This document shows, piece by piece, positions 1-64,000 of a stretch of 64,000 nucleotides of DNA. Each line of letters starts with the position of its first letter. The stretch's first letter is position 1. A model generated the notes under the pieces. That model was not told the origin of the DNA and searched no databases. It worked only from the letters and a program-made list of their open reading frames with translations. This DNA comes from Molanna angustata (Eukaryota > Arthropoda > Insecta > Trichoptera > Molannidae). The stretch covers positions 3,219,306 to 3,283,305 of the forward strand of contig OY754980.1 in assembly GCA_963576475.1 (NCBI GenBank), in the 5' to 3' direction. A program made the position numbers and the translations under genes.

Positions 1-198
1 AACTCGGTAGAAAAAATCAAGAGGCAGAAATTGAAAAAAGAAGACGTCTAGCATGGAAGGTGTTTGGTGTAAACTCTCTTACATTGTAATTCTCCGTAGT
101 AGGTACGCCAATTATCTTTTCAAAAGGTCTTTGACGCTTGCGTTCTCCCGATACTGACGTATGGCTGTGAATCTCTTGAGTTTACAAACAAAATGCTA
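1..198 (+). pseudogene. RTE-like LINE reverse-transcriptase C-terminal fragment
   Basis: Two frames of this stretch read like the post-RT region of RTE-type LINEs: a segment resembling GRKNQEAEIEKRRRLAWKVFG from base 3, then KVFDACVLPILTYGCESL from about base 127 in another frame. The same sequence order (LGKENQ, EIPRRIGLGWAAFG, RRVFESCVLPVMTYGLE) occurs in the better preserved RTE at 51503-52495, so the assignment rests on an internal comparison. A frameshift between the two blocks and a stop make it dead. It is cut off by the window edge at the left and by the LINE starting near 199 on the right; a degenerate continuation may lie at 4319-4410. Confidence 0.7.
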
Positions 199-275
199 CA
201 TAATTAGCTCAGAGCAGGAATCTTAACAATAGTCATCTTGAGAAACCTACAGTGAACAGTGAGAGCTCTCCAGTT

Positions 276-986
276 ATGAAGATAAATAGCGGACTCACCG
301 ATTACATAGATTCTAAAATGGAACAAGTGGTAAACCTGATTGCTTCGAGGTTCGAAGAAATATTTAAGAGATACGACGCTCGCTACGACGCTGCAAACAA
401 GAAAATTGACGACCTGGAGGAGAAGGTTAAAAAATTGGAGGAGAGTGTGAGGGGATTTGAGCAGTTGAGGGACGACCACCAGGTGACCCTATCCCGAATC
501 GATAATCTGGACCAGAGAGGACGTCGCATGAACGTCGAAATTCAAAATGTGACCGAGAGAAAGGGCGAAAACCTCCTTAAGATCGTCACATCGGTTGGAG
601 AAAAGATTGGTGTGCAGCTATCACAAAGTGATATCGCTGGAGTTCACAGGGTATCGCATGGGACTGGCAATGATAACAATAGACCAAAGAATATCGTATT
701 AAAATTTTCAAATCAGCACAGAAGGGACTCTTTTTTAGCTGCAGTAAAATTAAAGAAGGACCTAACCACTCAGGATATCGGAATCACAGATGCGAGCAGA
801 AAAATCTACGTCGCAGAACACCTGACTCTGAAGAAGAAGCTACTCTTCAGGGATACTCGAATCAGAGCGAAGGAGAAGGGATACAAGTTTGCATGGGTGA
901 AAAACGCAAATGTCTACGTCCGAAGGGCAGAGGGGGGAGCCGTGCTGCACATTCTCTCAACATCAGACCTTTCAAAAATCATGTAA
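276..986 (+). CDS. LINE ORF1 protein (coiled coil plus ORF1p/FP25K-like C-terminal domain)
   Basis: Open from a GTG at 252; the first ATG is at 276, giving about 236 residues. Residues ~15-75 are a heptad-rich helix (KKIDDLEEKVKKLEESVRGF), a likely trimerising coiled coil. The rest (RGRRMNVEIQNV, RPKNIVLKF, SRKIYVAEHLTLKKK, YKFAWVKNANVYVRR) has the order expected of L1-type ORF1p RNA-binding regions and the related FP25K-like domain found in other insect LINE ORF1s. No zinc knuckle or PHD finger is present. Known role of the family: binds the element RNA as a nucleic-acid chaperone in the RNP. The frame ends ATG-TAA at 981-986, and that junction overlaps a perfect GTAAGTA splice donor at 983, discussed separately. 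No frameshift or internal stop is seen. Confidence 0.8.
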   Translation: MKINSGLTDYIDSKMEQVVNLIASRFEEIFKRYDARYDAANKKIDDLEEKVKKLEESVRGFEQLRDDHQVTLSRIDNLDQRGRRMNVEIQNVTERKGENLLKIVTSVGEKIGVQLSQSDIAGVHRVSHGTGNDNNRPKNIVLKFSNQHRRDSFLAAVKLKKDLTTQDIGITDASRKIYVAEHLTLKKKLLFRDTRIRAKEKGYKFAWVKNANVYVRRAEGGAVLHILSTSDLSKIM

Positions 987-1169
987 GTACCTCTAATCCT
1001 CTCTTTCTTATCCTAATATTCCCCCTTACTCTTTTTTCCTCACTCTTTTTTCCTTTTTACTTTTGTGCTGTTATTGTTATCGGGGTCTCTTTATGCGTAT
1101 GGAGATTGTATACTTCTAACATTCTCAGACTTAATACTGTCCTATATAATGCTTATATAATTCTTTTAG
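983..1169 (+). other. putative 187-bp intron between ORF1 and ORF2 of the LINE
   Basis: It starts GTAAGTA, a consensus 5' splice site, and ends TTCTTTTAG, a consensus 3' splice site, after a long pyrimidine-rich stretch (1000-1070). The ORF1 stop lies inside it. Removal would complete the ATG codon at 981 and continue directly in the ORF2 frame at 1171. ORF2 has no in-frame ATG before its endonuclease start, because the frame is closed by TAA at 1147. Splicing is inferred from sequence only. Confidence 0.5.
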
Positions 1170-1170
1170 G

Positions 1171-4011
1171 GGCGAACTGAAGATATATTATCAGAACTGT
1201 AGGGGACTAAAAACCAAGACAGATGTTTTTAGAACAAATGTTTTGTTGAATAATTATGACCTTATAGTATTAACTGAAACCTGGCTCAATGGTGGAGTAT
1301 TCGACGCGGAACTGTTGGGAGATGAATACGTAATATACCGTAAAGATAGAAACCTTTTGCTGACTGGGAAAACCGATGGAGGTGGTGTCCTCGTGGCCGT
1401 TCTTCGAAAATACAATTGTTTACGTGAACCCAGTTGGGAAACTTGCGGAGAAAATTTGTTCGTTGGTGTGCTATTGGAACCTACAGCACAGACAAAAATC
1501 AAACTAGTTATTGGTGTAATCTATGTTCACCCGTCATCACCCATAAGTATTTACGAATCATATTTTACCGTATTGTCAAACATTATCGTTGATACTCGAC
1601 ATGATGCTCATTTATGTCTGTTGGGCGACTTTAATGTACCTTCGATTGTATGGGCCTACGATCCGAGGGAGGCTGGTGTGGTAAGGCCGGTGTCCCACAG
1701 CGGTTCCGTTGCTCAATTACTCATAGAATTTGCATCTTTCCTTGATCTGAAGCAGTTTAATCGTGTTAACAATGGCAACAACAAAATACTTGACCTCATA
1801 CTGTCGGATGTATGGTGCACTGTTATTCATTGCGACACGCCACTTGTACCGGAGGATCCGCACCATCCCTCGCTCCTGATTAGTGTCTCTTTACGAGCAG
1901 ATGGTCATCTACAAACTAATAACATTCCCAAATATAACTTTTATAAAGCTGATTACACCGGTATAAACCATAAACTCCAAATGATCGACTGGGAATTATT
2001 ATTTACGGGAAAATCTGTAGACGAGGCGGTGGATACTTTCCACAATGTATTACTGGATATCATTGATATTTTTGCCCCAAAGAAAAAGGCAAGATCTTTA
2101 AGTTATCCTGTCTGGTATTCGAACATAACCGTAACATTGCTTAAAAATAAAAACAAAAGCTGGGCAAGATGGAAAACTTTTGGTCATCCCCATGATTATT
2201 CGCTGTTTTCTAAACAAAGGGCTCAACTAAAGCAAGCACAGAGCAGGGACCACAAATTATATATTTCAAGTCTAGAACAGTCGTTGAATAGGAATGTAAA
2301 ACCATTTTTCTCGTACGTTAATAACATGAAAAAAACTGCCAGCTACCCTAAGAATATGTTCTACAGCGAGGTAAAATCTAATGATCCAGAAACTACTGCT
2401 AATTTATTCTGTTCATTTTTTGCATCTGTGTTTAACCCTCCCACTAACATGCACTCTCCAGCTGACGCGTGCGTGAACCCGGAGGTCAACTCAACTCTAT
2501 CTAAGATTCATGTACTTAGTTCCGAGGTATATGCAAAACTTGTTAACCTAGATGTCAATAAGGGTGCGGGGCCTGACATGATTTCGCCAATGCTTCTTAA
2601 AAAATGCGCACCACATCTTACAAGACCTCTACGACTAATCTTTAACAAAAGCCTTGCTGAGGGTCGCTTCCCAAAACTATGGAAAATGGCGTATGTTACA
2701 CCTATACATAAGTCGGGTTGTACATCTGATATACAGAACTACCGTCCTATATCGATCTTATCTCAATTTTCTAAAGTTTTTGAGTCTATTTTGAAGGATC
2801 GATTGTTCCATCATCTAAAGCCATGCCTACTTGATAATCAACACGGGTTTGTGAACAAAAGATCAACGGTTACAAATCTGCTTGAATATTCTGATTACTT
2901 GTTTGAGGCCTTGGACAAGCGGGTGCAGGTGGACTCAATTTACACGGATTTTAAAAAAGCTTTCGACAAGGTTGACCATGACTTGCTGATTAGGAAGTTG
3001 AGCTCTTACGGAATTCATGGTAGTCTGCTGCGTTGGGTTGAGTCTTACGTTAGTAACCGTTTGATGACTGTTGTCATGAATGGCTACAAGTCTAAATGCG
3101 TGGCCGTTACCTCGGGAGTTCCACAAGGGTCTGTTCTGGGACCCCTTCTTTTTACATTCTTCGTCAATGACATTGGTACATGCTTTAAAAATTCAGAATT
3201 TTTGCTGTTTGCCGACGATCTCAAAATTTATCGGCGAATACGTAATGAGGAGGACTGTATGGGGTTGGAGGACGATTTGAACAGACTCAGTAAATATTGC
3301 GATGCTAATAAGCTTCAACTTAATCTAAAGAAATGTAATTCCATTACATTTACAAAAAATAAAAATGTAATGAATCACATATATAAGATTGACGGAGTGG
3401 CTTTGGAACCGTTGCATAGTATTAGGGATCTAGGGGTTATTTTTGATTCAAAATTGCACTTTGACGAACATATACGGGAGGTTCTGATAAGTTGCAACAG
3501 GATTTTGGGCTTTATTCTTAGATCAACGAAAGAATTCAGTAATGTAAATTCCATATTGGTGCTATACAAATGCTTAATTCGCTCTAAATTAGAATATTGC
3601 TCTGCTGTTTGGAACCCCCTATATAGTAAGTACATTGACGAGATTGAGAAGCTGCAAAGAAAATTTTTCCGTATCGGTCAGCGTAGATTCCGTAACATCA
3701 GCGTAATGAATTTGCCAAGTCTGACACATAGGCGCGAGCTACTCGACGCATTGACGCTGCGCAAGATCTGTAACTCTGATTTTGATGCACCTGCTCTGTT
3801 GGCTAGGGTAAACTTCTGTATACCATCGTTGACTCGAATTCGCAATTACAGACAGTTCTATATGAACACTCCGACCAGTAATGCTGGTGTTAGAAGTCCC
3901 TTATACAGAGTCACTCACAATTTTAATAGTAAGTTTGGGAGTGTGGATGTCTTTGCCTCTTCCCTGAATGCGTTTAGGAGATCCATTAATCAAATACTTA
4001 CTGATTGCTAA
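1171..4011 (+). CDS. LINE ORF2: apurinic-type endonuclease and reverse transcriptase
   Basis: About 946 residues counted from 1171, where family similarity begins (LKIYYQNCRGLKTKT, with the endonuclease Asn). The first in-frame ATG is only at 1243, after that catalytic block, so an AUG start there would remove part of the active site. Endonuclease marks follow: LTETWLN, LGDFNVPSIVW, DLILSD, HHPSLLIS. The RT domain runs from about 2550 (KGAGPDMISPMLLK, YRPISILSQFSKVFE, KKAFDKVDHDLL, SGVPQGSVLGPLLF) to the catalytic FADD at 3208, then a thumb region and a C-terminal tail with no zinc knuckle. Known role: nicks target DNA and primes cDNA from the nick (TPRT). No stop or frameshift is present. 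How translation starts is the open question. Confidence 0.88.
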   Translation, partial: GELKIYYQNCRGLKTKTDVFRTNVLLNNYDLIVLTETWLNGGVFDAELLGDEYVIYRKDRNLLLTGKTDGGGVLVAVLRKYNCLREPSWETCGENLFVGVLLEPTAQTKIKLVIGVIYVHPSSPISIYESYFTVLSNIIVDTRHDAHLCLLGDFNVPSIVWAYDPREAGVVRPVSHSGSVAQLLIEFASFLDLKQFNRVNNGNNKILDLILSDVWCTVIHCDTPLVPEDPHHPSLLISVSLRADGHLQTNNIPKYNFYKADYTGINHKLQMIDWELLFTGKSVDEAVDTFHNVLLDIIDIFAPKKKARSLSYPVWYSNITVTLLKNKNKSWARWKTFGHPHDYSLFSKQRAQLKQAQSRDHKLYISSLEQSLNRNVKPFFSYVNNMKKTASYPKNMFYSEVKSNDPETTANLFCSFFASVFNPPTNMHSPADACVNPEVNSTLSKIHVLSSEVYAKLVNLDVNKGAGPDMISPMLLKKCAPHLTRPLRLIFNKSLAEGRFPKLWKMAYVTPIHKSGCTSDIQNYRPISILSQFSKVFESILKDRLFHHLKPCLLDNQHGFVNKRSTVTNLLEYSDYLFEALDKRVQVDSIYTDFKKAFDKVDHDLLIRKLSSYGIHGSLLRWVESYVSNRLMTVVMNGYKSKCVAVTSGVPQGSVLGPLLFTFFVNDIGTCFKNSEFLLFADDLKIYRRIRNEEDCMGLEDDLNRLSKYCDANKLQLNLKKCNSITFTKNKNVMNHIYKIDGVALEPLHSIRDLGVIFDSKLHFDEHIREVLISCNRILGFILRSTKEFSNVNSILVLYKCLIRSKLEYCSAVWNPLYSKYIDEIEKLQRKFFRIGQRRFRNISVMNLPSLTHRRELLDALTLRKICNSDFDAPALLARVNFCIPSLTRIRNYRQFYMNTPTSNAGVRSPLYRVTHNFNSKFGSVDVFASSLNAFRRSINQILTDC

Positions 4012-4318
4012 CCTGCACTATCCTTAATACACCAAATCCTTTCCTCTTCCTTTCCCCGTGGTACTTACGATTTTTGTATTTTTTGTATTTTATGTTAGCT
4101 TTTAAGTTTTTAAATATTTTATTTTTCTTACATTTTGTTAATTATCTATGTTAGTTTTTAAGTTATAAAATTGTTTTTTTTTATGCTAAAATTGTATTCA
4201 CCACTAATTGGGCAATTTGTGGAGAAATGATGACAGCGTTCATATCATTGTAATATACATGTACTCTTTGCCTGTTGGTGAGTCTTTGGGATAAATAAAT
4301 AAATAAATAAATAAATAA

Positions 4319-5540
4319 ACTTAGCAGAAAAGGAAAGGAAAATGGTGAAAAATGAAAATAGAAAAACTAAATGCATAAGAGAAAACCAAAATAATCGACG
4401 TTGTCCAAAGTTTGGTTTATTAATAATATTTTAATTTTAGCGCTCCATTTATTGACTCTCTTTATACCGGCCCATTTTTTATTTCAAACGGGGAGGCCCC
4501 TGGTTGTTCAGGTAGGTAGGTACTGAAAGTTTCGTGTCTGCTTATCGACTTAGGTCATTCGATAATGGATGAAAAAATTGAACAAACAACAAAAATACTT
4601 CAAAATCCCAATGTCTGTTTATATAAGATCTCACTTTACCTAATGTTATATTTTCTCGATATTTTTTCACTTTATTATTTGAAGAACGCCATAATATATA
4701 ATACGCCATATACAAAATAACATTCAACACTCTATCTATACCTTGGCTGAAACTCACCCTCACTGGTATGCGGTTTATGAAAACACACTGACGTTTGTGG
4801 AGGAAATTTTAAATAAATAAATAATAACATAGGTTTTTGGCGCCATTGAGTGCATCATAATATTTTGATTTTAAAGCATATTGTATTTTTAAGTTTATGT
4901 AATCTTACGAGAAAAATAAAATTTCATTAAAAAAATATTTAACACTTTTTGAACAAAAAAATAAATAAAAATGCATTGTACAAATGGCGGACTTATTTCC
5001 TCGACGATGCAATTTCCTCCAGTCAACCAACCATCTGATAAAATAAGTTAAATGAACAAATTAATGCACAGAAATTACTGTTATATAGGAGAATATTATT
5101 TTACCTGCCCACGTCCATCAGAGAATTAATAGATCAAAACAAATTTCAAATAGCACATTTTTTCACATCAAGAACATTTTTTTGGCAATTCATGATACTA
5201 TAAGTTGAATTTTTCTTCTGTGTGTAATTACGATACTCCTTTTTCGAAAACGAGTTTTTATCTCCATCGAGATATCCATATACTTTTTTTATATATTGTT
5301 TAAAATAGAAATATTGTGTAATTTTATATATCTATACAAAAAAATAATAAAAATGTCAATAGAAAACAGCACTTTAGAGACCTCCTCAGAGCCTAATCCT
5401 TTGATATGTTAAGTATCTGGATGGGTGAACTATTCCCAATTGAAAGCTTGATGATGCGTTTGTTGCATTTTATTTTGCTCTTTTAAATAATTTACAATAG
5501 ACCCATTGATCTGCTAATTCTTTTGAGGAAGTGTATAATG
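4319..5540. other. AT-rich sequence, no gene recognised
   Basis: Frame 4319-4410 may be a very degenerate piece of the RTE copy interrupted by the LINE. Beyond that I see short A-rich runs and no sustained reading frame, splice-flanked exon or RNA gene. Confidence 0.5.
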
Positions 5541-6545
5541 GTAATCCAACTGTCGATTTGTTCAGGAGAACTTTGTTCTCTTAACATATCGACAATGTAT
5601 CAAGCCAGAATACGCGAGAATTGTATGGAGAGGTCTACTTTTTTCACGGCTTTTCCAACTTTGAAGTAAAAAAACACCAACTTAGAGGCTTCGCAGCATA
5701 TATGTTCCATACACGGATTTACTCAGAATTCGGAGTAGAACATTTCGTGTGTCTGTGTGTGTGTGTGTGTGTCCGTCCCCCCCTTATAACTTTTGATCCG
5801 CTCAATTTACAGAGCCCAAAATTTCAGAATATATACACAGTTATAGGCCTACAAAAATTTGATACTCAGAATTTTGAATTTTTGTTTCAGTCAGGGGTTA
5901 TCAACTTATGAATTTTTATTTTATTTTTCCATATATCTCAGAAACCATAAAAGCTAGAACGCTGAAAATTGGTACAAACATAGAAAAATAAAAAATCTCA
6001 AATTAATTTTTTCAAAAAAATTCCAGGGTTTCTCAAACATTTTTTATTAAGAAAAATATTTTTTTTATGATAAATTTATGAGTTTAACTGCCTATATTTC
6101 CAAAACTTATACAATTATCGAAAAAAGCCGAAACACCCCAACTAGATAATTTAATTTTCTATAAAAAATATTAACATTGTAGTAGAAGATCTCAATTTTT
6201 TTTAACAATTTTTTTAAAAATTGAATTTAGTTACGACATCGCTTCATACATTTTGTATGGCAGTCGCCTATACACAATATGTAAGAAGACTTAATAGTTT
6301 GATACTTCATCTCCATACATACATACCATCATGATATTTTCATATTCTGGGTAGGAAAAAAGGAACTTCCTCCATACTATCCTATCTTGACATACATACC
6401 TACATAATATATGTTGTATAGAAAACAAAATATCTGAAAATATTCAATAATTTGTATTTATGGGTTTATAGTTTGGTACATATTCTTCAACCATACATAC
6501 TATCGCTATCGACAGTTGGATCTCATGTGTTACATGCAACTAGTA
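5541..6545. mobile_element. foldback/MITE family A, copy 1
   Basis: The ends are inversely related: GTAATCCAACTGTCGAT at 5541 and ATCGACAGTTGGAT near 6508, followed by TGTGTTACATGCAACTAG. The same ends recur at 42455-43115 and, in the opposite orientation, at 48426-49139, which defines a repeat family with terminal inversion. A (GT)n run sits at 5752-5771. A frame at 5621-5911 is shared in part with copy 3, but this is explained by nucleotide similarity of the repeat and I do not call it a gene. No transposase is visible. Confidence 0.65.
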
Positions 6546-6691
6546 ATAATAATTGAGTGTTATTATTTGTAGTGCTTAATTGTTATTAATATCATTAGTA
6601 AATCGGCCAGCGCCGTTAAAAAAAAATATATAAAACTACAATTTACCAAAAAACAATAATAACGAAAATAACGGAGATGATGAGAAAATTG

Positions 6692-6900
6692 TAGGCCTTC
6701 GTGGATCAGTTGGTTATATTTCTGTCTCAAAGGTCCCGGGTTCGATTCCCGATGGAAACACAGTTTTTAATTGTGTTTTCAGTCTGGATCTGTGAGACGA
6801 TTAATACATATAAGTTTCTAGAATGTGGCAACTTGTTATTGGGTGTGTGTGTCAAATTAATATTTGACACGCACTAGTTAGTTACTGAAGAAGCAATATT
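6692..6900 (+). mobile_element. tRNA-derived SINE
   Basis: The head contains a pol III A box (TGGATCAGTTGG near 6704) and B box (GGTTCGATTCCCG near 6749) at tRNA-like spacing. The T-arm CGGG/CCCG pairs, but the acceptor stem does not, so it is a SINE head rather than a tRNA gene. The tail segment (AGAATGTGGCAACTTGTTA ... ATATTTGACA) recurs at 41660-41735 without the head, supporting a dispersed family. Promoter activity is inferred from the boxes. Confidence 0.65.
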
Positions 6901-7084
6901 AAAAAATGGGAATTAGAAGTCAAGTGTGATCACTCAATTTTCTCATACAGAATCTATTATAATTCTGTTAAATACATTTTTCATACAAATATGAAATTTA
7001 TTTCACATTTATATAAAATAGATGATGATGATGATGATGATATGTTTTTTTCTTTAGAGGTAGATAGTCCCTGAATGCATTTTT

Positions 7085-7545
7085 GAAGTGAATTTTTATT
7101 GTATCATTAGGTATAGTTCAAACAATATAAAAAAAATTCCACACTGAAATTTTGACAGATGAAATCATAGAGAAGAAATTAACGAATATCTATGGAAAAC
7201 TAATCAGCTCTAAGTTTATTGATTTTACATATATGATATCAATATGAAGTCAATCGGACATGTCATATAGTTGGGCTATACAGAGGATACAAAAAAAACA
7301 ACGTAAATTATAAAATCATAGAGAAGAAATTAACAGTTGTCTATGGAAGACTAATCAGCCCTTGGTCTAAGCACTTATATACATATTAATATATGTGATG
7401 ATGTAAATATGCAGGCGATCGGACTTATAATTTGGGCTGTAAAGAAGAGGACACAAAAAGGATACGGGGTACGCCATACATACAAACACATCACGACGAA
7501 ACTCATAGTGTGCACTCTCTGCATGATACCCGTTGAGTAATTGAT
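7085..7545 (-). repeat. dispersed repeat family B
   Basis: Reverse-complement similarity to 25495-25800 is extensive: TCATAGAGAAGAAATTAAC, TTTGGGCTGTAAAGAAGAGG, CACATCACGACGAAACTCA and GTGCACTCTCTGCATGATACC all have counterparts there. An internal block (ATAGAGAAGAAATTAAC ... ATCGGAC ... TTGGGCT) is present twice in tandem at 7165-7270 and 7318-7440. There is no coding capacity. Family members also occur near 17400, 26090, 40860 and 63000. Confidence 0.6.
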
Positions 7546-7585
7546 GTAAAAATAATATATTATGCTTAAATATGTGAAATCATGA

Positions 7586-8300
7586 CTCCACTATTTATTT
7601 ATTTATTTATTTATTTAAATCTTTCCGTACATATGATTAGTAGGTACACTGACGGGCTTATTGCCTTATGGCAATTTCTTCCAACCAACCAGAGTAAATG
7701 TTAAATATACAAAACAGTATGTATTATGGCAATAAGTTAATCACAACAGCAGAAGAAAAGTAAAAAAAACAAAGAAGATAGCATATAAGAACAATTCACA
7801 GCAATGATAGGAAAACTAAAGGATAATGAAAGGAAGAGGAGAAGAAGATGTAATCAGGGGGGCAAGTCTGGTCCGACCGGCGAAATCAAAACCCTCACGA
7901 TTACCCATATCATGGATATAATTATTAGGTATATGGAGTTCTATATCTAGATGACATAGAACTCCATATGATAATTATATCCATGATATGGGTAGGTAAT
8001 CACAAAGGTTTTAATTTCGCGGGTTGGACTAGACTTGCCCCCCAGGTCTTTGTCAGGTTTCTTGAAGATGTTTAGTGAGACAGACGACGTAATATCAGGA
8101 CTAAGACTATTCCATAGTCTAGCTGAATGTACTTCAAATAATGAAGAGCTAAAAAAATCAGAACTATGAATAGGGATAGATAGTAAAGTACGTTCAGCAG
8201 ATCATTTAACAGATTCCATAGTAGTAGAGAGTAAAAAACCTGTCTTAAAAAAATGGAGTCGGACAAGATCACCGTCCTCGGCAACGAAGTCGCGGACATG
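7586..8300 (-). pseudogene. 3' end of a decayed CR1/Jockey-type LINE
   Basis: Read on the minus strand, bases ~8220-8047 encode ERTLLSIPIHSSDFFSS followed by VHSARLWNSLSPDITS, the conserved C-terminal block of CR1/Jockey ORF2. It carries a stop (SVK*SAE) near 8200. The copy then has a 3' UTR with the motif GGAAGAAATTGCCATAAGGC near 7670 and a (TAAA)n tail at 7586-7616. A hairpin MITE (7855-8046) is inserted just after the ORF remnant. Only the last ~60 codons survive. Confidence 0.75.
7855..8046. mobile_element. hairpin MITE with ~85-bp inverted repeats
   Basis: The left arm GGGGGGCAAGTCTGGTCC and the right arm GGACTAGACTTGCCCCCC are inverted copies, and the complementarity runs nearly to the centre (TATGGAGTTCTAT / ATAGAACTCCATA around 7935-7970). 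The element can fold into one long stem. It interrupts the LINE remnant on the minus strand, so it is the younger of the two. No target duplication longer than 1-2 bp is obvious. Confidence 0.75.
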
Positions 8301-8779
8301 CAGCAGGATACAGCATAATGCGAATATTGCTAAAACTGTTGGGGGAAATCAAAATTGAACGGTTATTACCGACCTGAGGCTAGGATAAACAGGATAGAGG
8401 GGAACTTGCACTAAGAAAGGGACGAGTAGAGCAAGAGTACGGTAGAGTTAGGGGATGGAGATAGATCATATGAGAATCAGAGAGGTACCGATACCACCGA
8501 CATATATTATTATACTAGAGAAGGGATACCAACATACATACATAACCCCCTGTTGTAATGAAAAAAGTTTTGAAAGAAATTTCCAATATGTTCTCACATA
8601 GCCTGAAGGGCCACGCTCCATGAAATCTACTGTACGTCCTTAAATAGATTCTACATTAAACTTTAACATACTGTGATAATATCATGATATCATATTGGAG
8701 AACCAGAACCCAGATCCGAGATGTGACTACACAAAAGGTTGATGGGTTTTCCTATGCAAGAGTTTCAATATGATTAAGA

Positions 8780-9058
8780 AAGATAGAGAGAGGGAGAGAG
8801 TTGATGACCACTGTCAAGAGACGAAAAGCCGCATATTTTGGACACAAATCCCATGGTGATAAATATGCCATTTTACAAATTATAGTGGAGACACAGATAG
8901 TGGGAGCATTGATGGGCGTAAAAGAATATCGTAGCTAAAAATCTCAGGCAGTGGTGCGCGATTCTTGATGCGGCGTCACTAATTAGGTTGGCATAAGATC
9001 GTGGTGAGTTTGATGTGATGGTCGCCAACCTCAGCTAGGAGCGGCTCAAGAAGAAGAA
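8780..9058 (+). pseudogene. LINE reverse-transcriptase C-terminal remnant
   Basis: Across shifting frames the stretch reads TVKRRKAAYFGH, GDKYAILQ, then a decayed tract ending in a GAAGAAGAA tail at 9050. This is the usual end of one insect endonuclease-RT family (LGHV..GDKY..L...I.GK). Several frame changes and stops show it is inactive. It ends immediately before the minisatellite. Confidence 0.6.
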
Positions 9059-9104
9059 TAACCACCCAGGCGCTGTAGTGTTTACTTTTTTTTTCAGAAG
9101 AAAT

Positions 9105-9912
9105 AAAATATTGCGATTTAAACAAACTATTTTTTTTCATTCGTTCCAAAAAATAATGTGTGTTTTATTGCAGCTTTTGATTTACTGTTGTATGTTTCCA
9201 AAAAAAAACAATATGTGTTTTAATGCAGCTATTGGTTTATGTTTCCAAAAAATAATATGTGGTTTATTGCAGCTTTTGGTTTACTTTTGTATGTTTCCAA
9301 AAAATAATATGTGTATTATTGCAGCTATTTGTTTACTGTTGTATGTTTCCAAAAAATAATATATTTTTTTTTAGAAATTATGGTTTGCTGTTGTATGTTT
9401 CTAAAAGAGAATATGTGTTATTTTAAAATATGTTAATATATTAATTATATATAAAAATTAAAAACAATGAAATGTATAGCAGTGACATCTGTGGAGGTGG
9501 GGTTATATATGCAATATAATATATGTTATATTGCATATTTTGGTTTAGGTACTATTGTGTGTTTTCAAAAGAGAATATGAATTTTATTAGAGCTTTTGGT
9601 TTACTGTTGTATGTTTTCAAAGGAGAATATGTGTTTTATGCAGCTTTTGGTTTACTGTTCTATGTTTCCAAAAGAGAATATGTGTTATATTGCAGCTTTT
9701 GGTTTACTGTTGTATGTTTCGAAAAGAGAATATGTGTTATATTACAGCTTTTGGTTTACTGTTGTATGTTTCGAAAAGAGAATATGTGTTATATTGCAGC
9801 TTTTGGTTTACTGTTGTATGTTTCGAAAAGAGAATATGTGTTATATTGCAGCTTTTGGTTTACTGTTGTATGTTTCGAAAAGAGAATATGTGTTATATTG
9901 CAGCTTTCGTTT
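9105..9912. repeat. 52-bp minisatellite
   Basis: The unit GCAGCTTTTGGTTTACTGTT... recurs about 15 times. Copies at 9640-9905 are almost identical with a clean 52-bp period, while those at 9105-9420 are divergent and of variable length. Because 52 is one more than a multiple of three and the unit lacks stops in all phases, three overlapping open frames (about 74-150 codons) run through the array; they have no start context or family and are not called as genes. Confidence 0.85.
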
Positions 9913-10036
9913 AAAAATAAGAGATATTGCAATTTATGTTTCAAAGAAGAATACTACATCTTATTGTTTTATTAAATAAAAAATGTGTTTTATTAAATAT
10001 TTGATTGCATTGTCGTATTTTTTCAAAATAAAATAT

Positions 10037-10254
10037 TGTTATGAAATTAAGTACTATTTCTATTTAAATTGAAAATTTAAATAGAAATATTTTGAAAATA
10101 AGAACCCAAGAAAAATGAAAACAAAAGATTTGAGTAGTGAGTTGAAAAAAAAACTAGACAAACCTTGTAAAAATATAAATTGTAGAAATATAAATTGTAA
10201 AAATAAATAAGACTTTGAACCATAATAAAATAAATAAATATAAATTTCGGTACA
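10037..10254 (+). repeat. 5' LTR
   Basis: 218 bp, TGTT...TACA, matching 15755-15972 base for base as far as I can read. Near its 5' edge is an inverted repeat (ATTTCTATTTAAAT / ATTTAAATAGAAAT, 10052-10084). An AATAAA-rich 3' part (10200-10240) could provide polyadenylation signals in the 3' copy. Confidence 0.93.
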
Positions 10255-10274
10255 TTTGGTGTCAGGTGTGGGGT
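10255..10274 (+). other. primer binding site, tRNA-Leu-like
   Basis: TTTGGTGTCAGGTGTGGGG follows the LTR directly. TGGTGTCAG is the complement of the 3' end (CTGACACCA) typical of tRNA-Leu, and the following bases match it with about two differences. The tRNA assignment is from knowledge of other gypsy elements and was not searched. Confidence 0.65.
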
Positions 10275-10340
10275 ATAAAAATACCCAAGTATTTGTTGTG
10301 TAAGAAAAAAATAAAATAGTTATTTATAAAGACATTTATT

Positions 10341-11541
10341 ATGGCATCAAAAAAAAATAACTCTTTTAGAGTTGAAAGTGGTTGATTTAAAACATGAGTT
10401 GGAGGAGAGAGACGCTGATACATCAGGAAATAAAAATGCACTTCAACTACGATTGAGAAAAGTGATGCAAGAAGTAGGTGAGGATCCAGACACATACCTT
10501 TTTGAAATGCCTTGCTCTAACAACGATCTTTGTCAAGTCTTAAAAGAACATTCCAGAGACATAGAAGAGAAGTTTCAAGAACATTCCAGAGATATAAAAG
10601 GAGAAATTAAAGAAATCAAAGGAGAAGTAGCGATGCTTCAAAAGCATTCAAATACTATAGAAAAGAAATTCCAGAATTATTCTATGACCTTTGATGAGAA
10701 GATAAATGAATTAACTAAACAGATGAAAGTTTTGGAGAATCAAGTGCTTCCTTCAATCACGCCAATGAATTCCGAGCAAAATTCAGCTGTAGATACAAAT
10801 TTTAAGTGTGTAGAAGATACAAGAGTACCAACAGTGGAGTGCGTGCGAAATGATATGCCAACCTTTGATGGAAAATGCCCCTGGGAAGAATATTTAACAT
10901 TGTTCGAGACAGTGGCCATGATAAATGGCTGGTCCATGACAAGAAAGGCCTCAGTGTTGAGTGTATCATTACGAGGTGATGCTTTAAAAGTTTTGGAGAC
11001 AATTCCTCTAGCTGAGCGACGAGATTTAAAATTGTTGATTGAGAGACTTGAGATGCGATTTGGACATAAGCACATGGAACAGTTTTACAGGTCACAACTT
11101 AAGAATCGTAATCAGAAATCTAATGAAACTCTCCAGGAATTTGAGGCGGATATAGCGCGTCTAATTAGATATGCATACCCTACGGTTCCTGATGATGTGT
11201 GTGAAAGCCTTGCAGTAGAAAAGTTCTTGGATGGATTGTGGGCAAATGAGACACAACAAGCTGTAAAACTAGCTAGACCACAAACTTTGAGTGACGCTCT
11301 AACCCAGGCACTCGAATTTGAATCTATAAAAAAATCTTTACGAGGTCATGCTCAAGCCCGCGTTGTTGAGGCCGTTGAAGAGAATCAAAAACTCATCGAA
11401 TGCATTGTCGAAAAGGTGATGAAGGCATTGCAAGGAAGAAAAAGACAGTTTCGCTGCTGGGGTTGTGGACGAGCTGGACATCTACGTAATCGGTGTCCAA
11501 ATGAAGCAACAACGCAACAGCAACAGCCACAGGAAAACTAA
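10341..11541 (+). CDS. gag: Gag-like protein of the gypsy element (start out of frame by 1 nt)
   Basis: The long frame is open from about 10342 to TAA at 11539, but the only good ATG (10341) reads into a different frame and stops at 10383. A 9-A run at 10349-10357 separates them; one fewer A would put the ATG in frame. Without it the first in-frame ATG is near 10462, past the N-terminal segment. That segment (VVDLKHELEERDADTSGNK.. LQLRLRKVM) resembles a SAP DNA/RNA-binding helix pair. Next come a coiled coil with repeated EHSRDI motifs, the capsid-like core (FDGKCPWEEYLTLFETVA to LEFESIKKSL) and one CCHC knuckle, C-x2-C-x4-H-x4-C, near the C-terminus. Role: assembles the particle and packages RNA. 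The A-run may be a real lesion, a slippage site or an assembly error. Confidence 0.85.
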
Positions 11542-14500
11542 AAAGGGTTGATGGGAAGGGGCAACTGTTGACCTACATTACCAATGCCTCAAAGAGATCT
11601 GCAGTTGTTGCATCATTCAGTGGTCAAGATACCAGTATGTTTATAAATGGCAAAGTAAATGGAAAGAATTTGAAACTTTTGCTGGATACTGGAGCAACGA
11701 TGACAATCATGAGACCAGATTTGCTTTATAACAAAAAGTGTATTACACCAACTAAATGGACATTACGAACAGCTACTGGGGAGTCGGCATCTATATGTGG
11801 TGAGACATATGCCAACTTTCAAATTGGTAGTTCTATCTTCGATCATCAGGTGCTAGTGGCGAATATAGAGGAGGAAGTTATTCTCGGAATGGACATAATG
11901 GCGAAATATGGATTCCAGTTGGATCTAAAGAGGCGATCTTTGAAAATTGGAGATGAAGATGTTCTCGTGCAAGAGCGTGAGGAATTTTCTACACGTGTTC
12001 TTGCAGCGGATGTTGTAACTATTCCAAAACAAAGTGAGATGTTAGTACGAGTCAATTTAGACTGTGTTATCCCGAATGGACATGTTTTGGTTGTGGAGTC
12101 CAACGCCAACAATGAAGCAGGAAAAGGAGTATTAATTGCAAGAGCACTGATTCAAAACCAAAAGGAAATTTTAGTCAGATTAATGAACATAAATGAATAT
12201 CCAGTAACTGTCAAAAAAGGAGCTTATTTAAGTGTGTGTTCATCAGTTTCATCAGTAACACAAAATGCCTGCATCGCACAAGTTTCTTCAGAGGATGTAC
12301 CAAAACATCTTGAAGACTTTGTAAAAGATGCTTGTAAGGAACTTACCAAAGAACAAAGCAAACAAATTAGATACCTCATTGCTCATTATCAAGATGTTTT
12401 TGAGAATGCGAGTCTTTCTAAAGGAAGAACCAATGTTGTTCAACATCAAATAGATACGGGTGACGCAAGGCCTATCCGCCAATTACCTAGAAGGCTACCA
12501 TTAGCAAAGCGGGCGGAAGCAGATCAAATTATTCAAGACATGGAAAGGGATAGCGTTATTGAACCATCAAGCAGCCCATGGTGTTCACCAGTAGTGTTAG
12601 TTAAAAAAAAAGATGGCTCAACTCGGTTCTGTGTGGACTTTCGCTTATTGAATAATGTAACTAAGAAGGATAGTTATCCACTGCCTCGAATCGATGATAC
12701 CCTAGATACATTGGCTGGTTGTAAGATCTTCTCAACTTTGGATCTAAAGAGTGGTTATTGGCAGGTTGGATTGGAACCCAAGGATAGAGAAAAAACGGCG
12801 TTTTCTGTTGGAAGTGGATTGTGGCAATTCAAAGTGATGCCATTTGGACTTTGCAATGCACCGGCTACGTTTGAACGACTAATGGAAAGTGTGCTAAGAG
12901 GATTATCGTGGGAGACCTGTTTGGTATACTTAGATGACATCATCGTACTTGGGAAGCGTTTTGAAGAACATTTAGGAAATTTGGAACAGGTATTTTCACG
13001 ATTGAGGTTGGCCAACCTTAAACTCAATTGCAAGAAATGTATATTGTTCCGAAAGCAAGTCAACTATCTAGGTCATGTTGTCTCTGAGGAGGGAGTAGCA
13101 GTAGATCCTGAGAAGATTAAAGCTGTTCGAGATTGGCCAGTACTTAAAGACAAACATGAAGTAAGAAGCTTTTTGGGTCTGAGTACCTACTATCGACGAT
13201 TTGTTCCAGGCTTTGCTGACATCGCAAAGCCACTGACAAAACTCACGGAGGAAAGCAGTGAATTCATATGGGATTTCAAGTGCCAACATGCATTTGAAGA
13301 ATTAAAACAGGTTCTAATTAATTCTCCGGTTTTGAGTTATCCTCGAGCTGAAGGAATGTTTATTCTGGATACAGATGCAAGTAACGTTGGTATCGGAAGT
13401 GTGCTCTCCCAAGTACAAGATGGGGCAGAACGCGTGATTGCTTACTTCAGTAAAGTATTGTCGAAACCAGAACGCAATTACTGTGTAACACGAAGAGAAT
13501 TGCTTGCTGTTATCAAGTCAGTTGAGCACTTTCGCAAGTATTTATATGGACGGAAATTTCTTTTAAGGACAGATCACTCGGCACTTGTGTGGCTTTTGCG
13601 ATTCAAGAATCCTGAAGGTCAAGTGGCAAGATGGATAGAGAGATTGCAAGAATATGACTATGATTCTGAACATCGAGCCGGACTTCATCATAGAAATGCC
13701 GATGCACTGTCAAGGCGACCATGTCCAGAGGATTGCCAGCACTGTAATAAGGCTGAGGAAAAGTTTTTTATAGCTTGTAGAACCACGGTCGTTGACAATT
13801 TTTGGCAAGATGATGAAATACGAGCAGACCAATTGGAAGACCCAGATCTCAAGTTTGTAATGCAGTGGAAGGAAAATGATCAAAGACCTTTATGGGAAGA
13901 AATAGCTTCACTATCTCCAAATATTAAGTCATACTGGGCTCAGTGGCAATCCATTGTCGTGGAAAATGGGTTGTTAAAGCGTGTATTGGAGAATGAAGAT
14001 GGAACACAGCAGAGACAACAACTATTGATTCCAAGGAAGAGAATTCCTGAAGTTCTTAAACTGCTTCACAATGATGTGTCTGGGGGACACTTGGGAGTTA
14101 AAAAAACCACAGAAAAAATTCGTCAACGTTTTTATTGGGTCAATTACAATGGAGATGTAAAAGATTGGTGTAGAAGATGTGTAACTTGTGCCACTTCAAA
14201 CGGACCTCAGAAACGAAGGCGTGCGCCAATGAGGCAGTATAATGTTGGTAGCCCATTTGAAAGGATAGCCATTGACATAGCGGGGCCGTTTCCCACAACG
14301 GAAAGAGGGAATAAATATATTCTGGTAGCAATGGACTATTTTAGTAAATGGACAGAAGCCTATGCACTACCGAATCAAGAAGCTACCACTGTTGCTGAAG
14401 TCTTGGTAAGGGAACTGATAAGTCGTTTTGGAGTACCATTGGAGTTACACTCGGACCAGGGAAGAAACTTTGAATCAGCCGTATTCCAGGGAATTTGTGA

Positions 14501-15743
14501 AGCATTAGGAATTCGAAAGACGAGAACAACTGCTTTGCATCCACAGTCGGATGGAATGGTGGAGCGAATGAATCGAACAATTGGAAGATTTTTGTCAAAA
14601 GCAGTGTCCGATCACCAGAAGGATTGGGACGAATACATCCACTTGTTCTTATTAGCTTATCGAGCAGCAATTCATGAGACAACAGGGCAAACACCGGCAA
14701 GTGTGATTTTTGGCCGTGAGTTACGGTTACCTTGCGACCTGCAGTATGGATCTAAGCCTGGAGAAGATCTAGTTGGAGAAGATTATGTGTCAGATCTTCG
14801 GAGGAAAATGAATGCTATACATGACCGTGTACGGTCCAATATTCAAGTAGCTAGTGACAAGATGAAGGAGCGATACGACATTAAAGCTGTGGAAGGTGGT
14901 TATCAGGCTGGAGACTTGGTTTGGTTATTTAATCCACAACGACGACGAGGCTACTCACCAAAGCTTCAGAAATCCTGGGAAGGACCGTATGAAGTGATCA
15001 AAAGGATTAATGATGTGGTTTATCGTATACGAAGAAAACCAAATGGGAAGCCAAGAGTGGTACATTTCAATCGCCTGGCTCCCTTTTTAGGTGATAACAA
15101 GGATGAGGAAAAAAATCCAGTTGCTCAAGTTTGCAATGTCCAAAGTGAAGAAAAGACCTTCGAGGAATTCATGATGACTCCTTATCGACGCACTCGCCAT
15201 GGTGTGACTGTGGAAATTGAGCAAGACCTCTTCGATATCCCAGAAGATAATGTTTTAGCTTACTGTGTGGCTCAAGACATGAAGATGACTAGTGGTATAG
15301 CCAAAGTTATCATGAGAAAGTATGGGATGTTATATGAGCTAAAAGCCAAGAATCTGAAGATTGGAGAAGCGGTCCATTCACAGCATGGAAAACAGCATTT
15401 ATTCTACATGACGAATAAGGAAACGTCTGAGGAACGAGCAGAGTATGCTCAGATGTGGAACTGTCTACGAAGTATGCGGGATCAAATGTTACAGTTGAAT
15501 CTTATGAAGCTCGGCATTCCAAAGATCAGTGATGGTATGGATTGGAAAGTGGTTCGGAATATGATAGAAGAGATTTTTCATAATACTGGAATTAATGTTC
15601 TAGTTTGCTGCTATAATCCAAGATACAGTAAAAATATAAAAAAAAGTGTACCATGTTACTTTTTCAAAGCATCTCACTGTAGAGAAGGTTCAAAATGCCG
15701 ATTTATTCATCTAGAGAATTCTGTTCGGGACGAACTGAACTAA
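11505..15743 (+). CDS. pol: Pol polyprotein: protease, RT, RNase H, integrase, macro domain, CCCH finger
   Basis: The frame is open from 11505, overlaps the end of gag by 37 nt in the -1 phase and has no early ATG, so -1 frameshifting near GGAAAAC (11532-11538) is the likely route. Residues counted from TTG 11568: protease DTGA at 40 and ILGMD; RT with YLDD at 454-457; RNase H (DTDASNVG, RRELLAV, TDHSALVW); integrase HHCC finger, then D903, D963 and E999 (35 residues between the last two) and a GPY/F-type module (WEGPYEVI ... VVHFNRLAPF). After integrase, ~1215-1355 is macro-like (LFDIPEDNVLAYCVAQDMKM, GIAKVIMRKYG, MTNKE, GIPKISDGMDWKVV, MIEEIF), and C1363-C1371-C1377-H1381 is a CCCH finger. 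The frame is intact to TAA 15741. Confidence 0.93.
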   Translation, partial: SNNATATATGKLKRVDGKGQLLTYITNASKRSAVVASFSGQDTSMFINGKVNGKNLKLLLDTGATMTIMRPDLLYNKKCITPTKWTLRTATGESASICGETYANFQIGSSIFDHQVLVANIEEEVILGMDIMAKYGFQLDLKRRSLKIGDEDVLVQEREEFSTRVLAADVVTIPKQSEMLVRVNLDCVIPNGHVLVVESNANNEAGKGVLIARALIQNQKEILVRLMNINEYPVTVKKGAYLSVCSSVSSVTQNACIAQVSSEDVPKHLEDFVKDACKELTKEQSKQIRYLIAHYQDVFENASLSKGRTNVVQHQIDTGDARPIRQLPRRLPLAKRAEADQIIQDMERDSVIEPSSSPWCSPVVLVKKKDGSTRFCVDFRLLNNVTKKDSYPLPRIDDTLDTLAGCKIFSTLDLKSGYWQVGLEPKDREKTAFSVGSGLWQFKVMPFGLCNAPATFERLMESVLRGLSWETCLVYLDDIIVLGKRFEEHLGNLEQVFSRLRLANLKLNCKKCILFRKQVNYLGHVVSEEGVAVDPEKIKAVRDWPVLKDKHEVRSFLGLSTYYRRFVPGFADIAKPLTKLTEESSEFIWDFKCQHAFEELKQVLINSPVLSYPRAEGMFILDTDASNVGIGSVLSQVQDGAERVIAYFSKVLSKPERNYCVTRRELLAVIKSVEHFRKYLYGRKFLLRTDHSALVWLLRFKNPEGQVARWIERLQEYDYDSEHRAGLHHRNADALSRRPCPEDCQHCNKAEEKFFIACRTTVVDNFWQDDEIRADQLEDPDLKFVMQWKENDQRPLWEEIASLSPNIKSYWAQWQSIVVENGLLKRVLENEDGTQQRQQLLIPRKRIPEVLKLLHNDVSGGHLGVKKTTEKIRQRFYWVNYNGDVKDWCRRCVTCATSNGPQKRRRAPMRQYNVGSPFERIAIDIAGPFPTTERGNKYILVAMDYFSKWTEAYALPNQEATTVAEVLVRELISRFGVPLELHSDQGRNFESAVFQGICEALGIRKTRTTALHPQSDGMVERMNRTIGRFLSKAVSDHQKDWDEYIHLFLLAYRAAIHETTGQTPASVIFGRELRLPCDLQYGSKPGEDLVGEDYVSDLRRKMNAIHDRVRSNIQVASDKMKERYDIKAVEGGYQAGDLVWLFNPQRRRGYSPKLQKSWEGPYEVIKRINDVVYRIRRKPNGKPRVVHFNRLAPFLGDNKDEEKNPVAQVCNVQSEEKTFEEFMMTPYRRTRHGVTVEIEQDLFDIPEDNVLAYCVAQDMKMTSGIAKVIMRKYGMLYELKAKNLKIGEAVHSQHGKQHLFYMTNKETSEERAEYAQMWNCLRSMRDQMLQLNLMKLGIPKISDGMDWKVVRNMIEEIFHNTGINVLVCCYNPRYSKNIKKSVPCYFFKASHCREGSKCRFIHLENSVRDELN
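15213..15640 (+). other. macro-like (ADP-ribose binding/hydrolase) domain within pol
   Basis: Residues ~1216-1358 follow the order of the TARG1/OARD1-type macro fold: an initial LF-x-PEDN strand, AYCVAQDMKM, a glycine turn in SGIAKV, KYG, a GEAV strand, a FYMTNK strand, WNCLRSMRDQ helix, LGIPKIS..GMDW loop and VRNMIEEIF helix. K1284 (in TNK) and D1325 (in GMD) sit where that family has its catalytic Lys and Asp. The glycine-rich loop is shorter and altered (SDGMD), so binding or hydrolysis cannot be assumed. Assignment is by motif order only. Confidence 0.7.
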
Positions 15744-15754
15744 GAGGGAGGCAG
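15742..15754 (+). other. polypurine tract
   Basis: AAGAGGGAGGCAG overlaps the end of the pol stop codon and abuts the 3' LTR, where plus-strand DNA priming is expected. Confidence 0.8.
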
Positions 15755-15972
15755 TGTTATGAAATTAAGTACTATTTCTATTTAAATTGAAAATTTAAAT
15801 AGAAATATTTTGAAAATAAGAACCCAAGAAAAATGAAAACAAAAGATTTGAGTAGTGAGTTGAAAAAAAAACTAGACAAACCTTGTAAAAATATAAATTG
15901 TAGAAATATAAATTGTAAAAATAAATAAGACTTTGAACCATAATAAAATAAATAAATATAAATTTCGGTACA
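15755..15972 (+). repeat. 3' LTR
   Basis: 218 bp, apparently identical to the LTR at 10037-10254, and followed by the ATAT target duplication. Confidence 0.93.
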
Positions 15973-15976
15973 ATAT

Positions 15977-16424
15977 AATAAATGGGTCCCTTTCACAAAA
16001 CAGGGCATTCAACTTGATCGTAGTCATATAAAATAATAACGATGGCCTCCCTTTTAATAATAAACGTGTAAACAAATGAACTGTTTACAGAGTCGATCAC
16101 GTGGCAGCGCACCGCGCCCTTGGGATTTGGAGCCACCATCTCCCCCCCCCCACCATGTCCCAAGGGCGCGCGGCGGCGGCGGCGGCGGTTCAACACCGGA
16201 CTGATGTTATAATCAACCAGAGGAACGATACCCTGAGACGACTATTACTCTGACGATTGAAAGGGATTGCCGCATGAGAGATTGGGAAATAAAATATTCC
16301 ATGTCCCACGGGACAACCACTTGACGAAACTGATTTGTTAACTGCTTTACAAAAAAAGTTTTGGTAAAATCAAACAAAACGAATTTACTTTTTATTTAAC
16401 CTATACCTAGGGATAATTATGGAA
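15977..16424. other. GC-rich hairpin island in otherwise plain sequence
   Basis: At 16090-16195 base composition jumps to very GC-rich. GCGCCCTTGGGA (near 16115) and TCCCAAGGGCGC (near 16157) are inverted copies around a C10 run, followed by a (CGG)n tract at about 16172-16188. A minus-strand frame of 67 codons is low-complexity arginine/glycine and I do not call it. It could be part of an unrecognised first exon or CpG-rich promoter. Nothing is seen at 16200-16424. Confidence 0.4.
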
Positions 16425-16548
16425 ATCTACAATCTGCAATCAATTCTACATTTTGTAATCAATTCTACATTCTACAATCAATTCTACATTTTACAATCAA
16501 TTAAACATTCTACAATTAATTCTACATTTTACAATCAAATTGTCTATT
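16425..16548. repeat. ~21-bp tandem repeat
   Basis: About six copies of a unit of the form ACAATCAATTCTACATTTT, with single-base variation between units. No coding role is supported. Confidence 0.75.
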
Positions 16549-16559
16549 TCCCATATCAT

Positions 16560-16928
16560 CATTTTCGGGTGTCCCGTCATCAATACCAGAGGCAAAATAA
16601 GATCTCACTTAGTTCAGCACCCATTCTGAATGTAGTGAAGTTTTAGTTAAGGTGGTTTATAAGGTAGTACATCCGCACACCTGTTGCTGGTTACCCCCCA
16701 TTGTCAGATAATATATCATGTTGGTATGAATGAATGAATGAATGAATGAATGAATGAATGAATGAATGAATGAATGAATGAATGAATGAATGAATGAATG
16801 AATGAATGAATGAATGAATGAATGAATGAATGAATGAATGAATGAATGAATGAATGAATGAATGAATGAATGAATGAATGAATGAATTAATGAATGAATG
16901 AATGAATTAATTAATTAATTAATTAATT
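16560..16928 (-). mobile_element. repeat family C with (GAAT)n end
   Basis: Minus-strand copy of the dispersed repeat seen best at 41146-41445: shared blocks are the CGGGTGTCCCGT segment, CCCATTCTGAATGTAGTG, the CACACCTGTTGCTGGTTACCCC segment and ATATCATG. It ends in a 200-bp (GAAT)n array (16727-16928), grading into (TTAA)n. The copy at 41146 ends in the complementary (TCAT)n, so the tetranucleotide is part of the element end, as in LINE or SINE tails. Confidence 0.65.
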
Positions 16929-17004
16929 TATGTGTGAATGATAAAAATAAAAGTCTTAAGATGGTTTTACCTAGTTTGACTATGATCTAGCGGTTATCTG
17001 TGAA

Positions 17005-17070
17005 TAAAAAAGTTAGACAAGGTTGTGTGTTATTACCACTGCTGTTTAATCTGTATATTAACCAAATTAG
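17005..17070 (+). pseudogene. short reverse-transcriptase fragment
   Basis: One frame reads VRQGCVLLPLLFNLYIN, which is the RT motif B region of RTE/CR1 elements (VRQGCxLSPxLFNxYI). About 20 codons survive, with no flanking similarity I can follow. Confidence 0.55.
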
Positions 17071-17221
17071 ATTCCGAATATTATTTACATTTAGGATTAT
17101 CAGTATGCTATATTTATAAACAAAAATATAATAATATTGATAAAAGAAATGGATATGAAATCAAATAAAAACATTTAAGTTTAATAACCTGTCTTGAATG
17201 GTATTCATAACATATATTTAT

Positions 17222-17305
17222 GTGTATGCCATCAACGGGAGTCGAACGTGGTGTCCTTGAGGTAAGTCAAACGCCACTTGACCACATCGAGTGCCATACA
17301 AAGAT
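17222..17305 (-). mobile_element. tRNA-like SINE head
   Basis: On the minus strand an A box (TGGTCAAGTGG) and a B box (CGTTCGACTCC) lie about 40 bp apart, as in pol III promoters of tRNA-derived SINEs. The region does not close into a full cloverleaf. It differs from the SINE at 6692. Confidence 0.5.
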
Positions 17306-17399
17306 ATTCATTGTTAGAAATATTTTGTATTCAGACAGCCTTCCCAAGTCACAAAATTCTTCAAGAATTCGTGCTGATGATGGTGAACAAGAAAGATAG

Positions 17400-17890
17400 A
17401 AAACGAGTGGGTTATGGCCAACGCTAAACTCCTCACTACAAAGTTACTCCACAAAGTATTCATATTTTGTGTCGAAAAAATTGAGAATTTTCATAAAACG
17501 AGTTTGTTAAATTATTTTTGAATTAAATATTTTTTTATGAAAATTTGATACTTCATGAAAGAGATGTGTCTTTTAAGCAATTTGAAAGTATAAATATCAA
17601 ATTAAAGTATAAATATCAAACTTGGGGTCCCTCGAAATATTTCACAGTTAAAAAAATTGAGAAGCACTATTCGGAGATCCTTCAAAATCTAATGGGTTCT
17701 AAGCGAGTATTAAATATATATATTAGAATGAGTATTTTAGTATATAATCGATAAAGTAGAATAAACACGCCGTAAAAAAACAAAAAATACAATCTCAGCA
17801 TGATGCTAGTTGATAATCTGTAATAAAAATATAACCTTAATAAATGCGAATTCATAACTCCCCAATATATCACCTTGGGTTAGTGAGGAG
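17400..17890. repeat. repeat family B, partial copy
   Basis: Shares GTTATGGCCAACGCTAA, the CTCCTCACTA block, the ATTTTCATAAAACGAGTTT-like segment and TCTAATGGGTTCTAAGCGA with 25100-25480 (opposite strand) and 62975-63125. A 70-codon frame at 17545 is partly matched at 25125-25331 (minus strand); its ending QNLMGSKRVLN versus QNLMGSKRLLD follows from nucleotide conservation, so it is not called as a gene. Confidence 0.5.
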
Positions 17891-18034
17891 TAAAAATGAC
17901 TTAGACATTCGTTATAAACGAGAATCATATAAAAATCAGATGTTTAGTAGACCCACGTAGCATAATGGTGAATAGTTTGGTGAAGATTATTAAATAATAT
18001 TTATAAAAACAGACATATAAAAGGAAGCTCCCTA

Positions 18035-18175
18035 AACGGGCACTACATTCAGAATTGATGGTAAACCTCATTATTTTACCTGTTCGATTACCAAGAGCAA
18101 CCGAAAATAATGATTTTAGAAAAGTGTGGAAGCACTACTCTCAGCCGGTGCCTCAGAGCTATATACTTCAATAAG
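18035..18175 (+). repeat. repeat family C, partial copy
   Basis: Matches the distal half of the family consensus: CACTACATTCAGAATTGATGG, GTTCGATTACC, a GTGTGGAAGCACTACTCTCA segment and GCCGGTGCCTCA. The (TCAT)n end is missing. Confidence 0.55.
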
Positions 18176-18424
18176 GCATGTCTAGATATCGAACCCAGAA
18201 CACTAAACCATCCAACTCACCCACAAGAGGCTGTATGTTATCTTTGACAGTCAATTTTAATTTGTAGTAATAACAATCGACGTGTTGTTGTATACTTTAG
18301 TATTGTGGCGAACTGATGTTGGGTAGGGTATACTTTTTTGTAGGGATGGGCAAAGGTAAGACTCTGATAGTTACAGTCTTAAAGTTAGTCTTCAATTTGA
18401 AATATGAATATAAATATACATTCA

Positions 18425-18660
18425 TAAATACATATATACGGCAAATCCCACAACATGGGGTTACCAGCGACAGGTGTGTTAGTCTAGCCTCACCTAAAAA
18501 GGCTTCATTCAGAATGGGTGGATTGTGAAATTCATTGCTGAACGATGTGAGATAATGTTATTTTGCTGTTGTATTTTCGTTTACCTGGCTCTTACGGGAC
18601 ACCCGAAAACGATGACAATAGAGTGGAAGCACTGTTCTAAGCCGGTGCCTCATATTAATG
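18425..18660 (+). repeat. repeat family C, second nearby copy
   Basis: Contains ACGGCAAATCCCACAACATG, GGGGTTACCAGCGACAGG, TTCAGAATGGGTGG, CTCTTACGGGACACCCGAAA and AAGCCGGTGCCTCA in the same order as 41165-41440. It lies 250 bp from the partial copy at 18035 in the same orientation. Confidence 0.6.
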
Positions 18661-18891
18661 AAATAAAATATTTATCATATTTTGGACAAGAAGATCAAAT
18701 TAAAATATACATTTTTTTTATTTCCAAATAAAAAGAATAACATAACAATATTAATACAAAATGGATATATTTTCTCACTAGGCAAAAGCCTGTTTCGAGG
18801 CAAAATAAATATGGTCCAAATTTATTTTTGATTTCATGCGGACTTATCCAATTATGAAATATTTTTCCCTATTTCCTACTTTTGTGACATA

Positions 18892-19135
<244 letters not shown>

Positions 19136-19154
19136 ATATTTGATGTTTTCACGG

Positions 19155-20753
<1,599 letters not shown>

Positions 20754-20783
20754 CATAAGCGGCCATCTTGTACGCTACGAGTC

Positions 20784-21649
<866 letters not shown>

Positions 21650-22870
21650 TTTGTAATTGTATAATAAATTAATCCTAAGAATGAACATTTGTATTTGATA
21701 AATTAATCCTATAAATGAACATTTGTATTTGATAAATTATTCCTATAAATGAACATTTTTGTAGGTATGACAAGTCTAGAAATTAGACTTGGCAACATTT
21801 TATGCTTTTATTATTATTCAATAAAAAAAATTAATCCTAAGTACGCATATTTGTATACAGTAAATTATTCCTAAGAAAGAACATTTTTGTAGGTATGACA
21901 AGTCTAGAAATTAGACTTGGCAACATTTTATGCTTTTATTATTATTCAATAAAAAAAATTAATCCTAAGTACGCATATTTGTATACAGTAAATTATTCCT
22001 AAGAAAGAACATTTTTGTAGGTATGACAAGTCTAGAAATTAGACTTGGCAACATTTTATGCTTTTATTATTATTCAATAAAAAAAATTAATCCTAAGTAC
22101 GCATATTTGTATACAGTAAATTATTCCTAAGAAAGAACATTTTTGTAGGTATTACAAGTCTAGAAATTAGACATAGCGAGACTTTTTTTTGTAATATATT
22201 ATGTTTTTATTAATTTTCTACAAAAAATATAATCCTAAGAACGAACATTTGTATGTAGGAAATTAATTCTAAGAATGAACATTTGTATATAATAAATCAA
22301 TCTTAAGAATGAACACATGTTTACAATAAATGAATCCTAAATAGAATATTTGTTTATATTCAAGTAATCCTAAGAATGAACATAATTTATAAATAATAGA
22401 TTAATCCCGAGAAAGAAAATTTGCTTCTAATCCTAATCCTTAATCCAAATAATGAAAAATTTTATAAAATAAATTAATCCTAAGAAGAACATATGTTTAT
22501 AATAAATTAATCCTTATAATAAACATTTTCTTAAATAAATTAATCCAAATAATGAATATTTTTATAAAATAAAGCAATCCTAAGAATGAACATATTTTTA
22601 TAATAAATTAATCCTAAAAACGAACATTCATAAGTACGTACATACCTAATATATTAATCCAAAGAATTAATTTGTACGCATAAAATTATTTTATCCAAAG
22701 AATGAGCATTTTTATTTAGGTACTAAATTAATCCTAAGAATGAACAGTTTGTACACAATAAATTTATCCGAAGAATGAACATTTGAATATAATAAATTAA
22801 TCCTAAGAATGAACATATGTATATAATGTATTAATCATAAGAATTAACAGCATACACAATAAATTATAGA
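21650..22870. repeat. ATTAATCCTAAGAATGAACA satellite with 128-bp higher-order unit
   Basis: The basic unit, about 30-35 bp, is of the form ATTAATCCTAAGAATGAACA plus a TTTGTATATAATA-like spacer, and recurs more than 25 times with divergence. Within it a composite 128-bp unit containing AAGTCTAGAAATTAGACTTG (an inverted repeat) is repeated at 21761, 21889, 22017 and 22145. The central units are nearly identical and the outer ones decayed. Confidence 0.85.
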
Positions 22871-23768
22871 ATGAATGAATATAAAACATCGAAAGTATGT
22901 AGATACTTACTTGGGTAACAAATCCTAAAAATTAATAAATATCGATAGTCTGTCATTATTTATCTCGAAAAGGGATAAACATCGTTTACAATACACATAT
23001 CGATAGCAATGTATCCCATAAGATACCTACAATAAATATATATCCTATGAAATCCTAAAATTTATTTATTTAAAAAAAAATAGCATCAAATGAATTATTT
23101 ATCCCAAGATTATGCACAATAATAAAATGTAGTAAAGACTGGGTTAAAACCAGGTGTTGCAATTTTATACAAATCGGTATTATTTTTTTACCTAACCTCA
23201 AGGACAATACTTATTAATATGCGAGTGTACATACCTAGGTACAAAATATATTATTTAATGACTATAGGTACATGTACCTACACTAGTAGCATTATTGAAT
23301 AGTTACATCTACATATATATAAAATCAATTAGATAGATATTTAAATAATTTGTTAACATTAATAATAAATTGAAATCTTATCCACGTGCTGTTTGATCAA
23401 TAGATTCAAACTCGGTTCTATGCGGATTAATGCAGTTTTGTATGTTTCTAATTAATTCCATTATTTTAATATTATAGTTATTTATGCATAGTAAAATTTG
23501 ACGTTGTAATTGTAATATTCAATTCTTTATTTATGTGAATATTCTGTATTACATATAATTTTCACCCAGTGATTGTGTAGAGGTCAAAATACAAACCGTG
23601 CGTAAAATTTATAAACATTTTTACTCTCAACACTATGGAATAGTGGAGAGTCATGATTTCACAATTTTTAAGCATATTTTTACTCCTCACTAACTCAAGG
23701 AGTTATATATAGTGGGGAGTTATGATTTCGCAATTTTTAAGGCTATTTTTTATTGCAGATTATTGATT
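22871..23768. other. AT-rich, partial family B similarity, no gene
   Basis: A segment at 23625-23760 (GGAGAGTCATGATTTCACAA, then GGGGAGTTATGATTTCGCAA) is a local duplication related to the edge of family B near 17855 and 40810. Otherwise nothing is recognised. Confidence 0.45.
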
Positions 23769-24380
23769 AGTACACTGAAAAAAATGATAATTTGGCGTAA
23801 TCTTAAAATGTCATGACGTAAGTATAAAATAGGTGCGGTTTCCTAAAATAATGAAATAACGTGACGACTCACCGTATTTATAAAGATTTCACAGTTTATT
23901 ATTAAGAAGTGTCACTGGAAATACGATGAATTCCCCTAATTTAGTGTGATAAAATGATGTGAATTTTTTAAGGTATGGAACATTAATTTATATTACAGTC
24001 ATATTATTTTATGTGAAACGTACTAAAATACGATTACAGAATCTTCTTATTTTCAGAGTAAGCATCAAATATTAATATTAAATCATATTATTTTGAGTGA
24101 ATTCTACTATAATACGATTACAGAATCTCATGTAAGAGGAATCATATCATTTTGTGTGCTTCCTACAAAAATATGATGACAGCACACCGTACAATATTCT
24201 CATTTGCGCATCGTTCATTCAAGCAGTCATTCATTTGTTCGGCATGGTGCAGGGTGGTTGTCGACTCGGTCTCGCAGTCTCGTTACAAAACTTCACTGAC
24301 GGACTGACAGACAGACCAGAAAGTTGAGATTGTGTTTTATTTTTAGGAGGCGTTTACATTGTGGAAATTCATTTTAAAAA

Positions 24381-24570
24381 TTATTAAAATAACAATATAA
24401 CTTTGTTTATTTCCACTTACTTATTTTTATTCCACAACTAGTTTCATGAACTACCGTTCTCTTCTTCAGTTTAAACCCACCTGCAGAAGAGAACGGTAGT
24501 TCTTGAAACTTGTTATGGAATAAAAATAAATAAGTGGAAATAAACAAAGTTATATTGTTATTTTAATATT
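24381..24570. mobile_element. head-to-head PLE-like terminal repeats with hammerhead-like cores
   Basis: Two ~88-bp arms (24381-24468, 24484-24570) are inverted copies separated by ~15 bp. On the minus strand the left arm reads CTGAAGA, then GAAC/GTTC hairpin, GAAA, then CTAGTT, the arrangement of a hammerhead core with a palindromic stem III. The right arm has CAGAAGA instead of CTGAAGA. Stem I is not obvious, so activity is doubtful. Confidence 0.5.
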
Positions 24571-24575
24571 TTTTA

Positions 24576-24815
24576 TAATAGGACGTCACTGAATATATGA
24601 GGAAGTTATCGAAAAATGGTAGGAACAATAAAAGGATGTCACTGTAGATAAGAGACCGTCACCGAAAAATAGTAGGAAATATAATAAGACATCACAAGAT
24701 ATATGAGGAAGTCATCTATAATAATAGGACGTCGCTGTAGATAAGAGAACGTCACCAAAAAATAGTAGGAAATATAATAAGACATCATAGGAGATATGAT
24801 GAAAGCAAACATAAA
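24576..24815. repeat. ~31-bp degenerate tandem repeat
   Basis: Recurring phrases AATAGGACGTCACTG, ATATGAGGAAGT, AAAAATAGTAGGAA and AATAAGACATCA alternate over 240 bp. Period and composition suggest expansion from the MITE interior. Confidence 0.6.
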
Positions 24816-25099
24816 TAGTAGGAAACATTATCATATAAGGTATTCTCGTCCTACTAAAGCCAGTGACAAGTCATCTTATATGCCGTTATCATCATAAATC
24901 GTATTATCATCTTAATTTTGATGATATCACTATGCTCCTTACTTATGGTGAATTCACCATACTTTAAGCTGAATTCACGTTATTTAAGAATATCAGTTTT
25001 CTCAGTGTATCATGCTGAGATTGTATTCTGAAAGTTTCATCACAATGTATCTGTGTGTGTGCTGTGTGCTATGTACGGCGTGTTTATTTTACTTTATCG

Positions 25100-25815
25100 A
25101 TTATAGACTAAAGTAGGTAGGTACTCATGCGATTCTTTTCAAATTTTGCAAATATGTACCTATATCTAATAATCGCTTAGACCCCATTAGATTTTGAACG
25201 ATATATGAATAGTACTTCTCATTTTTTTTATCTGTCAAATATTTCAAAGTGACCCCATGCTCAGAAAACTTAAATATTGAAAATTTTATTTTCAAATTGG
25301 TAAAAACCACATCACTTTCATAAAATGGCATTGAATATTTATCAAGTTTTCATAATAAAATATTTAAATAAAAAAATAATTTAAAAAACTTATTTCAAGA
25401 AAATGATGATTTTTTTCCCTATAAAATTTGAATACTTTATAGAATGACTTGTTAGTTGGCCACAACCCACTCGTTTTTACATCAATTTATCAACAGGTAT
25501 CACGTAGAGAGTGCACACTGTGAGCTTCGTCGTGATGTGTTTGTATGTATGGCGTACGCAGTACGGATTATCCTTTTTGTGTCCTCTGTACAGCCCAAAC
25601 TATATGTCCGATCGATTTCATATTAACATCATATGTGTAAAGTGCATAGACCTAGAGCTGATTTTTCTTCTCTATGATTTCATCTGTCCAAATTTTGAAA
25701 ATTTTCGATTAAGTAAAAATGTAATCATCAAAAATGCATTCAAGGATTGTCAAAATTTAAAGAAAAAAATCTATGGTCTGCCATATCAATGTGAAATAAA
25801 TTTCGTTGATAGGTA
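25100..25815 (-). repeat. repeat family B, longest copy
   Basis: Combines both halves seen separately elsewhere: the part like 17400-17760 and 62975-63125 (GGCCACAACCCACTCGTTTT near 25460) and the part like 7085-7545 (GTGCACACTGTGAGCTTCGT near 25510). It therefore shows that these belong to one long repeat. No protein-coding signal. Confidence 0.55.
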
Positions 25816-26084
25816 GGTATTTGTATGAAAAATGTATATAACAGAAGTAAGATAACTTTTGTATGGAAAAATTGAGTGATAAACTTCATATTGATATTGT
25901 ATTTGTCTCTTTAGACAAATGTATTTTTTAACTCTTCAATGCTATATTCTACAAGAGGTAGGCAGTGAGAACCAAACACCGCATTCTTCTATCTTGATAC
26001 ATACATCGCCTCATCAACATTGATACATTGTCTCATACATGCTCATCTTGCTAGTAATGCAATTTTACTGAAAAATTCTCGACA

Positions 26085-26240
26085 GGTATCATGTAGAAAA
26101 TGCATACAATAAGTTTCGTGACAATTTTTTTGTGTGTATGGTGTATCGTGAAAATTTTTGTCCTCTGGGAAGCTTATATTTGTTTTAGAATCTAATATAA
26201 ATGTAATTCATAAAAATGCAATTGAGATTGTCTTATAATA
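26085..26240 (-). repeat. repeat family B, fragment
   Basis: CAGGTATCATGTAGAAAATGC, TTTGTGTGTATGGTGTA and TCCTCTGGGAAGC follow the order of 25497-25590. Confidence 0.45.
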
Positions 26241-26959
26241 TCTCTTTTACACCTATACAAATTAATTTCCATTACAATTATGAAATATCCTTAAACAATA
26301 TAAAAATAAATAGTATAATGGAGTTCTACAACTTAAACACCGTCAGTATTAACAATTTAAAAAATAAAGTCGAAGATATTAGGTTGAGACTATGGATAGG
26401 TATATCTTTTGTCTGATAAATTCACTGATTTATTGTTATAGAGTGTATAATGTTAATTGTGCTAAATAAGGAGATAATAATTATTGAGGTGTGATAATAA
26501 GCCATTGCAGGTGTGACTAATTGAATCTAATGGTTACCTACATCTACATATATACATCAATTATTTTTACTCAATGTCAGTGCTCAAAATGGACTAGTAA
26601 TATATTTTTTTTGTATTCTTTTCGTATTTGACTTTTTGTTCAATTTTTTAAATTCATAAAAAGAAGTGGTTTAACGTGATATGAAATTTTATTGTACCTA
26701 CATAATTTATTTATTTTATAATTACATAATTGAATACATTTAATATGTCATCTAACTAGAAATTCCTATTTCAAGATGGCCAATATTTATATACATACAT
26801 TTTAAATGTCAATATGTACCTACCTACCTTAAAATATTTATTATTTTACAATAATAAAAAATATTTTGAAAAGAAAAAAAACAAAACACAGAATACATAA
26901 TAAACAACACTTTTTTTAATAATTCAATTTTGAGTGTTTTCAAGTAAATAGACAATGAA
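26241..26959. other. no feature recognised
   Basis: AT-rich sequence. A 66-codon frame at 26216-26416 has no recognisable motif and no start or splice support. Confidence 0.45.
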
Positions 26960-27090
26960 TGATTTTAGGTCCCAGAAGAACAAAATGTCTTTGTCCGAGG
27001 CCCTGGACCGACAAAAGAGGCGTAGAAAGACCTCAAGTTAAAAATAGGTCTTCATCCAGCAGTGGATCGAACATGGCTAACAATAATAAG
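26960..27090 (+). pseudogene. LINE tail fragment
   Basis: Contains AAAGAGGCGTAGAAAGACC and GGTCTTCATCCAGCAGTGGA, the sequence that typically ends RTE-like ORFs and leads into the 3' tail; the matching CATCCAGCAGTGGAGAGACG occurs at the end of the RTE at 52475. The reading frame is broken. Confidence 0.5.
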
Positions 27091-27548
27091 AATAACGCTA
27101 GTATTTTTGTTAAAATCTAATAACTATATTACAATAAATAGTAAGTTCATAATACATTTATAGACTACTTTTTATTCCTCTGTAGCAGAAGTTCTTGACC
27201 TTTTCGAAAAGATTTTCACATGCACCGGGCTTTATAACGTAAAAATAAATCAAGACGAAAATTGCCGCGCAGTGAGAAAATTTCAGTCTTGTAATGTTTG
27301 CATGGATAAACCTTATTTGTTTAACCTGCCCAAGCCTTCACTCTGCCATCTCAACGACCCCTAATTTTCTCTTGGCTTTTTACTGCCCCCTAAAAGCCTT
27401 CAAAACCCACAAGGGGGAGGGGGGGTCATCACGCACATTGAGAACCTATGATCTGTCGGCTAGGCCTATTTTGAGGAATTTATTGAAAGACTCTAGTAGA
27501 CCCACTCTGAGTTTGTTAGAGGGTTAAACTTAATAATACTAAAAATAA

Positions 27549-27797
27549 TTATAGTAATAAGCCGTTTTGGTTAGTTCTATCCAATTCCCGCAATGTATTG
27601 GCATTCTGTGATTCATCAGACAATCTCAATGATAAATGTCTATCTGATGACAAATTCTTTTGAAATAGTCTTTGAATGCAGTGTGGAGCAAGGTCGTATA
27701 GAGCCTTAAAGACTGAAGACACTTTATAGTCCACTCGCTCTCGACACTTCAACCAGAGCAGTATCGACTGAGCCAAGTCATGCAGAACAGAAGACAA
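27549..27797 (-). pseudogene. CR1/L2-like RT C-terminal remnant
   Basis: An 82-codon frame contains WLKCRERVDYKVSSVFKALY and DLAPHCIQ, the pattern of the L2/CR1 thumb region (WLPVRERIDYK...LHGLAP). No RT catalytic motif remains and the flanks do not extend it. Confidence 0.5.
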
Positions 27798-28419
27798 ATT
27801 TTAGAAGTAGGTATATAGGGAAACATTAAACACGACTTCTTACGAAATTCGTATCTATGTTTTTTTTGTGATGCATATATGTAAATAATTAATTACCATT
27901 CATTTTTATACCATCCAGACTCTTCTTGACATGAATTTCTAGCTTCAATCCACGTCCATGGACGTCCATGGATTCAAACAAAAAGTAACTTTAATTTTCA
28001 TTAAAAATCATTTAGGTAAATATACCACTAAAGAAGCACATAATATATTATATTTTAAAATAAAAATAACCTTGATTTCAAAACAATATGTCACTGTAAA
28101 TTTTATTGAAATCCTTAAAATATAGGTATCTAATTTAATACAAGATACATAAATAGATATTTTATTATATGTAGGTATAACACAATAACAATGATCACAA
28201 ATTACACTTTCATGTGTATTGAGTACTTAGTCTACGTCAAAATCACTGTTTGTCACATTTGACTGAACAATCAATTTACATAATAGTGAATGCAATGTAT
28301 CCACCAATACTTCAATTAATATTCACTTTTTAAACAAATAATAAAACATCTTTACCGGACAAGAACTGTCACTGGGCAAGCATTTGTGTTTATGTATGAA
28401 TTACAAATGGCGACCGACG
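27798..28419. other. no gene recognised
   Basis: A 12-bp direct repeat of CCATGGACGTCC at 27955-27970 is the only structure. The ATG at 28409 opens a GC-richer 20-codon frame (MATDAKGACGSK) with a weak GT after it, too little to call an exon. Confidence 0.4.
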
Positions 28420-28444
28420 CAAAGGGTGCGTGCGGCAGTAAACA

Positions 28445-28806
28445 AATATTTGATAAATATTAACCGAACTCTTTCGTTAGATACTACAAACAAGCCAATT
28501 TAACAAAACTATTTTGTTTGAAAATCTTTTTTAACCTTATGGTTTGTTTAAAAATAGCCAACATCGTTTTGTACTAAGAACTAAACGGTTTGTTGTTTCA
28601 ACCAAATAGTTTGCTTGAAATTTGGTTTGATTAATAATAACAAACTGTTTGTAAAGTAATGACATAAGGCTTCTTAACCAAACTGTGATTAGTGCATACA
28701 ATCAAACTGGTATAGTTGTAATGATTAAACTTTATCTACTATTTACAGAAGTTTAGCTAAAATATCGGTAACCGAACAGTTTAGTTAAATTATTTTTTTC
28801 AGTGCA
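28445..28806. mobile_element. MITE related to 37094-37303
   Basis: The right end TTTTTTTCAGTG and internal repeats of AAACNGTTTGGTT form in both orientations match the compact element at 37094. The left end is diverged and was not located with confidence. Confidence 0.45.
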
Positions 28807-29574
28807 TGCGTCGTCTCAGACACTCTTCTTATTATTACTTCTAACGTCTTCTTTTTTCAAAATTCTATTTATATTCTTTGGCTGACTTCTACTTTTCTTT
28901 CCTCTTTTATCAGCCTTATAATACTTTTATGTCAGACTGTCATCACTCATTCTGTCTATGTGACATGAATTTTCATCTTACGATATCTCTGTCAATAAAC
29001 TATTATTAAATTAAATATTTTAAACATTTGGTCCATTTCAACATCTGACAAATGAAGATACGTTCACAGTGTAATATGGCGGGAAAAGGACCACCCACAG
29101 AGCTTCATCTCCCCTCATACCTCGTCCTTACCTCACTTCACCTTCCTCTATCTTCCCCTAAAACACTCAATATATTATGTTATACTTACCTTCCTTGCCA
29201 TACCTTCCAACACTCGTCACAGAGACACGCTAAACACTTGTCCCTTTTCATACTAATACATGGGTTACTATCTATATACTATACCTACTACATTATATAG
29301 GTAGGTACATTAACTGTGAAACTTGATCTGTTCATCTTTTGAGGGAAAATTTACTTCACCACAAGCTACATTAGCTGTTTATTCTCTGATGAATGAACTT
29401 TTATTAATCCACTTACAAATCTATATCTATTAGGATGGGCCGATAAATAATAATTTATTTTGAATGTAGGTACATTTGCTATACCGCGGAAAATTTGCCT
29501 CTAGGTTATATAATAATAAAAAGCAAAAACATAATTTAAAAAAATGCGTTTAAAATTTAATAACATCTCAGCGA
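28807..29574. other. no feature recognised
   Basis: An 82-codon frame at 29052-29300 is serine/leucine-rich with no motif. Nothing else is seen. Confidence 0.4.
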
Positions 29575-29665
29575 TTAGGTTCACCATCTATCCTGAATGT
29601 AGTGCTAGTGCCTGTTTAGGTGAGACGAGTCTGGTATTTTGGGGAGTAAAGCAGAGTGGACTGAT
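29575..29665 (-). repeat. repeat family C, short fragment
   Basis: CACCATCTATCCTGAATGTAGTG and TTTAGGTGAGACGAGTCTGG are the reverse complement of the middle of the family (compare 41270-41320). Confidence 0.5.
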
Positions 29666-30296
29666 GTACGACACTCATGTGTGAAACATATACGAAAAAC
29701 AGCATAATCTAACTATGTATAATGTTCAAATTTCACAAAAACTCAAAGGTGAAGAAAAAAACACAAAATTGCAAATAATGAGTTTCTCCTGACGGACGGG
29801 TCATCCGCCATACTGTGTGTGACTGTATTTAATATTTCTGTGTGGCAAAACTCATTATTATAATATTTTCATACAATTTTTCTAAAAATAAACACTTCCT
29901 TGACACATGCGCAAGAGGCGAGTTTATTGCCATTTTGCAATTTCTTCCGAAAGGTTTTGTGCACCGGACTTCATTAAAGTTTATTTTTACTTTAAAATGA
30001 ATATAAATTTAAGAATTCACCCACATTTTCAATAGGTATTCAGCTCAACTTCTGTAGTCTGTTTTATGTTTTTAAATAAATTAAACAATATTAAACCTGG
30101 GTTTTTTCTAACTTATAATATGAGTTCTAAACCTACACAACGTCAACATTGACAATATAAAAATATCACAAATGTATTTTAAAACAATGAATATGTAGGT
30201 ATGTCCTTTTAACAAGTAGGTACATTTTTACATCATACATTCCCTAATTAAAGGATATGTGCTTGTGTCATAGGTGAACAGTATCTCTCTCTCTCT
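29666..30296. other. plain sequence with a LINE 3'-end scrap
   Basis: 29930-29955 (GTTTATTGCCATTTTGCAATTTCTTCC) is the reverse complement of the LINE 3'-UTR motif GGAAGAAATTGC..GGCAATAAA seen at 7670 and 58986. Nothing else is recognised; a (CT)n run lies at 30285-30299. Confidence 0.45.
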
Positions 30297-30720
30297 CTCC
30301 TGTATTAACTGATAGAGATTTTGTACCAAAGATGCAATTCTTCCGGGATAGGTATTACTAAAATATAAATATTATTTAGCATGGCACGACCTACTTCTTC
30401 TTCTTTGGGAATGGGCGCGACCCCAAAGCTACCACGAATATATTCGTTTCTAATTTTGTCCATTATAGTGACACCCGCGGACCATCTCAGCATTTTCATC
30501 TCGGCTGTATGCAGTTTATGTTCGTGCTTTTTTTTTGTAGTCCAGCACCATAGAATAAAGATATATATATATATATACTGTCCAGCACTCCGAGCCGTAG
30601 AGCATAGCCGGGCGAACAGCCGTTTTGTATATTTTTCCTTTGGTCTTTATCGACATTTTTGGGTCGCACAATATCTACTCTTTAGCATGGCACGACCATG
30701 GGAACGAAATTTTGAAAGAG
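30297..30720 (-). pseudogene. RTE-like RT C-terminal remnant
   Basis: The minus strand encodes [14 protein letters not shown] near 30615-30570, then after a (TA)n insertion KMLRWSAGVTIMDKIRNEYI and RGSFGVAPI (30499-30400). This is the standard block order after the RT thumb in this LINE group (compare 35160-35310). A 17-bp phrase TTAGCATGGCACGACC occurs at both 30376 and 30682, a direct duplication around the remnant. Confidence 0.7.
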
Positions 30721-30744
30721 GGAAATTTAAGAAACAATAACACT

Positions 30745-30965
30745 GACGAACGTGTATGAGTTGATGTATGCATTCCTGGATAGAAAAATATGGTGTTTTT
30801 TTTTCTCTGCCTGCTTCGTTAGGGACATGCGTGAGATAATAAATGAGAACAACAGGCGAACATGTTGAGATGATGAATGTTAAAAAGGCGATGAATGCGT
30901 GCCAGGATAGAAAAATAATATGGCGTCGATTTCTGTGTACCTATCCCGTTAGGGACGTGGCGTGA
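30745..30965. repeat. two-copy tandem duplication
   Basis: The phrase GATAGAAAAATA-TGG ... CGTTAGGGACATGCGTGA occurs at about 30780-30835 and, diverged, at 30908-30965, with a related GAACATGTTGAGATGATGA lead-in. Probably derived from the adjacent LINE tail. Confidence 0.5.
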
Positions 30966-32726
30966 TGGTATGTACCTATTTATCGAAAACTAAGTGCTTT
31001 TGTTAAGAGGCTATAGTAGGCTATACATTATATTTTGAAAATAATTTCCCTAATACCCTCAAAAGATACGTCTTTGAAATAAGGAACAGTTTGTATGTAC
31101 ATCTTTAATCTATTGCATGATTTTTTTTTGAATTTTAAATTTGTTTAATACTTTTCTTGTAAAATTAGTTTTAGGTTAACCCTTTTTTATTTTTTTATTG
31201 TAAGTAACTAAAAAACTACAAGGCCTATGAAGTATATTTTAACTTTATTCGATAGAGAATATGAAAATCTAATTTATTTAGCTATTTAAAAAAACCTCTA
31301 AATTTTACCATTTTTGCACGATAAAATGGTGTATATCACATATCAGGTGATATACAATATTTTCTCATGTTTCATACATTTAGAAGCTAATTTAGTGTGC
31401 ATTTTTGCGTACATCCGTATATCCAGGGTATACTAGGGTCTTAATGTGTTGAAATTTTCGAAAATATTGGTAGTTAATACAAAAACTTATAATAAAAAAG
31501 ACTTCATTAATTTTTCTAGGCGACATTCTAAAAAAATAATGCATATAATGAAGAATATTCGGAAAAATCTCTGCAATGGGACTATAGCGCGTTCTGGTGA
31601 TTATGGTAGTATCGTTAATTCAATTTTGCCAAAATATGCTGTAAATGATTTTTTCCTGTAAGCAGACGATATAGAGTTGATCGATTTCGAAAAAAAAACA
31701 TCTGTAGATATGTATCGTTATCGACTATATTATAACGGCTATGTTGCACATATGTATACCAACCAGGCAAAAAATAACAAAATATTTATTATGGTATTTA
31801 CCAATAACTCTAGGTAGGTGTCCTTGTCCTATACAAAAAATAAATAATATGTTCCTAGAAAGTTAAACATATACGTACATTTCCAAAACATAGAAAAATC
31901 CTTGTGTCTAAACAATATTTTTATACTAATAAAAAAAACATTGGAATCATTGCAAATAGCTCTTTTAAAATTAACCATTTTGGCGCTCAAGTCGATAGTT
32001 TTATTTTTTATTTTTCAACATATATAAAATTGAACATGTTTAAACGTGAAAAAGAAACATAACCTAGCTATTATTTGTTTGTTAGTATTATCACAAATAT
32101 ATTTAATTATATTTTCTTTTGTTCAAAGTTTAGTAATGGTTTCTTATTATAGGGAACAATATTTGACATCAAATAACAAAGATTTAAGTACACAGCTTAA
32201 ATAATATCTAATCGCTGATACAACTAATAACAGGTTTATTACTTTCAGTAATAGATATTATGAATGGTAATTATGTCTAAACTATTTTGAGTTTCATTGA
32301 ACAGTCATTAAGCAAGTCAACGTACCAAACGCCCTTAATTATTTTATTGATTTGTTTACTTGTAACACCGACTTAATGACCTCGTTTACAACCAAGTTTT
32401 CCTAGAACTGTATACCTACAAAAATGTAAGTTCCAGTACCTACCTATTGTTTTGCTAGTTTGGTTTTGGTTTTAATAGAAATTGTAATCGTTCGTGTTGT
32501 TGACAAACAGATACAAAGTAAAAAGTCAGATGTGTCTCAAGGTAATATTATTAATATTATAATTAATTGCAATCGCCCATTTTGATTATTAATCGAATCC
32601 ATTTTGATTTGTAATTTTCTTCATTGATTTTTTCATTAATTTTCTTCATAATTGTGATACCAATCAAAATTGATTTATAGATTTTAAATTTTGTATAAGA
32701 AGATACCTACTTTTTGGATTATGTAG
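30966..32726. other. AT-rich, no feature recognised
   Basis: No frame with recognisable motifs; a 71-codon frame at 31446-31661 (LPKYAVNDFFL*ADDIEL end) has a possible chance RT-like ending but nothing upstream supports it. Some short palindromes only. Confidence 0.4.
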
Positions 32727-33375
32727 ATTCATTCATTCATTTTTTCATTCGTTCGTTATTTCGTTCGTTCGTCCATTCATTCTTACATTCGTTCATTCAT
32801 TCATTCTTTCATTCGTTCATTCATTCATTCGTTTGTTCGTTCATTCATTGATTCGTTCATTAATTAATTCATTATTTCATTAAATTATGTCCCTATTTAT
32901 TTATTTAATTATTTATTTATTTATTTTCTTATTTATTCATTCATTCATTCATTCATTCATTCATTCATTCATCATTCATCATTCATTCATTCATTCATTC
33001 ATTCATTCATTCATTCATTCATTCATTCATTCATTCATTCATTCATTCATTCATTCATTCATTCATTCATTCATTCATTCATTCATTCATTCATTCATTC
33101 ATTCACTCATTCATTAATTCATTCATTCATTCATTCATTCAATCATTTATTTATTTATTAATTAATTAATTAATTCATTGATTTATTTATTTGTTTGTTT
33201 GTTTATATATTTATTTACAAATTTTTATTTTTTTATATATTTATTTATTAAATCATCATTTTTTTATTCATTCCTTCATTCATTCATTTTTTCAGTCGTT
33301 GATTCGTTAATTCATTTAATTATTCATTCATCCATTCATTCATTCGTTCGTTCATTTATTTTTATTTATTTATTT
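32727..33375. repeat. (ATTC)n / (TTAT)n microsatellite block
   Basis: Long (ATTC)n, purest at 32936-33140, with interrupted ATTC/GTTC and TTTA repeats on both sides. Frames through it are SFIHSFIHS-type and not genes. It could be the expanded end of a family C type repeat, whose copies also end in this tetranucleotide. Confidence 0.9.
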
Positions 33376-34488
33376 ATAAAAATATTAGGTACAACAGTAA
33401 ATAAAACTTTCGTCATTAATTTATCCACAAATTAAATCAACATGATCAAAATAATATCAACTAGTAAAAATAAATCATGTATAAAAACATTGTATTATTA
33501 AATTGCATAATTAATTAAGATTTGTTTAGTATTGTTGTACAGATAATACCTTAGGTACCTTCAAGTATTTTTTGTATCAAAATGAACTAATAAACTGCTA
33601 TAATAATACACTGAATATTATTTTATTAACAATTGTTACAATTTGCCAGGTTGGTTTTTTTTTCAGTGTGAAAAATCATAGTTGGGTAATATTTTTTTTT
33701 AAATTCACAACCCGGGCCATAATTATTTTTTTTCCGCCAAAAAAAAGGTTTTATTATTATTTTGGATTGTGATCAACAGCTGAGATATTCAAGATTGTAA
33801 AACATAAATTAGAATTCCAAAATATTGAAATTTGTAAATATGGCACTCGAAAAACCAATATAAGGCGGAGATTTTCGGGCACTTTGTAAAAGTGGCAATA
33901 TCTCAAAAACTAAGGCATTTTTACTAAGGTCATATTTGCATATTCTGGCGAGCCATGAGTTGGTATAACAGCCCTTAAAAGGAATACGTTGACCTATGGG
34001 ACACCCTGTATAATATTATTTTCAGATGGATCTGTGGCTGAACAGCTAGTATTTATTTTCTTATAAAAAGGAAACAAATTAGAAGTTCATGTTCTTATTT
34101 CAAAATCACATTCGTTCTTTAAAAAAAATGGGCTCCATAATTCCTTGAGACAGCACTATAACTGAAATGAATAAATGAATTGAATATCTTTGAAGGTACA
34201 ATACATACCAATAGTTTTGACAATACATAATATACTCACAACCCATCCATACACACAATAAGGGTGTTATCATGAATATATTAAACATATTGACAGACTT
34301 CCTGTAAACAATAATTTATATCATAAATAAATAAAAACTTAATCTTAACAAATGACTTCTGAACTTTGCACAATGAAATATTATATCTCTAACAAATTGT
34401 AACTAATTATATTATCATTATTACACAAGATATGTAGATTGAAATATTAGTGAAAATTCGTATTGATAATAATTTATACTGTTCTAAA
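33376..34488. other. no gene; scattered transposon ends
   Basis: A TTTTTTTTTCAGTGTG at 33655 matches the right terminus of the CACTGAAAA MITEs, and TATGGGACACCCTGTATA at 33997-34014 is a phrase common at insect DNA-transposon ends. Neither has a partner end that I could place. Confidence 0.35.
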
Positions 34489-35371
34489 TACGATAGCCGA
34501 AGAATATCTGGAAAAGAAAAGCCCATTATATATTGCTTTATTGGACATGGAAAAGGCATTCGATAAAGTGCCAAGAGATGTGATATGGTGGAGTCTCCTG
34601 AAAATAAATATAGGTACCTGAGAAGAATATACATTGATATGTACGCACAAGTGAAGGCTGAAATAAGAACCCCAGCAGGAACCACTAGACCAACCGCAGT
34701 TGCAGAGGGGGTACACCAGGGATCCGTACTTAGCCCATTCCTATTCTGTCTGGTGCTGGACGCGATAACGGAGGATGCGCAAATGCAGTAACTATGGACT
34801 TTTATATACGCTGACGACATAGCAATCCGCACCGAAGACATGGACTCCCTACAGCAAGCCCTTCTGGCGTGGAAATACCAGTTACAGAAAGGAGGCCTGG
34901 TGCTGAGTGTGAGCAAAACACAGTTTATGGCTTGCAATGTTCCCCAAACAGACACTGACCCGATTACAATTGATGGGCAGCAAGTCACAAGATGTGATAA
35001 ATACAAGTACCTCGGGAACATGATACATGAGTCAGGAAGCCTGGAAACAAACATTCAGCACCGTATTACCGTATACCGAGAGAAGTGACTGGAGTAATCT
35101 GTGACAAGCGAATGCCAGTGAAGATGAAAGGCCAGTGAAGCGAATGCCAGTGAAGATGACATATGGTAGCGAGACCTGGACCGTCACTCGAAGACAAGTT
35201 CAGTCAGTGCAAACAGCCGAGATGAAGATGCTTAGGTGGAAGTGCGGCGTCACGAGAAGAGATAAAATACGAAATGAATATAAAAGAGGTAGCCTGGGTG
35301 TACGCGATGTATCCGATAAGCTTTTGGAGAATTGGCTGAGGTGGTTCGAGCATATCCTTAGAAAACCTTAG
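34489..35371 (+). pseudogene. LINE reverse transcriptase, broken
   Basis: The RT A block is present (PLYIALLDMEKAFDKVPRDV, 34525-34585), then after a frame change AVAEGVHQGSVLSPFLFCLVLDA (motif B, 34695-34760), a stop, and the catalytic ADD at 34812 (YADDIAIRTEDM). KYKYLGNMIHESGSL follows, then another frame change and MTYGSETWTVTRRQ with KIRNEYKRGSLGV to 35371. At least two frameshifts and one nonsense codon show it is dead. A duplicated AATGCCAGTGAAGATGA (35111 and 35142) marks a small internal tandem duplication. Confidence 0.85.
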
Positions 35372-35639
35372 TCACGTGACAACTGTCACTTCCATACAGT
35401 GAGTTATCTTTTCTTGTTTCTTTTCTTGAGCTAAATGACACGTTGTCTAGGGGGGCTGGTAAGAAAATAGAGAGATATCTCAATCATAATACGAATGGGC
35501 AAAACTGCAGATGATGACAAGAAAAGCGCGGAAATATTTTTCGAATGAGACATGAATACTTCGATTCTCTCCACACAATACATATACAATTTACAATTTG
35601 AAGGACTGTTCTTCCCCCACCACCACCCGTTCTGCTTAT

Positions 35640-36000
35640 GGGGACTAATAAGCGGGGGCGTGTCTAGAACCTTCGGACTAGGCAACCCTGAAAGAAAATT
35701 TAGAAATGTCGAAAATCAAATGTTTTTTTAGCATCATTGTTCATTCCAGTAGCCATGAAAAATATTTTTTAAATAACATCGTTAATAATATTAACTTTTG
35801 TGGCCCAGTAAAACACCGTATCTACATACGGTGCAAATTTTAATTTTAGTATGGTTGCAATAAAACAAATATTAGTTCTTGAATTTAACATATTATAATC
35901 ATAGACAAGCCAAGATTTTCGGCTTCTATGAGCAATTCCGCTTCTGCTAATAAGCCCCCTTGCAAAACTCTGAAAGAACATATGAAGAGTCCGGAGAACT
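35640..36000 (-). repeat. repeat family D, copy 1
   Basis: Inverse counterpart of 39180-39480: shared phrases include GCCAAGATTTTCGGCTTCTA, the CCGTATCTACATACGGTGC-like segment, CATGAAAAATA and CTAGAACCTTCGGA. Boundaries approximate; no coding signal. Confidence 0.5.
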
Positions 36001-36045
36001 CTAAAACCTTGCAGATACTGCACTTAATGTGCCAACGAGAGCTAA

Positions 36046-36310
36046 TCATGTGGAAACAACTGGCTCACCGCTCAGTGATAGTGAAGATAAGAATGCACCG
36101 AATTTAAGACAGAAAGTCTTGAAAGCCCTAAAGTTGCTCTTCGTGGCTACAAGGTCCGCATGTCCAATGGGTCCAAAGAAATTCTCTCGGACATCGTCGT
36201 AGAGTTCTCGTCGGAAAGTTGACACGGAGAAGTTAGTGCATTCCCGTAGGATATGCTCAGAAGTCTGTTCAGGGTTATCATGAAGCTGACATGAGGACGA
36301 ATCGGATAAG
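36046..36310 (-). pseudogene. R1-clade LINE ORF2 C-terminus
   Basis: The minus strand encodes a cysteine-histidine block (CQLHDNPEQTSEHILREC, lacking one of the usual Cys) followed by GPIGHADLVATKSNFRAFK and a stop at 36046. This matches the order of the intact R1-like element here (DQTSDHILWEC ... GPIGHADLVISKNNYKAFK, 56160-56320), so the family assignment rests on internal comparison. Only about 85 codons remain. Confidence 0.8.
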
Positions 36311-36984
36311 TGAAAACAAATCGGATAAGTATTATAAGGCGGTGCATCACAGCATATTTCTAGTCAACTTATTTGTCCATTAAAAGAGGAGATATATGAA
36401 AGAATGGTTCCCTCTGTGTTTTAATGTGGGAACCGCTATAATTTGATTAGCCCAGGGCAGTCACACTTGAGACACGATAAAGGCACGTGTGCCCGGTAAT
36501 AACAACGAGGGGAATTACATTTTACATACATCTACCACCACACTATAAATAAACGATTATATTTTAATGAACATTTCAATTTGATTAAAGTTGTAAGTCT
36601 CTAGTAATCTTTTGTGAGTGTTATCAAAAACTATCAATTAATTATCGAGTAGGTATAAAAAAGTAAAAAGAAAAATTTCATAGAACAAAATGAAGATGTT
36701 TTAATAATAAGCAAAATATAATAATTTCAAGAAAGAAAATAACATTTCTATGGTTATACAAAGCATTCATAAGGTTTAGATAGGTACATTTTTATTTTTC
36801 TCAATTTTCTATATTAATTTTAATTTGTTCATTTTGGAAATTATTATTATATATGTACCTACATATTCTACATAATATGTACATATGTATTTACACACAT
36901 TTTAACGAACATTTAATTACATTGTTATTTTATTTAAATATCTGTTTATATGATTTTTATAGAATTTATTGGGTACAGACGGGG

Positions 36985-37345
36985 AATCAATATTTGCGTG
37001 TCCGGAAAATTGACCGCACGCCCTTTTTATCGACAATTGATCGTAGTGACAATTCACCGCGGGGACAATTGACCGTGGGGACAGTTGACCGTACACTGAA
37101 AAAAAAAATGTTAATAGTAACAAAATTTCATGTTAAAATTAACCAAACTATAGTGACTACAAAACATTTGGTTTGTGCAACTAAACGTTTTGTGCACACA
37201 GCCAAACAGTACAGTCATAAATAGAACCTTTATTACTGATAACAAAGGTTTGGTTAAAACGCAGCTAACCAGTTCGGTTGTCATACTATTTTTTTCAGTG
37301 TACGGACAATTGTCCATTAATTCACCGTGCGGAAGTATCAGAAAT
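36985..37345. repeat. ~17-bp minisatellite GGACAATTGACCGTGG, split by a MITE
   Basis: Units of the form GACAATTGACCGTGGGG recur from 37000 to 37092 and resume after the MITE (GGACAATTGTCC, TTCACCGTGCGG to 37333). The array thus pre-dates the insertion. Confidence 0.7.
37094..37303. mobile_element. 210-bp MITE with TA target duplication
   Basis: Ends CACTGAAAAAAAA and TTTTTTTCAGTG are inverted and flanked by TA on both sides (CCG-TA ... TA-CGG), inserted into a minisatellite unit. The interior repeats AACCAAACTATAG / AACAAAGGTTTGG motifs. The clean flanks make this the best defined member of the CACTGAAAA family in the window. Confidence 0.75.
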
Positions 37346-37750
37346 TACTTCATCATTTCCTTTTTTTGTAAAAGTTTAGAAATTGCGTCTTCGTGCTTAT
37401 TTTAAAAAGTAAGTAGTTATTAGCAAGTTCAAATTTGCTACATTTTGAGATTTAACGAGTCATTTTTTGACTTTTCAAGATGGATATCGAATTATACTAG
37501 TCAAAAGGTGTAGATTTCGATATAATTTAAATTGTATATCGAGTTCTAATTTGCTAAATTTTGAGATTTCAGAAGACGCTTGTTTTTAAACTTCTTGTTC
37601 TTTTTTCCACCTGTTTGGCATGTGATGATATTTGGCTAACGAGGCAGTCATACTCAGCTGCGGAGATACGCAGGCATAGAGCAGAGGAGCGGAGGACATT
37701 CAGAGAGGCTCCCCGTGTTGTGCCGGTGAGTTTTCTCAGGATATAACTAA

Positions 37751-38828
37751 GGCCCAGAATCATAAACATGAGATGAGTCAGGTCTCAATAGTGCCTCAGG
37801 AGAGCATTGCTCAAGGCTTTCTTAGCTGAGTAGGTTTTTCGGTAAACATAGTCCAAAATCTGACGTATCTGAGCTGAGATAACGACTCAAACTCAGTTGA
37901 GTTTGATAGTTCTCAAACTGTAGGAATTTCATAAGTTTTCAGCAATTATTTTGAAATTTATGGTTACTTTTTTAAATTTGTCTTTGAAATCCCTATCTAC
38001 TCTCTTCAATCTATGAATTAAAACTGTCATTTGAGTTCAAAACATCTGCTTGCTTCTTTCGCGTTTTGTTTATTTTTATAATAATAATTAATAATGAATG
38101 CTAAAAGGAATACTGCATATGATTAATATTTTTTAATGGAATTATCGGGGATGAAAATTACTATTGTAGAAAATAAGAAAATATATCAGCCCTTAATTAG
38201 CAAAAACAGGATGCTTGGGAGTGGATCGCCGAGCAATTTCTGTACTATAGAATCTCAGGGCTATCAATATTTGAATTTCAGGCGTTATAGGCATATAGGC
38301 ATGCCTCTGTTGTTGATTTTTCGCAATCCATCGTGAATAAGCGGCAATATGGCAGTGAGGACAGTTTCTCTATAAAATCTGTAGCGCTTTTTAAATTCAC
38401 AGTTTTCATAAAATTCGATAGGGTTTATCATATTTCGAATATAACATTTGCGGCGTCTCATTCGCCTTGCGGCAAATGATTCATCGGGAAAATTAATCAC
38501 ATCTGTATTCCCAATATTGTCAATATCTTGCAAAAACTCAAATATATCAGACATGTTTAATGAAGATAATTTTATATTCACCACAAAAATAATATCTCGA
38601 AATTCACCAGTTTTTATCTCGAATAAAAATTAAAATAGAACTAGGTTTGTAAACGATTTTGACAGTTCAAAGCATGCTCAGCGTCTAAAGTCACCGATTT
38701 TGGTGACTCAAACTCACGGGAGATGAGTAACGATTTTTGATGACTTCTGTGAGAAACAAAGTTCTATGATTACAAATCTGTAACTCAAACTCATCTAAGT
38801 ACCTTTTTTGCGACTATGATTCTGGGCC
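37751..38828. mobile_element. PIF/Harbinger-like element, 1,078 bp
   Basis: Terminal inverted repeats GGCCCAGAATCATA (37751) and TATGATTCTGGGCC (38828) are exact complements. Flanking trinucleotides are TAA and TCA, close to the TWA duplication of the superfamily. The inside carries a transposase N-terminal remnant on the minus strand. It is too short to be autonomous. Confidence 0.75.
38200..38584 (-). pseudogene. Harbinger transposase N-terminal remnant
   Basis: Open from ATG 38584 for 99 codons: a short acidic start, MRRRKCYIRNMINP, then FKKRYRFYRETVLTAILPL and LRKINNRGMPI, the HARBI1-type N-terminal helix-rich region. After a frame change the next block (EIQILIALRFYSTEIA) is still readable near 38270. 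The DDE catalytic part is absent, so no activity is expected. Confidence 0.75.
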
Positions 38829-39179
38829 TCAGTCTATATGTATATTGAGATAAAAAAAATGTCAACACTGAAAAATACTTACCATGTGGACTCCATCGAT
38901 ATTTGTTTTAATTTTTGTTGTATATCTCAAGTATTACAATATGTGCATATGTTTCGTATAGGTATTTTTTATTATGATATATTATGTGTAAGTGCAATAT
39001 AAATTTAGTTTTCCTTTGGAAAGGATTACAATGCCTGAAAGTTTTTTTATTGAGTACAATTTTACTGTACATATATGTATGTAAATTATTTAAATGAAAA
39101 TCAATTTACCAGAATGTGAGAGCAATAGCCTGAAAACTAATCACCTCTAAGTTTATGCATTATATACCTTACAAGCAGT

Positions 39180-39480
39180 AGCGGAATTGCTTATAGAAGC
39201 CGAAAATCTTGGCTTGCCTAGAAATATTATGATAAATTCAAGACCTAATAATTTTTTTATTGTTTTACTGCAACAATACTACAAGATTGAAAAAATTGTA
39301 CCGTGTGTGGATACGATGCTTTACAGAGCCACAAGTGTAAATATTATTTTGGCATGTGATTGGCAAGTATTTTTCATGGCCACTAGTACGAACAACGATA
39401 CTAAAAATATAAGATTTTGGATAATTCCCAATTTCCCTTCAGGGTTTGCGTAATCCGAAGATTCTAGGCACGCCCATGCT
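39180..39480 (+). repeat. repeat family D, copy 2
   Basis: GAAGCCGAAAATCTTGGCTTG, GTACCGTGTGTGGATACGATG and CCGAAGATTCTAGGCACGCCC correspond inversely to 35640-36000. An 88-codon frame through it is not matched in the other copy. Confidence 0.5.
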
Positions 39481-40122
39481 TACAAGCTGGCGAATAACAG
39501 AGATACATATGTGGAGAGATAGTAAACTTGGTGCAAACCAATCCTAGGATTGTCATCCAGAAGAAAGGATAAAAAAATAATCGTACCGACGTAATGCGCT
39601 ATACGCTAGCTACATATATGTACATACAGTATACACAATAAAACATCGACGAACCTTGTCTTTAAGGGACCATCGCACCGGTTCAAATTCATTCGTTTTA
39701 AAACAATTTGTTAAATAAGGTGGTTAAATCGTTGATCAGGAATATTTCCCACCCCTTGTGGTATGGACATGTGCTACATATAGCTACATTATTAAAGGGT
39801 GGCGTGTGGTATGTCACGTGCTGATGAGAAGCAGATGATATAATCAATGCTTTCACGATATAAATATATTTCATATAATGATTGACAGCTCACCAAACAC
39901 CATATAATTATATTGCACAATAATATCGGGGAGAACCTAACACATCCTATATTGAGAATAACCCATATTTTTGATCTCCACTAATAATATGGAATAATTA
40001 AGGGTCCAAAGTTATCTTGGAAACCGCGTGTATCAAGCGGATTTAACTAATGAAGAAACTAAAGATGTAACACATTTCGGTATAAGAAAATATGGAATAA
40101 TTGAGAATCATCTTCTTCTTCT
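39481..40122. other. no gene; one LINE scrap
   Basis: 39487-39520 (CTGGCGAATAACAGAGATAC..GTGGAGAGAT) resembles the RTE terminal block at 49415-49440 (GCGGACAACAGAGATATGTG). The rest shows nothing recognisable. Confidence 0.4.
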
Positions 40123-40480
40123 TCAGCCTGTTTTTATCCATTCTTGGACATAGGCCTCCCCCTTGATCCTCCACAACTCCCTGTCTTGGGCACACTGCAT
40201 CCATCTCCCTCCGGCACATTTCTTGATGTCATCAGACCACCTTGCCTGGGGTCTGCCGACACCTCTTCGGCTTGTTCTCGGTCGCCATTCCACGATCTTT
40301 TTGGTCCATCGTGAATCCTGGCATCTGGCAATATGCCCAGCCCAGCTCCACTTAAGGCCAGCGACCCTTTCCGCTACATCGGCTACTTTGGTTCTTTGTC
40401 TTATCATGACATTCTGAATTTTGTCCCTTATTGAAATACCCAGCAACTTTCTCTCCATAGCTCTCTGTGTCACTAACTGG
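40123..40480 (-). pseudogene. RTE-like ORF2 C-terminus
   Basis: A 116-codon minus-strand frame: TQRAMERKLLGISIRDKIQN, RQRTKVADVAERVAGLKW, WAGHIARCQDSRW, GVGRPQARWSDDIKKCAG and YVQEWIKTG at its end. The same blocks in the same order end the RTE at 51503-52495. It is uninterrupted but lacks RT and endonuclease; a plus-strand GAAGAAGAA-type tail complement lies at 40110-40125. Confidence 0.85.
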
Positions 40481-40499
40481 ATTATGTAACAAGATTAAT

Positions 40500-40745
40500 T
40501 TGTGATTTCTAGGTATTTTTTTAAGTTTTATATTTCACCATTTTCAATGTGTTAGCTATAGGACTAATTTTAACTTAATTTTAACTTATTGTATTTTTTT
40601 AAGTTTTATGTTTCACCATTTTCAATGTGTTAGCTATAGGACTAATTTTAAATTATTTTTTGCAAACTGAAAGCGCCCTTGAGGTGACCACGGTTGTCAC
40701 TAAACGGCGCTTTATAAATTGTCCTTATTATTATTATTATTATTA
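40500..40745. repeat. two-copy tandem duplication with (ATT)n end
   Basis: TTCACCATTTTCAATGTGTTAGC recurs at 40534 and 40611 (77-bp period). It is followed by a GGCGCTTTATAAATTGTCC segment and (TTA)n at 40728-40745, the style of a CR1/L2-type LINE 3' end. Confidence 0.6.
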
Positions 40746-40799
40746 ACAGCTTGTGTATTATTCGTTTTGTTAGGACCGATGTTTCCATTCCATAAGTAA

Positions 40800-41145
40800 G
40801 CACTGGGAGAATGGAGAATCATGATTACAATAAATCACAATTTTTAAGCGTATATTTTACATCTACTTATCAAAGTAGATTAATCTTTATAGTGTCCTGT
40901 CTACAGCCCAAACTGTATGTCTGATCGACTTCATATTAAAAATCATGTTAGGTATCTGGAAAGTTTACCTATAATTTGTACCTAATATGTAAGTCAATTT
41001 GTTTTCCGTAGATATCGTATGATTTCAAAATGCTCTCACGAGATTTTTAATCGAGATAATCGAGATTTTTGGGTTTGGTATGAGTTTTTATACAAATAAA
41101 AATACCTACTCTTCAAAAATGCATTCAGGGATTCAAAGGAAATAA
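40800..41145 (-). repeat. repeat family B, partial copy
   Basis: GAATCATGATTACAATAAATC, ACAGCCCAAACTGTATGTC and CAAAAATGCATTCAGGGATT are family B phrases (compare 25585-25745). Confidence 0.5.
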
Positions 41146-41445
41146 ATATTCATTCATTCATTCATACCATCACGGCATATCCCACAATGTGGGGTAACCA
41201 GCGAAAGGTGTGGGGGTGTACATTGCCTTATAAAAGGGAGCGCAACACATCTGTGTATGTCCACACACCAGTCTCGTCTCACCTAAAAGGCACTACATTC
41301 AGAATGGGTGGTGAACCTCATTGCTGAACTATGTCAGATGTTATTGTTGCCTGATGTATTTTCGATTACCCGGCTCTTACGGGACACTCGAAAACAATAA
41401 TAGAAAAGAGTGGAAGCACTATTCTAAGCCGGTGCCTCACAGCGC
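41146..41445 (+). mobile_element. repeat family C, best copy
   Basis: Starts with (TCAT)n and ACCATCACGGCATATCCC, then GGGGTAACCAGCGAAAGGTG, ACTACATTCAGAATGGGTGG, CTCTTACGGGACACTCGAAA and ends AAGCCGGTGCCTCACAGC. Four other loci share these blocks. No pol III boxes and no coding frame are visible, so I cannot say whether it is a SINE or a LINE end. Confidence 0.65.
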
Positions 41446-41654
41446 AGGAAATAAATATGGTCTGTTATATTTAGTGTGTAATTGCATATTTGTATGAAAA
41501 ATGTTCATAACTTGCATAATATAATAACTTTTGTATGGAGAAATTGAGTTACTGACTTCATATTGTTATTGTATGTGTTTCTATAGAAAAGTATGATCCC
41601 TTTTACTCTCTCTGATATCAATACACATTTTTATGGATCTGTCAGACGACAATA

Positions 41655-41740
41655 TCATTGTCTCCAGAATGTGGCAACTTGTTAAAGAGTGTGTATTTAA
41701 TTAATATTTGACATACATTGTATCTAGGTGACTTCATATT
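41655..41740 (+). repeat. headless SINE tail fragment
   Basis: CCAGAATGTGGCAACTTGTTA ... TTAATATTTGACATACA matches the tail of the SINE at 6692. Confidence 0.5.
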
Positions 41741-42454
41741 ATTGTAGTTGTATCGCAACAAACAAACGTGTGAGGTTAGCAAAATGCAGACATGTATGTA
41801 TCTATATATAAGTAGCATGTACCTATGTATATGGTAAATTATATTCCGGAAACGGATGTCTAAAAGGATGCGAGAGCAGCCTACATCCGTTCCACCGGAA
41901 GTGCTCGCGGCTCGTTATCTAATAATGTCACGTGGCGCCATCACAGTTCAAACAGCGGAGAATATCGGTATTAAAATTACTTATATATTTTAAGAGGAGC
42001 GGTCACAAAAGAACAAATTGAAAATGGATATTTTTTACTGCTCATTTTGCTCTTTAATAATGGTAATATTATAATCTTTCTTCTTCTTCCACCTTGGCCT
42101 CATGACTGATAGATGTAGGATGGTCTCTGGTAAATCGAAGAGCTTCGGTGATTAAAGGTCCATCAGGTCGGTGAGAGAGACCTCTGGAACTTTTACCTCC
42201 TCACCTCCCATTGCAACGAGTTCTTCGAGTTTATTAATTAACTTATGAAAAGTTACGAACGGTAACAATTACAAAATACAATAAATAAGATAAATACCTA
42301 TCTATAGTTACCAATATATTATTCCTGTCTCAAACACAAGTTTTTAAACTTTATTGGGACAGTACCTACTTATTTGAGAAATACTGTAATAATTTTTGTA
42401 TTATTTATGTGTTTATATTATGTATAGTAAATTATGATACACTAATTTTATAAA
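41741..42454. other. no gene; one imperfect hairpin
   Basis: TTCCGGAAACGGATGT at 41845 and ACATCCGTTCCACCGGAA at 41883 are imperfect inverted repeats, allowing a short stem. Nothing else is recognised. Confidence 0.45.
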
Positions 42455-43115
42455 ACTAGTTACATGTAACACATGAGATCCAACTGTCGATGGCGATAGT
42501 ACCTACCTATGTATAAATGAAGAATACGTACTAAACATAAACACAAATTAATAAATATTTTAAGATATTTTGTTTTTTTATATAAAACATGCACGTATGT
42601 GTGTCAGGATAGGATAGTATGGAGGTCAGTCTGCTTTTCCTACCCAGAATATGAAAACAGCATGATGGTATGTATGTATGAGTATGTTTGGTAGGTATCA
42701 AACTATTGAGTGAGATATTGTGTAGTGTATACTGCCTTACAAATTTAATTTTAATAAAAATTGTTAAAAAAGTTTGAATTTTTTTATAAAAATTGAATTT
42801 AATGACGATATCGTTTCATACAATTTGTATGACAGTAGCCTATACAATATCTACGGGGACTCAATAGTTTGATAATTAATCTCTAAACATACATACATAC
42901 CATCATGCTGTTTTCATATTCTGGGTAGGATCAAAGGACTTACTTCTATACTATCCTATCTTGACATACCTATATGCCTACATGTTTTGTATAGAAAACA
43001 AAATATCTTAAAATATTCAATAATTTTGATTTATGGGTTTATAGTTTGGTACGTATTCTTCAACTATACATACTATCGCCATCGACAGTTGGATCCATGT
43101 GTTACATGCAACAAG
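42455..43115. mobile_element. foldback/MITE family A, copy 2 (symmetrical)
   Basis: Both ends carry the same terminus in inversion: CTAGTTACATGTAACACATG with CCAACTGTCGAT at the left, ATCGACAGTTGGAT with CATGTGTTACATGCAACA at the right. The complementarity continues inward (AGGATAGGATAGTATGGAG near 42606 against ATACTATCCTATCTTGAC near 42948; CCCAGAATATGAAAACAG against CTGTTTTCATATTCTGGG). It is a true foldback, unlike copies 1 and 3, whose two ends differ. Confidence 0.75.
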
Positions 43116-43749
43116 TATTAAAAAGTTTATGTGCACAATGTTATGTAAGTACCTAAGTAATATTATTCTGTGAATTTACCAATAAAACATCGGGGGATGT
43201 GGGGTACAATATTATAAAATAAAAGTACATGAATGAATTTTGCTACGCATTGTTCTCCCATTATATATTATTAAGTGGCGTGTACAATGCGGAGGTCGCG
43301 TGGCGCATAGCACCCCCCACCCCTACCTACGTATTCCCAAAAGTGATGGGTTTTATTGTTTTTTTAACGTGCCCTATAAAAGAAATGTAAACAGTAGGTA
43401 CATCGCATCATAAAGTATTATTAGTGGTGTGCGAGGGTGGGTGAATCTTCCCAAACAGAATAACGATACAAGTAACTTCATGTACTCGGGAATCGTTTAA
43501 ACTTCAAGTTAAGTGAAATGATGTCAGCTTGAAGTTAGCCCAACACAAAACATATTTAATTAGAAAAACCTTGAATCATTATTGATTAAAAATATGTGAA
43601 ACCAGTTTCAGAATATGATTAAGGCCCTTGTATGACCTATGACCTTGGGCATACGGGATGTAGGTACATGAAATACAAATGAATATTGTATATCACCAAA
43701 TCTGTAAAATAAAATATTTTTTTGTAAAGAAAAGTTTTTTTTTATATCA
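43116..43749. other. no feature recognised
   Basis: Mixed composition, no sustained frame, no repeat end identified. Confidence 0.4.
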
Positions 43750-44235
43750 AGAATAGTATTTTTATTGATAAACTTTTTAACACCTCATTAGAGACGAAGT
43801 ACCAGGAACTATAGAAGAACCAGGAACTCGAGGCACATACAGGGCTTACGACCTGTCACCGGCTGGTTCACGTGATCACTTTTATGCGCTTGCAGAACCT
43901 TCATCAATTATGCCTTCTTATTGAGTTCTATTACCAATGTAATAACTATTTTTGAAAGTTCTATATATTTGAATAATGTGTAACAATTCACCTGAAAATA
44001 AGACATTATTAGGTACTATTGCCATATATGAAGTGATGAAGAAACCTTTTTTGTAACACCATCTATTGAGAAATTGGTTAATTTGTAAACAATGAAAGCA
44101 AGAGTCCTTATAAAGGAGTGACGGTGTCTCCACGGAATTTTTTTCTTAATATTTCAATAGAGACGAAGTTGGAATATTAAGGGTAAACCGGGAAATCAAG
44201 GCACCTACAGGGCTTACGACTTGTCATCGGCGAGT
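43750..44235. mobile_element. MITE family E, rearranged copy
   Basis: GAAGAACCAGGAACTCGAGG, CAGGGCTTACGACCTGTCA and TTCATCAATTATGCCTTCTT match the left half of the element at 59425-60020. The end portion (44150-44235) repeats the left arm in direct rather than inverted orientation. Confidence 0.6.
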
Positions 44236-45420
44236 TTACGTCTGGACAGTATTTGAAGCGTTGGAGAGGGGGTCACAGGTAGAAGTTGGCTTTCTTCGCC
44301 ATACGGGACAGCAGGCCCTGTTTCGGTGCTACTGAATCCTTGTCTTCAAATCAACAAAGGGGAACGAGTCAGGTTTATAAGAAATAAAAAAGAAATAGAA
44401 ATGCGAGTCAACTTATTGAAATTTAGAATGTACGCTACGCCTTGTGATTGGAGGACCCTGACCTAAGTTAGCCACCCTCTGCAAAGCCCTACGCAGTCAC
44501 CATATTGGCTATTCTGACGATGGATACAAATCAAAAGTAAAAATACAGTAAACAACAAAAATGGGGATTGCCAAGTGACCTGATTTGCCCCGTGTCGAGA
44601 TGTGGGGCCAAGTTCCGCTGGTAGATGGGGGCTGGCTCCTTTTACTTCGCGAACTTCGCTGGTCAGTCCGAAGGTTTTGTGTATTTCTTGATTCAGTTCT
44701 AGTTTAGTAGTTTTTTTTTTTGTTCTCCATCTTTGGCAGCTGGGCCAAACCTTTTTGTTTATTTTTTTAAATTTTAAATTTACGAACTCGTGTGCGCGGT
44801 GAAAAACTGGTGTCGTTATTCTTATATTGAAAATAAGCTGTTTTAACCACTGCCATCTATGAAAGCACGAAGAAAAATTGATTCGTCAACATAATAAATA
44901 GTATAGTTATCACCAAATATCTTGAGCCGTTTCGCCGAGAAGAGGGGGAATTTGCACGTATACCGACGAAGTAAAAAGACACGAATTTGCGCTCTGCGCA
45001 CCCGGAAGCCAGGTTCAAGTTATTTAGCGAAAATTATAATATAATAGTAATTAAAAAAGTAATGATGATACGGAGCAGGATACCTATGTTATGTTTCTGT
45101 TAATTCAAGATATTGCCAAATAAACATATTTCACAAGACCAACCTTCCAGAAACACTCGTACGAAATTTCAAGTCCCTAGGTGCCACCAAACTTCTTGAG
45201 CCTATTCTCCGTGGAGAGGGGCGGTTTGCATACATAATATAGTTAATATATACCAACCAAGCAAAAAGTTACAAATCTGCGGTCTGTGCACCCACGTGAC
45301 GGATTCAAGTTGTTTTACGACAACTATATCATACTTTCGTCACTACAGCGGACACAGACAGACAGATGCACACTTTGACAGCTGTCATACAGGCGCATTG
45401 TTTTATCATTTAAATTAATA
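44236..45420. other. degenerate duplicated repeat, no gene
   Basis: Two diverged copies of a block lie in tandem: 44930-45040 (ATCTTGAGCCGTTTCGCCGAG, GAATTTGCGCTCTGCGCACCC, TTCAAGTTATTTAGCGA) and 45190-45320 (TTCTTGAGCCTATTCTCCGTG, AAATCTGCGGTCTGTGCACCC, TTCAAGTTGTTTTACGA). No protein is recognised. Confidence 0.5.
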
Positions 45421-45789
45421 AATAGGAATAAGGTAAAATTAAATAAGGTAATATAATAATAAGAGGGATTTTGTATTGATGTTAAACATGTTTATTTTGG
45501 TTTCAATACTCAAATACAGTTTAATAAATACAGTAAGTATATCAGTAATAAATAAATATATTTAATTGTACTTAATATTAATCGTTGTACCCATTTCACA
45601 CTAATATGAGATAATTTATACTTATCATTAGAATTGTTAAGGTTTTATAGATGAAATTAACAAAGTTATAACGAGGTCATTGAAGCAATTCAATGTTTTT
45701 GAAGATATTTATTTGATAATAATTTATTAGAATGCATTTATTAAAAAAAAACAAGTCCCACAAAGTAATAAAATCCACAGTTCTCCAAT

Positions 45790-45850
45790 TAGGAAAATCG
45801 ACCGGTTTCGAAACTGACAGTTTCCTCATCAGGCTAACTACATGATGTGT
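45790..45850 (-). ncRNA. hammerhead ribozyme-like motif in PLE terminal repeat
   Basis: Minus strand: AGTTAGC, CTGATGA (45829-45835), a stem II hairpin GAAACT-GTC-AGTTTC, GAAA, then CCGGTC with a self-complementary CCGG stem III and GTC cleavage triplet. All invariant core bases are present. Stem I pairing (AGTTAG with CTAATT) would need an internal loop and is weaker than in the copy at 56807. A plus-strand PLE C-terminal scrap lies at 45957-45997. Confidence 0.65.
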
Positions 45851-45954
45851 CGGTGCACAAGGAGAAGGAAGTGGGGGGAAGGTAATAAGAGGCGGGTCTC
45901 ATGCAGAGTGAGAAGACAGAAAGGAATTTGGAGAATTTGGAGTCACTAGAGATA

Positions 45955-46000
45955 AAGAAAATATTGTAAACAAGTTAAAATTATCTTTCAGTCCATTTTA
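45955..46000 (+). pseudogene. PLE C-terminal scrap
   Basis: The frame reads IVNKLKLSFSPF, matching the C-terminal NNQLNLSFSPLL region of the PLE at 52515-56772; the base phrase TTATCTTTCAGTCCATT is shared. It is in the opposite orientation to the ribozyme-like motif at 45790. Confidence 0.55.
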
Positions 46001-46009
46001 TATATATTT

Positions 46010-48219
46010 AATTATAGCGCAATTTTTTTTATTAGAAATAATAATTAGATTGTTGTAAATTTAATGTTAATGACATAATTATAAATATATTTATTTATAC
46101 ATATATTATTAAGGCACATTTTACCCAAATAACCTATTGACTCGTCATTTCATTATGTATGTAGATGTTTAAAACAGTCATACTAGTATATGACAGAGAA
46201 TATCAGTTAAAAAAATAATAAACAAAATAAAATTTATTCATTATAATTATTGATTAATTTACAAGGAAAATAGTTACAATTACATATATTTTTAAAATAT
46301 TTCAAAAACTTTACTGATCGCACGAGTAACTATGAACACCCTGTAATGTGATGTACCTATGCATGCATCAGTCGGCTAAATGCGCTCGCAAGGAAAGGAC
46401 GTTCGTTTCTGCGCTCTGTATTTTTGTTATTATATTCAATAGTATTACATTTTCATCCGACAGTGTAGGTGCAAAAAAATATCGCAAAGATATAATTTTC
46501 TAAGACTAAGAAATTCGTCGAAAATAAAATAAAAAACGCAGAGCTCTCTCCACATGCAAACGATATTGATATACACATATAAATGGTTCTAAATATTGCA
46601 ACCCTATAAAATACTTAAACATTATATATGAAATTCAAAATATTTAAATATAAAAATAGTTAAAGCTAATAAGATCGAAATATGTGAGCAAATTATGAAG
46701 TTTGTGTTTTCATATGAAACTTTTCTAAGTGATAAATTACACAAAAAATCGCTATATATGTATGTAGTTAGATATGCATATTGAAAAGAACATTTGAATT
46801 TTAACGAAATTAAATTTTAAATTGAATTATTGCCAAAATGTTAACTCGATATTAGGAATAGCTTAGAGGTAAAGTAATCTTAATATCAATAAGATAAAAA
46901 AATAATGTAAAATAGAAATATTTTGCGACAAGGTAGTTCTTGAGCCACAGTGAAAATAAAAGACTAGTTTCATTCCCAGGGTAATAAATAAATAAAAAAA
47001 TAAGTACATATTATCTAGAAAAGTTAAATAAAATTAAGTACTAGAAAGACATGAATAGAAACGAGATATTATATTAATTATAGTATCTCTACTAAATAAC
47101 CTAATGTGTAAGAACGACAATAGTATGAAATATACAATACTAATATAAAAGTTAGAAAAATACTTATAAATAATTCAATGAGCTGGCAATTCAAAAGAAG
47201 CTTTAAAAGTATACCACAATTCGGAGATTCATAAATGACACAAAATATTCGTTAGCTTAGAGAAAAAGGATGGAATAATTTCGATTAGCTGAGGAATTGA
47301 TAGAAACTGATTGCCGTATGAAGGTTAATGACCTTATTATCAAGAAAAAAAAAATTCGAACATAATTTGAAAAAAAAAAGAAAATAACTGTTGAGTCTTT
47401 CAATAACTAGATCCTAAAAACCATGATATATTAAAGTTTCATAGTTTGTTACACTGAAGCTCTGTACCTACATCTTGAAAGACTCTATATTAATGAGAAA
47501 ATTGCCAAATGTTGAAACCAATTTTACATTTACCTAAATACAGACTAACGAGTATTGAAATACGGAGATTTAAACAAGTCACAAAATATTGAGATATTGA
47601 TTTTCGTAAATGAATTCAAATCGTTATCAGATATAATAAATCAAAAATGAAAATATAAAGATGTGAAAGGAAAAAAAAACTATCAAAATACTTTGATAAC
47701 AATTTTGTACAAACTATTATAATATCTTTATTAAATCCTAACATATGAAAATGTCTCTGATAAAAATTATTAGCTATAAATAAATGTCTTTTAAAAAACA
47801 ATATATTAAATTTACTAGGCTAAATGATACATTTGGTTTGAGCAAAAGCTGCATGCGAGCCCTAAGAAGTATTGCAAAAACTACTTGATATAAATATGTA
47901 ATCTAAAACGATATGAATCAAATGGTCGGTTTTAGATTTAAAAAAAATGCAATAAATTCAGAAAACCAAATGTCATTACAATACCTATTCAAAAAATAGG
48001 TGATAAATAGTTATAACGACATAATTTATATTCGTTTCATACCGATAAGGCACAATATGACACACTGGATAATAATTTAAGACTCGATATCTGAACAGTA
48101 GATGTACCCAAACTCTACAGATCAAGCAATATCATAAGACAGTTCATTGTTCCTTTGTTTTATCGTTGGATGAACTGATGGCAAAAATGATCGTACATGA
48201 GCTTCCAATACATGGAATA
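46010..48219 (-). other. transposon-free AT-rich tract, candidate host 3' UTR
   Basis: No repeat family of the window, LINE remnant or MITE end is seen over 2.2 kb, in contrast to the rest. It lies directly downstream of the stop codon of the minus-strand host gene (48220). Several AATAAA signals exist on the minus strand (TTTATT on plus, for example 47015-47030 reversed context and around 46225). A long 3' UTR would explain the absence of insertions; its end cannot be placed. Confidence 0.4.
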
Positions 48220-48349
48220 TCAGAGGTCCGTGACAGGTCCCAGCACCATGTGAAGGGCGTCAGGCGGAGAGCTGATAGAACCGTTATGACTGGGTGTCTG
48301 ATTGGCCGAACCTCGCTTCGAACGGAGCTGAGTCACCAGGAGTTCCAAC
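48220..48349 (-). CDS. host gene, terminal coding exon
   Basis: Preceded on the minus strand by TGTCTTTTTAG, a good 3' splice site. The first G completes the AG left over from the exon at 57045-57167, and 42 codons follow: LELLVTQLRSKRG continues the helix of that exon, then a serine/proline-rich tail (PSHNGSISSPPDAL) and the C-terminal residues VTDL before TGA. T-D-L fits a class I PDZ ligand pattern, which is suggestive only. Codon use is GC-richer than the surroundings, as expected for real coding DNA. The protein is not identified. Phase compatibility across 8.7 kb, plus the continuing coiled coil, is the main support. Confidence 0.7.
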
Positions 48350-48425
48350 CTAAAAAGACAAAAAAAACTTATATTATTTTTTTATTGCTGAAAAAGGAAC
48401 GATATATACATATTTTTAGATATTC

Positions 48426-49139
48426 ACTAGTTGCATGTAACACATGTGATCCAACTGTCGATAGCGATAGTGTGTATAGTTGAAGAATAAGAATCAAACT
48501 ATAAACCCATAAATCCAAATTATTGAAAATTTTAACACATGTTGGTATGTACCTATGTGAAGATAGGACAGTATGGAGGTCAGTCCTCTTAAATTTATCA
48601 TAAAAAAATATTTTTCTTAATAAAAAATGTTTGAGAAACCCTGGATTTTTTTTTTGAAAAAACCAATTTGAGATTTTGTATTTGCCTATGTTTATACCAA
48701 TTTTCAGCGTTCTAGCTTTTATGGTTTCTGATATATATGGAAATATAAACCAAAAATTCAAAAGTTGATAACCCCTGACTGAAACTAAAATTCAAAATTC
48801 TGAGTATAAAAATTTTGTAGGCCTATAACTGTTTATATATTCTGAAATTTTGGGCTCTGTAAATAGAGCGGATCCAAAGTTGTAAGGAGGGGGGACACAC
48901 AGGCACACACACACACACACAGACACACGAAATGTTCTACTCCGAATTCTGAGTAGATCCGTATATGGAACATATATGCTGCAAAGCCTCTAAATTGGTG
49001 TTTTTTGACTTCAAAGTTGGGAAAGCCGTGAAAAAAGTAGACCCTGCATACAATTCCTTCATACACGCGTTTTGGATTTTAACTGTCTTTTCCTTCAAAA
49101 GAATTTCATTCTCTTGAACGAATCGACAGTTGGATTACA
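48426..49139 (-). mobile_element. foldback/MITE family A, copy 3
   Basis: Reverse orientation relative to copy 1: CTAGTTGCATGTAACACATG and CCAACTGTCGATAGCGATAG at the left, AATCGACAGTTGGATTAC at the right. It includes an (AC)n run at 48900-48925. It sits inside the large host intron, 80 bp from the terminal exon. Confidence 0.7.
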
Positions 49140-49284
49140 ATAAATTTAGATTGAAATATTATCCCACGGAACCAATATCAATTTCAACCAATTTATTTAC
49201 TAATTAAATCGCCTAAATCGATTCCAAATATTATCATTAATTTTAACTTTTAATTTATAATATTTACGGATACGCCGTAACATC

Positions 49285-49475
49285 AGGTATCCGAGGTTGC
49301 TTGTTACTATCGCCGAAGGAACGACGCTATAGAGGTCGCCCTAGAGACAGTTATATGGACCAGGTGATCAGTGATGTGCGATGTAGCAGCTACCAAGAGA
49401 TAAAGTGGTTGGCGGACAACAGAGATATGTGGAGAGACAGAAGAAACGTAAACTGTGAAATCACCCATTTATTAT
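49285..49475 (+). pseudogene. LINE ORF2 terminal fragment
   Basis: The frame reads RRYRGRPRDSYMDQVISDV, then SYQEIKWLADNRDMWRD, the end of RTE/CR1-like ORFs (GRPK..YMDQ ... L..DR..WR). About 50 codons, followed by no clear tail. Confidence 0.6.
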
Positions 49476-50371
49476 GAAATTCTCCTTTCATTTTGTTTAT
49501 TAATTCCATAGAGCTTTTTCATAAACGCTGAGGTTTTTTAACCTATATGTACAAGAGTTAGCAAACGCTAAGCATTTATATACTGAAATCAATCGTTTTT
49601 TCTATATTTATATAATGAGTTTCCGTTATTCTTAGACCCGAGATACACGGACTGCTTGTAGCAGTCGGAGTTAAATGCTAGCTGTCGCAGCCAGCACGGC
49701 CTTCTGCAGTTCTAATACAAAATTCTCACTTTCAATACACGGACCGCTTGAAGCAGTCGTAACAACAACACGACAACTCCAACTGCCGCTAAAACTCCGT
49801 AACTTGCAACTGAACGAACGGTGGCAGCTTGAAGCAGTCGTGTTGCAGTTGAACTAACTGCTCGTAGTCGGCACAACAGCTCTAGAACAGTTGATCCCAA
49901 CTATTTTAAGCAGTCGGCGTACCTCGTATCTTAATCACGACACAACGAGTTCCTTCTCATCCAAGTTGACTAATGTCCTTCTCATTCTAACTTGAACCGA
50001 GTCTGCCCCTTCATCAATTACGAAATCAACGTAAAAAAGATTGAAATTGAGAAATTATACAGAGTAATATGAAAGATGTAGTGTTGGCCTATGTGTCCAT
50101 GTGAAACGAACTACAGACAACGGATCGTCTGTCGTAAATTTGATTGCAGCGCATCCTTCAGTATTCTGGAAACATTTGGTCTCAATAACCTCGAGCAGCT
50201 CATCATAATAGTAAGTGTTGTAGATGATCCAGATGTCGATCTTCAACGTCAATTACCGAAACTAGTGATTAGAGCAAGTGATAATGAAACAGAAGTAAAC
50301 TATACGAAAAGTAGGACAAAACTTAATGGGTGGCTAATGAAAGTGCAATAAAGATATACTGACCAGTAAAG
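49476..50371. other. degenerate GCAGTCG-rich repeat, no gene
   Basis: 49635-49920 contains ~105-bp-spaced phrases ATACACGGACTGCTTGTAGC, ATACACGGACCGCTTGAAGC and GGTGGCAGCTTGAAGCAGTC. Short frames on both strands follow this repetition. Nothing is recognised in 49921-50371. Confidence 0.5.
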
Positions 50372-51502
50372 ATATAAAAATTTACCAATATACCAATAAA
50401 AGAAAGCAAAAACATAATAGACAGTTTACTTAACAACTCGGATCTCCCCTTAGATATAACAAATGATTTGAAACGATTATTAGAGGTTTGCTTGAGTCAA
50501 AACTATTTCCAGTATGATAATGTTGTTTACCAACAAAAAGAAGGATTACCAATGGGAGCCCGTACAAGTCCACTTATAGCCGACATTTTTGTAGATTTCT
50601 TAGAAAATAAAATATTTGGATCAAATTCGGTTTTATTGAAATATATATTTTTATGGAAGAGATACGTGGACGATATATTTTGCATTTTTACCGGTACTGA
50701 TCGACAATTAAAGTTGCTCTTAAATTTTATAAACTCGTTTCACCCTAAGATTCAGTTCACATTGGAAATAGAAAAGGAAAATACACTTAATTTTTTAGAT
50801 TTAAAATTGACAATAGTAAATAATAAAATTGAATTTGATATACCTATATCGTAAACCGACCTATACAGATACAACTATCCACAATACATCCAACCATCCA
50901 GCATCCCATAAACATTCCGCTTATCATTCCATGGTCCATAGATTACTAAATATACCACTATCATCAAATAATTTTAATAAAGAACTAAATACAATAAAAC
51001 AGATTGCATACAATAATGGTTATAACAGTAAATTGATAGACTCTATTTTAAATAAAAAAATAAAAAATATTAACGTCAATAGATACCTACATAGTTATAA
51101 TACAAATATCAAAAAAGATGAATATAGATGGAGACGCATATTGTTTGTTAATAATTTATCCCAATTAGTCTCAAATTTCTTACCAAAAGACATAAGACCG
51201 GCATTTTACACTGACAATAATATTGGAAAAAGTTTAATGAATTCCAAAGATAAAGATAATAAAATGGAAAACTCCGGCGTATACCAACTGACATGTGGAG
51301 ACTGCTCTGCAGTCTACATAGGAAAAACAGGACGGAAATTTGAGACTAGAGTAAAAGAACATATTAGATGTATAAACAATGATAATTTTTCGGAATTCGC
51401 AGAACACTTAGTACTTAATGATCATCAATTTAATATGCAATCGGGAACAAAAATTTTACACGTCAACAAAGTAGGTCTCCGTCTTGATAATTTAGAGTCG
51501 CA
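50372..51502 (+). pseudogene. Penelope-like element ORF, first segment (RT plus GIY-YIG)
   Basis: Starts 5'-truncated at FTNIPIKESKN, then LPMGARTSPLIADIFV (RT motif B, ~50550), KRYVDDIFCIF (catalytic YVDD, 50662) and NFLDLKLTI. A 4-base insertion near 50845 breaks the frame; it resumes as YRKPTYTDTTIHNTSNHPAS. The GIY-YIG nuclease is at 51276-51370 (GVYQLTCGDCSAVYIGKT, TRVKEH). The ORF is then cut at about 51502 by the RTE insertion and continues at 52515 and again at 56644. It belongs to a different PLE lineage from the copy at 19671. Confidence 0.9.
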
Positions 51503-52495
51503 AGAATCGACTCAAGATACTCAAGGCTAATTAAATTTATATATGACCATGCCACAATGGTTGTAAAAATTGACGAAGAAACAAAAACGGAAAAAGTAAA
51601 AATCTGTAGAGGCGTCAGACAGGGAGACACCATTTCTCCCAAACTATTTACTGTTGCCCTGGAAAATGTTTTTAAAACTTTAAATTGGGAAAAAAAGGGT
51701 ATAAAAATAAATGGCATGTATCTGACCCATCTCAGATTTGCTGATGACATAGTTCTTGTAAGTGAAGATCTGGCAGAATTAAGTGGCATGATCAAAGATC
51801 TGCACGAAGCTTCCCTAAAGATTGGCCTGGAGATGAATATAAATAAAACGAAAATAATGAGTTCATCCAGCAACAGCTTAAAAATCGACAACAAAACGAT
51901 TGAAGCTGTAGACGAGTATATTTATCTTGGGCAGAAAATCACATTAGGGAAGGAAAACCAAACAGCGGAAATACCTAGAAGGATTGGTCTCGGCTGGGCT
52001 GCTTTTGGCAAACTCCAGCATGTCCTAAAAAACAAAGAAATCCCCATTAATTTGAAACGAAGAGTTTTTGAATCGTGTGTCCTCCCTGTGATGACGTATG
52101 GTCTAGAAACGATGACATTGACTGCCAACACCACATACAAACTTAAATGCGCACAGCGATCCATGGAGAGGCAAATGTTAGGCATAAGTCTGAGAAATAA
52201 AATAAGAAATGAAGAGATCAGACGCCAGACCAAGGTTGTCGACATTATGGACCATGTAGCAAGATTAAAGTGGCAATGGGCAGGTCACGTTGCTAGACAG
52301 GGAACAGAGAGATGGGCACCCAGAGTTATGAGGTGGAGACCATGGGGAAATAAACGGGGAATAGGTCGACCAATGAAAAGATGGGCGGACGATATTGTCC
52401 CTGTTGCGGGTAGAAACTGGCCGAGACGAGCCATGGACCGAAATAAATGGAAGGATTTTGAAGAGGCCTACATCCAGCAGTGGAGAGACGGCTAA
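51503..52495 (+). CDS. RTE ORF2 C-terminal half (RT palm to end)
   Basis: About 330 codons without stops: RT motif B (CRGVRQGDTISPKLFTVALE), catalytic FADD at 51739, GLEMNINKTKIMSS, YIYLGQKITL, then the post-RT region RRVFESCVLPVMTYGLETM, MERQMLGISLRNKIRNEEI, LKWQWAGHVARQG, RGIGRPMKRWADDI and AYIQQWRDG at the end. The endonuclease and RT motif A are missing through 5' truncation. The other RTE scraps in the window (1, 4319, 30297, 40123, 60945, 61545) can be read against this copy. As an element it is immobile alone. Confidence 0.9.
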   Translation, partial: RIDSRYSRLIKFIYDHATMVVKIDEETKTEKVKICRGVRQGDTISPKLFTVALENVFKTLNWEKKGIKINGMYLTHLRFADDIVLVSEDLAELSGMIKDLHEASLKIGLEMNINKTKIMSSSSNSLKIDNKTIEAVDEYIYLGQKITLGKENQTAEIPRRIGLGWAAFGKLQHVLKNKEIPINLKRRVFESCVLPVMTYGLETMTLTANTTYKLKCAQRSMERQMLGISLRNKIRNEEIRRQTKVVDIMDHVARLKWQWAGHVARQGTERWAPRVMRWRPWGNKRGIGRPMKRWADDIVPVAGRNWPRRAMDRNKWKDFEEAYIQQWRDG

Positions 52496-52516
52496 AGAAG
52501 AAGAAGAAGAAGAAAT
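51503..52516 (+). mobile_element. 5'-truncated RTE-type LINE with (GAA)n tail
   Basis: Inserted into the PLE frame: similarity starts at RIDSRYSRLIKFIYDHATM directly after the PLE codons for LESQE, and ends in the (GAA)n tail at 52494-52514. The flanking CAAGAA/AAGAA suggests a short target duplication masked by the tail. The surviving ORF is uninterrupted. Confidence 0.88.
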
Positions 52517-52559
52517 TAAAAAGTGTATTAATTCAAAACAGAACATAATAAACAATCAG
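52515..52559 (+). pseudogene. PLE ORF, second segment, with R1 target duplication
   Basis: Fifteen codons (IKKCINSKQNIINNQ) continue the PLE C-terminus after the RTE insertion. The last 13 bases, AATAAACAATCAG (52547-52559), recur at 56631-56643 and form the target duplication of the R1-like element. Confidence 0.85.
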
Positions 52560-53207
52560 ATCACCAGTGTGCGTAGTATTAGAGGCAATGGAATCGTAGT
52601 CAACACGGCCTCTGCTTCTGACTCCATTAAGCTCCTAAACGCGCCGGCCCTAAAAATGTCCAAGAATCTGAGTGCTCGGTTAGCTCCAAAACGGAACCCT
52701 AGAGTACGTTTCAGTTTTGTTCCTCGGGATATGTCTCACGAAGAATTCTTGGCTCTGGCGTTTTCGTCAGTCCCAGATATGGGAGTAAGCCAGGAAGATT
52801 GTTTAAAGAATACACATTTCAGCCACTTCATGGGACCTCGCACTGGACCTACGTGTGACAGGGTTTTTGAAGTAACGCCAGCGATCAGACACAAACTCAT
52901 TGAGCTCGGAAGAGTCTATGTAGAATGGAGCGTGTGTAAGGTCCGAGACTTCATACCTATAAATGTGTGCTCAAGATGCCGGATGTATGGGCATACAAGT
53001 AAGTATTGCAAAGATCCCCCGCGTTGCGGCCACTGTGCTTCTGGTGAGCATGACTTCTCAGCATGTCCCGTAAAAGACAGTCCACCTACTTGTGCAGTCT
53101 GTACTTCTTTCAAAAAACCAGCATCACACAAATCCGGTTCTGATCAATGTCCAGCTTTTCAGGCTTCTCTGAGCCGTGCCCTATTAACTGTTGATTATGG
53201 CCTGTAG
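52560..53207 (+). CDS. R1-like ORF1 (Gag-like, three zinc knuckles), 5'-truncated
   Basis: About 215 codons of the element, beginning IRGNGIVVNTASAS and continuing with a VRFSFVPRDM strand. The C-terminal zinc knuckles are CSRCRMYGHTSKYC, CGHCASGEHDFSAC and a third Cys-rich block (CAVCTSFKK ... DQC), the array typical of R1/I-group ORF1. Role in the family: RNA binding and RNP formation. The frame happens to be open upstream through the PLE scrap and the RTE tail to 52395, so an automatic call would yield a chimeric 270-residue protein; the element-specific part starts at 52560. It ends at TAG 53205, overlapping the ORF2 start. Confidence 0.88.
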   Translation: MTSVRSIRGNGIVVNTASASDSIKLLNAPALKMSKNLSARLAPKRNPRVRFSFVPRDMSHEEFLALAFSSVPDMGVSQEDCLKNTHFSHFMGPRTGPTCDRVFEVTPAIRHKLIELGRVYVEWSVCKVRDFIPINVCSRCRMYGHTSKYCKDPPRCGHCASGEHDFSACPVKDSPPTCAVCTSFKKPASHKSGSDQCPAFQASLSRALLTVDYGL

Positions 53208-56200
53208 TATATCCCTATCAGCCGGTCTTAAAATCGGACAGCTTAATCTGGGCCGACGTCGTGCTGCCTCCTTGGAGCTTATGCAACTTGCCCATCAACT
53301 GAATCTTGATATCTGTCTGGTTCAGGAACCTTACATTGGCGACGGCTCTATGTATGGGACGGATTCAGACTTCCGTGTAGTTTCTGCCACTTGCTGTTCC
53401 ATTGATTTGCCCCCTCTAGCATCAATAATTATTTTTAATTCTGCAATATCCTATATCTTACTAGATCATCTTTCCTCGAGCACTACAGTCGTGCTTGAAG
53501 TTTCTCTTTTTGGTGAATCCATGTATTTGGTATCAACCTACTTCAAATTTAGTGACCCGATTGAACCACATGTGTGCTTGTTGGACAGTATAATGAATCA
53601 TCTAGGTGGAGCTTCCATTCTGATTGGCGGTGACTTAAATGCTGAATCCCCTTTATGGTGCACTTCAGTATCTCTGGGCTCCAGAAAAGCTAAACGCGGT
53701 GAATTGTGCGAGGATTTCATAGCAGCGCATGCTCTTTCAGTCATTAACGATCCCACTAGCCCACCTACTTTTTCTAGTACCGTCGGTTCTGGTCACATCG
53801 ATGTTACTATTGCCTCTTCCCGAATTGCAGACAAAATCAGCCAATGGTGTGTCCATGTGGACGCTTCTTGCAGCGACCATGAACTCATCACTTTTTCTGT
53901 ACGTTCATCCTTAGTTGAACAGCACATCCCTTCTCTAATTCCTGGACGTTTTCGCACCAAGTCTAATCGTTTGATTGATTTTGACTTTGAGTTTTCTCGC
54001 TTCCTTGATCACTTCAATCACACTCTATTGACAACACATGAAATGGCATCCGCCCTTACTGATAGCATTGTCACATGTGCTGAAAAAACTATTGGCAGAT
54101 CAATACCTCGAAAGCTAATGCCAAATACGTGGTGGCATTCCGGTCTTGACGCTCTAAAGCAATGTGCATCACGCTCTCGTCGAGCCCTACGAACAGGTCG
54201 TAGTCGAAACTACACAAGTTTTACTATTTCAAGCCTTTACTGTAGTTACAGACAGGCCCACAATCGTTACAAAAAAGAGATAATTCGCGCTAAAACCGCA
54301 AGCTGGCATAAAATGGTCTCTGAGGTATCTGTTTCGGATCCTTGGGGTGCTGTGTTTAAATGTGTTTCATCAAAACGAGATAACAATAGAGCTCTTTCAT
54401 GTATAATCCGTATAAATAATGGCAATATGACTTCATCCATTGATGATACTGCCTCTGCTTTCCTGGATGCATTAGTCTCAAAAGACAATCCTCTGACTGA
54501 CAACGATTTTCACAAACAGGTTCGTACTCTTCAAAAAACTATTCCTCTAACATCCCCTTCGCCACCAACTTCTGCTGAGGAACTTGATTTAATTATCAAG
54601 AACCTTAAGCAAAATAAATCCCCAGGCTTAGATCGCATTGATTCTTCTCTAGCTCAGAGATGCTGGCGTCTAGCTCGTTCTGAAATGACTGTCCTCTTCA
54701 ACCGATGTCTAAATGAAGGCTGTTTTCCAGATTGCTGGAAAACAGGTCTCATGACGATAATATCCAAACGTTGCGATCGCTCTAGTACGGATCCCAAATC
54801 ATACAGACCCATTACTCTTCTCCCTATTCTAGGTAAAGTTCTCGAGCAATTGATTTGCCGTAGAATTGAGTCACATCTCTCTAATTATCGTCCGCTATCC
54901 CGACGCCAATTTGGTTTTCGTCCCGGCATCTCCACCGTTGACGCTGTTAACGAGATGATAGATTTTGTAGAGTGCTCCAATGAGAAATATGTTGTAGCCA
55001 TCTCGCTTGATATAAGTGGTGCGTTTGACAATGCTTGGTGGCCGCTCATTCTGCACAAACTTAAGGCTAGAAATATTCCTCGTAACTTATACCTTATTGT
55101 TAAGAGCTACTTCGAAAATCGCCACATAGTCCTTCCTGGGGGTCAATTTATTCATAAGCGACAAGTAAGCATTGGATGTCCTCAAGGTTCTGTTCTCGGT
55201 CCACTTCTTTGGAACATTCTTTTCGATGATCTATTGGATCTTCCTCTTCCGAGCAACTGTATAATTCAAGCATATGCTGATGATGCTTACATTATGATTC
55301 GTGCTGATTCTCGCAGATCAATCGAGAACTCAGCCACCCAAGCGCTGAGCTTTGTTTCTGACTGGGGTATAAAAAACAAGCTATGCTTCGCTCCGAACAA
55401 GACTTATGGCCTGGTATTTAAGGGCATACTTCGCAGACGGCCGTCCATCCAGTTTCTAGGAACTAATATTGTCTTTCGAGACCAAGTCACCTGTCTCGGA
55501 GTTATTCTAGAAAGGGGACCGAGTTTCAAAAATCATGCCAAATCATGTGTAGATAAGGCTAAGTTTGCTTTCATTAAAATAGGACACCTCGCCAAAGCAA
55601 GCTGGGGTCTGCAATTTCCTATCGCCCGCCTTTTCTACAAAGCCGTTTATCTTGGCATCGCTTGCTATGCGGCAGGCTGTTGGTCTAACGCCTGCGAGTT
55701 TCAGCATATTCGAAGAACCTTGCTTTCAGGCCAAAGATTCGCTCTCATTGCACTATCCAAAGCTTACAGAACAAGCCCCACCGAAGCCCTGCCAATTTTG
55801 ACAGGCTTAACCCCCCTTGATCTTGAAATTCAACGTAGAGGTGCTATTTTCAATTTATTGCGAGGCCGTCCTTCTGTCGTCGGTGACACTTATTTTCACC
55901 CCCCTGAAAGTCGAATGTCTCGAAGCTCAATTAAGAGAAACGTGAGCGACACTCTACTAAACATTTGGCAAAACCGCTGGACGACCTGTCTAGTTGGTAG
56001 AGTTACCTTTTTATTTTTTCCTGACGTGAGGTCGCGACTGAAATCTCCTTGGGTTGTTCCAGACTTTTGGACTTCTCAATTTCTCACAGGACACGGTAAC
56101 TTTAAAAGCTATCTCCATCGCTTCAACATTGCTCCCTCTTCCTCATGTCAGTTTTGTCAATGTCCGGACCAAACTTCGGATCACATCCTTTGGGAGTGTT

Positions 56201-56367
56201 CCCACCCAATTGTGTCCTCTTACAGATCGGAGCTCCTCGTTGCTGTCCGTGGGCCTCTTCAAGGTCCCATTGGACATGCGGACTTAGTGATCTCGAAGAA
56301 CAATTACAAAGCCTTCAAACGATTTTGCCATAGATACGGTGCCTTATTATCCAAAGATTCTCACTGA
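53197..56367 (+). CDS. R1-like ORF2: endonuclease-reverse transcriptase, intact
   Basis: ATG 53197 lies 11 bases before the end of ORF1, giving a -1 overlap; 1,056 residues. Endonuclease 1-235: KIGQLNLGR, LVQEPY (catalytic Glu), GGDLNAES, SDHELITF. RT from ~470: NKSPGLDRI, YRPITLLPILGKVLE, SLDISGAFDNAWW, SIGCPQGSVLGPLLWN and catalytic YADD at 693-696. The C-terminal knuckle starts at C984 (C-x2-C-x8-H-x4-C), then GPIGHADLV. Role: nicks target DNA and reverse-transcribes the element RNA on site. No stop or frameshift, so the enzyme may be functional even though the element copy is truncated in ORF1. Confidence 0.93.
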   Translation: MACSISLSAGLKIGQLNLGRRRAASLELMQLAHQLNLDICLVQEPYIGDGSMYGTDSDFRVVSATCCSIDLPPLASIIIFNSAISYILLDHLSSSTTVVLEVSLFGESMYLVSTYFKFSDPIEPHVCLLDSIMNHLGGASILIGGDLNAESPLWCTSVSLGSRKAKRGELCEDFIAAHALSVINDPTSPPTFSSTVGSGHIDVTIASSRIADKISQWCVHVDASCSDHELITFSVRSSLVEQHIPSLIPGRFRTKSNRLIDFDFEFSRFLDHFNHTLLTTHEMASALTDSIVTCAEKTIGRSIPRKLMPNTWWHSGLDALKQCASRSRRALRTGRSRNYTSFTISSLYCSYRQAHNRYKKEIIRAKTASWHKMVSEVSVSDPWGAVFKCVSSKRDNNRALSCIIRINNGNMTSSIDDTASAFLDALVSKDNPLTDNDFHKQVRTLQKTIPLTSPSPPTSAEELDLIIKNLKQNKSPGLDRIDSSLAQRCWRLARSEMTVLFNRCLNEGCFPDCWKTGLMTIISKRCDRSSTDPKSYRPITLLPILGKVLEQLICRRIESHLSNYRPLSRRQFGFRPGISTVDAVNEMIDFVECSNEKYVVAISLDISGAFDNAWWPLILHKLKARNIPRNLYLIVKSYFENRHIVLPGGQFIHKRQVSIGCPQGSVLGPLLWNILFDDLLDLPLPSNCIIQAYADDAYIMIRADSRRSIENSATQALSFVSDWGIKNKLCFAPNKTYGLVFKGILRRRPSIQFLGTNIVFRDQVTCLGVILERGPSFKNHAKSCVDKAKFAFIKIGHLAKASWGLQFPIARLFYKAVYLGIACYAAGCWSNACEFQHIRRTLLSGQRFALIALSKAYRTSPTEALPILTGLTPLDLEIQRRGAIFNLLRGRPSVVGDTYFHPPESRMSRSSIKRNVSDTLLNIWQNRWTTCLVGRVTFLFFPDVRSRLKSPWVVPDFWTSQFLTGHGNFKSYLHRFNIAPSSSCQFCQCPDQTSDHILWECSHPIVSSYRSELLVAVRGPLQGPIGHADLVISKNNYKAFKRFCHRYGALLSKDSH

Positions 56368-56643
56368 CTTTTCTGTTTCCAGAGATCTTGGTCACTTCTC
56401 TGATGCCCTATATATATGGATCTGAAGTCGCCGACAGTCCTCAAGTGTGAATCTCAATTCGCACTTGTTGATTGTTCTTTTTGCACCATGGTGCCGAGAT
56501 TGCTAATCTAGAGGGCTCCATGAGCTACTCTTCGTGCCATGCATTGTTTTTTTTTGTCATTCATTCTAGCGTTCTGCGAAGGGGCCGTTGACAGTCCCCA
56601 TATGCGGAGCGGGTGGTGGTGGGAGTAGCGAATAAACAATCAG

Positions 56644-56772
56644 TTAAATTTATCTTTCAGTCCATTATTAAATATGTTTCCTTTTACTTCTAATCCTTCA
56701 GCCAATCGGACCCACCCTGCACAAGACCCAACCCTAAGTACCCCCACCCTACCTCTACCTCCGCCCCCATAG
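56644..56772 (+). pseudogene. PLE ORF, third segment and stop
   Basis: After the second copy of the 13-bp duplication the PLE frame continues for 42 codons (LNLSFSPLLNMF, then a proline/threonine-rich tail) to TAG at 56770. The three PLE segments are in one phase once the two insertions are disregarded, confirming the order of events. Confidence 0.8.
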
Positions 56773-56806
56773 ATATCTTGTAAGCACGTCGTCACATTCT
56801 GTTTCA

Positions 56807-56865
56807 GTTGAAAGTTAGCCTGATGAGGGAACGGTTAGTTCCGAAACCGGTCGCATCGTTTCAAC
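56807..56865 (+). ncRNA. hammerhead ribozyme of the PLE terminal repeat
   Basis: Read 5' to 3': stem I strand GTTGAAA (56807), internal-loop bases and GC, core CTGATGA (56820-56826), stem II GGAAC-GGTTA-GTTCC, core GAAA (56843), palindromic stem III CCGG, cleavage triplet GTC ending at 56852, then GC, loop bases, and stem I partner TTTCAAC (56859-56865). All invariant core positions are present and stem I closes with 7 base pairs. Very short stem III is known for PLE hammerheads, which act as dimers. It starts 35 bp after the PLE stop. Activity was not tested. Confidence 0.85.
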
Positions 56866-57044
56866 CAAAAAACGTGGTTAATACAAAGTTATATCTTTAA
56901 ATTTAATTTGTTAAATATGAACCACAAAGTTAACATTCAAACATTTGAAAATATATAAAAATTTGTTTATTTTTAATCAATGACGACTCCGAGTGCTCTG
57001 CTTGGGAGCCTATGGAGGATAAACCAATACGATACAATACTGAC

Positions 57045-57167
57045 CTATGGGCATGAGCATCAGCGGCAGCCCTGGCAGCTCTCTCTTCGCTGAGTTCAGC
57101 TCGAAGTCTTTGTCTTTCGTGTTCTGGCAGAGATGCAGGAGGTCCAGGATAATGACTCGCTTCCTCC
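57045..57167 (-). CDS. host gene, penultimate coding exon
   Basis: Minus strand: ATTTAGCAG precedes it and GTCAGT follows (donor at 57044-57041). 123 bp, phase 2 at both ends. It encodes EEASHYPGPPASLPEHERQ followed by an alanine/glutamate/arginine-rich coiled coil (RLRAELSEERAARAAADAH). Codon third positions are GC-rich compared with the AT-rich flanks. It joins upstream to 58770-58867 and downstream to 48220-48349 with matching phase. Together these give the last ~116 residues of a coiled-coil protein that I cannot name. Confidence 0.75.
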
Positions 57168-57985
57168 CTGCTAAATAAAATAAAGGAAATTATAATAATT
57201 TACCCGTATTTAACACATCACGAAGTGTTTTCAGAAGACGCTACTGATGCTACTGCGTGCGTGGACTAGACAAGAGTAGTGAGAATGCCTGCATCCAACA
57301 GACCTCCAAGAAGACCACCAAAGAGATTGAGGGAAAGCTGGTCATCCATATATATGGAAAAGAAGTTTTCAATGGAAAAAACAAAGGTAATTAAATAATA
57401 CATTTTTTTCTTTGTAAATGCCTGTCAAATTCTACTTTCTTAGATTACATTACATTATTATTATTGCGACTCGCAAGAGTGAGATGCTTTATAAATTGAA
57501 TTGCCTATGAGTGGAGAATTTACATATAACTAACGATTAATAACTAATTCTTTAAAAAATATCATAACATCCCCAAAAATATATTTTATAATGCTCATGA
57601 TAACATTCCTTTACATATTTTTCAACCCGGAAAATACAAGTGATTTCGATTTAATATTTTGTACCATCCAAAATCGATGTGAAAAGGGTATCATCACAAA
57701 TAATGTGATCCGGCCATCAATCTTTTGTCAGCAACGAGCAAATATAAGGGGCGGTGGGGGAGGGAGATAAAACGGGATGCAAATTGAAACGTCCAAATGT
57801 CCAGTATAACGTCGTCCAGAAGATAATTGATAGGACAGATTATTAAAAAAATATGTATACAAAACGTCATCACATTGTTCATTAAAAGGAAACACACTAT
57901 TCACATTGTATATTAGGAAATATACTAGTTTTAAGACTCAACATACAAAAGAAATTTAAAGCGACAAAAGATTAGGTTACCTATT
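57168..57985. other. host intron, no feature
   Basis: A mixed segment at 57235-57395 is exon-like in composition but contains stops in the relevant frames. The rest is AT-rich intron. Confidence 0.45.
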
Positions 57986-58069
57986 ACAGTCAACTAAACT
58001 ATGTAAAAAAAATACTTCTTAAATGGGTGGGTACTACTAATACTAAAAAAAATACTGCAGCAAATGGGA

Positions 58070-58690
58070 TGGCACTTACCTATATTACAAAATTTACTGC
58101 GGCAAACGTGTAGGTACCTATTTGTATTACAAAATTTACTGCGGCAAATGGCTAGGTACTTACATATATAACAAAATTTACTGTGGAAAATGGCTAGGTA
58201 CCTACATATATTACAAAAATTACTGCGGAAAATGGCTAGGTACATTTTTTTATACATAATATAAACAGACACAAAGTACAAAAATTTAAATTATTACAGT
58301 TTTTTTTCAATAGGCACTGTCCCAATAAATTTTAAAAACTTGTGCTTGGGACAGGAGCAAAGAACATATCTACATTTTACATATGACATACATTTTACTT
58401 ACACATAATAATAGAATCATTTAATAATTTGAAAATCAAGTTCAACTTACAGCTAATACATACAGATGATTAAAGTTTTTTTTTTTTTTGGTGAATATAG
58501 AATACAAAACCAAAATTTATCTAAAAAGGAGAAAAAAATACATATATACACATACATATACACACACATACACACACGACACACATACACATATACACAC
58601 ATATGTACATACATACATATATTACAAAATTTACTGCGGTAAATGGCTAGGTACATACATATATTACATGATTTACTGCCGCAAATAGCT
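58070..58690. repeat. 42-bp minisatellite and (CA/TA)n in host intron
   Basis: The unit ATTACAAAATTTACTGCGGC plus AAATGGCTAGGTACCTACATAT is repeated about four times at 58080-58245 and again at 58620-58685. Because 42 is a multiple of three, the minus strand gives a periodic 14-residue frame (LAI.RSKFCNI.RY) over 95 codons; no start or splice signals support expression. A (CA)n/(TA)n tract lies at 58540-58620. Confidence 0.75.
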
Positions 58691-58769
58691 AAATAAAACT
58701 ACCTATTGTCAAAAATATGTTCCTTGGATATTATAAGTTGTCACAAATCTTTACATAAATATTACTCAC

Positions 58770-58867
58770 CTATGATGAAGACGAAGATTATGAAATTCGT
58801 CTTCGAGTTTGCTGAGGCGGTCGTTATTTCTGGATGTTTTATCCAAGCCGTTCACGTGGACTTGGTT
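58770..58867 (-). CDS. host gene, upstream coding exon
   Basis: Minus strand: TTGTTTGTTACAG acceptor, GTGAGT donor at 58769-58764. 98 bp, entering in phase 0 and leaving two bases (AG). It encodes NQVHVNGLDKTSRNND followed by RLSKLEDEFHNLRLHH, the start of a coiled coil that continues in the next exon. Only one frame is open. Earlier exons should lie at higher coordinates; I found none with confidence up to 64000, so the gene probably extends beyond the window. Confidence 0.75.
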
Positions 58868-59424
58868 CTGTAACAAACAAGATACTATCATGAGATACCT
58901 ACTCAAGAATATCTAATCTAGATAAAGAAAAAGTAAAGGCAAATTAAATTAGTTGCAACTCCACTGGTTAATTTGTTATAGTTGGAAGAAATTGCTATTT
59001 GGCAATAAACTCCCCACTTATACATGATGCAAGGATGTATTTGACATTTTTATAATTTATTACTTGCAACATGTGAAATATTCACATTAATAAAAAATAA
59101 AATTATTTTAATACGTGTTTTTGATGACATTTTTCGTCATACAAAGAAAACTTATTTTCCCGTAACTTGGCAACTCATAAAACATTCTGTATAAGATGAA
59201 ATATTTAATAAGTTAGATAATCAATAATAATTATTAGAAAGCAATGCGATATTTTCAATATCTTTCGATTTCTATGGAGAGAATCTACCTATGTGAACCT
59301 ATCTCGCTCTATCGCATTTAAAATCACTGTCCGTACTCTTCTTGTCAACGTCCAAAGTTTTTACGTTTAATATTATGATATTAAAACATAAATTTAGAGT
59401 AAAGTTAGGACAATAGAATAGACA
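58868..59424. other. intron-like AT-rich sequence
   Basis: 58980-59015 (GGAAGAAATTGCTATTTGGC, AATAAACTCC) is a LINE 3'-UTR scrap matching 7670 and 29930. Nothing else. Confidence 0.45.
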
Positions 59425-60020
59425 ATATTTTTATTGACAAATATTTTTTTTTCAACATCTCAATAGAGACGAAGTTGGGATATTGTAGAAGAACCAGGAA
59501 CTCGAGGCACCTACAGGGCTTACGACCTGTCATCGGCTGGTTTACGTGATCACTTTATGCGCTTGCGCAACGTTCACCAATTATGCCTTCTTATTGAGTT
59601 CCCTTATCGATTTAATTTTTGAAAGTTGTATATATTTGAATAGTGTGTAACAATTTACCTGAAAATAATGCATTATTACTATTGCCATCTATGGAGTAAC
59701 GGAGAAACCTTTTTGTAAAGCCATCTGTTGAGAAATTATTTTTTATTTGTAAACAATGAAAGCAACAGTCCTTATAAATGAGATGACGGTGTCACACACA
59801 GATGTCACCCCTGAACTGCGCCAAAAATATTATTTCATTTTTGGCTTGTTTACATACTTGTACCAATGTGTGTGTTGCGCAAGCGCATAAAGTGATCACG
59901 TAAACCAGCCGATAACAGGTCGTAAGCCCTGTAGGTGCCTCGAGTTCCTGGTTCTTCTACAATATCCCAACTTCGTCTCTATTGAGATGTTGAAAAAAAA
60001 ATGTTTGTCAATAAAAATAT
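59425..60020. mobile_element. MITE family E with ~146-bp inverted repeats
   Basis: Left arm 59425-59572 (starting ATATTTTTATTGACAAA) and right arm 59874-60020 (ending TTTGTCAATAAAAATAT) are nearly perfect inverted copies around a ~300-bp centre. A rearranged relative is at 43750-44235. No clear target duplication or frame. Confidence 0.85.
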
Positions 60021-60939
60021 CATTAATTTGACTCCCGAAAGGGAAAAAAATCCAATGTTTGCGTATATGCAATTAAAAAAGAATATTCGAATAGACAATA
60101 GATAGTTAGGACGATAAGAGCATGTATCTTGCGATTGCGGAGAGATCCAATATGATAAGCATGTTCTTGTCTGCCGAAATATGGTAAAGAGATGTAACGA
60201 GGAAGACTTGGTTATGGTAAATGACGTGACAATTGCTGCTGCAACGTATTGGAGTGAAAAGGCCTTATATGTAGGTATGTCCGGACACGTTAAGTAAGTA
60301 GAACAATGGGTTATTGATTACTTACGTTTTGACTGAAAAATAATAGTTTTATAAAATAACACATTCATTGGGGCATTTCGCGTTTGCTCATCACTAATTT
60401 GTGCTAGTGTAAAAACGATGTAAATTGATCAATTGAAAAATATAGGTACTGGATCGTGCGATCAAGATGGCCGCCTCAAAACGAAACGATATACATAGGT
60501 ACCTATTATTTGGTATGTTTCCCCGTCAACTACTTGTTTGGGCGGACGACATAGGGGCGGATCAGTTGGGTAAAGTCATCCCATCCCCGGTGTAACGTGA
60601 CACCGCTGCAGATGCAAAAGGACGGAACATGAACAGCGGTAAAGCAAAACTTGCACGGAACGAGGGAGAATAAGTAATGAAAGACGAGAAATGAAAGCAA
60701 TTTATGAGTTAATCAGTACATAAATTGACCGTGTGAAAAAAGTGCGTAAGGCCTACACTGCGACCAACAGCAAACATGCTTCATACATAATGCTTGTATC
60801 TTTATTTGGTCAAAATACAGCAATGGACAACCATTCACAATCGTTTTTAGCTTTTATTTTTTGTTCTTCTAAATTATTAACAATCGAGAGAAAAATCCAA
60901 GTGACGCGCGTTTAATATGAACGAATAATGACAATACAA
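60021..60939. other. no gene recognised
   Basis: A GC-richer patch at 60535-60660 contains frames on both strands without motifs I can name. A 60-codon frame at 60733-60915 is unsupported. Confidence 0.4.
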
Positions 60940-61180
60940 CTGACAATACATATGGCTTGGACATGTGGAGAGGATGAGTGAGCAGCTGCCCGCCAGAAGA
61001 GTCCTTCACCATAGACCAGAGGGTGTGAGGCGTAGGGGGAGACCCAAGTTGAGATGGATGGACTGCGTCCAGGGGGACCTGGACTCTTTGGGCGTGGTCA
61101 ATTGGAGATAAGGAGCCGCTGACACATCAGAATGGCGAAGACTTCTTTTGGAAGCCAGGTCCCATCGTGGGATGTGGAAT
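60940..61180 (+). pseudogene. RTE/CR1-like ORF terminal fragment
   Basis: The frame reads LGHVERMSEQLPARRVLHH, GVRRRGRPKLRWMDCVQGDL and DSLGVVNWR, then decays. This is the standard LINE ORF2 end (WLGHV.RM ... RGRP..RW.D.V..DL). It is followed by (GAT)-like tail sequence. Confidence 0.7.
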
Positions 61181-61540
61181 TGATGATGATTATGAATGAC
61201 AATACAACTGTTAAAAGGGAATGACGGATACATATGATAGTTGCTGTGCACAGTTCGCTGTTTACAAGCGTGTTTAAATCTGTTTACATGCGTGTTTAAA
61301 TTCGCAGTATAAACACAGTATTTTGGGAAAAATTTGCAGCATGGAGTATTTGGGTCAAAATACAGTATAGATACGAGCATTATTCATACAGTTTCCTTTT
61401 CATGTAAATGGGTATTTTCCTATTTTTCAAGATATATCCCATTTTTCCGAAGAGTCCAATCCTTCTTTTGAGTTCAGCAGTCTGGTTTTCTTTATATATT
61501 CTAGGACACTTTATATGTTGCTGTCCTCAACAGTAACTCG
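61181..61540. other. no feature recognised
   Basis: TGTTTACAAGCGTGTTTAAAT and TGTTTACATGCGTGTTTAAAT (61259, 61281) form a short tandem duplication. No gene is seen. Confidence 0.45.
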
Positions 61541-62890
61541 AGAAACATTAACTCTTACTAAACCGAGTGCCGAGAAACTGATAGTCACTCAAAGAGCTAG
61601 GGAAAGAACCATTCTAAGAGATAGAATAAGAAAAGAAGCGCTGAGAATTAGAAATAACTGATATAATCCACCGTGTGGCGACTCTGAAATGGAAATGGGC
61701 GGGACACGTAGCCAGAAGCTCGGACGAGAAGTGGACAAAGAGAGTGCTGACTTGGAAACCTCGTATGACAAAGAGAGACGTGGAGCGACCGCAGCCGAGG
61801 TGGAGGAATGATAAACGATATGTTGGCGAGTCCTGTGCCCCGTTCCACCATCGTACTTTTTAACTTTGCGCTTTGCACTTTGCAATTCGTCGGCTTGTTT
61901 TCGTTCCACCATTACATTTTTTCGCAAAGTAAAAGTTGTAATGTGCAAAGCGAAAAATAGACGCCTATTGCAAAGCAAATAAGCCATTCTGTTCCACCAT
62001 CGCTACTTTTCATAAAAAAAAACTTTGCAAACTTTGCGAATGAATTGAAAAGAATATTTTGACATTACAAATTTGCCATTCGTCGAGTTGTGAAAGTAGA
62101 AACTGTTTGTTTAGAATTTTTAATTAAATTTATTGTAAAATGTTGCAGGGATTATTGTTAGAAAGGGATGAGGAAGACGAGGTTGTAAGAAAATATAGAG
62201 TAGGTATGGATAAATTTCGAAAATATTTTACCCACGCAGTTCCTTGAAAATTTTCGAAGAGTGAATATGACTTGAGTAAGTACACAATATATTCTTATTT
62301 TTTTTGGGTAATTTAAACTATGTTTATTTGATTATTTTGTCCGTTTTTTAAGTTTATATGATTATTTTACTACTCATCTATATTTTAAAGTACAGTACAG
62401 CACTAAGAGAAGCAAAGGATTGTCTCATATATAGCAAATAATTCAGTGAAGCACCTGTTGCCTCACTGTATTAGTGATAGTGTCACTAAATGCTCCAAAA
62501 AGAACTTCTTTCTTTTCTTTAATTATCTCCAACACGGCTATTTTTTCTTAATATTGTCGTTTCGGCTCATTTTCTAACAACAACAACGAAATCACAGAAC
62601 AGACAAGAACGAACGGTGTCAAATGATCGTTTACGCTACGCGCGAAACACTCGGTACTACTAAGTTATCACTAGGAGTCGCTAGCGTCAATTGAAAAGAC
62701 TTTGCAAATGTTTGGCGACGGCGCAAAGTGACCATTTTTTTTTCGTAGAACGCGAACGCTTTGCAAATTGCGAAATTCTCAAATCGCAAAGCGAAAAGTG
62801 AAAAGTTGAAAAGTACAATGGTGGAACGGGGCACTGGATGCAGACTAAATAGGACAGGACAGGACGACGTGCAGTCAAATGGACGAGACT
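61541..62890 (+). pseudogene. RTE ORF2 C-terminus split by a Harbinger-type MITE
   Basis: First part: LTLTKPSAEKLIVTQRARER, ILRDRIRKEALRIRNN, a break, then VATLKWKWAGHVARSSDEKW and TKRDVERPQPRWRND to 61833. The second part resumes at 62837 in the same order (WMQ, DRT, AVKWTRL). Blocks align with the RTE at 51503-52495. Frame breaks near 61650 and in the tail show it was already decaying. Confidence 0.8.
61836..62833. mobile_element. Harbinger-type nonautonomous element, CTG target duplication
   Basis: 998 bp with inverted ends TGCCCCGTTCCACCAT and ATGGTGGAACGGGGCA; the similarity extends ~60 bp inward. CTG flanks both ends (61833-61835, 62834-62836), and deleting one copy with the element restores the expected RTE codons at that point, an internal proof of the target duplication. 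A 35-codon frame from 62140 (MLQGLLLERDEEDEVVRKYR) may be a transposase N-terminal leftover. Confidence 0.85.
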
Positions 62891-62974
62891 GTGAAATAAT
62901 GATTTCGATATCGGAAAAGAAGGAGGTCGTCAATATTTCGACATGATTGGGATCATGCTGAAAATCAGTTATAC

Positions 62975-63130
62975 TGTATAAGTTTTCATAGTAAAATATT
63001 TAAATAAAAAATACCTAATTTAACATATTCATTTCATGAAAATGCTGAATATTTTCCATACAAAATTTTAATACTTTATTGAATGACTTGTTAGTGAGGA
63101 GTTAGCGTTGGCCACAACCCACTCGTTTTC
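62975..63130 (-). repeat. repeat family B, edge fragment
   Basis: AGTTTTCATAGTAAAATATTT, GAATGACTTGTTAGTGAGG and GGCCACAACCCACTCGTTTT follow 25345-25480. Confidence 0.55.
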
Positions 63131-63192
63131 CCAATATCTTCGCGACGAGTCACGAAAACCGGCGAAAACATTCCATCTCTGGTAACGAACGG

Positions 63193-63881
63193 TTAAGAGG
63201 GTGACTGCTGCCAACGTACCTATTTTTTCAATTTGAATTTGCATCATTACTACAAAACGAATCATTTTGAAAAAAATAACCTAGTTAGTTTGGATATTAA
63301 TAAACAAAAATAAACCTTAACTTTTTAATTATATTCTCTATATATTCTTGTAGGAAAATAATAAGCATACCCCGATTTTTGACATTTATTTTAAATTTCT
63401 AAAAAACTATAAGGTATAGAGCATTATATTTTTTTATAAACTAAAGAAGATCAAAATATCTGGAAAAATACGATGTAACGTTGCATTAATGCATCAGGTT
63501 AAGTTAATAAACCAAAAAAACTTTTTTCGCAATGGCGCTGAATGGAAAATAAACGTTTTTAAGGTTTATTTACTAAACCTGATGCATTAATGCAACGTCA
63601 CATCATATTTTTCTAGATATTTTTGTCTTCTTTAATTAAAAAAAAAATATGTTGAACTACGCCTTATATTTTATTAAAAATATAAGATAAACGTTGAAAA
63701 TCGGGGTATGCCATTATTTTTCTACGAGAATTAATACAGAACATTATCAAAAAGTAAAGATAATTTTCTTTATAAATACCCAAACTATCTAAATTATTTT
63801 TTTTTCAAAACAATTTGATAAGAAATAATGATGGTACATCAAATTGAAAAATAGGTACGTTGGCAGCAGTCCCACCCTTAA
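63193..63881. mobile_element. foldback element with TTAA target duplication
   Basis: TTAA at 63193-63196 and 63878-63881 flank 681 bp whose two arms (~300 bp each) are inverted copies: GAGGGTGACTGCTGCCAACG at the left, CGTTGGCAGCAGTCCCACCC at the right, and GTTGCATTAATGCATCAGG / CCTGATGCATTAATGCAAC near the centre. TTAA is the target of piggyBac-type transposases; that assignment is inference. No frame. Confidence 0.8.
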
Positions 63882-64000
63882 TGGCTGTGCGTGGTGATCT
63901 CACCACAAAGAAACGCCGACTTGGTTATATTCAAATGGGCCAATAACGCCACCCCCTCTGGATTATAGCGGATGTTACTTTACTAATATCTGTTGTACCT
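63882..64000. other. no feature recognised
   Basis: GC-richer sequence cut by the window edge. A frame with RNADLVIFKWANN is too short to name. Confidence 0.35.

What the first reader, a model, noticed from the sequence alone, without database searches (positions are those of the whole stretch)
15213..15743. A macro (ADP-ribose) domain and a CCCH zinc finger at the end of a gypsy Pol
Seen: pol continues ~240 residues past the GPY/F module. The extension has the motif order of a TARG1/OARD1-type macro fold (AYCVAQDMKM, SGIAKV, FYMTNK, GIPKIS..GMDW, MIEEIF), with Lys1284 and Asp1325 at the positions used for catalysis in that family, then C-x7-C-x5-C-x3-H. Known: macro domains bind or remove ADP-ribose, and in some viruses counter host ADP-ribosylation defences; gypsy Pol normally ends after integrase. 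Inference: the element may erase ADP-ribose from its own proteins, from chromatin at the target site, or from PARP-type antiviral signals, while the CCCH finger could bind RNA. The frame is intact in an element with identical LTRs, so it seems to be maintained.
Basis: partly seen in the sequence, partly recalled or inferred. Interest (0 to 1): 0.88.

Follow-up and report, generated by a model that had tools for sequence, protein, structure and literature searches.

The report
Jumping gene with ADP-ribose-removing domain
A recently inserted virus-like jumping gene in an unidentified host carries, fused to the end of its replication protein, a domain that closely resembles the cellular enzyme TARG1, which strips ADP-ribose marks from proteins and nucleic acids, plus a small zinc finger of an RNA-binding type.

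Summary

The domain is far more diverged than human TARG1: it keeps 13 of 25 near-invariant positions, human 24 of 25, and its phosphate-binding loop is altered and 3 residues shorter. Fold and dyad are shown; hydrolysis is inferred. Most likely it is a TARG1-type hydrolase acting on the element's own nucleoprotein or its host modifiers (0.45); a reader or tether is the main rival.

No other copy could be examined (protein database off; genome search unanswered 14 times), so maintenance across a lineage is untested. A fish-retrovirus precedent exists. Nine literature searches, seen mostly as listings, showed no Ty3/gypsy Pol with a macro domain.

The parts
10037..10254 (+). 5' LTR (218 nt, TG...CA)
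   Evidence: identical to 15755-15972
15755..15972 (+). 3' LTR
   Evidence: identical to the 5' LTR; ATAT follows here and precedes the 5' LTR, a 4-bp target duplication
10330..11541 (+). gag frame (403 codons) with a SAP domain near the N end and a CCHC knuckle
   Evidence: ORF; Pfam SAP 1e-7; PNMA, Ty3_capsid and zf-CCHC below their cut-offs
11505..15743 (+). pol frame (1412 codons), -1 relative to gag: protease, RT, RNase H, integrase, tail
   Evidence: Pfam aspartyl protease, RVT_1, RNaseH, Integrase_H2C2, rve, Integrase_p58_C; LDTGA and YLDD motifs, and a D-x35-E read from the sequence around residue 984
14982..15083 (+). Integrase C-terminal module (Integrase_p58_C, GPY/F)
   Evidence: Pfam, residues 1160-1193
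15093..15203 (+). Linker of about 37 residues between integrase and macro domain
   Evidence: AF2 block pLDDT 59-61 except block 21-30 (82), which holds a short helix at tail residues 23-28
15204..15626 (+). TARG1/OARD1-type macro domain (tail residues about 38-178)
15417..15419 (+). Lys1305, equivalent of TARG1 Lys84
   Evidence: alignments
15540..15542 (+). Asp1346, equivalent of TARG1 Asp125, in an altered and shortened phosphate-binding loop
   Evidence: alignments
15654..15710 (+). C-x7-C-x5-C-x3-H zinc finger
   Evidence: sequence; Pfam zf-CCCH 20.9 bits in the 247-aa piece (cut-off 20.5), 18.0 in whole Pol; CPSF30 6.8e-5
15744..15754 (+). Polypurine-tract-like stretch between the pol stop and the 3' LTR
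   Evidence: read directly from sequence

Best explanation
A Ty3/gypsy LTR retrotransposon has gained a TARG1-type macro domain and a CCCH-type finger as the C-terminal end of Pol. Shown: domain identity, predicted fold, catalytic dyad, open frame, complete-looking and recently inserted element. Inferred: after processing, the tail stays with integrase or the nucleoprotein, the finger holds it on RNA, and the macro domain removes ADP-ribose by the Lys/Asp mechanism. The likely substrates are ADP-ribose put on the element's RNA or cDNA ends, or on integrase and chromatin proteins, by host PARP-type enzymes. This would keep the ends usable for reverse transcription, integration and repair, or blunt host silencing.
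Against: 13 of 25 near-invariant positions are kept, against 24 of 25 in human TARG1. The phosphate-binding loop reads SDGMD-W where human has GCGLDRLQW. TARG1 Ser35 is Ala here, as in 7 of 103 relatives. No assay exists. Only one copy was seen; the host and its PARP repertoire are unknown. Whether the tail is cleaved from integrase is unknown.
Confidence: 0.45

Rival explanations
1. One reading: the macro domain binds ADP-ribosylated chromatin or break sites without cleaving and directs integrase there, as the chromodomain at the same place (after GPY/F) does in chromoviruses.
For: Position directly behind the integrase C-terminal module. The phosphate loop is remodelled and many invariant sites changed. 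ALC1, in the same macro class, binds poly-ADP-ribose (PMC5087735 passage). That chromodomains steer integration rests on a reference title seen and on recall.
Against: Both catalytic residues are kept although much else changed.
Confidence: 0.25
2. Anti-silencing eraser: the domain removes mono-ADP-ribose from host silencing factors, e.g. the kind of mark that SIRT6 puts on KAP1 to silence L1.
For: SIRT6 MARylation of KAP1 promotes L1 silencing (PMC4695847 passage).
Against: KAP1 is a vertebrate factor (recalled); host unknown; nothing in the sequence points to this target.
Confidence: 0.12
3. Small-molecule or tRNA-splicing-type role: an ADP-ribose-1''-phosphate or O-acyl-ADP-ribose hydrolase, like yeast Poa1p.
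Against: Much nearer to TARG1 than to Poa1p.
Confidence: 0.08
4. Passenger: a captured domain that is now relaxed and on its way to decay.
For: Long terminal branch, 1.75 against 0.76 for human TARG1; 12 of 25 near-invariant sites changed. One copy only.
Against: Open frame of 216 codons up to the polypurine stretch (0 of 20,000 mononucleotide shuffles stay open); dyad and the D20, D37, G43, G123 and W129 equivalents kept; confident macro fold.
Confidence: 0.1

Closest known systems
Human TARG1/OARD1/C6orf130 (4j5q, 4j5r, 4j5s)
   Different: 40 of 130 aligned residues identical; phosphate loop altered and shortened; fused to a retroelement Pol with a CCCH-type finger, whereas ALC1-like hydrolases are described as minimal without N- or C-terminal extensions (PMC7050489 section 17)
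Phage and bacterial TARG1-like proteins (e.g. Bacillus phage G gp437; Neobacillus paridis locus L032)
   Same: Same subgroup and dyad
   Different: Phage examples are short stand-alone frames; best identity to the tail domain 37% (L032)
Fish epsilon-like endogenous retroviruses with macro-domain ORFs (Basta et al. 2009 as cited in PMC4977317)
   Same: A macro domain in an LTR retroelement (one passage read)
   Different: Described there as additional open reading frames of retroviruses; the class of macro domain is not stated in the passage; original paper not read
Orchid Ty3/gypsy elements with an AlkB-type m6A demethylase domain (PMC9289625)
   Same: Ty3/gypsy element with a captured eraser enzyme (abstract and passages)
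   Different: Different enzyme, additional ORF, plant host
Chromoviruses (integrase with C-terminal chromodomain)
   Same: Extra domain behind the integrase C-terminal module (recalled)
   Different: No chromodomain among Pfam matches of this Pol

Membership tests
TARG1/OARD1 subgroup of ALC1-like macrodomains | TARG1-like macro fold over the full domain | tested here: met
TARG1/OARD1 subgroup of ALC1-like macrodomains | Lys84/Asp125 catalytic dyad | tested here: met
   Lys1305 and Asp1346
TARG1/OARD1 subgroup of ALC1-like macrodomains | Conserved phosphate-binding loop (GCGLD-x-L-x-W in human and most relatives) | tested here: inconclusive
   Loop present but reads SDGMD-W, three residues shorter; effect on binding unknown
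TARG1/OARD1 subgroup of ALC1-like macrodomains | ADP-ribose binding and hydrolysis | not testable with these tools
   needs an assay
DarG antitoxin macrodomain | Catalytic Lys without the TARG1 Asp, paired with DarT | tested here: not met
   The Asp is present; NCBIfam DarG 15.0 bits against a cut-off of 250; no DarT-type Pfam match in gag or Pol
zf-CCCH zinc finger | C-x7-C-x5-C-x3-H spacing | tested here: met
   read from sequence; the best-aligned CPSF30 fingers have the same spacing (alignment)
zf-CCCH zinc finger | Profile score and fold | tested here: inconclusive
   20.9 bits against 20.5 in the 247-aa piece but 18.0 in whole Pol; single-sequence model pLDDT 55.3
Ty3/gypsy LTR retrotransposon | LTRs, target duplication, PR-RT-RNaseH-IN order, GPY/F | tested here: met
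Chromovirus | Chromodomain at the integrase C end | tested here: not met
   no chromodomain among the Pfam matches at E up to 1 in Pol or its C-terminal 247 residues

The most novel reading that the evidence does not exclude
A lineage of Ty3/gypsy elements uses a Pol-fused, fast-evolving TARG1-type hydrolase with its own RNA-binding-type finger to erase ADP-ribose from element RNA, cDNA ends or integrase: a retrotransposon counter-defence or self-repair against PARP-type host modification, by a macro class other than the MacroD-type described for coronaviruses, togaviruses and hepeviruses.
Probability: 0.35. Interest if true: 0.85.

Novelty: new variant of a known kind. Interest (0 to 1): 0.62.

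Why it matters
If the domain is active and kept across copies, it links ADP-ribosylation to LTR retrotransposon replication or silencing, and it would give a compact natural test case: an element whose Pol carries the eraser. It would extend the macro-domain counter-defence theme from RNA viruses and fish retroviruses to Ty3/gypsy elements, with a TARG1-type rather than MacroD-type enzyme.

Tried and rejected
IMG/VR scans with the tail, with part of Pol plus tail and with two Ty3-type RT DNA patterns gave no element. As the RT patterns matched nothing there at all, this says nothing about rarity. The first genome-contig scan with the tail alone found none.

Origin of the domain: a tree of window, human and 103 prokaryote or phage rows puts the window on a long branch. 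Of the clades printed around it the best support is 68, and one has no value because of the midpoint rooting. One bacterial row (b_L056) was an 11-residue mis-extraction (seen); it has a meaningless branch, is counted as gaps, and was not removed. Tyr at TARG1 position 80 is shared by window and human and is absent from the 103 others (N in 100). Over all rare shared residues, however, the window has 4, and 35 of 103 rows share as many or more. So origin from a host TARG1 is not shown; only one eukaryotic reference was at hand.

Conservation caveat: viral rows were collected with a D-x-x-M-[GT]-[ASL]-G-I-A pattern, bacterial rows with D-x-x-M-G-A-G-I-A or a P-x-I-G-[CSA]-G-L-D pattern, so conservation in those stretches is inflated. 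Lys84 lies in neither stretch, and Asp125 not in the viral pattern. Of 25 viral loci 23 were used (L009 and L027 left out, their proteins being the same as L008 and L017). Of 122 confirmed bacterial loci the tool returned the best 80. Of the 12 changed near-invariant sites, 5 are conservative (I/V, L/M twice, K/R, M/I), and one of the 12 is changed in human TARG1 too.

Canonical slippery heptamer at the gag/pol overlap: none in 11470-11560, and no notable RNA fold there (z -0.28). CCCH fold from a single sequence: low confidence, so no fold search was made with it.

The 50 VIA-align rows shown name no MacroD1/2 or PARG entry; this does not exclude those classes. In the first 50 viral-library rows no retroelement is named, but many rows have no name.

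Literature: nine searches joining macro-domain, TARG1/OARD1 or ADP-ribose terms with transposon or retrovirus terms were seen as listings (in one search, 30 of 31). From them four papers were opened, for passages only: PMC4977317, PMC9289625, PMC4695847 and PMC7217437. Only PMC4977317 mentions a macro domain in a retroelement; PMC7217437 mentions a macrodomain gene and retrotransposons separately. PMC9411070, PMC5087735 and PMC7050489 came and were read as passages, PMC7050489 also in its section 17. Basta et al. 2009 and Sharifi et al. 2013 were not read.

Full report
1. The element. Positions 10037-10254 and 15755-15972 are identical 218-nt direct repeats that start TG and end CA and are flanked by ATAT on both sides. 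Between them lie a gag frame (10330-11541) and a pol frame (11505-15743) in the -1 relation. Pfam finds aspartyl protease, RVT_1, RNase H, Integrase_H2C2, rve and Integrase_p58_C in order in Pol. LDTGA, YLDD and an integrase D-x35-E are intact. There is no room for an env frame between pol and the 3' LTR: the pol stop is followed by an 11-nt purine-rich stretch and the LTR. So this is a complete-looking, recent Ty3/gypsy insertion, and the tail is the 3' end of its coding region rather than read-through into host DNA. The host is not identified.

3. Active site. On the HMMER alignment Lys1305 and Asp1346 fall on TARG1 Lys84 and Asp125. Literature describes these as the catalytic dyad (PMC9411070 passages). 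In PMC7050489 section 17, which prints residue 125 as Glu, Lys84 forms a covalent intermediate that residue 125 resolves. Among 103 bacterial and phage rows the two positions are K in 101 and D in 101, with gaps in 2 (one of the gapped rows is a mis-extraction). The D20, D37, G43, G123 and W129 equivalents are also kept.

4. Results against an unchanged enzyme. Human TARG1 is up to 48% identical to prokaryotic or phage relatives, while the window domain reaches only 37%. Its terminal branch is 1.75 against 0.76 for human. It keeps 13 of 25 near-invariant columns, human 24 of 25; 5 of the 12 changes are conservative. Changed sites include H32, G41, T83, K90, P91 and G121, and also C122, which is C in 77 of 103 rows. 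Three residues after Asp125 are missing. The stretch around 119-127 corresponds to what PMC5087735 calls the phosphate-binding loop (passages). Altered specificity, fast antagonistic evolution and partial loss would all look like this.

5. The finger. CYFFKASHCREGSKCRFIH has the spacing C-x7-C-x5-C-x3-H. A pattern of this class occurs in 179 of 100,000 shuffles of the tail. Pfam zf-CCCH passes its cut-off narrowly in the 247-aa piece and not in whole Pol. The 44-aa C-terminal piece matches CPSF30 at 6.8e-5, summed over five weak fingers, and tristetraprolin at 0.0017. CPSF30 and tristetraprolin fingers bind RNA (recalled). The single-sequence model is poor.

6. Is it kept by selection? In this one copy the 216-codon tail is open, while the other five frames of the same stretch hold 9-19 stops; 0 of 20,000 mononucleotide shuffles stay open. 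GC by codon position is 0.486/0.287/0.409 in linker plus macro and 0.522/0.375/0.336 in PR-RT-IN, against 0.309/0.295/0.268 in a flanking stretch. An open frame and a kept dyad in a domain this diverged are most simply explained by coding constraint for much of its history (inference). The recent history, and the spread among elements, could not be tested (and 14 unanswered genome-search runs).

7. Mechanism. TARG1 removes ADP-ribose from modified proteins, from O-acyl-ADP-ribose and from phosphate ends of nucleic acids. PARP1-3 modify DNA ends and PARP10, 11 and 15 RNA ends. [quoted passage not shown] A Pol-borne TARG1 at the end of integrase next to an RNA-binding-type finger is well placed to act on the element's own RNA, cDNA ends or integrase. 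This is inference. The same place after GPY/F is where chromodomains sit in chromoviruses (recalled), so a reading or tethering role is the main rival.

8. Known precedents. Some fish epsilon-like retroviruses are reported to include macro-domain ORFs (PMC4977317 passage), and orchid Ty3/gypsy elements an m6A demethylase (PMC9289625 abstract and passages). Predicted structures from Kadipiro virus and several thrips-associated RNA viruses rank high for this fold. In the nine searches named under Tried and rejected, mostly seen as listings, I found no description of a macro domain within a Ty3/gypsy Pol. The library lacks most subscription journals, and no repeat database was at hand.

9. Verdict. 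Real and well identified; mechanism plausible but untested; a new variant of a known kind (LTR retroelement with a captured eraser-type domain).

Noticed in passing
10372-10461 (gag N end): Gag has a SAP domain near its N end (Pfam 1e-7, residues 15-44), a DNA-binding-type motif; how common this is in Ty3/gypsy Gag was not tested.
   Followed up: no
11470-11560: gag and pol overlap in a -1 relation without a canonical slippery heptamer or a notable RNA fold; how Pol is expressed is unclear.
   Followed up: partly
204-4011: LINE-like pair of long open frames: one with a Baculo_FP_2nd domain and one with endonuclease (below cut-off) and RT matches.
   Followed up: no
50378-51530: RT match followed by a GIY-YIG match in an overlapping frame, as in Penelope-like elements (family name recalled).
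   Followed up: no
18894-19672 and 19232-20533: A (TA)n array of several hundred bases stays open in a 433-codon frame whose later part looks Penelope-like by eye (no Pfam match at 1e-3).
   Followed up: no
51491-56367: Another RT match and a 1059-codon endonuclease-RT frame, with a cysteine-rich, CCHC-looking frame before it (by eye; no Pfam match at 1e-3).
   Followed up: no
9144-9907 and 16726-16927: A 52-bp minisatellite about 130 bases upstream of the element and an ATGA array about 750 bases downstream.
   Followed up: no
L002, L003, L004 and IMG/VR loci L007-L031: Large phages such as Bacillus phage G, Lactobacillus phage LpeD and Fusobacterium phages encode stand-alone TARG1-like proteins with the Lys/Asp dyad, annotated variously as hypothetical, phosphatase, macrodomain or O-acetyl-ADP-ribose deacetylase-like.
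   Followed up: partly
fold search rows: Kadipiro virus VP8 (rank 1) and several thrips-associated RNA virus proteins are among the nearest viral structural matches to this TARG1-type domain.
   Followed up: no
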